Below are positions 1 to 40,338 of a DNA stretch of 40,338 bases, one piece after another. A model generated the notes under the pieces. That model saw only the letters and a program-made list of their open reading frames with translations, ran no database searches and was not told the origin of the DNA. Positions within the stretch are counted from its first letter, which is position 1; each line of letters begins with the position of its first letter. The translations under genes were made by a program, and so were the position numbers. This stretch comes from Actinopolymorpha alba DSM 45243 (lineage in GTDB: Bacteria; Actinomycetota; Actinomycetes; Propionibacteriales; Actinopolymorphaceae): positions 44,664 to 85,001 of the forward strand of contig NZ_KB892761.1 of the NCBI RefSeq assembly GCF_000373925.1, given 5' to 3'.

Positions 1-291
1 GTCGGCATCGTCGTCGAGGTATCGACCCGTCAGAGCTTCGATGTCAGCGGCCTCCGGCTGTTCGCCTTCTGGCGACTGCGTGGTCTCGGAGCTGTCATGC
101 TCTTCCGGCAGCGCCAGGTCGATGATCCTGCGCGCCAGTGTCTGCGAAGGCATCTCCGCCGCGTTCGACAGTACGATGGACGCGATCTTCCGGTCGGGTA
201 GGACGAGGATATGCGCGCGATAGCCTGCGTCGCCGCCGGAGTGAGACCGAAGGAGCCCCACACCGCGATGCGGGGGAGTGGGGCCTCTCAC
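1..291 (-). pseudogene. C-terminal fragment of a beta-lactamase-family serine hydrolase
   Basis: Read on the minus strand, codons in frame with position 1 give HSGGDAGYRAHILVLPD, then IASIVLSNAAEMPSQ and LTGRYLDDD, and run off the left edge. The HSGGxxGY block is the third active-site motif region of class C-type serine hydrolases/penicillin-binding-protein-like esterases, and the LTGRY block is the usual entry to their C-terminal lipocalin-like extension. Upstream of about position 291 the frame no longer looks like the family: the SxxK and YxN motifs are missing and the frame runs into the first tRNA-derived repeat. The gene therefore seems cut at its 5' side, probably by the integration events next to it. 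The rest lies outside the window. Confidence 0.55.
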
Positions 292-358
292 AGCCCTCTC
301 ACAAACTGGTGAGACGGCACCGGATTTCAGGCGTCCGCTGTGGACGCCAGGTGGACCC

Positions 359-470
359 TGACCTGCGAAACCGGACTACGCCGTACTCTTCCGGACGCCC
401 CGCGTTTCTCTGGGGGTCAAGGGGTCGTGGGTTCAAATCCCGCCAGCCCGACAAACGTTTCCGCAGGTCA
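359..470 (+). other. Attachment-site-like repeat 1: tRNA-Pro 3' half between inverted arms
   Basis: Positions 410-453 match the 3' half of an actinobacterial tRNA: anticodon-loop-like CTGGGGG, stem TCAAG, T-arm GTGGG/TTCAAAT/CCCGC and acceptor CAGCCCG-ACA. The loop suggests tRNA-Pro(GGG). No 5' half is present, so it is not a working tRNA gene. The 44 bases are identical to 1827-1870. A 9-bp inverted repeat, TGACCTGCG (359-367) and CGCAGGTCA (462-470), encloses it. Integrases of actinomycete elements such as pSAM2 are known to use tRNA-Pro 3' ends. The integrase remnant at 787-1100 points toward this site. Confidence 0.7.
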
Positions 471-786
471 GTGCGGTGCCGCTCCGTTAGGTTGGCCAGC
501 TGGGGACCACGGATAACCAACTCAGTGACGAGGATCCAGCTTCGCTGCGCGACCTACCTCTACTTGACCGCCAGCCATTGCAGAATTGAGCTGTCGTGGG
601 GCGCGCCACCGCCCTCGCCCCGGCGCATGTCCTGGGACGCGCCCTCGCCCGCTTCCAGCTCTCCACGGGCTTCGGCCTCGCCGCCGCGACGCTCCTCTCC
701 GCCTCCGCCGTCGCCCGCTGAGCATGCTCGATCACGAGGCACTACGGAACGGCCGCTACCGCCCGAGAAGAAGCAAGGAACGCGGC
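471..786. other. Gap without a supported gene
   Basis: This stretch separates attachment-like repeat 1 from an integrase remnant. A single GGGGACCAC motif lies at about 500-508. Plus-strand codons ending at a TGA at 719-721 give a short hydrophobic tail, GFGLAAATLLSASAVAR, that could be the last part of a membrane protein. It has no start and is too short to assign. Confidence 0.3.
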
Positions 787-1100
787 TCAGCGGCTGGTGT
801 CGCCGGGGGCGAGCAGGCCGGTGGGCTCGGCGATCGCCTCTGGCGACGGTTTGAAGTAGCGGCGGACGTTCTCCGGCTTCTTGTGCCGCGACTTCGCCAT
901 GAGCATCGGCAGGCTGGCCCAGGCCTCTCCGAGATGGGTGAGGCCGGAGTGCCGGTATTCGTGCAGGTCCCAGCCCGTACCCGGCACGCCGCCGAGTCCG
1001 GTGTGCTCATCCAGCAGGGGCACGGGCCTGGCCGTACGACAGCCGGACGAGCCCGGTGTCCAGGCAGACGTCGCGCGGGCTGACGACCGTCCCCGGCGTC
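787..1100 (-). pseudogene. Tyrosine recombinase (integrase) C-terminal remnant 1, frameshifted
   Basis: The last frame reads [37 protein letters not shown] and a short tail to the stop at 787. This is the C-terminal catalytic part of a tyrosine recombinase, with an HxxRH block, a later histidine (SRHK) and the YF that should hold the nucleophilic tyrosine. The preceding part, [19 protein letters not shown], is in another frame; the break is near 1019 and consistent with a single-base indel. Everything N-terminal of about 1100 is missing, including the first catalytic arginine. It lies about 320 bp from repeat 1 and reads toward it, the usual int-att order. It cannot be active. Confidence 0.75.
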
Positions 1101-1123
1101 CCTAGGCTAGCTGCGCTGCCACT

Positions 1124-1129
1124 TATGAT
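1124..1129 (+). promoter_or_regulatory. Putative -10 box for leaderless expression of the DUF2809 gene
   Basis: TATGAT is followed by six bases and then the ATG at 1136. No Shine-Dalgarno sequence is visible, so transcription would begin at or next to the start codon. No clear -35 box is seen. Inferred from spacing only. Confidence 0.4.
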
Positions 1130-1135
1130 TGCGCG

Positions 1136-1552
1136 ATGTCGCTCGCAGTGCGCTGGGCTCGGCTGCTGATGGTGGTGTCGGCAGCCGGCTTTACAGGCGC
1201 GGCCTTCGCAATCCGCGCCACGATGGACGGGCCCATCGAACAGTACTCAGGCGCCGCCTTGTCCGCGGCCATCGTCTACACGATAGTGATCTTCATATGG
1301 CCGCTGATCTCCCCACTGGCCGCCGGCAGCGCCGCGATCGCATACTGTTGGTTCATCGAGTTTGCACAGCTCACCCCCATGCCCGCGGCACTCTCCCAAC
1401 GCAGCTGGCTCGCGCGCCAGCTGCTAGGCGCCCAGTTCGACCTTATTGATGTTGCCTGGTACCCCGTCGGCGTCATCCCATTGGTCGCCGCGCATTGGTT
1501 CCTCCGGGCCCGCACACGTTCCCAAACAAACCCGACACCCGCTGAGCCTTAG
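1136..1552 (+). CDS. DUF2809 family membrane protein
   Basis: The 138-residue product is a small integral membrane protein with about four hydrophobic segments (roughly residues 8-28, 42-66, 68-80 and 108-126). The block [15 protein letters not shown], followed after about 25 residues by [17 protein letters not shown], matches the DUF2809 pattern, in which a membrane Glu-x-x-Gln is followed by a loop and an FD-xxD-xxAY segment. The family has no firm function. The length is normal and the frame intact. It is the only complete gene in the 1.4 kb between attachment-like repeats 1 and 2, so it may be cargo of that small element. The ATG at 1136 is chosen because of the -10 box six bases upstream. 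Confidence 0.7.
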
Positions 1553-1698
1553 CCTCAATCCGTGGATCGGATCGGTCCAAGAGACGCCACCACCAAGCCC
1601 GAGCCCGCCGCTGCCACTACCAACGCCAGCAACGCCCATAGATCACGAAATGCTGCTGGAGTACTAGTTCCTGCTTATGCTCAGATCGAATCCCCTGC

Positions 1699-1729
1699 TT
1701 GGGGACTACTTGGGGACCATGTGGGGACC
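1699..1729 (+). repeat. Three phased TGGGGAC(C) repeats left of attachment-like repeat 2
   Basis: GGGGAC occurs at 1701, 1712 and 1723, an exact 11-bp period, each copy preceded by TT or GT. The same arrangement occurs at 26811 and 26822. The period of about one helical turn and the position about 70 bp from the inverted arm of repeat 2 suggest arm-type integrase or excisionase binding sites. This function is inferred. Confidence 0.55.
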
Positions 1730-1794
1730 ACACGGTGTGCGCGGTGGTGAACAGTCCGACTGCGCTCGAACGGCGCTCGTGCGGGTCAAGTTGT

Positions 1795-1890
1795 CTCTGA
1801 CCTGCAAAGCTGCCTACACCCACGTCCTGGGGGTCAAGGGGTCGTGGGTTCAAATCCCGCCAGCCCGACACACGAAGGTGCAGGTCAGAG
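1795..1890 (+). other. Attachment-site-like repeat 2: tRNA-Pro 3' half between inverted arms
   Basis: Positions 1827-1870 repeat the 44-bp tRNA-Pro 3' half of 410-453 without a mismatch. The flanks differ from those of repeat 1, but a perfect 12-bp inverted repeat, CTCTGACCTGCA (1795-1806) and TGCAGGTCAGAG (1879-1890), again encloses the core, and its centre TGACCTGC/GCAGGTCA is the same motif as at repeat 1. The right-hand spacing from core to arm is 8 bp at both sites. It is most simply read as an attL/attR-type junction from serial integration at one tRNA-Pro gene. Confidence 0.7.
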
Positions 1891-1940
1891 GCACAAAATG
1901 ATGAATCGGCAATTGCCTCGGACCCGGCGGTGTCCGATTC

Positions 1941-1983
1941 TGGGAGCGGAATGGGAGCGGATCTTGCTCAAACCGCTCTTCCA
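1941..1983 (-). repeat. Integrase 3'-tail remnant with phased TGGGAGCGGA repeats
   Basis: TGGGAGCGGA occurs at 1941-1950 and 1952-1961, again an 11-bp period. Bases 1958-1983 match 3038-3063 with two mismatches, and the latter is the 3' end of integrase remnant 2. The minus-strand codons G-R-A-V-stop are the same in both. This looks like the tail of a second copy of that integrase, left next to its attachment site after rearrangement. The kinase gene at 2254-2865 now lies between the two tails. Confidence 0.5.
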
Positions 1984-2253
1984 GCTGCTTGGGGTGCCCG
2001 GTAGGACTCGTGTCACCAGCCGCCCACATTCCCGGGGTCGGCTTGACTCCTCGGGTGGTAAGCAGACGCTGCGGGAGCTGGTGCTCGAGTACAAGACGAG
2101 AAGAGTCGCGGTGTACCGACGGACGGTGCAGACCACGCTGAGGGCGATTCAGAGCCTCGTTAGAACGCTGGTCACTTCTTGGGCAGTGACGTGCGAGGCC
2201 GGAGCGTGCATCCTGATCGGACGCCAGCAGCACACGTTGCGGAGGATGACGCG

Positions 2254-2865
2254 GTGACAGCTCCTGTAGACGCTCAGGCCGATCAACCTGCCCACTCGAT
2301 GGGAGCGTCGCGGCCGTGCAGTGGATTGATCATCCTCTTGAACGGCACGTCGAGTTCCGGGAAGTCGAGCATCGCCCAGGACCTTCTACCGATCCTTGGT
2401 GGCCCTTACTTCTACATGCCTGTCGACGCCATCGACACCATGCTCACATGGACGGATTACAAGCCTGACGAGCTGCCAGCAGTCCTCCGGCAGGCCTTGA
2501 TGGGTTTCCACCGTGCTGTAGCTGGGATGGCCGCAGCAGGCAACAACGTCGTGGTGGACGACGTTCTCAGCGATCCGTGGCGACTGATGGACTGCCTTGC
2601 CCTGTTCTCTCCCAAGGACGTCGTACTGGTGGGCGTGCGCTGCCCGCTGGAGGAACTGGAACGCCGCGAGCGGGCACGCAGCGACCGCTCCACGGGCTTG
2701 GCCGCAAGCCAGCTAGAACGGGTCCATGCCCACGGCGTTTACGACATTGAGGTCGACACCAGCACAACCAGCCCACTCGAATGCGCCCGGCAGATCAAGG
2801 ACTTCCTGCCGCAACGGCCAACTCCCACAGCATTCGAGCAGCTCAAGGTGAAGTTGTCCGCCTGA
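2254..2865 (+). CDS. Chloramphenicol phosphotransferase-like P-loop kinase
   Basis: The 203-residue product has a P-loop, GTSSSGKS (residues 31-38), in the setting IILLNGTSSSGKSS. It is followed by a segment reading YFYMPVDAIDTM, then NNVVVDDVLSD, VLVGVRCPLEELERRE and DRSTGLA. This order matches the chloramphenicol phosphotransferase family, which phosphorylates the C3 hydroxyl of chloramphenicol; other members may act on other small hydroxylated substrates. GTG 2254 is chosen because GGAGG lies eight bases upstream. The frame stays open 75 bases further upstream without a better start. The gene sits alone between two integrase tails, which suggests capture as cargo. Length and motifs look intact; the real substrate is unknown. 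Confidence 0.8.
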   Translation: MTAPVDAQADQPAHSMGASRPCSGLIILLNGTSSSGKSSIAQDLLPILGGPYFYMPVDAIDTMLTWTDYKPDELPAVLRQALMGFHRAVAGMAAAGNNVVVDDVLSDPWRLMDCLALFSPKDVVLVGVRCPLEELERRERARSDRSTGLAASQLERVHAHGVYDIEVDTSTTSPLECARQIKDFLPQRPTPTAFEQLKVKLSA

Positions 2866-3047
2866 CGGCCCTGGAACCGGCGAACGTTAGGTCGCCGGCC
2901 GCGCGGAGCTGTTCAGCGCTTCCCGAGCAACGGTTTACCAGGGTCTCGACCGAACCGGCAGACGTGGCGCCCAATGGCACGTTTCTTACCGACACCCCTT
3001 ACTCCGCGAGCAGGAATCGTTGCGGGTACGGCCAAGACGGATCGTGC

Positions 3048-4104
3048 TCAGACCGCTCTTCCACTTCCTCCGCGATCACGGAGCAGTCCATCAAGGACGC
3101 TGACCGCCGATAGTTGGGCGAGCCGGGCTCGCTCCTCCAGCGAGTCTTCCCAGAACTCTTCCAGAGCACCTATCAGACCCTTCCGCATGCGTTCGCTGAT
3201 GTGGCTGTAGACCCCGCGCATGCCGGGCACCTCGTGGCCCATCCGCTCGGACTGCAGGACGCAGGAGATCCCGGCCTCGTCCATCCAGGTCTGGTGTCCG
3301 TGTCGTAAGCCGTGGGGCGTGAGCCCAGGCAGGACAGGTAGCCACGTCGCGGGGAAGGTGCTCTCGGTGATGCGGGGCCTACCGCGGCCAGCCGGTGGGG
3401 TGTAGGTCGGTAGGCCCGGCGTGGCGGCCGGCCACGGCGGCATCGGCTTTCCGGCCACGACGTCCCAGCATCGACCAGGACCGGGAGCTTCGCCCGCGGC
3501 CGCGTTCCGGTCCTTGGTGGGTACCACCCATCGGCCGCCGGTCGCATGACGCGCTCACTGAAGTTCGAGCGGGTGAAGTGCCCTCCCCGGGAGCCCAAGA
3601 ACACGTACTCCGACCCTGCGCACCACTCCACATCGCCGTTGCCGCTCTGTTCTCGGCAGTTGCACATGTGATGCGACGCTGTTTCGAGATGCCTGGCAAA
3701 CAGGCTGCTGAGGAAGGGCGGCAGGTCCGCGGTGCGCATCGAACCGTCCTTCGGGCGGCCGCTGTAAAAGCGGCCGTTCACTTCGTATAGCTTCCAGTGG
3801 ATGTCGAGCTTGTCTCCACGGAAACTGGAAGGCAGTAAGCCGACGAGCTCGCTCCACGCGGCGTCGGTCGCAGTCGACAGCCGACCCGCACCGCGACGAA
3901 CAGCTCGTCCCGGCCGACGCCGGTCAGCGGGTGCTCCTGCGCGTCGAGCAGCGCGTCGACGATCAGCCGGTACTGATCCGCGGTCAGGTACGCAGCGACC
4001 TTGAGCCGCCCCGGGAATCCCGCCAGCTCCCAGCCGTCCACCTGATGCTCGATGGATTCGTCCACGATCCCCTCGTGCATCGTCATGGACCCATTGCCAT
4101 CGCT
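3048..4104 (-). pseudogene. Actinomycete-element integrase remnant 2 (tyrosine recombinase), multiply frameshifted
   Basis: Three frames join into one protein. The start (3880-4086) gives VDGWELAGFPGRLKVAAYLT and QYRLIVDALLDAQEHPL. The middle (3490-3870) gives LPPFLSSLFARHLETASHHM, EWCAGSEYVFLGSRGGHF and SNFSERVMRP. The end (3048-3480) gives LPGLTPHGLRHGHQTWMDEA, LQSERMGHEVPG and MRGVYSHIS. The last part holds the HGLRH, GH and Tyr positions of a tyrosine recombinase, so this is a long integrase of the kind common in actinomycete genomic elements. At least two frameshifts (near 3870 and 3480) and a probable internal deletion disable it. The stop at 3048 belongs to a repeated tail also seen at 1958-1983. 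It reads toward attachment-like repeat 2. Confidence 0.75.
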
Positions 4105-4162
4105 CAGCGTGGTCGCCGGTAACCGACAGAACCAGTATCTGGTCCAGACTGCTCCGGAGCAG

Positions 4163-4201
4163 GTCCGGCATCGGTTCCGCAGTCAGGAACCGATGCCGGA
4201 C
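4163..4201 (-). terminator. Hairpin terminator of the glycan-uptake operon
   Basis: A perfect 16-bp stem (4163-4178 pairing with 4186-4201) with a 7-base loop lies 21 bases beyond the stop of the beta-helix protein. No T-run follows, as is common for actinobacterial terminators. It separates the carbohydrate locus from the integrase remnant. Confidence 0.75.
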
Positions 4202-4221
4202 GCTACGAGTTGGCGGTCAGG

Positions 4222-5928
4222 TTAGCCCGCGTCTGCTCCGATGTTGGGCGGAGCCGGGATGGTGGTGCCGTAGTAGTCCACCCCTCCGTTGCCGGTCACG
4301 GTGACGCCTGCTCCGAGGGCGGGGGAGCCGGCCTTGAGGGAGTAGGCCTGTGGGCATGGTTGGGGTCCGGTGCCGGTGGGGGGTGACCAGGAGCAGATGC
4401 CGCCGGCACCAGGGGCGGTGAAGAGCGGGTCGCCCCAGACTGCGTTCGTCTCCCGACCCGCAGCCGACCACGCAGCGAAGTCCGGGTAGACGGTGTTGCC
4501 CCAGCGCCAGCCGCCGCTGTTGGTGCCGTAGTAGAGGTTGTTCGACAGGGTCATGCCGGTTTGGGTGTACGGGTTGTAGATGAACTGCCCGGTCTTCCCG
4601 CCCGACGTGCCCTTGTTGGCCATGTAGCAGATGTTGTCCTTGATCTGCGAGCCTGCTGCCCAGACGCCTGTGCTGAACCCGAAGTTGAAACACGCGCTCG
4701 AGCCGGTGCGCTTGTTGGCGCTCTGATCCTTGTTGGTGAACATGGTGTTGCCGTAGATCGAGATCGCGTTCTTCGGCGCACTCGGAACCACCACGAACAG
4801 ACCGCCCTGGGCGTTCGCCCAGTCGTCGTTCTCCGAGATGTTGTAGCGGAAGGTGTTCGGTCCCCAGACCCGCGATGCCACGGTCAGGGTGTACGCCGCC
4901 AGTCCGCTGCCGGCGTTGTTGTGGGTGTAGTTGTACTCCACGAGCGAATTCGTCGTACCGCCGTCGAGGTCGATACCGTCCCAGTCACAACCGGCCGTCC
5001 ACGTCGGCACCGGCTGGACGTTGTACACCTCGTTGTAGCGGATCGTGATGTTGTTCGAGGTGTAGGCCATGATGCCGCTGGTGCCGCCGCACGAGGTGAC
5101 GTTCGCGCCGATGTCGTGCACCACGTTGTGCTGGATGACGGCGCCGTCCCAGCCGTTCGCCTGAAGCGCCGCACCAGTGGTCTTGGCCGCCATACCGAGG
5201 TTGTAGACGGTGTTGCCCTCGACCCGGACGTTCGTGATGTTCGTCCCGTAACCCCACCCGTAGATGCCCGGGCCTGCGCTCGAGGTCACGCTCGAACCGT
5301 GCAGCCTGTTGTTGAGGACCTGTACGTCGTCCAGTGGCCCGTTGTGGTTGTTCACGGCGTACCCGAGCACCATGATCTGGGCGCCGAACACGCTGGTACT
5401 GCCGGCCGGCGGACCGAACCCGGAGATGTCGCTGCTGGTGACCTTCAGGGTCTTCGTAGGAGTCGACGACGTGGTGTTCTCCAGCAGTACGCCGGCCGCG
5501 GTCGTGCTGCCGTTGACGACCTTGATGTTGTTGAGATGGAAGCCGCTGACGTCGTCCGCGGTGATCGCGGCAGAGGTGTTCCCGGTGCAGTCGGACTGGA
5601 TGGTGGCTTGTCCGGTGCCGGACGAGTAGACCCGGAACGGCGTCGACGCGTCCGACGTCGGAACGTTCGTACGGTTGAAGACCAGACAGCCGGTGAACGT
5701 CTGCCCGCCCTCGAAGTAGATCAGGCTCCCTTGCGGGAACGTGAAGCTGTTGACCTTCCCGATCGTCTTCCAGGCTTGGCTGGGCGAGAGTCCGGTGTTG
5801 CTGTCGTTGCCTGTTGCGGACACGTAGTAGGCGGTGCCAGCGGCTTGTGCGGGCGCGGTGAGCAGGCCCACCAGGAGCAGGCTCACGAGTGCTTGGACGG
5901 CCAGTACCGCGAGCGTTCTTGGTTTCAT
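4222..5928 (-). CDS. Secreted right-handed beta-helix protein, probable polysaccharide lyase
   Basis: The 568-residue product starts with a Sec signal peptide: basic MKPR, a hydrophobic core rich in Leu/Val/Ala and cleavage near APAQAAG. The mature start, TAYYVSATGNDSNTGLSP, and a long series of NN-x-I/V repeats (for example GFHLNNIKVVNG and NNITIRYNEVYN) are typical of parallel beta-helix pectate-lyase-like proteins. Several cysteines suggest disulfides outside the cell. Catalytic calcium-binding residues cannot be assigned by eye, so a lyase or hydrolase acting on pectin or another acidic glycan is inferred from fold and neighbours. ATG 5928 follows GAGGAG at good spacing. It is the last gene of the transporter operon, 25 bp behind the binding protein. 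Confidence 0.7.
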   Translation of the reverse strand: MKPRTLAVLAVQALVSLLLVGLLTAPAQAAGTAYYVSATGNDSNTGLSPSQAWKTIGKVNSFTFPQGSLIYFEGGQTFTGCLVFNRTNVPTSDASTPFRVYSSGTGQATIQSDCTGNTSAAITADDVSGFHLNNIKVVNGSTTAAGVLLENTTSSTPTKTLKVTSSDISGFGPPAGSTSVFGAQIMVLGYAVNNHNGPLDDVQVLNNRLHGSSVTSSAGPGIYGWGYGTNITNVRVEGNTVYNLGMAAKTTGAALQANGWDGAVIQHNVVHDIGANVTSCGGTSGIMAYTSNNITIRYNEVYNVQPVPTWTAGCDWDGIDLDGGTTNSLVEYNYTHNNAGSGLAAYTLTVASRVWGPNTFRYNISENDDWANAQGGLFVVVPSAPKNAISIYGNTMFTNKDQSANKRTGSSACFNFGFSTGVWAAGSQIKDNICYMANKGTSGGKTGQFIYNPYTQTGMTLSNNLYYGTNSGGWRWGNTVYPDFAAWSAAGRETNAVWGDPLFTAPGAGGICSWSPPTGTGPQPCPQAYSLKAGSPALGAGVTVTGNGGVDYYGTTIPAPPNIGADAG

Positions 5929-5953
5929 GCCTCTCCTCACTTTGGACGGACTT

Positions 5954-7573
5954 TCAGCCGGGCGGGTGGTCGAGAGCCTTCTGGAACTCGTCGCGGATGC
6001 TGTCGCCACCGGCCTTCTTCCACTTCGCGACACCCGCGTCCCAGGCCGAGACAGGCTTCCGGCCCTGCAGGATGTCGAGCTCGAGGTCGCCCATGCCGAT
6101 CTGGTTTCCCTTGCGGACGTTGGTCTCGCTGTACCGGCTGATCGTCGGATCGGCCAGCGCAGTGGGGACGAGCGTGTTCTGAGCGTCGAACTGCGCCTTG
6201 GTGACGTCGGGGGATCCGGGCTGGTAGGTCATCCAGGGGGCGTTCGCGACGTACTCGATACCCAGGCCGATCTCGGCGCGTCCCTTGTCGGTCAGCACCG
6301 GGTCGGTGCCCTGGAGCGTGTGATGGATGCCCTTCACTCCGTAGTTCTTGAACAGGTACTCCGACGTTCCGAACGGGGCTGCGAGGTAGTTCAGGAAGCT
6401 GAGCAGTGCCTCGACCCGATCGGCGGCGTTGAGGTTGACCGAGGTGATGTTGATCGTCGGTGCGCCGAGCCAGACCGGTGCGGTGCCGCCGCCGTCGGCG
6501 AGCGGAGGAGCCCAGGCCGCAAGGCGGAAGGTGTCCGGGTGGGGATAGTTGTAGAACGCGTGCCAGGCGCTGAACGAGTCATCCACCATCAAGGTCGAGC
6601 CGTTCGCGACCCAGGTCTTGCGGATCGAGCTGGGTGCGTTGAATCCGTCGGGATGCACGACACCGGCGGCCATCAACTTGCGGCCGGCCTCGAGCGCGTC
6701 CTTCTGCTGTTCGGCCTCGAAGGCACTCACCAGACGCCCGTCCCGGACCGACCATCCGTTGGGGATCTTGAACATCTGCCGCAGGTAGGACAGTGGCAGA
6801 CGTCCGAGTGCCCACGTGTTGGTCTTCGAGTGGGTCAGCTCCTTGCAGAGATCCTGGAACTCCTGCAATGACGCCGGTGGCTTGGTAATGCCGAGCTTGC
6901 CCAGCAGGTCGTCACGGGCATAGAGGGTCAGGGTGATCTGCGCCCCGCGCGGGATGGGGATTCCGTAGATCTTTCCGTCGTACACCGTCTGCTTCCAGCT
7001 GGCCGTGGGGATGTTGGCAAGCAGCGGGTACTTCGCGATCGCGTCCCCGGACAGATGTGATGTGAGATCAACGGCCTTCTTCTGCAGCAAGGAGGGCAGC
7101 GACGGTACCTGGCCCGGGTAGATGCTGAAGAGATCGGGCAGCTTGCCGCCGGCGACCGCGGTCTGGAACCGCTGGCCGTAGTCGGTGCTCGGGACGATCT
7201 CGATGTCCACGGGGAAGCCGAGTCGGCGCTCGAGTTCCTGCCAGTACGCGTTTCGGTTCTTCGCCGGGGGAGCCGGTGAGTTGGTGACGGTGAGTACGGC
7301 GACCTTCTTTCCGTCTCCCGGCGGACCGCTGGTGGCGGCAGTCGGGTTGGCGGGGTACTTGAAGGTTGCGCTGTCGACACCGTCCTTGCCGATCAGATCG
7401 GGCGTGAAGCCCTGGTAGGCGATGTACTTGGGCAGCCTGATGCCGTCGGCGCCGCCCGCATCCGCTCCGCCACGGCCCTTGTTGCTGCATCCTTGGAGCA
7501 ACGGGAAGCCGGCAGCCGAAGCGACCGCGACGAGGCCGCCACCGAGAACCTGTCGCCTGCTCAATTCGGGCAT
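5954..7573 (-). CDS. Extracellular solute-binding lipoprotein of a CUT1-type ABC importer
   Basis: The 539-residue product begins MPELSRRQVLGGGLVAVASA and reaches a lipobox, LLQGC, near residue 30. Together these indicate a twin-arginine-exported lipoprotein. The mature part is long, as in the LplA/YtcQ branch of family 1 solute-binding proteins, and contains blocks such as KVAVLTVTN, GKLPDLFSIYPGQVPSL and FLNYLAAPFGTSEYLF. It should bind an oligosaccharide released by the secreted enzymes and hand it to the two permeases encoded just upstream. ATG 7573 has AGAGGAG eight bases before it. No ATPase gene is present in the window; such importers usually share an MsmK/MsiK-type ATPase encoded elsewhere. 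Confidence 0.85.
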   Translation of the reverse strand: MPELSRRQVLGGGLVAVASAAGFPLLQGCSNKGRGGADAGGADGIRLPKYIAYQGFTPDLIGKDGVDSATFKYPANPTAATSGPPGDGKKVAVLTVTNSPAPPAKNRNAYWQELERRLGFPVDIEIVPSTDYGQRFQTAVAGGKLPDLFSIYPGQVPSLPSLLQKKAVDLTSHLSGDAIAKYPLLANIPTASWKQTVYDGKIYGIPIPRGAQITLTLYARDDLLGKLGITKPPASLQEFQDLCKELTHSKTNTWALGRLPLSYLRQMFKIPNGWSVRDGRLVSAFEAEQQKDALEAGRKLMAAGVVHPDGFNAPSSIRKTWVANGSTLMVDDSFSAWHAFYNYPHPDTFRLAAWAPPLADGGGTAPVWLGAPTINITSVNLNAADRVEALLSFLNYLAAPFGTSEYLFKNYGVKGIHHTLQGTDPVLTDKGRAEIGLGIEYVANAPWMTYQPGSPDVTKAQFDAQNTLVPTALADPTISRYSETNVRKGNQIGMGDLELDILQGRKPVSAWDAGVAKWKKAGGDSIRDEFQKALDHPPG

Positions 7574-7599
7574 GTGCACGCTCCTCTGCCTGAGATGGT

Positions 7600-8487
7600 T
7601 CATCCCTTCACCGCGCCGGTGAGTACACCCTTGGCGAAGTGGCGCTGAAGGAACGGATAGACCAAGACGATGGGGACGATCGAGATGACGAGGATCGCCA
7701 TCTGGATGGATGTCTGCGGCGGCAGGGCATGACCGGCCGCGCCGAGATCCTCGGCGCCGAGTTGGGTGTTGTCGACGACGTACGTACGGAGGACGAGCTG
7801 CAGCGGCCACTTGCCGGAGTCGCTGATGTAGAGCAGCGCGTTGAAGAACGAGTTCCAGTAGCCGACCCCGTAGAACAGGCCGACGACGGTCAGCGCCGCC
7901 TTGGCCAGCGGTACGCCGATGTGACGGAAGAGCTGCCACTCGGACGCGCCGTCGATCCGGGCGCTGTCGATGATTTCGTTGGGCAGGCCCACGAAGAACG
8001 CGCGGACCACGACGACGTTGAACGCGGTGACCGAGGTCGGGATGATCAGCGCCCACAATGTGTCCAGCAGGCCGAGTTGCTGGACGACCAGGTAGCTGGG
8101 GATCAGGCCAGGGCTGAAGAGCAGGCTGACCAGGACGAGGATCAACAGGTAGCGGTTCCCGAATGTCCCCTTCCGGCTCAATGCCCAGCCCAGCATCGCG
8201 GTCAAGGTGATGCTCAGCAGGGTGCCGACTCCGGTGACGAACAGCGAGATCAGGAGTGAACGTGTCACGACGCCGCCGGCGAGGATCGACCGGTACGCTC
8301 CGAAGTCGATGCTGGATGGGAACAGTACGAAGCCACCGGCCCGGGTCACCTCGGCCGGCGAGGCGAGGCTCGTGGACACAATGCCCAGGAACGGGACGAG
8401 AACGAGTCCGCACGCGACGATCAGAACGGTTGCCTTTGCGCCCCGGCCCACGATGTTGGTTCGGCCGGCGATGGTGTCGATGCTCAT
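7600..8487 (-). CDS. ABC importer permease, LplC/AraQ type
   Basis: The 295-residue inner-membrane protein has six predicted hydrophobic segments and the BPD_transp_1 EAA-type loop, seen as EIIDSARIDGASEWQLFRHI followed by GVPLAK. The ending, HFAKGVLTGAVKG, is the standard C-terminus of LplC/YtcP-type oligosaccharide permeases. Its ATG overlaps the stop of the upstream permease in an ATGA (8484-8487), so the two are translationally coupled. The binding-protein gene follows 26 bp downstream. The expected substrate is an oligosaccharide, most likely acidic given the locus. Confidence 0.88.
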   Translation of the reverse strand: MSIDTIAGRTNIVGRGAKATVLIVACGLVLVPFLGIVSTSLASPAEVTRAGGFVLFPSSIDFGAYRSILAGGVVTRSLLISLFVTGVGTLLSITLTAMLGWALSRKGTFGNRYLLILVLVSLLFSPGLIPSYLVVQQLGLLDTLWALIIPTSVTAFNVVVVRAFFVGLPNEIIDSARIDGASEWQLFRHIGVPLAKAALTVVGLFYGVGYWNSFFNALLYISDSGKWPLQLVLRTYVVDNTQLGAEDLGAAGHALPPQTSIQMAILVISIVPIVLVYPFLQRHFAKGVLTGAVKG

Positions 8488-9473
8488 GCCTTGTAGACCC
8501 CTTCTTCGCCGAACGCGTGGGCGATCTTGTTGGCCGAGAGCACGAGCAGGAGGCCGATGACTCCCTTGACTAGACCGACCGCTGCTGCCACACCCCACGC
8601 GCCGCCGACGACCCCGTTGTTGTAGACGAACGTGTCGAGCACTTCGCTGGCCTGCCGTCCGACCGCCGGCTGCTGGAGAAGGATCTGCTCGAAGCCGACG
8701 GACAGCGAGTCACCGAGCTTGAGGATGAAGAGCAGGATGATGATCGGCCGCATCCCCGAAAGCGTGATGTGCCAGGTCTGCCGTAGCTTCGAGGCACCGT
8801 CGACACTGGCGGCTTCGTAGAGGGATCGGTCGATCTGGGCCAGCACGGCCAGGAACAGGATCGTGGCCCATCCGGTGTCCTTCCAGATGACCTGCGAGGT
8901 GACCAACGCCTTGAAGGCGTCGGCGTTCCCAATGATGTTCAACGCTTCGTGCCCGGAGGAGCGTAAGTAGTTGTTGAGCAGACCAGCGCCGCCGAGCACC
9001 TGCTGGAACACTGCGACCAGGATGACCCAGGACAGGAAATGCGGGAGGTAGAGCACTGATTGGACAATTTGCCGCAGGCGGTTCGAGGCAAGGCTGTTCA
9101 GAATCAGGGCCAGGATGATCGGTGCCGGGAAGACGAACACTGTCTGCAAGGCCGTAATGGTCAGCGTGTTCTTGAGTGCATTCAGTAGATCCGGATCGCC
9201 GTTGAAGAGGATCTTGAAGTTGTCGAAGCCGGACCACAGGCTTTCCCGGATTCCGAGGTAAGGCTGGTAGTCCTGAAAGGCGATCACGTTCCCGAGCAGT
9301 GGATAGTAGTGGAACGTGATGATGACGGCTATGCCGGGAAGTGCGAGCAGAAGCACGAACTTGTCGCGTTTCAGCCGCTCCCACCAGGACCGGCGGCGAG
9401 GAGCGGGTGACGGCGACGAAGGCCGGTGCCCGGTTTGGTGACGCGCTCGAGCGGGCGCGGGTGCGACGCTCAT
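8484..9473 (-). CDS. ABC importer permease, LplB type
   Basis: The 329-residue product has a short basic, proline-rich cytoplasmic N-terminus, then membrane segments starting KFVLLLALPGIAVIITFHYY, and the loop SLYEAASVDGASKLRQTWHI with its conserved Glu-Ala-Ala and Gly. PLLGNVIAFQDYQPYLGI is typical of the LplB family that works with LplC-type partners. ATG 9473 overlaps the stop of the BNR-type gene in an ATGA (9470-9473). The frame stays open upstream, but those codons overlap the upstream gene and lack family similarity. Confidence 0.88.
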   Translation of the reverse strand: MSVAPAPARARHQTGHRPSSPSPAPRRRSWWERLKRDKFVLLLALPGIAVIITFHYYPLLGNVIAFQDYQPYLGIRESLWSGFDNFKILFNGDPDLLNALKNTLTITALQTVFVFPAPIILALILNSLASNRLRQIVQSVLYLPHFLSWVILVAVFQQVLGGAGLLNNYLRSSGHEALNIIGNADAFKALVTSQVIWKDTGWATILFLAVLAQIDRSLYEAASVDGASKLRQTWHITLSGMRPIIILLFILKLGDSLSVGFEQILLQQPAVGRQASEVLDTFVYNNGVVGGAWGVAAAVGLVKGVIGLLLVLSANKIAHAFGEEGVYKA

Positions 9474-10783
9474 CTGACTTCGGGGTCGATGTCCAGGACA
9501 CGCAGCGGACTGGGCGCGCCGGGGGCGGTCGGAGCCTGCTGGGCGTAGATCGAGAGGACTCCGGATGCTTGCCACCGGTGCCTGTCGACCCGAGGTTCAC
9601 CGACGAAGGTGTCGGTGGAACGGTAGATCTCCCGCCAGGTACTCCACTCGTCGGCCGACGCGGCTGCGATGACGTACAGGGGACCGCCCGAGTCTTTCCC
9701 GTGATAGTCCGGATCGGAGGACTTGGTGAAGACCAGGATCAGATCGTCTCCGCCGGCCAGCACAGTGGGCTTACGGCCGAAGTAGGGCAGTTGATGCTGG
9801 TGCCAGGTGCCGCGATCGTCGCCCCAGTAGTGGACGTAGCGCCAGGTGCCGAGGTCGGCCGACGCTTCCGCAGCTGTCGGTGGCTGTTGCCACAGGACGA
9901 CATGGATGCGCCCGCGGTCGTCCAGCGTCTGGGTTACCTGGTTCATCATTCCCCACCCGTAGGGGATCGGCCGGACCGTGATGCCTCGTGAGTGCAGATG
10001 CATCGGCTCCTGCCCTGTGACGCCGACTCGTGTTCCTTCTCGATTCCTCCAGGTGTGACCGCTGTCGTCGCTGTAGGCGTACTGCAGGTCGTGGTTGCTG
10101 AGGAGGTTGATGCTCTCTCTCCAGACCCAGGTCGTGTGCAGGCGTCCGGCGGTGTCGAAGTCGAAGCCGTTGTGGTACGCATTACGCGAAGTGCTGTCGA
10201 CGAACCTGCCCTGCCCGCTGACGAAGGCGCCGAGGATCTTCCAGCCGTCGGCGTCCGGGCGGTATTCCGCGAGATGCGTGTCGCCGTCGCCGCTCATGCC
10301 GATGCGGTAGTACAGCTGCAGCGCACCGTCGGGCATGGTGACGAAGATCGGGTACGTCAGCTTGGTCAGCTCGACGCCGCGGACCAGCTCGGACGTAATG
10401 GGCCCGAAGAGATCCGTCGACCAGGCGATGCTTTCCGGAGAGGTCGCGACTCCGGGCTGGGAGACCCGGTAGTGCAGCGGGCTGTTGTGGTGATCGAACG
10501 CCAGGTGAATGGTGCCGTCGGACGGGCAGATGCCCAGCACTGGAACGTTGTGCACGTCGGTGTGGTCGATCACGTAATCATCGAACGAAAGGGAGTCCCA
10601 ATCGCCGTCCGGAAGTTGCCGGCGCGCTACGCATACCCGGCCCATAGAATCGACATAGGTGGCGTACTGCCAATCGTTCAGAGTGGCCAATGCATCGATC
10701 TGATAGGTCTGGCCGTTGAATGTGGTGCCGAACTGACCCTGGCTCAGGTTCAGTGCTTTCGGATCCACGATCGAGTCCTTCAT
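9470..10783 (-). CDS. BNR-4 repeat-type protein, possible polysaccharide-processing enzyme
   Basis: The product is about 437 residues without a signal peptide. It contains regularly spaced beta-propeller-like blocks: ALATLNDWQYATYVDSMGRV, DGTIHLAFDHHNSPLHYR, NAYHNGFDFDTAGRLHTTW, and TQTLDDRGRIHVVLWQQ. These resemble the BNR_4 family, whose members occur in polysaccharide-utilisation loci and are related to some lyases of acidic glycans. The HHN and YHNG histidines may be active-site residues, but this is inference. ATG 10783 is preferred over ATG 10789 because GGAG lies nine bases before it. It is first in the transporter operon. The missing signal suggests cytoplasmic action on imported oligosaccharides. 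Confidence 0.65.
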   Translation of the reverse strand: MKDSIVDPKALNLSQGQFGTTFNGQTYQIDALATLNDWQYATYVDSMGRVCVARRQLPDGDWDSLSFDDYVIDHTDVHNVPVLGICPSDGTIHLAFDHHNSPLHYRVSQPGVATSPESIAWSTDLFGPITSELVRGVELTKLTYPIFVTMPDGALQLYYRIGMSGDGDTHLAEYRPDADGWKILGAFVSGQGRFVDSTSRNAYHNGFDFDTAGRLHTTWVWRESINLLSNHDLQYAYSDDSGHTWRNREGTRVGVTGQEPMHLHSRGITVRPIPYGWGMMNQVTQTLDDRGRIHVVLWQQPPTAAEASADLGTWRYVHYWGDDRGTWHQHQLPYFGRKPTVLAGGDDLILVFTKSSDPDYHGKDSGGPLYVIAAASADEWSTWREIYRSTDTFVGEPRVDRHRWQASGVLSIYAQQAPTAPGAPSPLRVLDIDPEVR

Positions 10784-10876
10784 CAGCATGATCTCCGTTA
10801 TTGCAGGTCGAGTGGGCCAAGCGTGCTACCTGGAGGTGATGAGGTCCAGGCAATGATTGTGATCGTGATGATCAGT

Positions 10877-10893
10877 GATTCTTATCGGGAATC
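10877..10893. promoter_or_regulatory. Possible LysR-type operator upstream of the transporter operon
   Basis: GATTC and GAATC are arranged as an inverted repeat with a 7-base spacer, which fits the loose T-N11-A pattern bound by LysR regulators. It lies in a locally AT-rich stretch between the LysR gene stop and the first gene of the transporter operon, about 90 bp before that start. The regulator link is inferred from position. Confidence 0.35.
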
Positions 10894-10902
10894 CGTGCGT
10901 AA

Positions 10903-11817
10903 TCATTCGAGGCGGGTGGTGCCGGGTGGACGGGCGCCGTCGCGCATACAGGTCAGCAGAGCTTTGGCGGCAGGGGATTGGGTTCGGTCGGAGGACCACC
11001 ACACCCAGATGTCGCGCACTCCCGCGGTGGTGTCCAGATAGCGCGTGCCCAGGCCTTCGGTCGCCGAGACGCTGAGCGAGAGTTCGTTCGTCACGCCGAC
11101 TCCCAGCCCGTGCCGTACGAGCTCGACGAGCGATTGCGGCTGAGTCACCTCGTAGGCGAGTCGCGGACGCCGCCCGAGTCGCCGCCAGATCGGGTGCGTG
11201 GGACTCTCCAATTCGCCATGCCCGGTGAGGATCAGGTCGAGGTCCGCGAGCTCGTCCAGGGGGAGCGGGCCGTCCTGCTTGGCCAGCGCGTGGGTGGGAT
11301 GGAAGACGACCATGTAGCGTTCGCGCCATAGCGGGAGCCCGTTCAACGTGTCCTGGGGTTCAGGCCACCTGGTGGGCCGCAGTACCAGCTCGATCTCGCC
11401 CGACGACGCGGCCCGCGCGAGATCGTTGGCGCGCATCTCGAGCAGGCGGACGGCGATCCCCGGGTAGCGGGCGCGGAAGCTGCTCAGCAGGCCGGGAACG
11501 TACGCCGCCATGGCGCTGGGGTAGGCGCCGAGGCTGACGGATCCCCGTCGCAGTCCGAGTACTTCGGCGACGCTGCCCTTCGCCGCCTCGGCTTCCCGCA
11601 CCAGGGCGAGCGCGTGCGGCAGGAAGGCGGCGCCGGCCTGCGTCAGCTCGACCGGACGGCGATCGCGGTGCAGGAGCGGCGTGCCGAGCTCGCGCTCGAG
11701 TGCGGCGACGTGGTTGCTGACCGTCGGCTGGGAGTAGCCGAGGAGGTCCGCGGCGCGACCGAATCCCTTGTGTTCGTTGATTGCCAGGAACGTGGTGACC
11801 CAGTGCAGTTCCAACAA
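10903..11817 (-). CDS. LysR-family transcriptional regulator
   Basis: The 304-residue protein has an N-terminal winged helix-turn-helix (residues about 1-60, with RAADLLGYSQPTVSNHVAAL as the recognition region). The effector-binding domain follows, starting GSVSLGAYPSAMAAYVPGL. Length and layout are standard. The start is TTG 11817 (or the next TTG), with no ATG nearby. It is the last gene of the acid-sugar operon, 30 bp behind the ModA-like gene, and lies directly before the transporter operon. It could link the two by sensing a catabolic intermediate. Confidence 0.85.
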   Translation of the reverse strand: MLELHWVTTFLAINEHKGFGRAADLLGYSQPTVSNHVAALERELGTPLLHRDRRPVELTQAGAAFLPHALALVREAEAAKGSVAEVLGLRRGSVSLGAYPSAMAAYVPGLLSSFRARYPGIAVRLLEMRANDLARAASSGEIELVLRPTRWPEPQDTLNGLPLWRERYMVVFHPTHALAKQDGPLPLDELADLDLILTGHGELESPTHPIWRRLGRRPRLAYEVTQPQSLVELVRHGLGVGVTNELSLSVSATEGLGTRYLDTTAGVRDIWVWWSSDRTQSPAAKALLTCMRDGARPPGTTRLE

Positions 11818-11847
11818 TGCCCGGTCTCCCGTCTCTCGCCCACGGCA

Positions 11848-12570
11848 TCACGAAGGCCGAGGGTCTGACTCGGCGGCCGGGAGGTGTAGTCCGATCGCCT
11901 CGTAGGCACGTCGAGCGTCGGGTCCGCAGAGCGCCGCGAGGAATCGAGTGGCCAGCCCATGCGGCTCGGTGCTCGCGGCTGCTGCGAAGCGCGCGTAACT
12001 CTGGAGCTCCTCTGGGAGCGGGCCGACGATGCGGATGCCGGGGACTGCAGCAAGCTCACTCAGCTGCTGGATCGCGAGGTCCGCGCGTCCGTCGAGGAGA
12101 GCCTCGGCGGTGAACCCGCTGTCCAGGACGGTGGCGCGGGCATTGAGGTCCGCTGCTACGCCGTACCTTTCCAGCACGGAGCTGAAATGGATGCCGCTGG
12201 CGCCTGTTCTGGTGTAGGCGACGGATCGTGCGGCGAGGGCGAAGTCGAGGAATTGGTCCGCGTCCTCGAACAACTGTGGTGTGTGCGAGGGTGGTACGGC
12301 GTACCCGATGCTGGAGGTCGCGACGGCCGTGGTCGTGCTGCCGTCGAGGACGCCTTCAGTCGCGAGGGCAGCGACTCCGGATTCGGTGCCGATCAGTACG
12401 TCTGCGTGTTCACCGGCGCGAATGTGTTCCATCAGGATCGTGGTGGGGTCGAACACGGCGTCGATATGCACGCCGTACTCCGCCTCAAAGGCTGGGTTGA
12501 CGCTGTCTAGTAGTACGGTACGGAGTGCCAGGCCGCTCAAGACCCTGAGTGGAGTTTGGTTCACGTCCAT
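11848..12570 (-). CDS. ModA-like substrate-binding-domain protein without a signal peptide
   Basis: The 240-residue protein begins LRVLSGLALRTVLLDSVNPA and continues with DAVFDPTTILMEHIRAGEHA and DVLIGTESGVAALATEGVL. This is the fold pattern of molybdate-type periplasmic binding proteins (SBP_bac_11). No signal peptide or lipobox precedes it: the start is ATG 12570, with GGAGG just upstream, and the protein begins at the first beta strand. It is therefore likely cytoplasmic, perhaps a ligand sensor. It overlaps the end of the kinase gene by 10 bp and no molybdate permease is near, so molybdate transport is unlikely. Confidence 0.65.
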   Translation of the reverse strand: MDVNQTPLRVLSGLALRTVLLDSVNPAFEAEYGVHIDAVFDPTTILMEHIRAGEHADVLIGTESGVAALATEGVLDGSTTTAVATSSIGYAVPPSHTPQLFEDADQFLDFALAARSVAYTRTGASGIHFSSVLERYGVAADLNARATVLDSGFTAEALLDGRADLAIQQLSELAAVPGIRIVGPLPEELQSYARFAAAASTEPHGLATRFLAALCGPDARRAYEAIGLHLPAAESDPRPS

Positions 12571-13496
12571 CCCGCCTCCTTGGTGAACAGGTCAGGTGGA
12601 CCGAAGTTGCCCGACTTCAAGAGCAGACTTGTGCCGGATTCGACGTTCCGAATCCACGGGACTCCGGGAGCCTCCTCCTCCTCGATCGTGCAGATCCGCA
12701 CGTCGAGGTGGTCGATGACGGCACCTGAGGTTTCGCCGCCGGCCACGATCAGGCGACGAATGCCGCGTTCCGCCAGCCCACTGGCCAACTGGCCGGCGAC
12801 ACGCTCGTACACGTCAGGGTCGGAACCACGCTCTGCGGGCCGCTGCGAAGAGAAGAACAGTGCCGGCCCATTCGGGAGATCGTCGAACCATCCGAGAGCG
12901 TCCGCCACAACGGTGTGCTCGCTCGCACAGATCCGGTAGGAAGCTCCTCCGGCTGCCGCGTAGTGGTCTATCTGCTCGAGTGTTCGTTGCGAGCAGCTGC
13001 CGGCGGTGATCGCTGTTCTTATCGTTGATCGCGGTGGAGCAGTCTCGCCTTGGGCTACCACTTCGTGGGCGATGTGGGAGACCGTGTGAGGAGTCTGCGC
13101 ACGGAGGAGGCGAAGGACGGACGAGTCAGTCATCGGGGTCAGCGGATGATCAACCATATGAGTCTCGGCCAGTGGCGTGTCCCCGACGAACAGATGCCCT
13201 TGATAGACGGTTCGACGGTGTCGAGGTGCGCTGGGGGTGGTGACGACGAGCGTCGTATCAAGGGCGTCGGCGAGAGCGTCGGTGATGGGACCGATGTTGC
13301 CCACAGGCGTCGAGTCGAACGTCGAACAGTACTTGAAGTAGAAGCGGGAGACCTCGCACTCAGGCAGGGATTCCAGTGCCCGCAGCGAGAGTGCGACGGC
13401 GTCATCGACGTTTGCTGTTCGCGTTTTGAGGCCGACCACGATGGCAGCGGCGACGTCGGTCGCCCCGGTCACGTCGTCGGCGATGACCCCGATCAT
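12561..13496 (-). CDS. Four-carbon acid sugar kinase family (OtnK-like), internally shortened
   Basis: The protein begins MIGVIADDVTGATDVAAAIV, the DUF1537 nucleotide-binding start, and contains FKYCSTFDSTPVGNIGP, a signature of 3-oxo-tetronate kinases. The C-terminal part, RLIVAGGETSGAVIDHL, then PGVPWIRN and LLLKSGNFGPPDLFTK, is also normal. At 311 residues it is about 110 shorter than usual OtnK proteins. The missing part lies between VVAQGETAP and ITAGSCSQRT, where the linker normally reaches the LVTGGSGLA-like block. The seventh-base motif TGATCGC is repeated near the join (13007 and 13026). Start and stop overlap the neighbours (ATGA with the racemase-like gene). The enzyme may be inactive or altered. 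Confidence 0.75.
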   Translation of the reverse strand: MIGVIADDVTGATDVAAAIVVGLKTRTANVDDAVALSLRALESLPECEVSRFYFKYCSTFDSTPVGNIGPITDALADALDTTLVVTTPSAPRHRRTVYQGHLFVGDTPLAETHMVDHPLTPMTDSSVLRLLRAQTPHTVSHIAHEVVAQGETAPPRSTIRTAITAGSCSQRTLEQIDHYAAAGGASYRICASEHTVVADALGWFDDLPNGPALFFSSQRPAERGSDPDVYERVAGQLASGLAERGIRRLIVAGGETSGAVIDHLDVRICTIEEEEAPGVPWIRNVESGTSLLLKSGNFGPPDLFTKEAGWT

Positions 13497-14104
13497 GACG
13501 CCTCGCCTGACAGCCGTCGACGAATCGCTGCCGCGGCCGCAGTTGGCGGGGAGATCACGGGAACATCCAGCTCGCTCATCAGCGGGGCGAGGGAGTACTG
13601 GGCGAGCAGGATCGTGTCGTACGTACCGCGCACCTGGCCTAGCATCTCGCGGCTGGCGGCGATCCGGGCATCGACTGTGCACTGGATACCGGCATCTGCG
13701 AGGGCGTGACCGAGCCTCGTTTTCGTGTCCAGAGCGGCAGATTCCAGCGAGGCGACGATCAGCAGCTTCCGCGGCGCGAGCTCGACCACCTCCGCGAAGG
13801 CACCATCGTCGGATCCCACGATTGGGGTATCGGACTCCCGCCGATCCTGTGCGACAGCGCCGTACTGCGAGCAGGTCAGCAGGACCGCATCCGCTCCACC
13901 ACGGATGGCGATGTCGATGAGCGCATTCATCCTGACCTGGAGGCTCGCGGCGACTCCGCCCGCAGCTTCCGCGTCCGCAAGGAGGCGATCATCGAGGAGG
14001 TGCCAGATCTCCGCCTGTGGCAGTTCGGCGATGACTGCTTCCTGCGCCGGTTGCATAGCCGCCGGAGCGGCACTGATCAAAGCGATCCGGGGAACCGCGG
14101 TCAT
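13493..14104 (-). CDS. Aspartate/glutamate racemase superfamily protein
   Basis: The 203-residue protein begins VPRIALISAAPAAMQPAQEA and has ADAVLLTCSQYGAVA with a cysteine in the position of the first catalytic Cys. The second catalytic Cys is not obvious; the corresponding region reads YDTILLAQYSLAPL, with Gln where a Cys often sits. It could be a Cys-poor member like those found beside acid-sugar kinases, acting on a hydroxy acid or lactone instead of an amino acid. The start overlaps the upstream isomerase stop and the stop overlaps the kinase start, both in ATGA junctions. Confidence 0.65.
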   Translation of the reverse strand: MTAVPRIALISAAPAAMQPAQEAVIAELPQAEIWHLLDDRLLADAEAAGGVAASLQVRMNALIDIAIRGGADAVLLTCSQYGAVAQDRRESDTPIVGSDDGAFAEVVELAPRKLLIVASLESAALDTKTRLGHALADAGIQCTVDARIAASREMLGQVRGTYDTILLAQYSLAPLMSELDVPVISPPTAAAAAIRRRLSGEAS

Positions 14105-14931
14105 CGTTGCTCCATCGAGTACGTCGGCCCGTCGGCGAGTTCGTCGATCCAGTTGAGGCTCGCCACCGTGTCTCCCGTCGGCTGGTACTCGCAGCCAACC
14201 CAGCCTTCGTAGCCCGATCGCGCGATATGGTCGAGGACTCTCGGGTAGGCAATCTCACCGGTCCCCGGCTCACCTCGGCCCGGACTGTCGGCGATCTGCA
14301 CGTGCTTGATCTCGTCGCGCAGGGCATCGAACCGTGCCAGCAGATCACCGCGATCCACCTGCGCGTGGTAGACGTCGTACAGGACGCCGACCACGTCGGT
14401 TCCGGCTGACTCAGCGACGTACGCAGCGGTCTCCGCGGATGCGAGTCCGTAGGTCGGCTGGTCGCGCTTGTTGATGGCTTCGAGCACGATGCTGATGCCG
14501 CTGCCGCGTGCTTGGTCGGCGGCCCAGACAATGTTCGCCACATAGCAGGCGAAGGCACGATCGGGATCGCAACCGGCGGGTCGGAGGCCGGCCGTGGCGT
14601 GCAGGACCGATGCCCCGAGTTCGTGAGCGTAGTCGAGTCCGGACTTGAGCCCGTCGCGGAACTCGGCTCTCGCATCGGGATCGAAGGCCCATCCCTTGGC
14701 GGTCGACTTGGACGTGCCGGCCGGCGTGTTGATGAGGATCTGGCGTAGGCCGGCCTGGTCCAGTTGGTGCCGCAGGAGGGCTGCGTCGTAGCCGTACGGT
14801 TGGGAGTACTCGACGGCGATGAAGCCCGCGCGGGCGGCGGCTTCGAAGCGCTCGAGGAACGGCACCTCGGTGAACAGCCAGCCGAGGTTCGCCGCCAGCC
14901 GGACGGGGCCACCGGGCAATTTGATGATCAT
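14101..14931 (-). CDS. Hydroxypyruvate isomerase family TIM barrel, OtnI-like
   Basis: The 276-residue product reads VRLAANLGWLFTEVPFLERF and then GFIAVEYSQPYGY, the start of the hydroxypyruvate/2-oxo-tetronate isomerase family. Metal and acid-base residues are suggested by ISIVLEAINKRDQPTYGL (Glu), VLYDVYHAQ (Asp, His), HVQIADSPGRGEPGTGEI and WVGCEYQPTGDT (Glu). In known pathways OtnI converts 2-oxo- to 3-oxo-tetronate and feeds OtnK, whose homologue lies two genes downstream. The gene is coupled by ATGA junctions on both sides. A small 2-oxo acid substrate is expected; the exact one is not visible. Confidence 0.8.
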   Translation of the reverse strand: MIIKLPGGPVRLAANLGWLFTEVPFLERFEAAARAGFIAVEYSQPYGYDAALLRHQLDQAGLRQILINTPAGTSKSTAKGWAFDPDARAEFRDGLKSGLDYAHELGASVLHATAGLRPAGCDPDRAFACYVANIVWAADQARGSGISIVLEAINKRDQPTYGLASAETAAYVAESAGTDVVGVLYDVYHAQVDRGDLLARFDALRDEIKHVQIADSPGRGEPGTGEIAYPRVLDHIARSGYEGWVGCEYQPTGDTVASLNWIDELADGPTYSMEQR

Positions 14932-15911
14932 GATGCGACGCGTCGTACGTAGTCGGGATTGATGACATGCGCGGGTTCGGCACCGTTGAGAGCCGAGATG
15001 ACGATCTCCGCGGCGAGGGCGCCGGACTTTGCCCGGGCCTCTTGGGTTGCGCCTGCGATATGGCTGGTCGTGAGGATGCCGTCCACCGAACGGAGCGGGC
15101 TCTCCCAGGGCAATGGTTCCTCGGAGAAGACGTCGATCGCCGCGCCCGCGATAGCTCCGGAGCGTACGGCCTGGGCCAGTGCCTCCTCGTTGACGATTCC
15201 GCCGCGCGAGGTGTTGACGATGAGAGCGTCGGGCTTCATCGCGGCGAGGGCTGAGGCGTCGATGAGATTTCGGGTCGTGTCGTCCAGGAAGAGGTGGAGC
15301 GTCACGATATCGGCGCGGGCGAGAAGGTCCGGAAGAGACGTTGCCTCGACGGCGTTGGCATCGGCGTACTCATGATCAAGGGCCGGATCGTAGGCGAGCA
15401 CGTTCATCCTGAACGCCTTCGCCAGGTCCGCGACCGCTTTGCCGACCGAGCCGAGACCGACGACCCCCAGCGTTCGCCCGGCCAGCTCGCGTCCGGTCGG
15501 CTGGTTCCAGGTGCCGGCCGCCAGTTGAGCGGCATTCGGGACGATGTGGCGGGAGTGGGCGAGGGCAAGCGCGAACACGTATTCGGCCACTGCCTGCCGG
15601 TTGACCCCCGGGGTGATGCAGACAGGAATTCCTTGCCTGCTTGCGGCCTCGACGTCAACGTTGTCGTACCCGACACCAGTGCGGACGATGAGCCGTAACC
15701 GCTCGGCCGCGGAAAGGTGATCGGCGGTCAACGGCCGCGTGCCGGCGATGATGGCGTCCGCCTGAGCGAGCAACCCAACTCGTTCGTCAGCAGGACGTTG
15801 GTCGAGATCCGGCGCGTGCTCGACGACGTAACCAGCGTCTTCCAGCGTGCGCGTCACCGCGTCGCCGGCATACAGGAACGCGGTCGTCACCAGAATGTGC
15901 GGTGAGGTCAC
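14928..15911 (-). CDS. D-isomer-specific 2-hydroxyacid dehydrogenase
   Basis: The 327-residue NAD(P)-dependent enzyme has the Rossmann motif in LGVVGLGSVGKAVADLAKAF and the catalytic Arg in IVNTSRGGIV. The Glu lies in DVFSEEPLP and the His in ILTTSHIAGATQEA. The arrangement is that of the SerA/GhrB group. It would interconvert a 2-oxo and a 2-hydroxy acid in the cytoplasm. It stands between a uronate dehydrogenase-like gene and an OtnI-like isomerase, so it may produce the 2-oxo acid used by the isomerase. ATGA junctions connect it to both neighbours. Confidence 0.85.
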   Translation of the reverse strand: MTSPHILVTTAFLYAGDAVTRTLEDAGYVVEHAPDLDQRPADERVGLLAQADAIIAGTRPLTADHLSAAERLRLIVRTGVGYDNVDVEAASRQGIPVCITPGVNRQAVAEYVFALALAHSRHIVPNAAQLAAGTWNQPTGRELAGRTLGVVGLGSVGKAVADLAKAFRMNVLAYDPALDHEYADANAVEATSLPDLLARADIVTLHLFLDDTTRNLIDASALAAMKPDALIVNTSRGGIVNEEALAQAVRSGAIAGAAIDVFSEEPLPWESPLRSVDGILTTSHIAGATQEARAKSGALAAEIVISALNGAEPAHVINPDYVRRVAS

Positions 15912-16690
15912 CAGAGGCCTCCGCGGTAGTCCACGTCGGCAAACGCTCCGCCGTGCAACGTCGGCGGCGGGGCGGTCCGGTCGACGGCGTTGGCATGATC
16001 GGCTGCGTTATCCCGGGGCTGGAAGCCGATGGACTGCCATCCCTTGTCCGCGTCCCACCAGCCGTCGGTGTTCGCCGAGCAGCCGTAGACGATCTCGTAC
16101 CCGACTCCGGTTGCTTCGATGGCACAGCGGACGAGTTCGGCGCCGTCCGGCCAGCTCAGCCAGAGCGCCAGTTGCCGGACGTCTTCGGGTGCCGGCCGGA
16201 AGGTTCCGATCCGCAGGCAGACCGATTCGATGCCCCACTTGTCGTAGTACAACCGGGCGCACGCTTCCCCGAAGACTTTGGACAAGCCGTAGTAGGTGTC
16301 GGGGCGCGGTACGACGTTCTCGTCGATGCGTTGCTGCGCGGGATAGAAGCCGACGGCGTGGTTGGTGCTGGCATAGACGACGCGGCGTACGCCGGCGCAT
16401 CGGGCGGCCTCGTAGACGTTGTACGTGCCGCGAATGTTGGTCTGCTCGATCTCGGGGTAGCTCGTCTCGTCCGTGACAGCGCCCAGATGAACTATCACAT
16501 CGACGTTCTCGCATGCTCGAGTGAGGGCTTCGAGATCGGTGAGATCGCCGAGTACCTCTTGCTCGCCAGAGAGCAGGGCGGTGTCGTGAGCTTCACGGGA
16601 GTAGAGCACGACGTCGTACCGGCCTTGTAGGTGCTCGCGGATGACCTGTCCCATCCGTCCGCGACCACCGGTGTAGAGGACTCTTGTCAT
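15908..16690 (-). CDS. NAD-dependent epimerase/dehydratase family, uronate dehydrogenase-like
   Basis: The 260-residue short-chain-type protein has a Rossmann start, VLYTGGRGRMGQVIREHL, the block VVYASTNHAVGFYP, and the catalytic YGLSK. The combination NHxxGFYP plus FGEACARLYYDKWGIESVCL and the C-terminal YGCSANTDGWWD is that of uronate dehydrogenases, which oxidise D-galacturonate or D-glucuronate to the aldarolactone. This fits a pectin-like substrate for the locus. Start ATG 16690 overlaps the stop of the hydrolase gene before it. Substrate range is inferred. Confidence 0.8.
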   Translation of the reverse strand: MTRVLYTGGRGRMGQVIREHLQGRYDVVLYSREAHDTALLSGEQEVLGDLTDLEALTRACENVDVIVHLGAVTDETSYPEIEQTNIRGTYNVYEAARCAGVRRVVYASTNHAVGFYPAQQRIDENVVPRPDTYYGLSKVFGEACARLYYDKWGIESVCLRIGTFRPAPEDVRQLALWLSWPDGAELVRCAIEATGVGYEIVYGCSANTDGWWDADKGWQSIGFQPRDNAADHANAVDRTAPPPTLHGGAFADVDYRGGLW

Positions 16691-17430
16691 GCGATGCTCC
16701 GGTCCCGCGCACCGCACTCGCCGTCGGCGAAGTACCCGATGTGAGCTGTCTGCGGCTTGACTCGCTCGATTCTCGGTCCGTCGAAGCGCAGGCCGACGTC
16801 ATGGCCGGGGACGAGGATCCCGTCGGTCTCGCGGAGGATGCCTCGGAGACGGACGATGGTGCGATGGCTCAGGTCTTGATCCATGGTGGAGTCGGCGGCA
16901 CCTTTCGTGAGTTCGTGGATGTTCTTGACCGCGTCGCCCGCGAAGATCAGCACGCCGGCGGACGTCGCGACCTGGAATGCGAGATGGCCCGGAGTGTGGC
17001 CGGGGGAGTGGATGGCGCCGATCCCTGGCAGTACTTCGTCCTCGCCGCGGATGCGTCCGACCGCGTCGCCTCGCCGTACGAGATCCTGGATGTGCAGGTC
17101 GGGAACGAACGCCGTACCCGCTGGTTGCCTGCGGCCCCATTCGAGCTCGCGGTCACCGACCCACACCCGCGCGCCGGCGTACATCGTGAAGTTCTGGACA
17201 TGGTCCCAGTGGAGGTGCGTCACCAGTACGTCGGTGATGCTCGATGTCGTGAGGCCCAACTGCTGCAGCCTGTCGTGGATGAGGGGGATGTACTGCGGCG
17301 GGCCGGTGTCGATGAGGACCCTTCGCGAGGCGGACATCAGCAGCCAGAGGCTGCTCCAACCGAACCCCCCGTGTGATGAGGACTTGCCGGGGAAGCCGTC
17401 GATGAGTGGCTGTGCTGTGTAGGCGGACAC
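16687..17430 (-). CDS. Metallo-beta-lactamase fold hydrolase, possible sugar-acid lactonase
   Basis: The 247-residue protein has the zinc motif THLHWDH (residues about 71-77), a later His in IHSPGHTPGHL, an Asp in LIFAGDAV and a final His in LVPGHD. The N-terminal half, SSLWLLMSASRRVLIDTGPP, resembles N-acyl homoserine lactonase-type MBL enzymes. Since it is the first gene of an operon with a uronate dehydrogenase, whose product is a lactone, lactone opening is an attractive role, but this is inference. GTG 17430 is chosen because GGGAGG lies close upstream; a TTG at 17451 is also open but lies inside the operator region. Confidence 0.75.
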   Translation of the reverse strand: MSAYTAQPLIDGFPGKSSSHGGFGWSSLWLLMSASRRVLIDTGPPQYIPLIHDRLQQLGLTTSSITDVLVTHLHWDHVQNFTMYAGARVWVGDRELEWGRRQPAGTAFVPDLHIQDLVRRGDAVGRIRGEDEVLPGIGAIHSPGHTPGHLAFQVATSAGVLIFAGDAVKNIHELTKGAADSTMDQDLSHRTIVRLRGILRETDGILVPGHDVGLRFDGPRIERVKPQTAHIGYFADGECGARDRSIA

Positions 17431-17449
17431 TGCACCTCCCGTGTCCAGC

Positions 17450-17470
17450 AATAGTATTGACTATACTATT
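17450..17470. promoter_or_regulatory. Palindromic operator between the acid-sugar operon and the GntR gene
   Basis: AATAGTAT and ATACTATT form a perfect 8-bp inverted repeat around TGACT in an otherwise GC-rich intergenic region of 76 bp. It is centred between two divergent genes, the minus-strand operon start at 17430 and the plus-strand GntR start at 17507. GntR/FCD regulators commonly bind such AT-rich palindromes and autoregulate, so this is probably the operator of the adjacent regulator. Confidence 0.7.
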
Positions 17471-17506
17471 TTGGTCAACCTGTGAGCACGAGTAAGTTGG
17501 GGCAAC

Positions 17507-18172
17507 GTGAGTGAGAACGGGACCGGCCGGCAGCCGCTGGCGGATCAGATGTATCAGGTGCTGCTCGACCAGTTCATGAATGGCGTGCGGGGCCCAGGCG
17601 AGCCGCTGAACATCGGCGCGCTCTCACGGGAGCTTTCGGTCAGCCAAACTCCGCTGCGTGAGGCGCTGGCTCGGCTCGAGCACACCGGGCTGGTACGCCG
17701 CGAGGCCCTGCGGGGGTACCGCGTCGCGCCGATGATGAGCCTTGTCGAGGTGCGGCAGTTGCGGGACGCTCGCCTCGCCGTCGAGCCGGTGCTCGCCGCC
17801 GGAGCAGCGGAGCATGGCACGCCCGAGTTCCTGGCTGGCCTCAAGGCGTTTCTCGAAGAGTTCGAGTCCTCAGCTGGGGTCGCGGATCGGGAAACGGAGG
17901 GGTTCGAGGCGTACTGGCGCTCGGACGATCGCTTCCACGGTCTGATCGCCGCTCAGGCCGGAAATCCGTTCCTGGAATCGATGTATCTCGCGCTGGCCGG
18001 CCAGATCCAGAGGTTCCGCATGTTCTCGAAGATCGGCCGCACGGGCGTGCAGCATGCAGCACCCGAGCACCGACGCGTCTACGAAGCGATCTCCCGCGGG
18101 GATGCCGATGCCGCGGCAGAAGCCATGCGGGAACACATCCAGGGCGCCGCGGCCCGAATCCTCTCGCCCTGA
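17507..18172 (+). CDS. GntR-family (FCD domain) transcriptional regulator
   Basis: The 221-residue regulator has an N-terminal winged helix (residues about 5-75; IGALSRELSVSQTPLREALA is the GntR signature and GLVRREALRGYRVAPM the wing). An FCD ligand-binding domain follows, with LRDARLAVEPVLAAGAAEH, DDRFHGLIAAQAGN and APEHRRVYEAI. The metal-binding His/Asp residues typical of FCD domains are present. GTG 17507 starts the frame. It diverges from the acid-sugar operon and probably represses it until an aldarate- or uronate-related inducer binds. Confidence 0.88.
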   Translation: MSENGTGRQPLADQMYQVLLDQFMNGVRGPGEPLNIGALSRELSVSQTPLREALARLEHTGLVRREALRGYRVAPMMSLVEVRQLRDARLAVEPVLAAGAAEHGTPEFLAGLKAFLEEFESSAGVADRETEGFEAYWRSDDRFHGLIAAQAGNPFLESMYLALAGQIQRFRMFSKIGRTGVQHAAPEHRRVYEAISRGDADAAAEAMREHIQGAAARILSP

Positions 18173-18174
18173 CG

Positions 18175-18520
18175 GCCGACGCCGTACTGTGTGGCTGTCG
18201 GCGTACTGGTCGTTGCACTCACACGCCGCCACGATACGCCCGTCGATCGTGACGGTCGTGATCTGTGACCAGTCGAAGTACGACTGACCTTCGCGAGTTG
18301 CGACCCAGTCGTCGTACGCAGCGGCAGTTCGTATGCGTCGGTCAGTACGGCGTACGCCACCCTCCGGCTCGCGTCGTCGTGGATGCCGAGATGGACGTCC
18401 ACGCCGGTCCCAGCCGGTCGCGTCTCTCAGCGTCGCCGTCGTGATCACGCCGCCGCGCGGCCCGGACAACAACCAATGCGCAAGGCAGTGGTTGCTGCCA
18501 GGTGCCGACTGCGTGCGACT
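18175..18520 (-). pseudogene. Unrecognised degenerate coding sequence
   Basis: Between the GntR gene and argS, minus-strand frames give protein-like pieces: GGVITTATLRDATGWD, then VDVHLGIHDDASRRVAYAVL in a second frame, then AAYDDWVATREGQSYFDWSQ and TVTIDGRIVAACECNDQY back in the first. They could be one gene with two frameshifts. No family is recognised. Confidence 0.3.
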
Positions 18521-18525
18521 GCACC

Positions 18526-20205
18526 TCACATCCGCTCGGGCGCAGACACTCCGAGTAGGCCCAGCCCGTTGGCCAGGACCGTCCGCGTGGCGGTGACCAG
18601 CAACAGCCGGGCTCGATGAAGGTCGGACAACTCCTCGTCGTCCTGCGGCAGTACCCGGCAGAGGTCGTAGAACTTGTGGAACGCGGACGCGGTGTCCTCG
18701 AGGTAGCGGGCGACCCGGTGCGGCTCGCGAAGCTGCGCTGCGGTGCCCGCCACGCGGGGAAACTCCGCAAGCGTCCGCAGCAGAATGCCTTCCTTCTCGT
18801 GGGACAGCAGCGAGGGGTCGAAGGCCTCGAGAAGTCGGGCGGGAGCGTCGGCTGAGATTCCGAGTTCGGCTGCGTTCCGCAGGATCGAGGACAGCCGTGC
18901 GTGGGCGTACTGCACGTAGTAGACCGGGTTGTCGTTGGTCTGTTTGGCCCACAGGTCCAAGTCGATGTCGATGGTGCTGTCGCAGCTGTAGCGGGCCAGG
19001 GCGTAGCGAGCAGCGTCCACGCCGATCGCCTCGACGAGATCGTCGAGGGTGATCACGGTGCCGGCGCGCTTCGACATCCGCAGTGGCTGGCCGTAGGAGA
19101 GGAGGTTCACCATCTGTCCGATGAGGAACTCCAGGTTGACACCCGGAGTATCGCCGAACGCGGCACACGCGGCGTTCATCCGCCCGACGTATCCGTGGTG
19201 ATCCGCGCCCAGCATCATCAGGCATCGGTCGAAGCCACGCTCGCGCTTGTTGAGGTAGTAGGCGACGTCCCCGGAGATGTAGGCGCCGTTACCGTCGGAC
19301 TTGATGATCACCCGGTCCTTGTCGTCACCGAACTTCTTGGTTCGCAACCACAACGCGCCATCTTTTTCGTAGGTGTTGCCCATGCTGGAGAGCCGGCTGA
19401 TGGCCCGCTCGACGGCGCCGGAGTCGTGCAAGCTGTTCTCGTGGAAGTACACGTCGAAGTCGACACCGAATTCGTGGAGTGTCTTCTTGATCTCGGCGAA
19501 CATCAGTTCCACCCCGACGGACCGGAAGACCTCCTGCGCCTCGTCGTCGGGCAGGGCAAGGGTGTCGGGATGTGCGGCGAGTACCTGCTGGGCGATCTCG
19601 ACGATGTACTGGCCGCTGTACCCATCCTCAGGGGTGGCCGCGCCGCGTGCGCTGGCGAGCAGCGAGCGAGCGAAGCGGTCGATCTGCCCGCCGTGGTCGT
19701 TGAAGTAGTACTCGCGGGTGACCTCCGCGCCGCTGAAGGAGAAGATCCGGCCCAGGGCGTCACCCACGGCTGCCCACCGGGTGCCGCCGAGGTGGATCGG
19801 CCCTGTGGGGTTGGCGGAGACGAATTCGAGGTTGATTTTCTCCCCGGCGTACATCCGGTTACGGCCGTACGACGAGCCGGCGGACACGATCTCCGCTGCG
19901 ATGGTGCCCTGTGCGCCGGCATCGATGCGAACGTTCAGGAATCCCGGACCGGCGATCTCTACGGACGCGATCCCGGTCACCTCGCGGAGTCGGTCGGCCA
20001 GTAGCGCGGCGAGGTCGCGAGGCGGCATCCCCGCCTTCTTGGCGAGTTGGAGCGCGATGTTGGTGGCGTAGTCGCCATGCTCCCGGACCTTCGGTCGCTC
20101 GATGACGACCCGAGCCGGTACTCCATCGGGCAGGGTCACCGTGCCGTCAGCAGTCAGGCTTGTCAGAACGCCTACTACCGCGGATGAGAGCTGTTCGGAG
20201 GTCAC
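18526..20205 (-). CDS. argS: Arginyl-tRNA synthetase
   Basis: The 559-residue class I synthetase has an N-terminal Add1 domain, with [20 protein letters not shown]. The HIGH-type motif appears as [20 protein letters not shown], and the KMSKS-equivalent as [21 protein letters not shown] anticodon-binding C-terminus follows ([20 protein letters not shown]). It charges tRNA-Arg in the cytoplasm. GTG 20205 is chosen because family similarity begins there with [11 protein letters not shown]. The longer upstream frame is not conserved-looking. Length is normal. An argS standing alone between a sugar locus and a tRNA remnant is unusual, so it may be an additional copy; the window cannot show whether another exists. 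Confidence 0.92.
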
Positions 20206-20472
20206 CGGTGGATCGTATCGGCGTCGAACTCTGCTCGGCACGAACGTTTCCGGCAGGGCGGCGTTTCTGTAGCGGCGACGAAAACAACCCGCCGTCCTGA
20301 TTCCAACTCGCGCAGCCCCTGAGCGATGGGCACAGTGCGCGCGACTACGGACAAGGAGTCGACGCGGGACCGCCCGCTGTCCGTGCAATCCACATGCAAC
20401 AGCGGGCGGTCAAAGAGGGTGATCAACGGCTACTGGCGGGCAGTCACGTTCCGCCATATGGCCTGGCCAGAC

Positions 20473-20519
20473 TGGTGGGCAGGGGCGGGGTCGAACCGCC
20501 GACCTTCCGCTATTCAGGC
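20473..20519 (-). other. tRNA-Phe 3' half, remnant or attachment site
   Basis: On the minus strand the sequence reads from an anticodon loop CTGAATA (GAA anticodon) through stem GCGGA, variable loop AGGTC, T-arm GGCGG/TTCGACC/CCGCC and acceptor CCTGCCC to ACCA. This is the 3' half of a tRNA-Phe. The bases on the 5' side do not fold into a D-arm or acceptor strand, so no complete tRNA is present. Such halves are left where elements integrate at a tRNA 3' end. The 268 bp between it and argS hold no supported gene. Confidence 0.7.
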
Positions 20520-20558
20520 TGAGTTTGTGCAGGGACGGCACACCGCGAAAGGCGCCGA

Positions 20559-20705
20559 CTAGCCGGCGAAGTAGTCGGCAGCCGATTGAACCCTGCTTGT
20601 CTGGTCGCTCCAGAACGTCGGGTCGGCAGCGACGGATCCGTCATCGCCGATTCGGCCGTCGATGAGTTCGCGGATGATGTCGGCATGCCCGGCGTGCCGC
20701 GCGGT
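20559..20705 (-). pseudogene. DinB/DUF664 family C-terminal fragment
   Basis: Minus-strand codons give TARHAGHADIIRELIDGRIG and then DPTFWSDQTSRVQSAADYFAG to the stop at 20559. The TxRHAGHADIxRELIDG block is the C-terminal metal-site helix of the DUF664 branch of DinB-like proteins. The frame continues upstream but the similarity stops sharply near 20705, so about two thirds of the gene is missing. A second DUF664 remnant lies at 32398-32862. Confidence 0.6.
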
Positions 20706-21013
20706 AGGGGTGAGCGAATCCTTTCCGGCCTGGTCTTTACTCGTAAGCCCTGTGGGAGGTCTCCGGGAGGGGGAGCACCTGTCCACAGGCTCAGCAACAT
20801 CAGGCGACCCTCAGCGGTTCACTTTGCCATCGCCGGTGCGAGGGGAGTAGGGCAGCGTCAACCGTCACTCGTGTCTGCTGAACTGACCTGTGCAGATTCA
20901 AGGCGCCGCTGACGCGGCGCACCGCCCGGCTACCGCCCTTGCGGCGGCGCCGGGGCGCCGTCCTCAGGCTCGGAGGCACTGGGCCCGCCCGGGGGTTCCT
21001 CCGCAGCGGGTTG
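20706..21013. other. Gap with a GC-rich hairpin
   Basis: No gene is supported. GCGCCGC (20903-20909) and GCGGCGC (20914-20920) form a perfect 7-bp stem with a 4-base loop. It could terminate transcription of the broken phosphotransferase gene at 21014-21969. A 14-bp word, CCCTGTGGGAGGTC (20748-20761), recurs at 34236-34249. Confidence 0.4.
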
Positions 21014-21969
21014 TTATGGCCTCTGCGAGCCGGTCCCAGCACGACGGAGGCGCTCGCGAGCCTCGCTCTCGCACAGTGAGGTGATGGGCTGCCCGACCAC
21101 GTGCTGACACTTGGCGTCGCAGGCCCTGGTCCAGACGCCAGCCGCCCACGCCCGCTCGAGTTCGTCGGTGCTGAACTCCCGGCCACGCGCATCGCAATAC
21201 GCGACGAGGAATCGCTCAGTGTCCTCGACGGTGGCTGGCTCGTCCGCGCTGACCGCCGGATACAGCGCGGCAGCGAAGCCGACGAGGACAGCTTCGCTGT
21301 CAGCGATCATGCTGTCCCAGTCGTGCACCACCAGCAGCTCGTCTCCGCTCCAGCGCAGGTTGTCGGCAAGCCAGTCGCAGTGACCGATCACGGCTTCGGA
21401 CTCGCCCGCCCGCAGCCGGTCACGGGCGCGGCGCCCGGCATCGTCGATCCACTCCGGGCCGGCCACCTCATTGAGGTTGACGTCAGGGTCCTCGGGACAC
21501 GGCCACAGTCCGTCCTCGGCGTGATTCCAGGCCGCCCATGACGGCGCCGGGTCGAGCGCGGACACCTCGGCCGGCCGGGGGGGGGGGGGGGGGGGGCTAA
21601 CCTGACCAGCCGCGCGAACGCTTCAGCGAAGGCCCGGGTCGCGTGGTCCGCGCTCGGGAGCACGGCGCCGCCCGGGACATAAGCCTCCGCGGTTGCGACA
21701 TCCTCGCCGAAAGGGGCTGCGCCGGTGAGCGGCTCGGGGCACGGATAACCGGCCTGGAACATGCGGCGCTGGACTTCGACGCAGGCCGCTATCCGCGGCG
21801 AGTCCGGACGCACCTTGACCACGACCGCCCGGTCGTCGGCCAGCCGGAGCCCGATGACCGCGGAAAGGTACCCGGACCTGAAGATCTCACCCGCTGGCGG
21901 GCTGCCGAGATGCTCCATGCACCACTGGGCAAGACGGGCAGGATCCACGTCACTCGCGCGAGATGACAT
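21014..21969 (-). pseudogene. Aminoglycoside phosphotransferase-family gene interrupted by a 20-G tract
   Basis: The first frame, from ATG 21969, gives EIFRSGYLSAVIGLRLADDR, AVVVKVRPDSPR and FAEAFARLVRLAP, the N-lobe of an APH-type kinase fold. After the tract the frame changes and reads ALDPAPSWAAWNHAEDGLW, VIGHCDWLADNLRWSGDE (catalytic loop HxD...N) and LLVVHDWDS (metal-binding Asp) to the stop at 21014. The tract of 20 C on the coding strand puts the halves out of frame; 18 or 21 would restore it. A joined protein would be about 317 residues, a normal size. The substrate is unknown. It may be phase-variable, a pseudogene or affected by a homopolymer sequencing error. Confidence 0.7.
21577..21596. 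repeat. Homopolymer of 20 G
   Basis: Twenty consecutive G on the plus strand lie inside the phosphotransferase-family gene and encode a proline run on the minus strand. Tracts of this length are prone to slipped-strand changes. Confidence 0.9.
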
Positions 21970-22293
21970 CTGAACATCCTTTCACGCGGTCGGCGTGCCC
22001 TCCGCGTGCCCCAAGCCAGGGCCGATCACGGTCCGCAACGGTCAACTACAGTCACGACGGCAGGGTCGAGACGGCGATCGACGCTAGGCCTTGCCTGTCC
22101 ACGCCCGAGCCCCTGCTCTCCTCCTCTGGCGGCTTACCCGTATGCCGGCTTGACCCCAGTGCCAGCCAGACCGCTGCGTGCGATTATGGGCGGCATCTAT
22201 GGGGCACGAGCGGTCGTTCAGGGGTAGCCCGCTAGGCGAGACCGGAGCCTCGACCAGGGGTCCCCGCCAGCCTCCAAGCTGGTGTCGACAAAC
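21970..22293. other. Gap without a supported gene
   Basis: Intergenic DNA lies between the start of the broken phosphotransferase gene and the phosphoesterase promoter. No open frame here shows coding character, and no repeat or RNA was recognised. Confidence 0.4.
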
Positions 22294-22321
22294 GGGCTCT
22301 GCCATCCTGGGTCGCTACAGT
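22294..22321 (+). promoter_or_regulatory. Putative promoter for leaderless phosphoesterase mRNA
   Basis: TCGACA (22294-22299) and TACAGT (22316-22321) are separated by 16 bases. Seven bases after the -10 box comes ATG 22329, so transcription would begin at about the second ATG of the frame. No Shine-Dalgarno sequence precedes either ATG. Confidence 0.45.
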
Positions 22322-22328
22322 CATGCGC

Positions 22329-23090
22329 ATGCGAGCAGCTGTCTTCTCCGATGTGCACGGCAACCTCGCGGCCCTGGATGCCGTGCTTGCCGATGCCATG
22401 GGTGTCGGGGCCGAGGAGTTCTGGGTAGTAGGCGACCTGGTGGCGCACGGGCCGCATCCCGCTACGACCGCTCGGCGCCTCATCGATCTGCCCAGGTCAC
22501 GCGTGGTTCGAGGCAATACCGATCGCTACGTTCTCACCGGGGACCTACCCAGCATGATCCCCTCGATCGATCGGGCACTGTCGACCGCGGAGCTCCAGGT
22601 GCGGATCGAGGCTGCCATGGCCTTTGCTTGGACACGCGGCGCGATAACAGCCGCAGGTGTTTACGACTGGTTGGCTGCGCTGCCGATAGAGCACAGAGTG
22701 ACGTTGCCAGACGGAACGCGAGTACTCCTGGTCCATGCCGCCCCGGGCCACGACGACGGTCCCGGAGTACAAGCGGCCATGAGTGACCAACAGCTCCGCG
22801 ATGCTGGGCTGACCGACGCGGGCGCGGACCTCATCTTCGTCGGCCACACCCACCTCCCTCTCGATCGCACCGTCGGCGACGTCCGGGTAGTGAACCTGGG
22901 CAGCGTCAGCGTGCCGGCGACCGCCGAGCGGCGGGCCATGTGGACCTTGCTCGTCGCCGACGAAACCGGATACACCGTCGAGCAACGGTTTGTCCCGTAC
23001 GACATCGACGCGGTCACCTCGGCACTGGACCAGGTGCACTACCCATCCGCCGACTGGCTCAAGGCCAAGTTGCTCCGACACATCAGGTAG
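22329..23090 (+). CDS. Metallophosphoesterase (YfcE-like phosphodiesterase)
   Basis: The roughly 253-residue protein carries all the calcineurin-like metal motifs: AVFSDVHGNLAALDAVL, FWVVGDLVAHGPHP, RVVRGNTDRY, VLLVHAAPGHD and LIFVGHTHLPLDR. It should hydrolyse a phosphodiester or phosphomonoester in the cytoplasm using two metal ions. GNTD replaces the common GNHD, as in several YfcE relatives. ATG 22329 is preferred over ATG 22323 because of promoter spacing. It is a single-gene unit, intact, between a broken kinase gene and attachment-like repeat 3. Confidence 0.85.
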   Translation: MRAAVFSDVHGNLAALDAVLADAMGVGAEEFWVVGDLVAHGPHPATTARRLIDLPRSRVVRGNTDRYVLTGDLPSMIPSIDRALSTAELQVRIEAAMAFAWTRGAITAAGVYDWLAALPIEHRVTLPDGTRVLLVHAAPGHDDGPGVQAAMSDQQLRDAGLTDAGADLIFVGHTHLPLDRTVGDVRVVNLGSVSVPATAERRAMWTLLVADETGYTVEQRFVPYDIDAVTSALDQVHYPSADWLKAKLLRHIR

Positions 23091-23176
23091 CTCCGCATAC
23101 ACGAAGTCCCTGGACCGTGCCGTCCGTGTGCTATCCGCCACGACCCCTGGGGTCCCTTGAAGGTCAGGCCCGTGCC

Positions 23177-23288
23177 GACCTGGGCAAACATTACCCATGG
23201 AATCTGGCGGTCAAGGGGTCGTGGGTTCAAGTCCCGCCAGCCCGACGCGTAGGTCGTACCTGGCGCGGCGGCGGTAAACGCCCAGGTC
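23177..23288 (+). other. Attachment-site-like repeat 3: tRNA-Pro 3' half between inverted arms
   Basis: Positions 23204-23246 match repeats 1 and 2 with two differences (GGCGG in the loop and CAAGTCC in the T-loop). A perfect 9-bp inverted repeat, GACCTGGGC (23177-23185) and GCCCAGGTC (23280-23288), encloses it; the GACCTG centre is the same as in the other arms. The core-to-right-arm distance is 33 bp, against 8 bp at the other two. Together with repeat 2 it brackets 21.4 kb containing the carbohydrate locus. Confidence 0.65.
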
Positions 23289-23570
23289 AGCGATGGTTTG
23301 GGTTCTGCAACCTTGTCGGCGAGATGATGTTCGTAGCGTGGAGCACGGGGGACCAGATGGGACCTACGAACGCTGGATAGCGAGGCCGGGTCTCCCTGCA
23401 CAGGCAGTCTGGGGCAGGTGGCAACGGACTCTGGTCTCGTGGCCCAGGATGAACTGGGCTCTGGTCGACCGTCGCAACCAAACGGTGGGGGAGAGATTAA
23501 TTACCGGGGATCGTCGCGACGGCTTCCGGAAAACTCGATGTCGGCGACGGGGCGCCGCCTCGCCGCACGG
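23289..23570. other. Gap with GGGACC repeats
   Basis: No gene is supported. GGGGACC (23348-23354) and GGGACC (23359-23364) are about 10 bp apart, similar to the phased repeats at 1699-1729 and 26811-26828. A short palindromic TTAATTA lies at about 23497. Confidence 0.4.
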
Positions 23571-24908
23571 TCAGTCCCGCAGATCGCCGAGCCAGCGCAG
23601 GGCGCGCAGGCCCGGCAGGAAGCAGTACTCGCCGCCGCGGGTGACGACGAACCGCGGCAGCGGGGGCAGGCGCCGGCGCACCGGCCGCCGGGGAACGGTG
23701 AAATCGCTGCTGCCGTCGTGGGACCCGGCGACGGGGTCTTTGGCATCGCCCGCGCCGAAGAACACACTGTCGTTCATCCACTGGGACTGGACAAACTCGA
23801 ACTGCCTCCCCAGGTGGGCCCCGATGAACGCGAACATCAGGCCCCGGTCCACCCCGTCGTCATCCAGGACTCCGTCGGGCAGCGGAGGGCCGTAGACGGC
23901 GCCGCGTCTGATCATGCGGTGCAGCCGCACCTCGCCCGCCACCGAGGCGTCGCGGGGGTTGGCCCGGCGGATATGACAACCGCCAGGGGTGATGAACCCC
24001 GCCGGATCCTCCCGCGCGTACAGGAAGGTGTTGCGCCGGCCGGGGTCCGCGCCGAGCGCGGGGTCGTCGTGGTGCGGGCTGAGCGCCAGCGGAGCTCCGC
24101 TGCGCCAGCGGCCCATGATCTTGGCTGCCAGCAGCTCCTCGTCCTCAGGACCGGTGGCGGCCTGGCGCAGGTAGCGGCGGAACGCGGCGACGTCCTGGTG
24201 GAGTTTGCGGAAGACCGCGTAGCTGCCGTTGCGTCCCAGCACCTCCGGCCGCGGGGTCTGGATGCCGCCGATTTCGTCCTGGTAGCCGAGTACGAACTCT
24301 CCGGCCTTCAGCGGCGCCTCCAGCTGGTTCGATCCGGCGATGCCGCTGCCTTCGATGGCCGGGTGGCTGACGCCGTCGTGGTATCCGAAGTGCTCGGTCT
24401 CGGTGGGCAGCGCGTAGCAGTCCTGCCGCCAGATCGCGGTCACCCCGGTGAGCTGGTCGTAGGTGGGGCGGGCCCGGTCGATGGCCGTCTGAAGCCGCTC
24501 AGGGTCGGGTGCGACCGCGGTGAGCACCACATGGACATCCGGGGTGCCCAGCGGTGCTTCCCAGTGCGCGGGGCTGCTCTCGCCGTCATCGCCCAGCGCC
24601 CTGGCGCGGGTGGCCATCCCCTGCCGGAACTCCCAGGCGAACGTCTCCAGCAAGGCGCTGGGCACGCCGAGGGCCTCCAGTCCGTGGCAGGTGACCGCGA
24701 CACTCACCCACGTCTCCCCCAAGGGGCTGACTGAGTCGGCGGCCGAGGTCACAACCGCGCTCGCGCGCCGCATCAGCTCCCGCCCGTGCGCTCGGTCATC
24801 GATGCGGAACACCAGATAGGTCGCCGCGTACGGGGTCGGCCGGGGGCTGAGCACTCCGCGCTGAATGTCGTCGAGCTCCAGTGCGCCTCGCAATGCGCTC
24901 ACGGACAT
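23571..24908 (-). CDS. DyP-type heme peroxidase
   Basis: The 445-residue protein has the distal motif FGYHDGVSHP (GxxDG, residues about 174-182), the proximal heme ligand block GCHIRRANPRD (His about 312) and the following arginine-rich LHRMIRRG. The N-terminal half contains the first ferredoxin-like domain. There is no signal peptide or Tat motif, so it is cytoplasmic or cargo of a compartment. The long form fits the larger C/D-like group better than EfeB. ATG 24908 directly follows GAGGAGGTG. It is third in an operon behind two uncharacterised genes, 35 bp after the 337-residue protein. It should oxidise an aromatic or other organic substrate with hydrogen peroxide. Confidence 0.88.
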   Translation of the reverse strand: MSVSALRGALELDDIQRGVLSPRPTPYAATYLVFRIDDRAHGRELMRRASAVVTSAADSVSPLGETWVSVAVTCHGLEALGVPSALLETFAWEFRQGMATRARALGDDGESSPAHWEAPLGTPDVHVVLTAVAPDPERLQTAIDRARPTYDQLTGVTAIWRQDCYALPTETEHFGYHDGVSHPAIEGSGIAGSNQLEAPLKAGEFVLGYQDEIGGIQTPRPEVLGRNGSYAVFRKLHQDVAAFRRYLRQAATGPEDEELLAAKIMGRWRSGAPLALSPHHDDPALGADPGRRNTFLYAREDPAGFITPGGCHIRRANPRDASVAGEVRLHRMIRRGAVYGPPLPDGVLDDDGVDRGLMFAFIGAHLGRQFEFVQSQWMNDSVFFGAGDAKDPVAGSHDGSSDFTVPRRPVRRRLPPLPRFVVTRGGEYCFLPGLRALRWLGDLRD

Positions 24909-24943
24909 CACCTCCTCGCTGCTGACTGCGGTGGCCTGCCGCG

Positions 24944-25957
24944 CTACTTGGTGACGAGGTTCCGCCAGAAATTGCGCAGGCTCTCATCGCCGCCGAACAA
25001 GGAGCTGAAGATCGTGGAGTCGGCAAGCAGGATGTCGCCGGCCCGCTCACCTTCGGGGGGCATCCACAGGAACATGTTGAACGCGGTGTTGCCGGCTTCG
25101 GTGAACGGATGCCGCCTGGAGGTGTCGATCGGCTGCCTGGCCAGGACGTGAACGACGTCCGGCTCGTCCGTCGTTACGGCGTAGTGCGGTAGGTGCTGGT
25201 GGAAGTTGAAGTTGGTCACTCCCTCCAGCCACCCCTTGGGGTCCAGGTCTTTGAACGCGGCGAACGGGGCGATCTTGTTCTGCTCCCCCACAGCGGGCCG
25301 CAGCCCCCACCGGTTCTCCACCGGCACGCCGAGCCCGGGCATCACACCCCGGAGGTATCCGGCGAAGCGCTGCTGCCGGGGGACCAGAGGATCGCCGTGA
25401 TGGTGGTACTCGACCTCCCGCACCGCCAGGTCGTCCGATGCCCCCACGTCGTGGTGGGGCCCGAGAACCAGGCAGGCGTCCTCCCGGCCGAGGAACGCCC
25501 GCAGCGCCTCAACCTCTCCCGGCTCCGCCTCCTGGCCGGTGACCACGTGGTCCAGTCCGAAAACGAACAGGGTGTCGGTGTCAGCCAGTACCCGCTCGTC
25601 GAGCGGGGTGTGGAAACCGGCCTGGTCGATGCGCTGGTACACGGGAACGGGGTGTCCTGTGGTCTCCTCGACGAACTGCTGGAACGGCACCCAGGCCCAG
25701 AAGAACAACTCGAGCGATCCCGCGATGCCCTGCTGGAACCGCTGCGGGTAGGACCACTTCGGGTCCTCGTAGGCAGGCCAGGCCACCCGCCGGACCTCGG
25801 TCATTGTGGAGAACCGGTTGTCCAGCTCGGCCGGGTTCCTGCCCGCCTCAGCCGGATAGCTCCACGAGACATAGATACTCACCCGCCGCCGGCCAGGCGT
25901 GGGGGCGCGCGGGATGTGGTTCTGGTTGTAGACGCGGGCGGTGGTGACCTCGCTCAT
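24944..25957 (-). CDS. Uncharacterised protein with a ThuA/GATase-like segment, DyP operon
   Basis: No family is recognised with certainty in this 337-residue protein. The middle reads DTDTLFVFGLDHVVTGQEAE, PGEVEALRAFLGRED and ACLVLGPHHDVGASD, which resembles the alternating strand/helix pattern of ThuA-like or class I amidotransferase-like domains. The N-terminus has WSYPAEAGRNPAELDNRFST and the C-terminus FNMFLWMPPEGERAG followed by DILLADSTIFSSLFGG. Histidines are plentiful (YHHHGDP, FHQHLPHY), which could bind metal or heme. There is no signal peptide. ATG 25957 follows GGGAGG at a good distance. It sits between the DyP peroxidase gene and the 177-residue gene, so a role in the same oxidation system is likely. 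Confidence 0.7.
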   Translation of the reverse strand: MSEVTTARVYNQNHIPRAPTPGRRRVSIYVSWSYPAEAGRNPAELDNRFSTMTEVRRVAWPAYEDPKWSYPQRFQQGIAGSLELFFWAWVPFQQFVEETTGHPVPVYQRIDQAGFHTPLDERVLADTDTLFVFGLDHVVTGQEAEPGEVEALRAFLGREDACLVLGPHHDVGASDDLAVREVEYHHHGDPLVPRQQRFAGYLRGVMPGLGVPVENRWGLRPAVGEQNKIAPFAAFKDLDPKGWLEGVTNFNFHQHLPHYAVTTDEPDVVHVLARQPIDTSRRHPFTEAGNTAFNMFLWMPPEGERAGDILLADSTIFSSLFGGDESLRNFWRNLVTK

Positions 25958-26021
25958 TCCGCCTCCCTTCGGCCGTGGGCCATCGGCGCGTCAGCCCGCG
26001 CTCCGCGCGGGCCGCAGGCTC

Positions 26022-26555
26022 TCACTGCACCTGGTCAAGCATCTCCGACAGGGCGTTCTTGATCCGTAGCGCCTTCTTGATCTCGTCGGCCGTGACGTAG
26101 GGGTATTCCCCGTACTCGATGAAGCTCGGGCAGTGGTGCTCACGCACGAACCTGACGAACGCCTCAGGGTTGGTCTTCCAGTCCTCGGGAAACCCTTCGA
26201 GGTTCTCGAAAGCCGTGCTCACTCCCGCCTTGCTGAACAGCGCGACGGCGTCCTCGGTGTACTTGTCGAAATCGGTGTCGAAGATCCCCTGGTACATGAA
26301 ACGCGTGTCGTCGTCGAAGAGCACCCAGCGCAGATAGTGCAGCTTCAGCGGCGCGAGAAGATACGGATCGCTCTCCAGCGCCTTGGCCAGGGCGTAGCCG
26401 TACTCCCGTATGGCCTCAGCCCGGCCCGGCTTCACCCTCGCGACGATCGTGAAGCCGTAACACGCGGGCGTCTTCGGGAAAATCGGGCCGTACTTCCCCT
26501 GTTCGAGCTGGTCGGTGTCCTTGGGGATGACAGCCGCCTGCGGCTTGATCTCCAT
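26022..26555 (-). CDS. Uncharacterised protein, possibly ferredoxin-like fold, DyP operon
   Basis: The 177-residue protein contains CYGFTIVARVKPGRAEAIRE, LHYLRWVLFDDDTRFMYQGI and FDTDFDKYTEDAVALFSKAG. The pattern of strand-helix-strand with a central RxMYxGxFDTD block resembles a dimeric alpha-beta barrel/ferredoxin-like fold, the same basic fold as a DyP half. The C-terminus, HCPSFIEYGEYPYVTADEIK, is highly charged. No function is known to me. ATG 26555 follows GGGAGG with eight bases spacing. It is the first gene of a three-gene operon with the 337-residue protein (64 bp gap) and DyP peroxidase. Confidence 0.75.
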   Translation of the reverse strand: MEIKPQAAVIPKDTDQLEQGKYGPIFPKTPACYGFTIVARVKPGRAEAIREYGYALAKALESDPYLLAPLKLHYLRWVLFDDDTRFMYQGIFDTDFDKYTEDAVALFSKAGVSTAFENLEGFPEDWKTNPEAFVRFVREHHCPSFIEYGEYPYVTADEIKKALRIKNALSEMLDQVQ

Positions 26556-27098
26556 GTGCGTTCCTCCCGCCATCCACCGGCCGGGCAGAATCCCCTTCAT
26601 CGTCGCAGCGGCGATGTCGTCGCCCACGCCGACGGCGTCAAAGCCTTCACCCGCGCCGCCTGGAGCCGGCCTGACATCACCGAGATGCCCCTGGCGCCCG
26701 ATGCCTACACCGCGTTCCAGCAGTTCCACGGGGAGGTGATCATTAAGGGGCCGATGGCCGGCGGGTTCACGCCGAAGAGCTCGTCGCCTATGGCTGGCAC
26801 TTCGTGCTGTGGGGACCACTTGGGGACCACACAATATGCATGGGCAGAAACGCTGGGGTACGCGACTAACGTCGAACGCCGGTTCGAAGGACCTGCTGAC
26901 CTGCGCGCGGCCACTGACGGTCCGGCGGACTGGTTCAGGTCACGGCGACCTGTCGCTGTGGATGGTCCAGGCTGTGTTCCCGGGGTAGGCCAGTTGCCGG
27001 CTGAGGTCTTTCCAGGGGGCGTTGCCCTGACTCCCGGCCAGTCCGTCATGCGTCCAATCTCAGGTGACAGGCGGACCGCCCATTGGAACGATTGTGCT
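26556..27098. other. Relic region with phased GGGGACC repeats and core-less inverted arms
   Basis: Plus-strand codons between about 26600 and 26760 give GVKAFTRAAWSRPDITEMPL and DAYTAFQQFHGEVIIKGPMA, then ELVAYGWHFVLWGP in another frame. This looks like a remnant gene of unknown family. GGGGACC occurs at 26811 and 26822 (11-bp period), as beside attachment-like repeat 2. TGACCTG (26897-26903) and CAGGTCA (26936-26942) form an inverted repeat like the att arms, but no tRNA core lies between them. Confidence 0.4.
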
Positions 27099-27677
27099 AT
27101 GCCTACGAACTCGGACGACGAAGTGCCTTTCTCGCCGGTTGGCTCATTCGCTGTGCGGAAGGCCGATCGCGGCGACGCGGCGGCGGTCGGGGAGATTCAC
27201 GCCGCCGCGTGGGCAGCCGGCTTTGCCCACTTGTTCGACTCTGACTATCTCGCCAGTGAGACCTCCCGGCGGCGAGGCATGTGGGCGGCGATGTTCGACA
27301 ATCCCAACATGCAGCGCACAACCCTGCTCGTGGCGGAGGACATTGGCGGTCAGCCAGTCGCGTTCACACACTTCGGGCCCGTAGGAATCTGGAACGAAGA
27401 CCATCAAGCGTCGCCCAGGGACCTTGGCGAGATCTATGCGTTCTACGCGCATCCATCAGTCTGGGGGAAGGGCGCATCCGCGATGCTCATGTCGAGTGCA
27501 CAGGCCAGCCTTGCCCGACTTGCGTTCGCTCGTGTGTGCCTCTGGACCCTCGAAGGTGCTGGTCGCGCTCGGCGCTTCTACGCCAAAACTGGATTCCGCG
27601 AGACAGGCTCCGCCAAGCTCCAAGACTTCGGCGGCGGAACGCATCTACGGGAGGTTGAGTACCTACGCTCTGCATAG
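27099..27677 (+). CDS. GNAT-family N-acetyltransferase
   Basis: The 192-residue protein starts its GNAT domain at FAVRKADRGDAAAVGEIHAA. It has the acetyl-CoA region as GEIYAFYAHPSVWGKGASAM and the end motif RVCLWTLEGAGRARRFYAKT plus GFRETG. The usual Q/RxxGxG/A loop appears as VWGKGA. It transfers an acetyl group to an unknown amine. The frame is open far upstream, but only from about 27099 does the sequence look like the family. The nucleoside phosphorylase-like gene follows 22 bp downstream on the same strand, so they may be cotranscribed. Confidence 0.8.
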   Translation: MPTNSDDEVPFSPVGSFAVRKADRGDAAAVGEIHAAAWAAGFAHLFDSDYLASETSRRRGMWAAMFDNPNMQRTTLLVAEDIGGQPVAFTHFGPVGIWNEDHQASPRDLGEIYAFYAHPSVWGKGASAMLMSSAQASLARLAFARVCLWTLEGAGRARRFYAKTGFRETGSAKLQDFGGGTHLREVEYLRSA

Positions 27678-27699
27678 GTACCAACGCCGATCTCGCGGC

Positions 27700-28530
27700 A
27701 TGGCAGTCTTCGACCTGCGCTCACCGGTAGTAACTAGGTGGCTTGACGCGCTGTCCGACCGTCATGCTCCTTCCATGAGTTACCCGATGATGGACGGCAA
27801 GCACACCTTCGGCGCCGTGGTTCCGCTACCCTCCGGACGCCTACCGTCGGGCTCACCGGACGCCGCCATCATTTGCTATCCCTGCTGGCTCTCCCGTGAG
27901 GTGATCGAGTCAGAATCAACAAGCGAGTACCAGTGGAGCTATCGCGGTGACGTCCATCGTCTCGACGCTACTGGTGGCCGAGTCGCGCTGGTTGGCGGGA
28001 TTGGAGTCGGAGGTCCGGCGGCGGCGATGCTGGTCGAAGAGCTCGGCGCTCACGGCGTACACCGCTTCATTGTCGTGGGTATGGCAGGAGTCCTCCACAA
28101 GGATCTCGAGCCGTGCGGCTTCGCCGTCTGTGATCGCGCTCTTCGCGACGAAGGTGTCTCACACCACTACCTGCCACCCGGTAGATACGTCGAAGCAAGT
28201 GAAGAGCTATCCACGAGACTGACGGCCGAGCTGCGAGAAGACGGAGCCGCCGTTCGAGTTGGACCGACATGGACGACGGACGCCCCCTACCGAGAGACAG
28301 CCGAGGAGGTCCGACGCTACCGTGATGAGGGCATCGCCACAGTTGAGATGGAAGCAGCCTCAGTCTTCGCGGTAGCCCAACTCCGGGGCTACGAGGCAGC
28401 AGCCGGCTTCGTAGTCAGCGACCTACTCACCGAGGAAGGTTGGGCGGGCCACTTCCAGGCGGCAGACCTCCGCCCGAACCTGAGACGCCTGCTAGCCGCC
28501 GCCATGCGGACACTTGCTCCCGAAGCTTGA
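27700..28530 (+). CDS. Nucleoside phosphorylase/nucleosidase family protein
   Basis: The 276-residue protein contains RVALVGGIGVGGPAAAMLVE, HRFIVVGMAGVLHKDLEP, IATVEMEAASVFAVAQLRGY and GFVVSDLL. The GxGxxxA and VEMEAAS blocks are those of the PNP_UDP_1 superfamily (uridine/purine phosphorylases, nucleosidases), with the catalytic Glu in VEMEA and an Asp in SDLL. It would cleave a nucleoside in the cytoplasm; the base is not predictable. ATG 27700 follows the acetyltransferase stop. Length is normal for the family. Confidence 0.8.
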   Translation: MAVFDLRSPVVTRWLDALSDRHAPSMSYPMMDGKHTFGAVVPLPSGRLPSGSPDAAIICYPCWLSREVIESESTSEYQWSYRGDVHRLDATGGRVALVGGIGVGGPAAAMLVEELGAHGVHRFIVVGMAGVLHKDLEPCGFAVCDRALRDEGVSHHYLPPGRYVEASEELSTRLTAELREDGAAVRVGPTWTTDAPYRETAEEVRRYRDEGIATVEMEAASVFAVAQLRGYEAAAGFVVSDLLTEEGWAGHFQAADLRPNLRRLLAAAMRTLAPEA

Positions 28531-28760
28531 ATCCGTCCCGACCCACCTACAGGCAAAGACCTGCGAAATCGAGCCCTGTCGATGACCAGGAGGCCGGGCA
28601 AGGTCAGCACCAGGCCGGTGCACCTGGCCACCTCGATCCCCTGACGACGCAGATGGGCCCTGTCCAAGCCACCACGACCAAGGACCACCTGCCCGGGGCG
28701 CAGCCGACGCCCACAGCCATCGACCGCTCACCCAGCCGACGACATTTTCAGGCGAACTGG
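28531..28760. other. Gap without a supported gene
   Basis: The minus strand offers a frame (about 28570-28690) with RAHLRRQGIEVARCTGLVLT, possibly a relic, but no family is seen. GACCTGCGAAATCG at about 28559 resembles the left arm of attachment-like repeat 1 (GACCTGCGAAACCG); no core follows. Confidence 0.3.
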
Positions 28761-29132
28761 CTAGTCGGGCCGGGAGACCTGGTAGTGGCTGATGTACCAG
28801 CCGTCTTCCAAGCGCTTCACCAGCACACCGAGCTTGAGCCCCAGCGTGGGCCGGTCGGTGAACGAGAAGTCCACGTCCAAATAGCCGAGCACGAGGTCGT
28901 CAGCAAGCCGCCTGGTCTCCAGGATCCGATACTCGGCCGTCATCCCGACGGGCTGGGAATCGTAGTACTCGGCGATGCCCTGCCGTCCCACGCTGTAGGG
29001 GTGCAGTCCTTGGAAGATCGCGTCTTCGGTGAAGGTCCAGGCGACCCGCTCAGGTTCGTGCTTGTCGACGGCCGCCTTCCACCGGTCGAGGACGCCCCGC
29101 AGAATCGCATTCCTGTCTGCCGTACTGCTCAT
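28761..29132 (-). CDS. SnoaL-like/DUF4440 NTF2-fold protein
   Basis: The 123-residue protein reads ILRGVLDRWKAAVDKHEPER, AIFQGLHPYSVGRQGIAEYY and DGWYISHYQVSRPD. This is the cone-shaped NTF2-like fold of SgcJ/EcaC and related SnoaL-like proteins, which may be enzymes (isomerases, cyclases) or ligand-binding domains. The start could be ATG 29132 or ATG 29135. It is followed upstream by a broken SDR gene on the same strand with a 33 bp gap, and both could once have formed a small operon. Confidence 0.75.
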   Translation of the reverse strand: MSSTADRNAILRGVLDRWKAAVDKHEPERVAWTFTEDAIFQGLHPYSVGRQGIAEYYDSQPVGMTAEYRILETRRLADDLVLGYLDVDFSFTDRPTLGLKLGVLVKRLEDGWYISHYQVSRPD

Positions 29133-29165
29133 CATGGTTTTCTGACGCTTCCGCTGAGAGCGCTG

Positions 29166-29877
29166 TCAGTGGCCGGCGCTCACGCCGCCGTCGACATGCA
29201 AGATCTCGCCAGTGACGAACGGGGCGGTCTCCAGGTAGATCACCGCGTCGACAATGTCGCTCACCTCGCCCATCCGGCCGACCGGCTGTAGGGCGGCGAG
29301 GACCGGGTGGCTGTCCTCGTCATGCATGGTGGTGTTGATGGTGCCCGGGGAGACCGCGTTGACGCGGATGCCGCGCTTGGCGTACTCGATGGCGAGGGAC
29401 TTGGTGGCGGACTGCACGCCGCCCTTGGTCAACGACGCCAACACGGATGGGACGTTGGAGTCGGCGTTGTCGACCAGGCTGGTGGTGACGTTGACGATGT
29501 GGCCGCCGCCGTGGGTAAGCATGTGCTCGACGGCAAGCTGGGTGATGCGGAAGAACCCGGTCAGGTTCACGCCGGTCGCCGCGGCGTAGTCGTCCGCGGT
29601 GTAGTCGGTGAAGGGCTTGGCGACGAAGATGCCCGCGTTGTTGACCAGGGTGTCGACGCCGCCGAAGCGGTCGATGGCCGCCACGATGACGCGTTCGGCG
29701 GTGGCGGGGTCAGCGATGTCGCCGGCGACGGTCAGGGTCCTCTCGTCGTTGGCGGGGGTGATCGAGCGCGAGGTGGCGACGACCGCGTACCCAAGCTTGC
29801 GGTACACCGACGAGGCCGGCGCCGATGCCCCGCGACGCGCCGGTGATGACTGCGACCTTCTGGTCCTGAGTGCTCAT
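29166..29877 (-). pseudogene. Short-chain dehydrogenase/reductase with an N-terminal frameshift
   Basis: From ATG 29877 the sequence reads VAVITGASRGIGAGLV, the TGxxxGxG cofactor motif. The rest of the protein is in another frame from about 29807: GYAVVATSRSITP, VDTLVNNAGIFVAKPFTDY (NNAG), then a catalytic region where the usual YxxxK reads LASLTKGGV. A one-base change near 29810 would join them into about 237 residues. The Tyr of YxxxK is replaced by Leu (SLTK), so it may be a non-standard member even if the frame is restored. It could be a sequencing error or early pseudogene. Confidence 0.65.
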
Positions 29878-30399
29878 CACGGACCTTCTTCGACAGGTAT
29901 GGAACTGCCACTAGCCGACCGGTCGACTATTTCGAACGTAGACAGTCACGGAAGGGGAAGTCAAAGCCCAACCGGCCTGGATCGGGACCCGTTGGCTTCC
30001 AGCTGATAGGCGCAGCCTCCTGCTCAGGCCAGTGTGTCTACCGCCGGTGCGGGTCCCCGTCGGGCAGCCACGCGCCCAGGCCGTGGACGCCGAGGTCTCC
30101 GAGGCCCTCGCAAAGCGCGTCAACAACGGCGAGGACCGCACGAACCTCGCCAACGCGCCCACCAGGGACCAAGTCCAGTAGATCTCTGGTGCGACGCAGT
30201 GAGCCAGCAGGAACCGAGTTTCGAACACGACATCCGTCCCCTGTTTCGGTCAAAGGAAATCGAGGCGATGTCGGGGGTGTTCTACCTTTCTTCCTAGCAG
30301 GACGTGGGTGCAGCTATTCAGAGCTGGATCCTGGGCTGGGACAAGCTGTCCGACCGATGGAAGAGGCGCCTTCCAGACAGCACGCGAGTGGCGGTGCGC
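29878..30399. other. Gap with a short coding-like remnant
   Basis: Plus-strand codons ending at a TAG at 30180-30182 give QAVDAEVSEALAKRVNNGED and then RTNLANAPTRDQVQ. This looks like the end of a lost gene without recognised family. A 17-bp word, ACAAGCTGTCCGACCGA (30341-30357), recurs at 31283-31299. Nothing else is supported. Confidence 0.35.
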
Positions 30400-30405
30400 A
30401 TGACG

Positions 30406-30411
30406 CATAAT
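30406..30411 (+). promoter_or_regulatory. Putative -10 box for the cold-shock-domain gene
   Basis: CATAAT lies six bases before ATG 30418. Without a ribosome binding site in front of that ATG, leaderless transcription is the simplest reading. No -35 box is evident. Confidence 0.35.
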
Positions 30412-30417
30412 CAGCGC

Positions 30418-30666
30418 ATGGCGAAGCGCCGGAAGGCCGATAAGTCCGTGACGGGCGTTGTCGAGTGGTTCGACGCGGACGAAGGCTGGGGAGCGATCAC
30501 GGCACCCGAAGTCCCCGGTGGCTGCTTCGTCCACTTCTCAGACATTCAGATGCCTGGATTCAAAGAACTCCGAGCGGGCCAACGCGTGCGATTCAGGTTC
30601 GAGGATCCCGGGTTCCTCCAGGACGGCTATTGGTACCGCGCGAGCGCAGTCTGGCCACTTGACTAG
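30418..30666 (+). CDS. Divergent cold-shock-domain protein
   Basis: The 82-residue protein has a basic N-terminus, MAKRRKADK, followed by VTGVVEWFDADEGWGAITAP and GGCFVHFSDIQMPGFKELRA, then GQRVRFRFEDPGF. This is a cold-shock (CspA-type) beta barrel. RNP1, normally KGFGFI, is EGWGAIT, and RNP2 is CFVHFS. The loop and the C-terminal WYRASAVWPL are unlike standard Csp proteins, and a class replacing RNA-binding aromatics is plausible. It should bind single-stranded nucleic acid. ATG 30418 is chosen because of the -10 box; ATG 30400 is also in frame. Confidence 0.75.
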   Translation: MAKRRKADKSVTGVVEWFDADEGWGAITAPEVPGGCFVHFSDIQMPGFKELRAGQRVRFRFEDPGFLQDGYWYRASAVWPLD

Positions 30667-30749
30667 CGGCCGGGCGGGCGCGGGGTGGAGTACTCGGGGA
30701 TGTCGCGCATCGGAGTGCCAGCCGGGCCATTAACGCGCTGGCGGCAGAG

Positions 30750-31077
30750 CTACCCGAACAGACAGAACACGTGGCCGGCGGGATCGGTACATACCCGCAC
30801 GTCGGCCTGTGGCTGCCAGGGCGTCGGGGTAGCACAGCTGATGTGTACCGTCTGCCGGCCAGGTCGGTGGTTCATATCGAGCTTCGCGCTGGAAGGAGAT
30901 CATCCGCTGACCATCTGGGGATCTGAGACCCACCCAGCCCGGGTCGTCGTCGCCCGCGTCATCGTCGGCCACTTGCCATCCCAGGAGTTCGCGGTAGAAC
31001 GTGGCCAGCTCCCGTGGGTGGAGACAATCCAGTACTGGATACGGTCCACCGGTCACAACCGGTGCGGAATCGCTCAT
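30750..31077 (-). pseudogene. VOC/glyoxalase-family gene with internal deletion
   Basis: The start, from 31077, gives YPVLDCLHPRELATFYRELL, GWQVADDD and GWVGLRSPDGQRMISFQ, the first half of a VOC (glyoxalase/bleomycin-resistance-like) domain. In another frame the end is DVRVCTDPAGHVFCLFG to a TAG at 30750, the typical C-terminus. The middle segment with the usual HLDVxVDD block is lost. A working protein is unlikely. Confidence 0.6.
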
Positions 31078-31313
31078 CTTCCCTCTTCTCGTGAGGTACG
31101 GCTTTGTCCATCGGCCCGATAGTCTGGCATCCGATTAGGACAACCTGGGTCTTATACGTACGGAACCTTCACGCATCGTGCGCGCTGAGGGTCTTCTTCG
31201 GATCGGGGAGCGCGAGCGCGGGAGATTGCAACTTCTTGACATCGATGAGCCGTTGGAGGATCGCGGCGGGGTCGTCGCCGCTACAAGCTGTCCGACCGAC
31301 GGGAGAAAGGCCC
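31078..31313. other. Gap without a supported gene
   Basis: Contains the second copy of the 17-bp word seen at 30341-30357. No other feature was recognised. Confidence 0.35.
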
Positions 31314-32258
31314 TCAGGCCAGCAGTTCGCTGGCAGCGCTGCGCAGCCCGTCCAGACCTTGATCCACCCATCCTTCGCTAAGCGACTCCGTGCCGCGCAT
31401 CGCGGGTTTGTCGACGAGGTGGAACCGAAGGTTGAAGATCCCATTGATGACGCGGAACCAAGGGAGCGCGGCGAGATCGGCTTCTCCCAGGCCACGTATC
31501 TCGGTGTAGCCGGCGGCGAAGGCGTCCCAATGCGGTGTCGCTGAGACGCCGGTGAGGTCGGCTATCCGCCACCGCTCGCCAGCCAGATCGAAGTCGTGGA
31601 TTGTCAGACCAGTCTCGGTCAAGTGAACGTTATCCAACGACACATCGCCATGGCAGACGCCCCAGTTGAGACCTTGCGCCGCGTACTGCGTCACCTGCGC
31701 CCGAGCAGCAGAGGCTAGATCGCGCACCAGGGCCTGATCGTCTGGCGCCGCCGCTAGCCTTGGGAGAACGAGCGCCAATGGTTCGTCGAGGGTGCGTTGC
31801 AGGTCGAACGGCCTTCTACGGCGCTGAGTGCGGAAGGTGTCGGCCGCTGAGTGGAGCCTGGCAATAAGCTGGCCGAACTCTCGGTAGAGGTCGTCGCTGA
31901 ACGGCGGGCGTGGTTTCTCGCCGTCCACGTACTCAGTCAACGAGAAGGGCCGAGTTCCTTCGGGAGTATCGAGTTCACCAACCAGCTGGCCGTCCGCAAG
32001 TGGCTGCGCTCGGGCGACCGGAAGGCCGCACGTGGCCAAATGGGTCGCGCATTCGAGTTCCCAAGCCACCTCCTCAGCGGACCGGTGGCCGCGTCGATAG
32101 ACCTTCAGTACATAGCGCCCTTGGCCCGTAGTTACCTCGTACACATCGTTAACGAGGGATCGCACCAGTACGCAGCCCATGACATCCAGCGCGTACGCCG
32201 TGTGAACGACTTCGGTGAGGGCCTCAGGGGCAGGCAGCGAGCGGAAGGTCGAGATCAC
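31314..32258 (-). CDS. Phosphotransferase family protein (APH/homoserine-kinase-like fold)
   Basis: The 314-residue protein has RYVLKVYRRGHRSAEEVAWE (ATP-binding Lys), GQLIARLHSAADTF, the catalytic loop WGVCHGDVSLDNVHL and the metal-binding LTIHDFDLAGERWR. This is the APH/ChoK-like kinase fold; a small-molecule hydroxyl is phosphorylated, but the substrate cannot be told. Start GTG 32258 is preceded by TATCGT (32265-32270 on the minus strand) and six bases, suggesting a leaderless mRNA. The gene is intact, unlike the other two phosphotransferase-family genes nearby. Confidence 0.82.
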   Translation of the reverse strand: MISTFRSLPAPEALTEVVHTAYALDVMGCVLVRSLVNDVYEVTTGQGRYVLKVYRRGHRSAEEVAWELECATHLATCGLPVARAQPLADGQLVGELDTPEGTRPFSLTEYVDGEKPRPPFSDDLYREFGQLIARLHSAADTFRTQRRRRPFDLQRTLDEPLALVLPRLAAAPDDQALVRDLASAARAQVTQYAAQGLNWGVCHGDVSLDNVHLTETGLTIHDFDLAGERWRIADLTGVSATPHWDAFAAGYTEIRGLGEADLAALPWFRVINGIFNLRFHLVDKPAMRGTESLSEGWVDQGLDGLRSAASELLA

Positions 32259-32397
32259 GCCGCGACGATACGGGACGCCTCCACGTGCCCCAGGACAGGG
32301 CGGAGGTCGGATGGACTGTTGGATGCCTTTGCAAGGCAGGGGTATACGACTTCGGTGCCCTCACCGCCGGCCTTTGCGCGCAGCGCGGTAGGTGTTT

Positions 32398-32862
32398 CTA
32401 TGGACGTTCGTTCGAAGCCTGCTTAGCGGCAGCCGCTGATGCTTCAACGCGTGCGAGGTACTTCTGCCACCAGGCTTCATCGGCCAGATCGTGGACCCAG
32501 GGGTTTCCCTCTCGCCGCCGATCGACCCGTCGATGAGCTCGCGCACGATATCAGCGTGCCCTGCGTGACGACTGGTCTCGTGGATGACGTGCACGAGTGC
32601 TTGCCGGAGGGTGATCTTCTCCCCGTCATGGGGAACCGTTCCGATGTCGTCCAGGTCCAGTTCGGCGATGGTCTGGTCAGCATGGGCGCAGGCCCGACGG
32701 TAGTTGTCGACGATGAACTCCGTGGACTCCCCGGGAGCGGCGTACATGTCACCACTGAACTCCACGGTCTCCTGGGCGTTGTCGGGCTCCCACCACGGCA
32801 TCTGCACGTCTGTGGCTAGTCTGCCGAAGGTCTCGCCGAGGTAGTTGGTCTCGCTGCTCGAA
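32398..32862 (-). pseudogene. DinB/DUF664 family remnant 2
   Basis: The minus-strand frame gives NYLGETFGRLATDVQMPWWE, VDNYRRACAHADQTIAELDL and HETSRHAGHADIVRELIDGS, the middle and C-terminal metal-site helices of DUF664. Near 32505 the frame shifts and the normal end, WVHDLADEAWWQKYLARVEA to a TAG at 32398, is found in the next frame. The first quarter of the gene, with the first metal His, is missing. The gene cannot encode the full protein. Confidence 0.65.
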
Positions 32863-32904
32863 GGACTCAGCGACGCGGGTGAGGATGAGTTCCTAAGTCG
32901 TGTG

Positions 32905-33845
32905 TTACGAACGAGTCGCCATTGCACGGCGGGCAGAAACCGACTCGCTGCGAGTCCCGGGACGCGTCGCGGCGGCTGCGAGGGATCTCAAGCGGCGTAG
33001 GGCCGAAGAGCGGTCCCCCCAGGCGTCTTCTGCGACTTCCCAGAGTGTGTCTAGCCGGCGATAGAGCTGCGCCCTGGCGAGTAGAGCCTGGTCGGCTGGT
33101 CCGCGATAGTACGCAAGCAGGAGATCTAGGAAAGGGTCCCCGAAGTCCCCGGCGATCTTGGCGAAGTCGAGTGCCGGATCATCGATAGTGGTGTCTCCGA
33201 AGTCGATCACGTCGACCAGATCACCGTTGGCGTCGACGTACAGGTGCTCAGCCCGGAAGTCGCGGTGTACGACGGCCAGAGGAAGGTCTTGCCTCTCAAG
33301 CCAGCTGATTTCCTGGTCGAGCCACCAACGAACCTTGTCGGTGAGGATGGAGTGCGCTAAGTCGAGGTGCTGCCGCGCGTCCACCGCAACCGGCGCACTC
33401 GTCAGACCAAGCGAACGCGCTTCTGGAACAGGGAAGGTGTGAAGTTCGGTCAGAAACTCGGCGAGCTGTCGGGCTAGGCAATCTCGCCGCCCACCCCGAG
33501 GACGTGACGTCAACGGTCCGCCGCCCACCTTGCGTTCGACGATTGCGACGGGAAGGCCGCCGTGGTCGCAGACAGCGAACTGGTCCCGCGGCACCGGCAG
33601 TCCCCGATTGGCCAACGCTCGCAGGAGCGGGACCTCGTAGGCTCGCCCACCTCGCCACGTCCAGGGCTTCGGGTACTCGCTGGCGACACGAACGACCCAT
33701 GCACCAGACGGGTCATCAACCTGATACGCCCGCGTAGCGATCCCCTTCCCAAGCAGGGACGCGCGCTCGAGGTCGGCGGCAGGCAGTCGATCGAGGACGG
33801 CCGCGCGGATGCCTGGAGGTAGCCGCTGTGAACCTCTGTCATCAT
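32905..33845 (-). pseudogene. Aminoglycoside phosphotransferase-family gene with a probable 5' frameshift
   Basis: The main frame has RAAVLDRLPAADLERASLLG, GAWVVRVASEYPKPW, LAVVHRDFRAEHLYVDANGD (catalytic HRDxxxxN-like loop with His replacing Asn) and LVDVIDFGDTTIDDPALDFA, as in APH-type kinases. The natural start appears to be ATG 33845, with TAGCGT and six bases in front (leaderless). From it only MMTEVHSGYL fits before a one-base change near 33818 is needed to enter the main frame. If that base is a real loss the gene is broken; otherwise an unusual start must be used. The substrate is unknown. Confidence 0.65.
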
Positions 33846-34583
33846 CGCGGCACGCTAACAGCGGCGATCGGACGTGCTCCAAGGATTTAAGACTCGGCCG
33901 CCAACCGATGGTTAGGATCAAGGTGGGCAGCCGTCCAGCGAGGCCGCCCTCCAGGTGATCGACCCCAACGAGCTGCAATACCGGGCGACGATGAGCACCA
34001 GGTCAACGAGCGCCGGAGCGCGGACGAGCAGCTCGTCATCACGGTGCCTGTTCCTCTTAATCAGCGGATCTTGCTAACGCAGTTGCTAACACGTGGGCTG
34101 GACAGCCCTGGACGGCTTGGGACGATCGTGATCACAGCACGCCGACTCCCCGCGTGATCTGGACGTTGACGGACGCCGGTAGATGATCTTCAGCGGCCTA
34201 CGGAACAGATGGTGAGTCCGGGCCTTGACCGTAGACCCTGTGGGAGGTCCCGGAGAGAGGAGCCCTCAGTTCCCTTTTGGTGCACCTCTTCAGCGTGCCT
34301 GCTCGCCCGCCGCGGCTTGGAGCAAGTCTGGCGACGCCGAGTCAATGACCTGCAGCTGGATCCTCAGCGCCTCCCGTGGGGGAGACTGCAGCATTTGTCT
34401 GACGAGGGTTGGAGCGTCCTCAGGTGACCGTCCTCACCGAACCGTGGATTTCTCCCCATCCATTTTTCGCAGCTTGGCGCCGCAACTTCAAGACTTATGT
34501 TTCGGCGCCCAGTGGCGCAGACTCGTGCCCGCCGTCCTGACGACTCCGCAGGTCGGCTTGCGGAAGGAAGGGGCTAGATAACT
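33846..34583. other. Gap with integrase-tail-like repeats
   Basis: TTGCTAAC occurs at 34071 and 34083, preceded by AGCGGATCTTGCT (34063-34075), 13 bases identical to 1956-1968 beside attachment-like repeat 2. This suggests another integrase 3'-end/att junction without its tRNA core. Short plus-strand coding-like pieces (33940-34130) are not assignable. The word CCCTGTGGGAGGTC (34236-34249) is shared with 20748-20761. Confidence 0.4.
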
Positions 34584-35306
34584 GTGACCGGACCGATGTC
34601 TCTGAGATGGCCCAACTGTCTCAACGTCCGCGACCTCGGAGGTCTATCCACGAGTGACGGTTGCCGGATCAGGGCTGGGGCACTGATCCGTTCCGACAAC
34701 CTCACCCGGTTGACTGAGGCCGGCGTTCAAGCGATGCGAGATGCTTCCGTGAGCCGCATCATCGACGTACGGACGCCACCGGAGTGCGAAGGTGATCGGT
34801 CACCGTTCGCGGCCGATCCCGTCTATCGCAACATGCCGCTCTACAACGCCGACGATCGCTACGACCCGACCCAGAGCATCGACCAGCAGTATGTGGCGAT
34901 GCTCGACCTCCACCCCGAGCTGTTCGCCGCCGCAGTCGGGGCGATCGCGGATGCGCCGATCGGCGGAGTCGTCGTCCATTGCCATGCCGGAAAGGACCGT
35001 GCCGGGAACGTGGTCGCACTGGCCTTACGCCTGGCAGGAGTTCCAGCGGATTCTGTCGCGGCCGACTACGCCGTCCTGGACGACCGCATGCGCGACCACT
35101 TCGACGCACAGCTCGTCCTCATCAACGATCCCACCGAGCGGAGCCAACTGGCTGAGTCCTTCACCGCCCGACCGGAGACGATGCTCGTAGCACTCAGGCA
35201 TCTCGACGACAGGTACGGCGGGGTTGAGCCGTACCTTCGCCACGGAGGTCTAAATGACAACCAGGTCAACGCGCTAAGAGCGCGACTCATCGAGCGACGG
35301 ACCTGA
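34584..35306 (+). CDS. Tyrosine/dual-specificity phosphatase-like protein (Y_phosphatase3)
   Basis: The 240-residue protein begins LRWPNCLNVRDLGGLSTSDG, the N-terminal NxRDLGG signature of this family, and has RIIDVRTPPECEGDRSPF. The active-site loop is VVVHCHAGKDRAGNVVALAL, with Cys and Arg of the CxxxxxR signature (CHAGKDR). Relatives act on phosphotyrosine or phosphoinositides, and some are secreted; this one has no signal peptide. The start is GTG 34584 or ATG 34596; neither has a clear ribosome binding site at ideal spacing. It stands alone between gaps. Confidence 0.85.
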   Translation: MTGPMSLRWPNCLNVRDLGGLSTSDGCRIRAGALIRSDNLTRLTEAGVQAMRDASVSRIIDVRTPPECEGDRSPFAADPVYRNMPLYNADDRYDPTQSIDQQYVAMLDLHPELFAAAVGAIADAPIGGVVVHCHAGKDRAGNVVALALRLAGVPADSVAADYAVLDDRMRDHFDAQLVLINDPTERSQLAESFTARPETMLVALRHLDDRYGGVEPYLRHGGLNDNQVNALRARLIERRT

Positions 35307-35624
35307 CAACGGGACAGGTGCCTGGCCTTGGATCTCATGCCCGCGTGCCACTTCCGTGCCAGATGACGCGGCAGGTCATGGTCAGTGACGGTCAACAGCG
35401 GTCACAACAGAACGGCTCGGACGCCGGACCGATCCTCGCTCCCGTCCTGTGCCTGTTCGTATTGGCGTTGCCAGCCGAGGGCGGGTACGACTCGGGCAGT
35501 CCTATCAACTGCGCTGCTGTGATACTCAGAGAACGATGGTGCGGAACCTTCACCAATGTGAATGCCGATTCAGAACCGCTGCCGGGGGCCCTGCGCAGGA
35601 GCCTGATTCACGGTTAGTGAAGGG
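35307..35624. other. Gap without a supported gene
   Basis: Convergent intergenic region between the phosphatase gene and the end of the kinase gene. No strong hairpin with a T-run is seen. Confidence 0.35.
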
Positions 35625-37199
35625 TCAGTGAGGGCTTCTGGGGCCGGAGGGCAGGGGCACCTGCCATTCGATGATGTAGCGGCCGGGTTGGTTTGGGCGG
35701 CGGTGGCAGGTCCCGCCGAGGCGTTCGGCGCTGGCTTGCAGGTTTACAAGAGGGCTCGACCTTTCCTTGGTTGGGGTGCCGTTGTGGGACACCGCAAGTG
35801 TGAGCTTTTCGGTGTTGACCTGCACGAGCACTTCGACCTCGGTCGGGGAGTACTCGGCGGCGTTGGTGAGCGCCTCTCCGACGGCGGGAACGAGTTCGCG
35901 CTGCACCTCGGCACAGACGTCGCTGTCGATCTGGCCGAGTACGACCAGTCGCGGGGTGAATCCGAGTTGGTCCCTGGCGGAGTCGACTTCGTGGACCAGC
36001 TTGTCAGAGACCGTTGCCTGGTCGGGTTGGGCTGCGAGTGGCTGGTCGGCTTCGCCAGACGGAATCTCGTAGATCCTGGATCGGAGCTGCTGGGTGGATT
36101 CGTTCAAATCCTCGATGGCTTGGTGCACCCGGTGTCGCACCTGAAGCTCGGTGCTGAGGGCTTCGACGCCGTGCAGGTGTGTTCCCGCGGCGAGCAGGCG
36201 TTGGAGCACGGACCCGTACAGGTCTTGGGCGAGCTTGTCACGGTCTTTCAGGACGAGCAGGCGGTCGCGGTCTTGTAGAGCCTTCACCCGCTGTAGGACG
36301 AGCCCGACCTGACCGGCGAGGGTTTCCAACAGTCCCATCTCGCGTCCGGTGGAGGCGTGCGGTGAGTCCCGCAGCCATCCGGCGCAGAGCACCCCCGCGA
36401 CCTCGCCCGCCGACAGTGGCATGTAGATGGCCGGACCGAGGGCAGACTGCGCGCCTGCCAACTGTGCCAGCGGCTTATAGCCAGGTTCGTGGATGAGATC
36501 GTTCGTGATCATAGGGCGACCGGACTTGAGGACGTCGCCCATGAGACCCTGCCGCGCGATGCGGATAACGGGGATGTCCTGCATATCGGTACTGCTCGCC
36601 ACCACGAACATGTGACTGTCAGGCTCGGCAGGATCGGCAAGTGTGACCGCGGCAAACGCCGCGCCAGATATCTCACGCACCCGGTGGGTCACCAGACGCA
36701 TCGCCTTGTGAAGGTCGACCTCGCTCATCAGCAGACGCGCTATCTGTGCGCTGGCTTGGAGTTGTTGTTCTGCTCGGCGCCGCTTGGTGATGTCGCGCAG
36801 CGCCGCCACGTGGATGGGCTGCTGTTCCAGGGTGGTGGCGGTGGCGCGCATTTCCACGATCCGTTCGCTGCCGTCGGGCAGTCTGAGGCTGATTTCGGCT
36901 ACCGGGTCGGCGAGGGGGAACCCGAACTCGGTGCCGACAAGTTCGCCCGCGCTGCGGGCGAAAAGCCGCTCGGCGGCAGGGTTACACACGCAGATGATGC
37001 CGCGTTCGTCGACGGCGATGATGCCGTCGGCCATCGCCGACATCAGCACCCGGCTTGCATCGGGAGCCGGTTCCGGACTCGACGGTGTGTTGCCGCGGCG
37101 GCGGGGATCGGGCGGCGGTCGGCTCTGGGCAGGGCTCTCGCCGTGCCTCGTATCCCTCTCGCGGGGTTCGTTCTCGTGGTCTTCGGGCTGGTGTTGCAT
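35625..37199 (-). CDS. PAS-GAF sensor kinase-like protein lacking the phosphoacceptor histidine
   Basis: The 524-residue protein has a disordered N-terminus, a PAS domain (about 48-140: MADGIIAVDERGIICVCNPA), a GAF domain (about 150-305) and a HisKA_3-like helix pair (about 315-380). A degenerate HATPase region follows (about 430-515). The overall layout is that of DevS/DosT-type kinases. In the H-box, where RDLHD is expected, the sequence is KLAQDLYGSVLQRL: Tyr328 replaces the His. The ATPase N-box keeps Asn (GEALTNAAEY) but the G1 box DxGxG is SHNGTP. It is therefore probably a pseudokinase or sensor. It starts 9 bp after the KaiC stop and is third in the kaiB-kaiC operon. Confidence 0.82.
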   Translation of the reverse strand: MQHQPEDHENEPRERDTRHGESPAQSRPPPDPRRRGNTPSSPEPAPDASRVLMSAMADGIIAVDERGIICVCNPAAERLFARSAGELVGTEFGFPLADPVAEISLRLPDGSERIVEMRATATTLEQQPIHVAALRDITKRRRAEQQLQASAQIARLLMSEVDLHKAMRLVTHRVREISGAAFAAVTLADPAEPDSHMFVVASSTDMQDIPVIRIARQGLMGDVLKSGRPMITNDLIHEPGYKPLAQLAGAQSALGPAIYMPLSAGEVAGVLCAGWLRDSPHASTGREMGLLETLAGQVGLVLQRVKALQDRDRLLVLKDRDKLAQDLYGSVLQRLLAAGTHLHGVEALSTELQVRHRVHQAIEDLNESTQQLRSRIYEIPSGEADQPLAAQPDQATVSDKLVHEVDSARDQLGFTPRLVVLGQIDSDVCAEVQRELVPAVGEALTNAAEYSPTEVEVLVQVNTEKLTLAVSHNGTPTKERSSPLVNLQASAERLGGTCHRRPNQPGRYIIEWQVPLPSGPRSPH

Positions 37200-37208
37200 G
37201 GTGCCGCG

Positions 37209-38705
37209 TCAGGTTTCGGGGCGGGGCTGGAGCGGCCATTCGGGGTTTTCGGGTAGCTGTGGTTCTCTGATTTGGCCGCCGCGGAGGGGGGTGAGGATGT
37301 GCAGGCCAGTGTTGTCGATATGGATTCGCCGGATGCGGGGGTCGTGTCCAGAGCCGCGGGATTGGATGACAGCGGCAGACCGCTGGATCTCTAGTTCGGC
37401 GGTTTCGAAGTAGCGGTACAAGATGCTGACGTCGATGAAGCTGGCGATCTCCAGCACGATCGGTGGGGTGATCCGGCTAACCCGGCTGGACGGTGCCGCC
37501 GTCAGCAGCGTGGTGATCTCGTTCTGCCGGAGCAGCGATCCCAGTGCGATGACGAAATCGAGTAGCACCCGCGGAGTGGCGATCCGCTCCAGCGCCGTCA
37601 GCGAGTCGATGACCAGCCGGTGCGGCGCGAACTCGGCCAGGATGGCCCACAGCCGCAGGAAGTGATCCTCCAGTGCGGCCACCTCCGGATAATCGGTGAT
37701 TACCCGCAGTAGGCCGGAGCCTTCCATCGCCGGTAGGTCCATCCCCCAGCCAGCAGCGTTGCGGACCAGTTGGTCATGGGTTTCGTCGAAGGTGAAGAGC
37801 AGGCAGCGCTCCCCGGCGGCGACCCCGGCCATAGCGAAGTGCAGGGAGGTCAGCGTCTTGCCGGTGCCGGTCGGCCCGGTGATCAAGGTGATCGCGTCTT
37901 TGTAGACACCGCCTTCGAGCATCTCATCCAGGCCGGCGACGCCGGTGGACACCCGGACCCGGGAAGCCGAAGCGCGGGGGGTGAGAAACGCCAACGGGAG
38001 GATCACGATGCCGCGGTCGGGGTCGATCGTGAAAAGCCACTCCCCGGTTCGATGCGCCAGACCGCGGCACTTAGCGACCTCGATCGTGCGCCGCCGCCGA
38101 TCCTCATGCAGGGCGTTCCGCAAGATGATCAGGCCGTCGACCACAAACTCCTCAACACCGAACCGCGACACCCCGTCGTAATCGGTGACCCGCTCCGCCG
38201 TCACCACCGAGGTCACGCCAAGCGCCTCCAGCCCGGCCACGATCCGAAACATCTCATGGCGGACGATGCCGACCGCGTCGTACCGGGTGAAGATCGCGCC
38301 GAGGGAGTCCACCGACACCCGGCTGGCGCCAACCCGGCGTACGGCGTGACCGATCCGAGCGACCAAGCCGCCGAGGTCATACTCACCGATGGTTGGTTCT
38401 TCCTCGGCAATGTCGGCAGAGGCGTCGACAAACGCCCACTTCCCTTGGGCCTCCCAGGTCTTGATCGGAACACCCAACGAAGCCGCGTTCCGGCGGATGT
38501 CGTCGGGGGTCTCCTCAAACGTTACGAACACGCCGGGTTGGTCGAAACCGGTGATCCCGCGGGCAAGGAACTCCACCGCGAACAGTGTCTTCCCACTGCC
38601 GGTCGTCCCAGTCACCAGACAACACCGCCCGGCTGGAAGGCCGCCTAACGCCACATCGTCGAACCCACTGATGCCGGTCCGTACCTGCTCAATCGCCGCC
38701 GCCAT
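37209..38705 (-). CDS. kaiC: KaiC-family clock-type ATPase (double RecA domain)
   Basis: The 498-residue protein has two KaiC domains. CI: Walker A GTTGSGKT (33-40), catalytic Glu pair in VTFEETPDDI (64-65), and VSVDSLGAIFTRYDA, matching cyanobacterial KaiC closely. CII: Walker A GPTGTGKT (277-284), FTFDETHDQL (Asp307-Glu308) and LVIDSLTALERIA. At the phosphorylation site, aligned on the following ID-ILY-RYFE, KaiC Ser431-Thr432 correspond to Ala421-Ser422. The C-terminal A-loop/KaiA-binding tail is not recognisable. ATG 38705 lies inside the kaiB end (17-bp overlap), with GGGGGAGG just upstream. KaiC normally switches between phosphorylated states to time output; here the partners are a KaiB and a kinase-like protein. 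Confidence 0.88.
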   Translation of the reverse strand: MAAAIEQVRTGISGFDDVALGGLPAGRCCLVTGTTGSGKTLFAVEFLARGITGFDQPGVFVTFEETPDDIRRNAASLGVPIKTWEAQGKWAFVDASADIAEEEPTIGEYDLGGLVARIGHAVRRVGASRVSVDSLGAIFTRYDAVGIVRHEMFRIVAGLEALGVTSVVTAERVTDYDGVSRFGVEEFVVDGLIILRNALHEDRRRRTIEVAKCRGLAHRTGEWLFTIDPDRGIVILPLAFLTPRASASRVRVSTGVAGLDEMLEGGVYKDAITLITGPTGTGKTLTSLHFAMAGVAAGERCLLFTFDETHDQLVRNAAGWGMDLPAMEGSGLLRVITDYPEVAALEDHFLRLWAILAEFAPHRLVIDSLTALERIATPRVLLDFVIALGSLLRQNEITTLLTAAPSSRVSRITPPIVLEIASFIDVSILYRYFETAELEIQRSAAVIQSRGSGHDPRIRRIHIDNTGLHILTPLRGGQIREPQLPENPEWPLQPRPET

Positions 38706-39015
38706 CGCCTCCCCCTCTCTCGCTGCTTGCCGGCACCGCCAGGGTGTCGGGAAGCCCCAAGGCGACGGCAGCGCGATGCTGATCCGACAGGTCACCCACG
38801 ACGCGCCGCCTCGGGGATGGCGCGAACCGGATCACCGTCGGGGTCGCCAGAATCCGTTCCTGATCAAACAGATCCGCCTGCTCAGCCGCGTCGACTACCT
38901 CCACCCGAAAGTCGCTCCCCAGGCGAGACTCACAAAGCCGCCGTAGGTTCGCTTCCGCCAGCACCGACCGCTCGGTCTGACCGGTGACGTACAACCTGAA
39001 AACGTACGTAGTCAC
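38689..39015 (-). CDS. kaiB: KaiB-family protein
   Basis: The 108-residue protein starts TTYVFRLYVTGQTERSVLAE and contains RILATPTVIRFAPSPRRRVV and GDLSDQHRAAVALG. The ILATPT (55-60) and GDLSD (74-78) blocks are the KaiB hallmarks; KaiB is a thioredoxin-like, fold-switching protein that binds KaiC. A Gly/Asp-rich tail of about ten residues overlaps the kaiC start. GTG 39015 is the chosen start because family similarity begins there. It is the first gene of the kaiB-kaiC-kinase operon. No kaiA is in the window, as in most non-cyanobacterial kai loci. Confidence 0.88.
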   Translation of the reverse strand: MTTYVFRLYVTGQTERSVLAEANLRRLCESRLGSDFRVEVVDAAEQADLFDQERILATPTVIRFAPSPRRRVVGDLSDQHRAAVALGLPDTLAVPASSERGGGDGGGD

Positions 39016-39581
39016 CACCCGACCCCAAAATCCGCCAAACAGACGCAAGCCTAAAGGGAAAGCACTCAAGTCCGTTCTACATCCGTTCCAGGCCGGCTTC
39101 GCCGGCACACCAAAGATCATCTACTCCAGTCTCAACCTCCAACCTACGCCGCCATTGGCATGCCAAGCAGTGCCATTCAGGGAATCTCGGCAACTGCGTG
39201 TTTGGCCCGTATCTGGTCGAGCAAACGCGTGAAAGAAGAGGGCCGGGTCTTCCGGGGAACCTGCACCCCGAAGGACCCAAGCTCAACTGTTTGATGAAGA
39301 GCTGAAAGAACAATCGGAGCGCCTTCGGCGCGCAGTTCTTCAAAGTTCCTTGCCTTCCCGGCCCTCCAAGACTGCGGGCGCGCTCCCGCGCCACGCAAGA
39401 TCGTTCGTCCACCGCTCCGCAAGCTCGCTGCGGGCGCTGCATCTTGCGTTCTGGTCGCATATACGCCCGCTGACTCTTCGGTGCCGGGACGGCAAGGAAA
39501 AAGGTTGACCAGCCGCAACACTCGGCGTACGCGCACCAGGCAACTCACCCACGTCACGTGAGAAAGGCAGGCAAAGACGAA
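39016..39581. other. Gap upstream of kaiB
   Basis: This stretch is lower in GC than its surroundings and should hold the kai promoter. Short palindromes such as GCGCCTTCGGCGC (about 39319) and TCACGTGA (about 39554) are seen. No gene is supported. Confidence 0.35.
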
Positions 39582-39704
39582 ATGCAGAAGCCAGATTCCT
39601 CGGTCCGGGTGGACTATCTCGATGCGCTCCTCGCCGTCTATGAGGCGATCGCCGTCCCGGGGCGCCCCGGGCGCCGCCAAGCCGGTCCACGGATCGAGGC
39701 TTAA
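39582..39704 (+). CDS. Possible 40-residue small protein
   Basis: The frame from ATG 39582 reads MQKPDSSVRVDYLDALLAVY and then EAIAVPGRPGRRQAGPRIEA to a TAA. DYLDALLAVYEAI looks like an amphipathic helix, but no family is recognised. A weak GAAAGG lies about 15 bases upstream, too far for a good ribosome binding site. It may equally be the start of a lost gene. Confidence 0.3.
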   Translation: MQKPDSSVRVDYLDALLAVYEAIAVPGRPGRRQAGPRIEA

Positions 39705-39872
39705 GACGGTGAGCTATGCCGCCGGGCGAAGAGTCGATGCGCTTCCGCACGAACGCGACCGCGTCCAGACGTGGGGCGATGGTATCGGGGACGTCGAAGG
39801 TCGGCCCGCCAGCCCGATGCAGTCCCAGAAAACCGGTTGTGACCTGACCGATGCCTTACCACTGTAGGAGCC

Positions 39873-40113
39873 ATGATCTCACTTCGCACCGCTACGAGGG
39901 ATGACATCCCCGTCCTCGCTGATGTGCTGGCGAAGGTCGAAGCACAAGTCGATGCGTCGATCGATGTCGAGGAACGTCGGAAGGCCATCGCCGAGGGAAT
40001 CAACGGGTACTTCGGCGCTGACGAGCCGGAGAGCATCCTCTCGATCATCGAGTTCGACGGCGCCCCGGCCGGCAGGTTCAGGGTCGTCCGCTTCCCGGAC
40101 CGGATCTTCCTAG
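39873..40113 (+). pseudogene. GNAT acetyltransferase truncated by an insertion element
   Basis: From ATG 39873 the protein reads MISLRTATRDDIPVLADVLA, then RKAIAEGINGYFG and GAPAGRFRVVRFPDRIFL, the first half of a GNAT domain. After the CTAG at 40110-40113 the similarity stops; only four or five more codons follow before a TAG. The acetyl-CoA binding half is missing, so it is inactive. Confidence 0.6.
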
Positions 40114-40338
40114 TACTACAGCCGTAGATCGTGATCTTGCCTGATCGGCCTTGCTGGGTAGGGGCGTTGGGTGTCGGCGGGTCGGTGCGTGACGACGGGC
40201 GGCCACCGCTGCATTGTCTGTGTTTGTGAAGACAACAGATGAAGATGCCGCGATGGCCGCTGCGCTCAGCATAGAGGTCGGTCGCTGGGAGTCCGAACTG
40301 GGCGAGCTGATGTGCAGAGTTGGTCGCTTGTTCGCCCG
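40114..40338 (+). mobile_element. Left end of an IS701-family insertion sequence (partial)
   Basis: The DNA changes abruptly right after CTAG (40110-40113), which fits the 4-bp YTAR target reported for the IS701 family. The assumed left end starts TACTACAGCCGTAGATC. A transposase start follows about 110 bp in. The right end lies outside the window, so the terminal repeat and target duplication cannot be confirmed. Confidence 0.5.
40226..40338 (+). CDS. IS701-family transposase, N-terminal part only
   Basis: From GTG 40226 the frame gives DAAMAAALSIEVGRWESELG and ELMCRVGRLFAR and runs off the window. The WESELGELxxRVGxLFAR block is the usual N-terminus of actinobacterial IS701-type DDE transposases. 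A second possible start is ATG 40252. The catalytic residues lie beyond the edge. Confidence 0.6.
   Translation, partial: MKTTDEDAAMAAALSIEVGRWESELGELMCRVGRLFA

Follow-up and report, generated by a model that had tools for sequence, protein, structure and literature searches.

In Synechococcus elongatus KaiC, E318 is the catalytic glutamate, and strains carrying E318A or E318D are arrhythmic, as are those carrying the TaT (S431A) or TSa (T432A) forms of the phosphosite (PMC2777353). The same paper reports phosphate on T432 in the TaT protein and, in its passage on E318, attributes failure of phosphoryl transfer to E318A alone (PMC2777353). KaiA is described as known only from cyanobacteria (PMC5520375). 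In Rhodopseudomonas palustris and Rhodobacter (Cereibacter) sphaeroides, kaiC and kaiB are likewise joined by a gene for a sensor kinase, in a KaiBC-PAS/HK operon (PMC4794148). The annotated record of this operon type has the order kaiC-kaiB-HWE kinase. The phosphosites are kept in these proteins, as TSS in R. palustris KaiC (PMC4794148) and as S413/S414 in R. sphaeroides KaiC, which ends in a long coiled-coil tail (PMC10076222). The third genes of these operons are described as histidine kinases. Proteobacteria, Thermotogae and Chloroflexi are the groups for which a review of 2019 names kaiC homologs (PMC6627678), and two freshwater actinobacteria are stated to lack Kai homologs (PMC8591293). 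In the open-licence PMC literature, covered as titles, abstract openings and some full papers, we recognised no work on kaiBC in actinobacteria; matches to "kaic" in three Saccharopolyspora papers proved to be an author's name.

The locus described here belongs to the soil actinomycete Actinopolymorpha alba DSM 45243 and lies in a stretch of 40,338 nucleotides, analysed as a whole and hereafter called the window. The open reading frames of the window and profile searches identify kaiB, kaiC and a third gene as genuine genes, all on the (-) strand, in the order kaiB-kaiC-third gene rather than that of the Rhodopseudomonas/Rhodobacter record. The first two overlap by 17 bases and the third follows kaiC after 9 bases, in keeping with the overlapping or abutting layout first proposed. 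A scan for sigma-70 promoters found none, and one for terminators found two, under the shuffled mean. The features are as follows.

38689..39015, (-) strand: kaiB, 108 aa, GTG start (translation, Pfam KaiB 74.7 bits, alignments)
37209..38705, (-) strand: kaiC, 498 aa, double-domain protein with CI and CII (profiles, trees)
37785..37787, (-) strand: kaiC codon 307, Asp where E318, the catalytic glutamate of CII, would stand (alignments, codon read)
37440..37445, (-) strand: kaiC codons 421-422, Ala-Ser at the place of the phosphosite S431-T432 (alignments, codons read)
37362..37364, (-) strand: kaiC codon 448, Gln where the inter-subunit lysine of CII, K457, would stand (alignments, codon read)
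35625..37199, (-) strand: third gene, 524 aa, PAS-GAF with a degenerate HisKA_3/HATPase module, predicted pseudo-histidine kinase (Pfam, alignments, predicted structure)
36759..37064, (-) strand: PAS domain of the third gene, kaiBC-linked kind (Pfam PAS; 145 bits with the kaiBC-linked PAS profile)
36291..36719, (-) strand: GAF domain of the third gene (Pfam GAF_2 62 bits, alignment, dN/dS)
36066..36263, (-) strand: DHp-like region of the third gene, phosphoacceptor His replaced by Tyr328 at 36216-36218 (Pfam, alignment)
35652..36017, (-) strand: CA-like (HATPase) domain of the third gene without G1/G2 motifs, predicted fold similar to the DosS CA domain (structure comparison, profile match)
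40120..40338, no strand assigned: contig-end repeat, three identical genome copies, IS-like by eye only (sequence comparison)

The presence of a KaiB-KaiC pair in an actinomycete, which the original prediction had recognised from motifs, is borne out by Pfam and NCBIfam profiles. KaiB exceeds its Pfam cut-off of 27 bits, and the ATPT (within ILATPT) and GDLSD motifs stand in the alignments; the NCBIfam circadian KaiB equivalogs score 62.6 and 62.1, under their cut-offs of 110 and 145.3. Likewise, KaiC contains two PF06745 stretches totalling 355 bits and matches NCBIfam NF006799 at 526 against a cut-off of 408, while TIGR02655 (circ_KaiC) gives 445, under its cut-off of 546. Profiles and alignment agree on a double-domain KaiC with both Walker A motifs (GTTGSGKT and GPTGTGKT) and the CI glutamate pair within TFEET. 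RadA or another RecA-like ATPase was considered and rejected on profile scores, RadA (sms) reaching 34.5 against a cut-off of 403; the tree described below contains KaiCs only, no RadA. In common with the S. elongatus KaiABC system the locus has a member of the KaiB family and a double-domain KaiC, the Walker A motif in each domain and the CI catalytic residues; it differs from that system by E318D, K457Q, S431A and T432S in KaiC and by a third gene lacking the KaiB-like domain of SasA. The window KaiC is about 36% identical to that of R. sphaeroides.

In a tree built from 62 of 95 aligned KaiCs together with one cyanobacterial KaiC, the window KaiC falls within a single clade of 29 actinomycete KaiCs (SH-aLRT 98 for the whole protein, 100 for CI alone and 99 for CII alone). 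Residue columns were compared between these 29 proteins and 66 sampled others, after dropping three copies (L065, L072 and L078, of L061, L047 and L045, respectively) and one short contig without KaiC (L057). A scan that started from actinomycete KaiCs gave at least 572 confirmed matches; the lower-ranking part of its best 80 supplied sixty of the loci (L082-L141), and distant KaiCs therefore lie outside the sample. The E318 column is Asp in 29/29 clade members and Glu in 66/66 others; that of K457 is Gln (28) or Arg (1) in the clade and Lys in all 66 others. At S431 the clade has Ala in 23, Thr in 2, Asp in 2 and Ser in 2 (others Ser 65, Ala 1), and at T432 Ser in 20, Gly in 6 and Ala, Asn and Arg in one each (others Thr 55, Ser 11), so that the dyad is mostly Ala-Ser or Ala-Gly. 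A hydroxyl is absent from both phosphosites in 8/29 members and kept at one site at least in 21/29, with Ser-Ser in 2/29. In CI, E78, K224 and R226 are kept in all 29 and E77 in 25, with Asp in the other 4. The window KaiC itself carries Asp-Glu instead of Glu-Glu as its CII pair and Ala-Ser at the phosphosite, neither of which the original prediction had remarked upon, and so lacks both the catalytic glutamate and the ST or SS dyad of a phosphorylating KaiC of the cyanobacterial type.

These substitutions bear directly on whether the locus is a KaiBC timer of the Rhodobacter type, in which KaiC would autophosphorylate at a single Ser432-like residue, CII would be merely tuned and the output would be a daily hourglass. 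Ser432 of the window KaiC could still be phosphorylated, since the Synechococcus TaT protein carries phosphate on T432 and a hydroxyl survives at one or both sites in most of the clade. The timer would also fit the intact Walker A motifs of both KaiC domains, the carboxylate preserved in the change from Glu to Asp, the Ser found at 432 in 20/29 members and the KaiA-free KaiBC hourglass described in R. sphaeroides (PMC10076222). Nevertheless, E318D is arrhythmic in Synechococcus (PMC2777353), both hydroxyls are missing from eight proteins of the clade, K457 is lost throughout and the constraint on CII is relaxed. Moreover, the window KaiC has no long C-terminal extension like that of R. sphaeroides KaiC. 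On balance we regard a timer of this kind as rather unlikely.

The relaxation of CII is visible in the branch lengths. With L052 and four long-branch rows (L053, L056, L058 and L060) left aside, the mean path length in the clade is 0.835 for CI and 1.32 for CII, whereas in the other KaiCs it is 0.942 and 0.832, respectively. In p-distances, computed without the four long-branch rows alone, CII is more diverged than CI in 340/406 pairs within the clade and in 39/1891 pairs elsewhere; among the sampled KaiCs, the faster divergence of CII is confined to this clade. The dN/dS of KaiC (three relatives, dS noisy) is 0.12-0.23, and the acceleration may reflect a new function of CII rather than its loss.

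At KaiB positions 88 and 90, which we take to be Synechococcus numbering carried over by alignment, the window protein has Ala and Gly; Gly is found at position 88 in 0/29 clade members and at position 90 in 29/29. The G88A/D90R exchange affects the fold switch of KaiB. The clade residues are only a hint of fold-switch relevance, because Ala88 also occurs in 11/66 and Gly90 in 14/66 of the sampled others. As for KaiA binding, a pattern of our own for the A-loop was matched by 0/29 clade members and 49/66 others. We give these counts no weight, since several of the 17 others scored as missing show GIL-x-G by eye and remnants of the loop are kept in L068, L069, L079 and L080.

The third gene was originally called a degenerate PAS-GAF kinase, and rightly so, because PAS and GAF stand above their Pfam cut-offs, whereas HisKA_3 scores 20.4 bits (cut-off 24) and HATPase_c 17.8 bits (cut-off 26.4). 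The phosphoacceptor His is Tyr328 in the window and Cys in the three nearest relatives (L046, L048 and L051). G1, G2 and the N box are the ATP-binding motifs of histidine kinases; compared with DosS, G1 (DxGxG) and G2 are lost in 4/4 third genes of the genus, and the window protein still has an Asn where the N box would be. The protein thus lacks both the phosphoacceptor His and the G1/G2 motifs of a functional histidine kinase. KaiB is not among the 12 Pfam families matched by the third gene at E <= 1, and hence no trace was found of the KaiB-like N-terminal domain of SasA. The earlier suggestion that a GAF-PAS kinase-like protein replaces SasA here cannot be upheld: with the His and G1/G2 lost, the third gene cannot simply stand in for SasA as a kinase.

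Its proposed likeness to DevS, of GAF-GAF-HisKA_3-HATPase architecture in mycobacterial DevS/DosS, finds weak support. Searched as a whole, the protein matches nothing in the PDB at E 0.001, but its CA domain matches that of DevS/DosS weakly (E 0.003) and in fold. The AlphaFold model is poor overall (mean pLDDT 54), with a badly modelled DHp, but in residues 401-520, where the ten-residue mean pLDDT is 67-85, the predicted model matches the DosS CA domain with a target TM-score of 0.74-0.76. Profile searches with the third genes of the genus hit DevS/DosS structures through GAF1 and the CA domain, and NreA rather than DevS through the second GAF; the window protein differs from DevS/DosS in lacking the first GAF, in having a PAS and Tyr for His, and in the loss of G1/G2. 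The third genes of the relatives are GAF-GAF (n=3), and the window GAF aligns with their second, more constrained GAF. In these few relatives, with noisy dS, dN/dS is 0.14-0.24 for GAF2 and the DHp-like region, 0.46-0.66 for GAF1 and the CA-like domain and 0.32-0.58 for the gene overall.

The kaiB-kaiC-PAS/GAF kinase triple, whose conservation the original prediction had proposed to check, proves not to be general. In the genus, kaiB is present in 6/6 genomes examined; a degenerate-kinase third gene was found at 4/9 genus kaiBC loci (4/6 genomes) and none at the other five. Elsewhere in the clade the third gene is mostly an intact PAS-HisKA kinase, found at 18/29 clade loci and at 18/19 of those outside the family of the window. 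A divergent NarL-type response regulator accompanies 14/18 intact-kinase loci, the kinase standing without it at 4, and 0/11 other clade loci; a sign test of this linkage was not significant, with about two independent contrasts in the tree. Such PAS-HisKA-HATPase loci, which we found in Microbispora, Streptosporangium, Sphaerisporangium, Streptomyces, Kutzneria and Actinoallomurus, share with the window the KaiC clade and the kaiBC-linked PAS, and differ from it in their intact His and N box and in the regulator. In the 6 genus genomes no ortholog of the regulator was found (best matches 35-40% identity, against 62% for the kaiBC-adjacent gene in G345), nor of the intact kinase (matches at most 35%, save the window's own PAS at 52%).

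The window PAS scores 145 bits with a profile of 16 other actinomycete kaiBC-linked PAS domains, compared with at most 41 bits or no score for 13 other PAS matches, a background drawn from two actinomycete genomes only. A linked sensor protein occurs at 23/29 clade loci; outside the clade, kaiC is not followed immediately by such a PAS at 31/66 loci. Attachment of the PAS to differing C-terminal modules (HisKA kinase, SpoIIE phosphatase or degenerate kinase) would suit a stress or redox adaptor, in which KaiC would be an assembly platform set by a PAS-GAF sensor of heme, redox state or ligand, with information flowing into KaiC. The PAS and GAF domains as such, the DevS-like first GAF of the relatives and the regulator not found in the genus fit the same idea. 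However, in 14/28 relatives the PAS belongs to an intact kinase with a response regulator next to it, an arrangement that speaks for output, and the DevS-like match is to the GAF1 of the relatives, absent from the window protein. We therefore find such an adaptor improbable.

The locus had also been placed between mobile DNA remnants, which holds for one side, where the contig ends in a 219-base sequence identical at three places in the genome; on the other, the ORFs scanned are ordinary genes or have no match. No transposase or integrase was found by Pfam in 20 flanking ORFs, a subset of those in the window. No conserved genome position within the genus was found for the locus. Repeats surround the cassette in the relative G001, and mainly on the evidence of this one relative a transfer of the kaiBC cassette, as implied by the original idea of a transferable module, is plausible. 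One might go further and see a horizontally acquired cassette in decay, its kinase already dead, given the flanks that differ within the genus, the repeat beside kaiB, the lost kinase motifs and a patchy distribution in the class (20/394 sampled genomes over the KaiB cut-off, many weakly). Against this stand the presence of kaiB in every genus genome examined, three frames open from end to end, the dN/dS values of KaiC and the third gene, and a loss of His that 4 genomes have in common despite continued constraint on GAF2 and DHp, and we judge decay highly improbable.

With the working parts of the known clock changed and an output kinase that seems inactive, the locus probably serves as a cellular switch of another kind. 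Our preferred explanation, to which we lean with limited confidence, is a KaiB-KaiC nucleotide switch without a phosphorylation oscillator, read by a pseudokinase. The operon would descend from an actinomycete-specific KaiC lineage that abandoned the phosphorylation clock. CI would probably remain a working ATPase ring, with KaiB bound according to its nucleotide state, and CII would be retained with its autokinase chemistry lost or weakened, so that KaiB-KaiC would act as an hourglass or energy-state (ATP/ADP) switch, not as a self-sustained oscillator. In 18/28 clade relatives a PAS histidine kinase may receive this state and, in 14 of them, hand it on to the adjacent NarL-type regulator. 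The window organism and its nearest relatives appear to have no such two-component output and to use instead a DevS/DosS-like pseudokinase with sensor domains, which we expect to act by binding, as a scaffold or as the partner of another kinase, and not by phosphotransfer. Linkage to kaiBC suggests that the PAS domain may read KaiB or KaiC. More generally, we tentatively hypothesize, as an idea with a little less than an even chance, that an actinomycete KaiB-KaiC lineage kept the CI ATPase and KaiB, dropped the CII phosphorylation clock, with changes fixed that arrest the clock of cyanobacteria, and signals without KaiC phosphorylation through a kaiBC-linked PAS with exchangeable output, namely a kinase with a NarL-type regulator, a SpoIIE-type phosphatase or, here, a pseudokinase.

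This clade bears on two questions about Kai proteins beyond the cyanobacteria, namely whether they measure time and which chemistry they would use for it. It amounts to a natural experiment in which, in 29/29 sampled members, E318D is fixed and K457 is lost, mostly together with a phosphosite, while KaiB and KaiC are kept. The kaiBC-linked PAS, present at kaiBC loci of several phyla, is a candidate reader or sensor, and the NarL-type regulator beside 14 intact-kinase loci, including those of isolated Streptomyces and Microbispora strains, is a candidate output pathway. If the proteins of the clade still switch, KaiB-KaiC signalling would be independent of KaiC phosphorylation.

The kaiBC operon of the window comprises three genes in the order kaiB-kaiC-third gene, the first two overlapping by 17 bases and the last two separated by a 9-base gap:

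38689-39015, minus strand: kaiB, with a GTG start
37209-38705, minus strand: kaiC
35625-37199, minus strand: third gene, 524 codons

The window KaiB and KaiC are members of those families: both lie well above the Pfam cut-offs, KaiC also passes that of NCBIfam NF006799, and the solved chains closest to them are a KaiB (66 bits) and KaiCs (top match 8zn5, 480 bits), respectively. The cut-offs of three narrower 'circadian' NCBIfam models, two for KaiB and one for KaiC, are not reached by the window proteins. The genome holds a single KaiB match and five matches to PF06745, the top two being the CI and CII halves of the window KaiC and the remaining three scoring at most 44 bits. By taxonomic rank, kaiB is found in 6/6 genomes of the genus, which together hold nine kaiBC loci, in 7/8 of the family, in 12 of 196 sampled across the order (10 above cut-off) and in 44 of 394 sampled across the class (20 above cut-off, many matches being weak). 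In the same class, L053, L056, L058 and L060 represent a second kind of locus: kaiC comes first, and its product is long, at 564-598 aa, and sits on a long tree branch; at L056 and L060 kaiC is followed by two kaiB copies.

Twenty-nine actinomycete KaiCs, namely that of the window, eight of its genus, one of its family, two class members and 17 from other actinomycetes, form one side of a branch with an SH-aLRT of 98 in a 63-row tree, 100 with CI only and 99 with CII only; these trees were built by a quick method with SH-aLRT as sole support, from rows pre-grouped by origin and similarity. In the alignment, the CII catalytic glutamate (E318, Synechococcus numbering) is replaced by Asp in 29/29 clade members and is Glu in 66/66 KaiCs outside the clade, and K457 is replaced by Gln or Arg in 29/29 and is Lys in 66/66. 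According to an excerpt of PMC2777353, in Synechococcus KaiC E318 is the catalytic glutamate, K457 of the adjacent subunit stabilises the ATP phosphates, and E318A, E318D, S431A and T432A are all arrhythmic. The S431-T432 dyad is Ala-Ser in the window KaiC. Across the clade, position 431 is Ala in 23, Thr in two, Asp in two and Ser in two, and position 432 is Ser in 20, Gly in six and Ala, Asn or Arg in one each. Because most clade members, the window KaiC included, retain Ser at position 432, a phosphorylating hourglass of the Rhodobacter type (PMC10076222, excerpt) is a possible but less likely reading; a hydroxyl is absent from both positions in 8/29 clade KaiCs. The KaiC of L060, outside the clade, also has Ala at 431, yet retains E318 and K457. 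The CI counterparts are kept in the clade, with E78, K224 and R226 in 29/29 and E77 in 25/29 (Asp in four). Only in the clade of 29 does CII evolve faster than CI: mean path lengths are 0.835 for CI and 1.32 for CII in the clade and 0.942 and 0.832 among the others, and the plain p-distance is larger in CII than in CI for 340/406 pairs in the clade versus 39/1891 elsewhere, these pairs being non-independent. The best explanation is a KaiB-KaiC switch that would be built on the nucleotide state of CI and would lack the CII phosphorylation clock.

The third protein of the window consists of a PAS, a GAF and a kinase-like end; PAS and GAF lie above the Pfam cut-off, the HisKA_3 and HATPase_c matches lie below it, and a PDB search with the full-length sequence gives no match at E 0.001. 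A degenerate-kinase third gene is present at four of the nine genus loci (window, L046, L048 and L051), whose KaiCs cluster together (SH-aLRT 99), and was not found at the remaining five (L044, L045, L047, L049 and L050). The phosphoacceptor position is Tyr in the window protein and Cys in the other three, which have a GAF-GAF layout, and none of the four retains the ATP-binding motifs G1 and G2. In a predicted model of low overall confidence, the CA-like part of the window protein resembles the CA domain of DosS, a DevS-type mycobacterial sensor kinase. Among the third genes of the three Actinopolymorpha relatives, dN/dS is 0.14-0.23 in GAF2 and 0.19-0.24 in the DHp-like part, and 0.46-0.66 in GAF1 and 0.53-0.61 in the CA-like part, a pattern that fits a protein retained for sensing and dimerising, not for ATP use.

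Outside the window's family, 18 of the 19 clade loci (L070 and L074 among them) encode a PAS-HisKA-HATPase protein with His and N box intact. At the nineteenth, L067 of Streptomyces abyssalis, the PAS is fused to a SpoIIE phosphatase (8478-9581, plus strand, no kinase), a possible hint that the locus controls an anti-sigma pathway. Pfam at E 0.01 over 22 third genes, including that of L054 outside the KaiC clade, found PAS in 19, HATPase_c in 18, HisKA in 16 and SpoIIE in one; a pattern search found no HisKA motif in the L054 third gene. With a profile trained on 16 of these PAS domains, the window and L067, both outside the training set, scored 145 and 132 bits respectively. With at least 55 bits, the profile matched an ORF directly downstream of kaiC at 35/66 loci outside the clade, and anywhere in the locus at 43/66; no such PAS lies directly downstream at 31/66, and four of all 66 have fewer than 900 bases there. 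The profile search found no kaiBC-linked PAS at loci L044 to L052. Thirteen other PAS matches in two genomes, a background of actinomycetes only, scored at most 41 bits or nothing. From these scores and the differing C-terminal modules, we infer that one particular PAS accompanies kaiBC across several phyla, with an output module that varies.

A flanking-ORF comparison of the relatives revealed a conserved stretch upstream of kaiB, encoding on the opposite strand a response regulator of the NarL type (Pfam Response_reg and GerE in both proteins read). By tblastn, the regulator adjoins kaiB divergently at 14/18 PAS-kinase loci versus 0/11 other clade loci; it is partial at L066, at a contig end, and is missing beside the kinase at L073, L076, L077 and L081. 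The linkage gives a Fisher p of 5e-5, but corresponds to about two independent contrasts, for which a sign test is not significant. Two kaiBC loci, from Kutzneria and Streptomyces, encode GAF-ANTAR proteins next to the divergent regulator (L068:4974-5747 and L071:4958-5689, both minus strand). In the six genus genomes, the best-scoring matches to the regulator have 35-40% identity, with one partial match of 41% lower among the matches listed, and those to the intact kinase at most 35%, the window PAS (52%) excepted; the regulator beside kaiBC in G345, another relative, has 62%. In the window, only 1.3 kb precede the contig end upstream of kaiB. Given these low identities and the lost kinase motifs, kinase chemistry and regulator both appear to be absent from Actinopolymorpha.

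The final 219 bases of the window are identical at three genome sites, its own included, and look IS-like by eye in translation; Pfam identified no transposase among the 20 flanking ORFs scanned. Right before this repeat lies a short open frame (39873-40127, plus strand) with no Pfam match; inspected by eye, it resembles the beginning of an acetyltransferase gene that the insertion has interrupted. The other flank carries a tyrosine phosphatase gene convergent with the operon (34584-35306, plus strand; Y_phosphatase3, 179 bits), two genes of the APH family and one for a mycothiol transferase. L046 and L048 share flanks, whereas L051 shares with them the cassette alone. In G001, the genome of L051, the kaiBC-third-gene cassette is flanked on both sides by two direct repeats, 139 and 135 bases long (93% and 84%); they are located at L051:8351-8625 and 12597-13076 and apparently derive from a duplicated neighbouring stretch. 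That stretch is also present in G003, G004 and G005, where the KaiB matches lie elsewhere. These findings in the relatives suggest that the cassette moved at least once; for the window, transfer is plausible.

A kaiBC operon with a PAS kinase is known in purple bacteria (PMC4794148, excerpt; annotated record), which means that this kind of operon has precedent. In searches of open-licence papers we found no description of the clade-fixed CII changes, of a kaiBC-linked PAS with exchangeable outputs, of a regulator adjoining kaiBC or of the pseudokinase. If KaiB and KaiC do act as a switch on CI nucleotide state, its reader in the window organism would be a predicted pseudokinase, and at 14/28 relatives it may be a two-component output.
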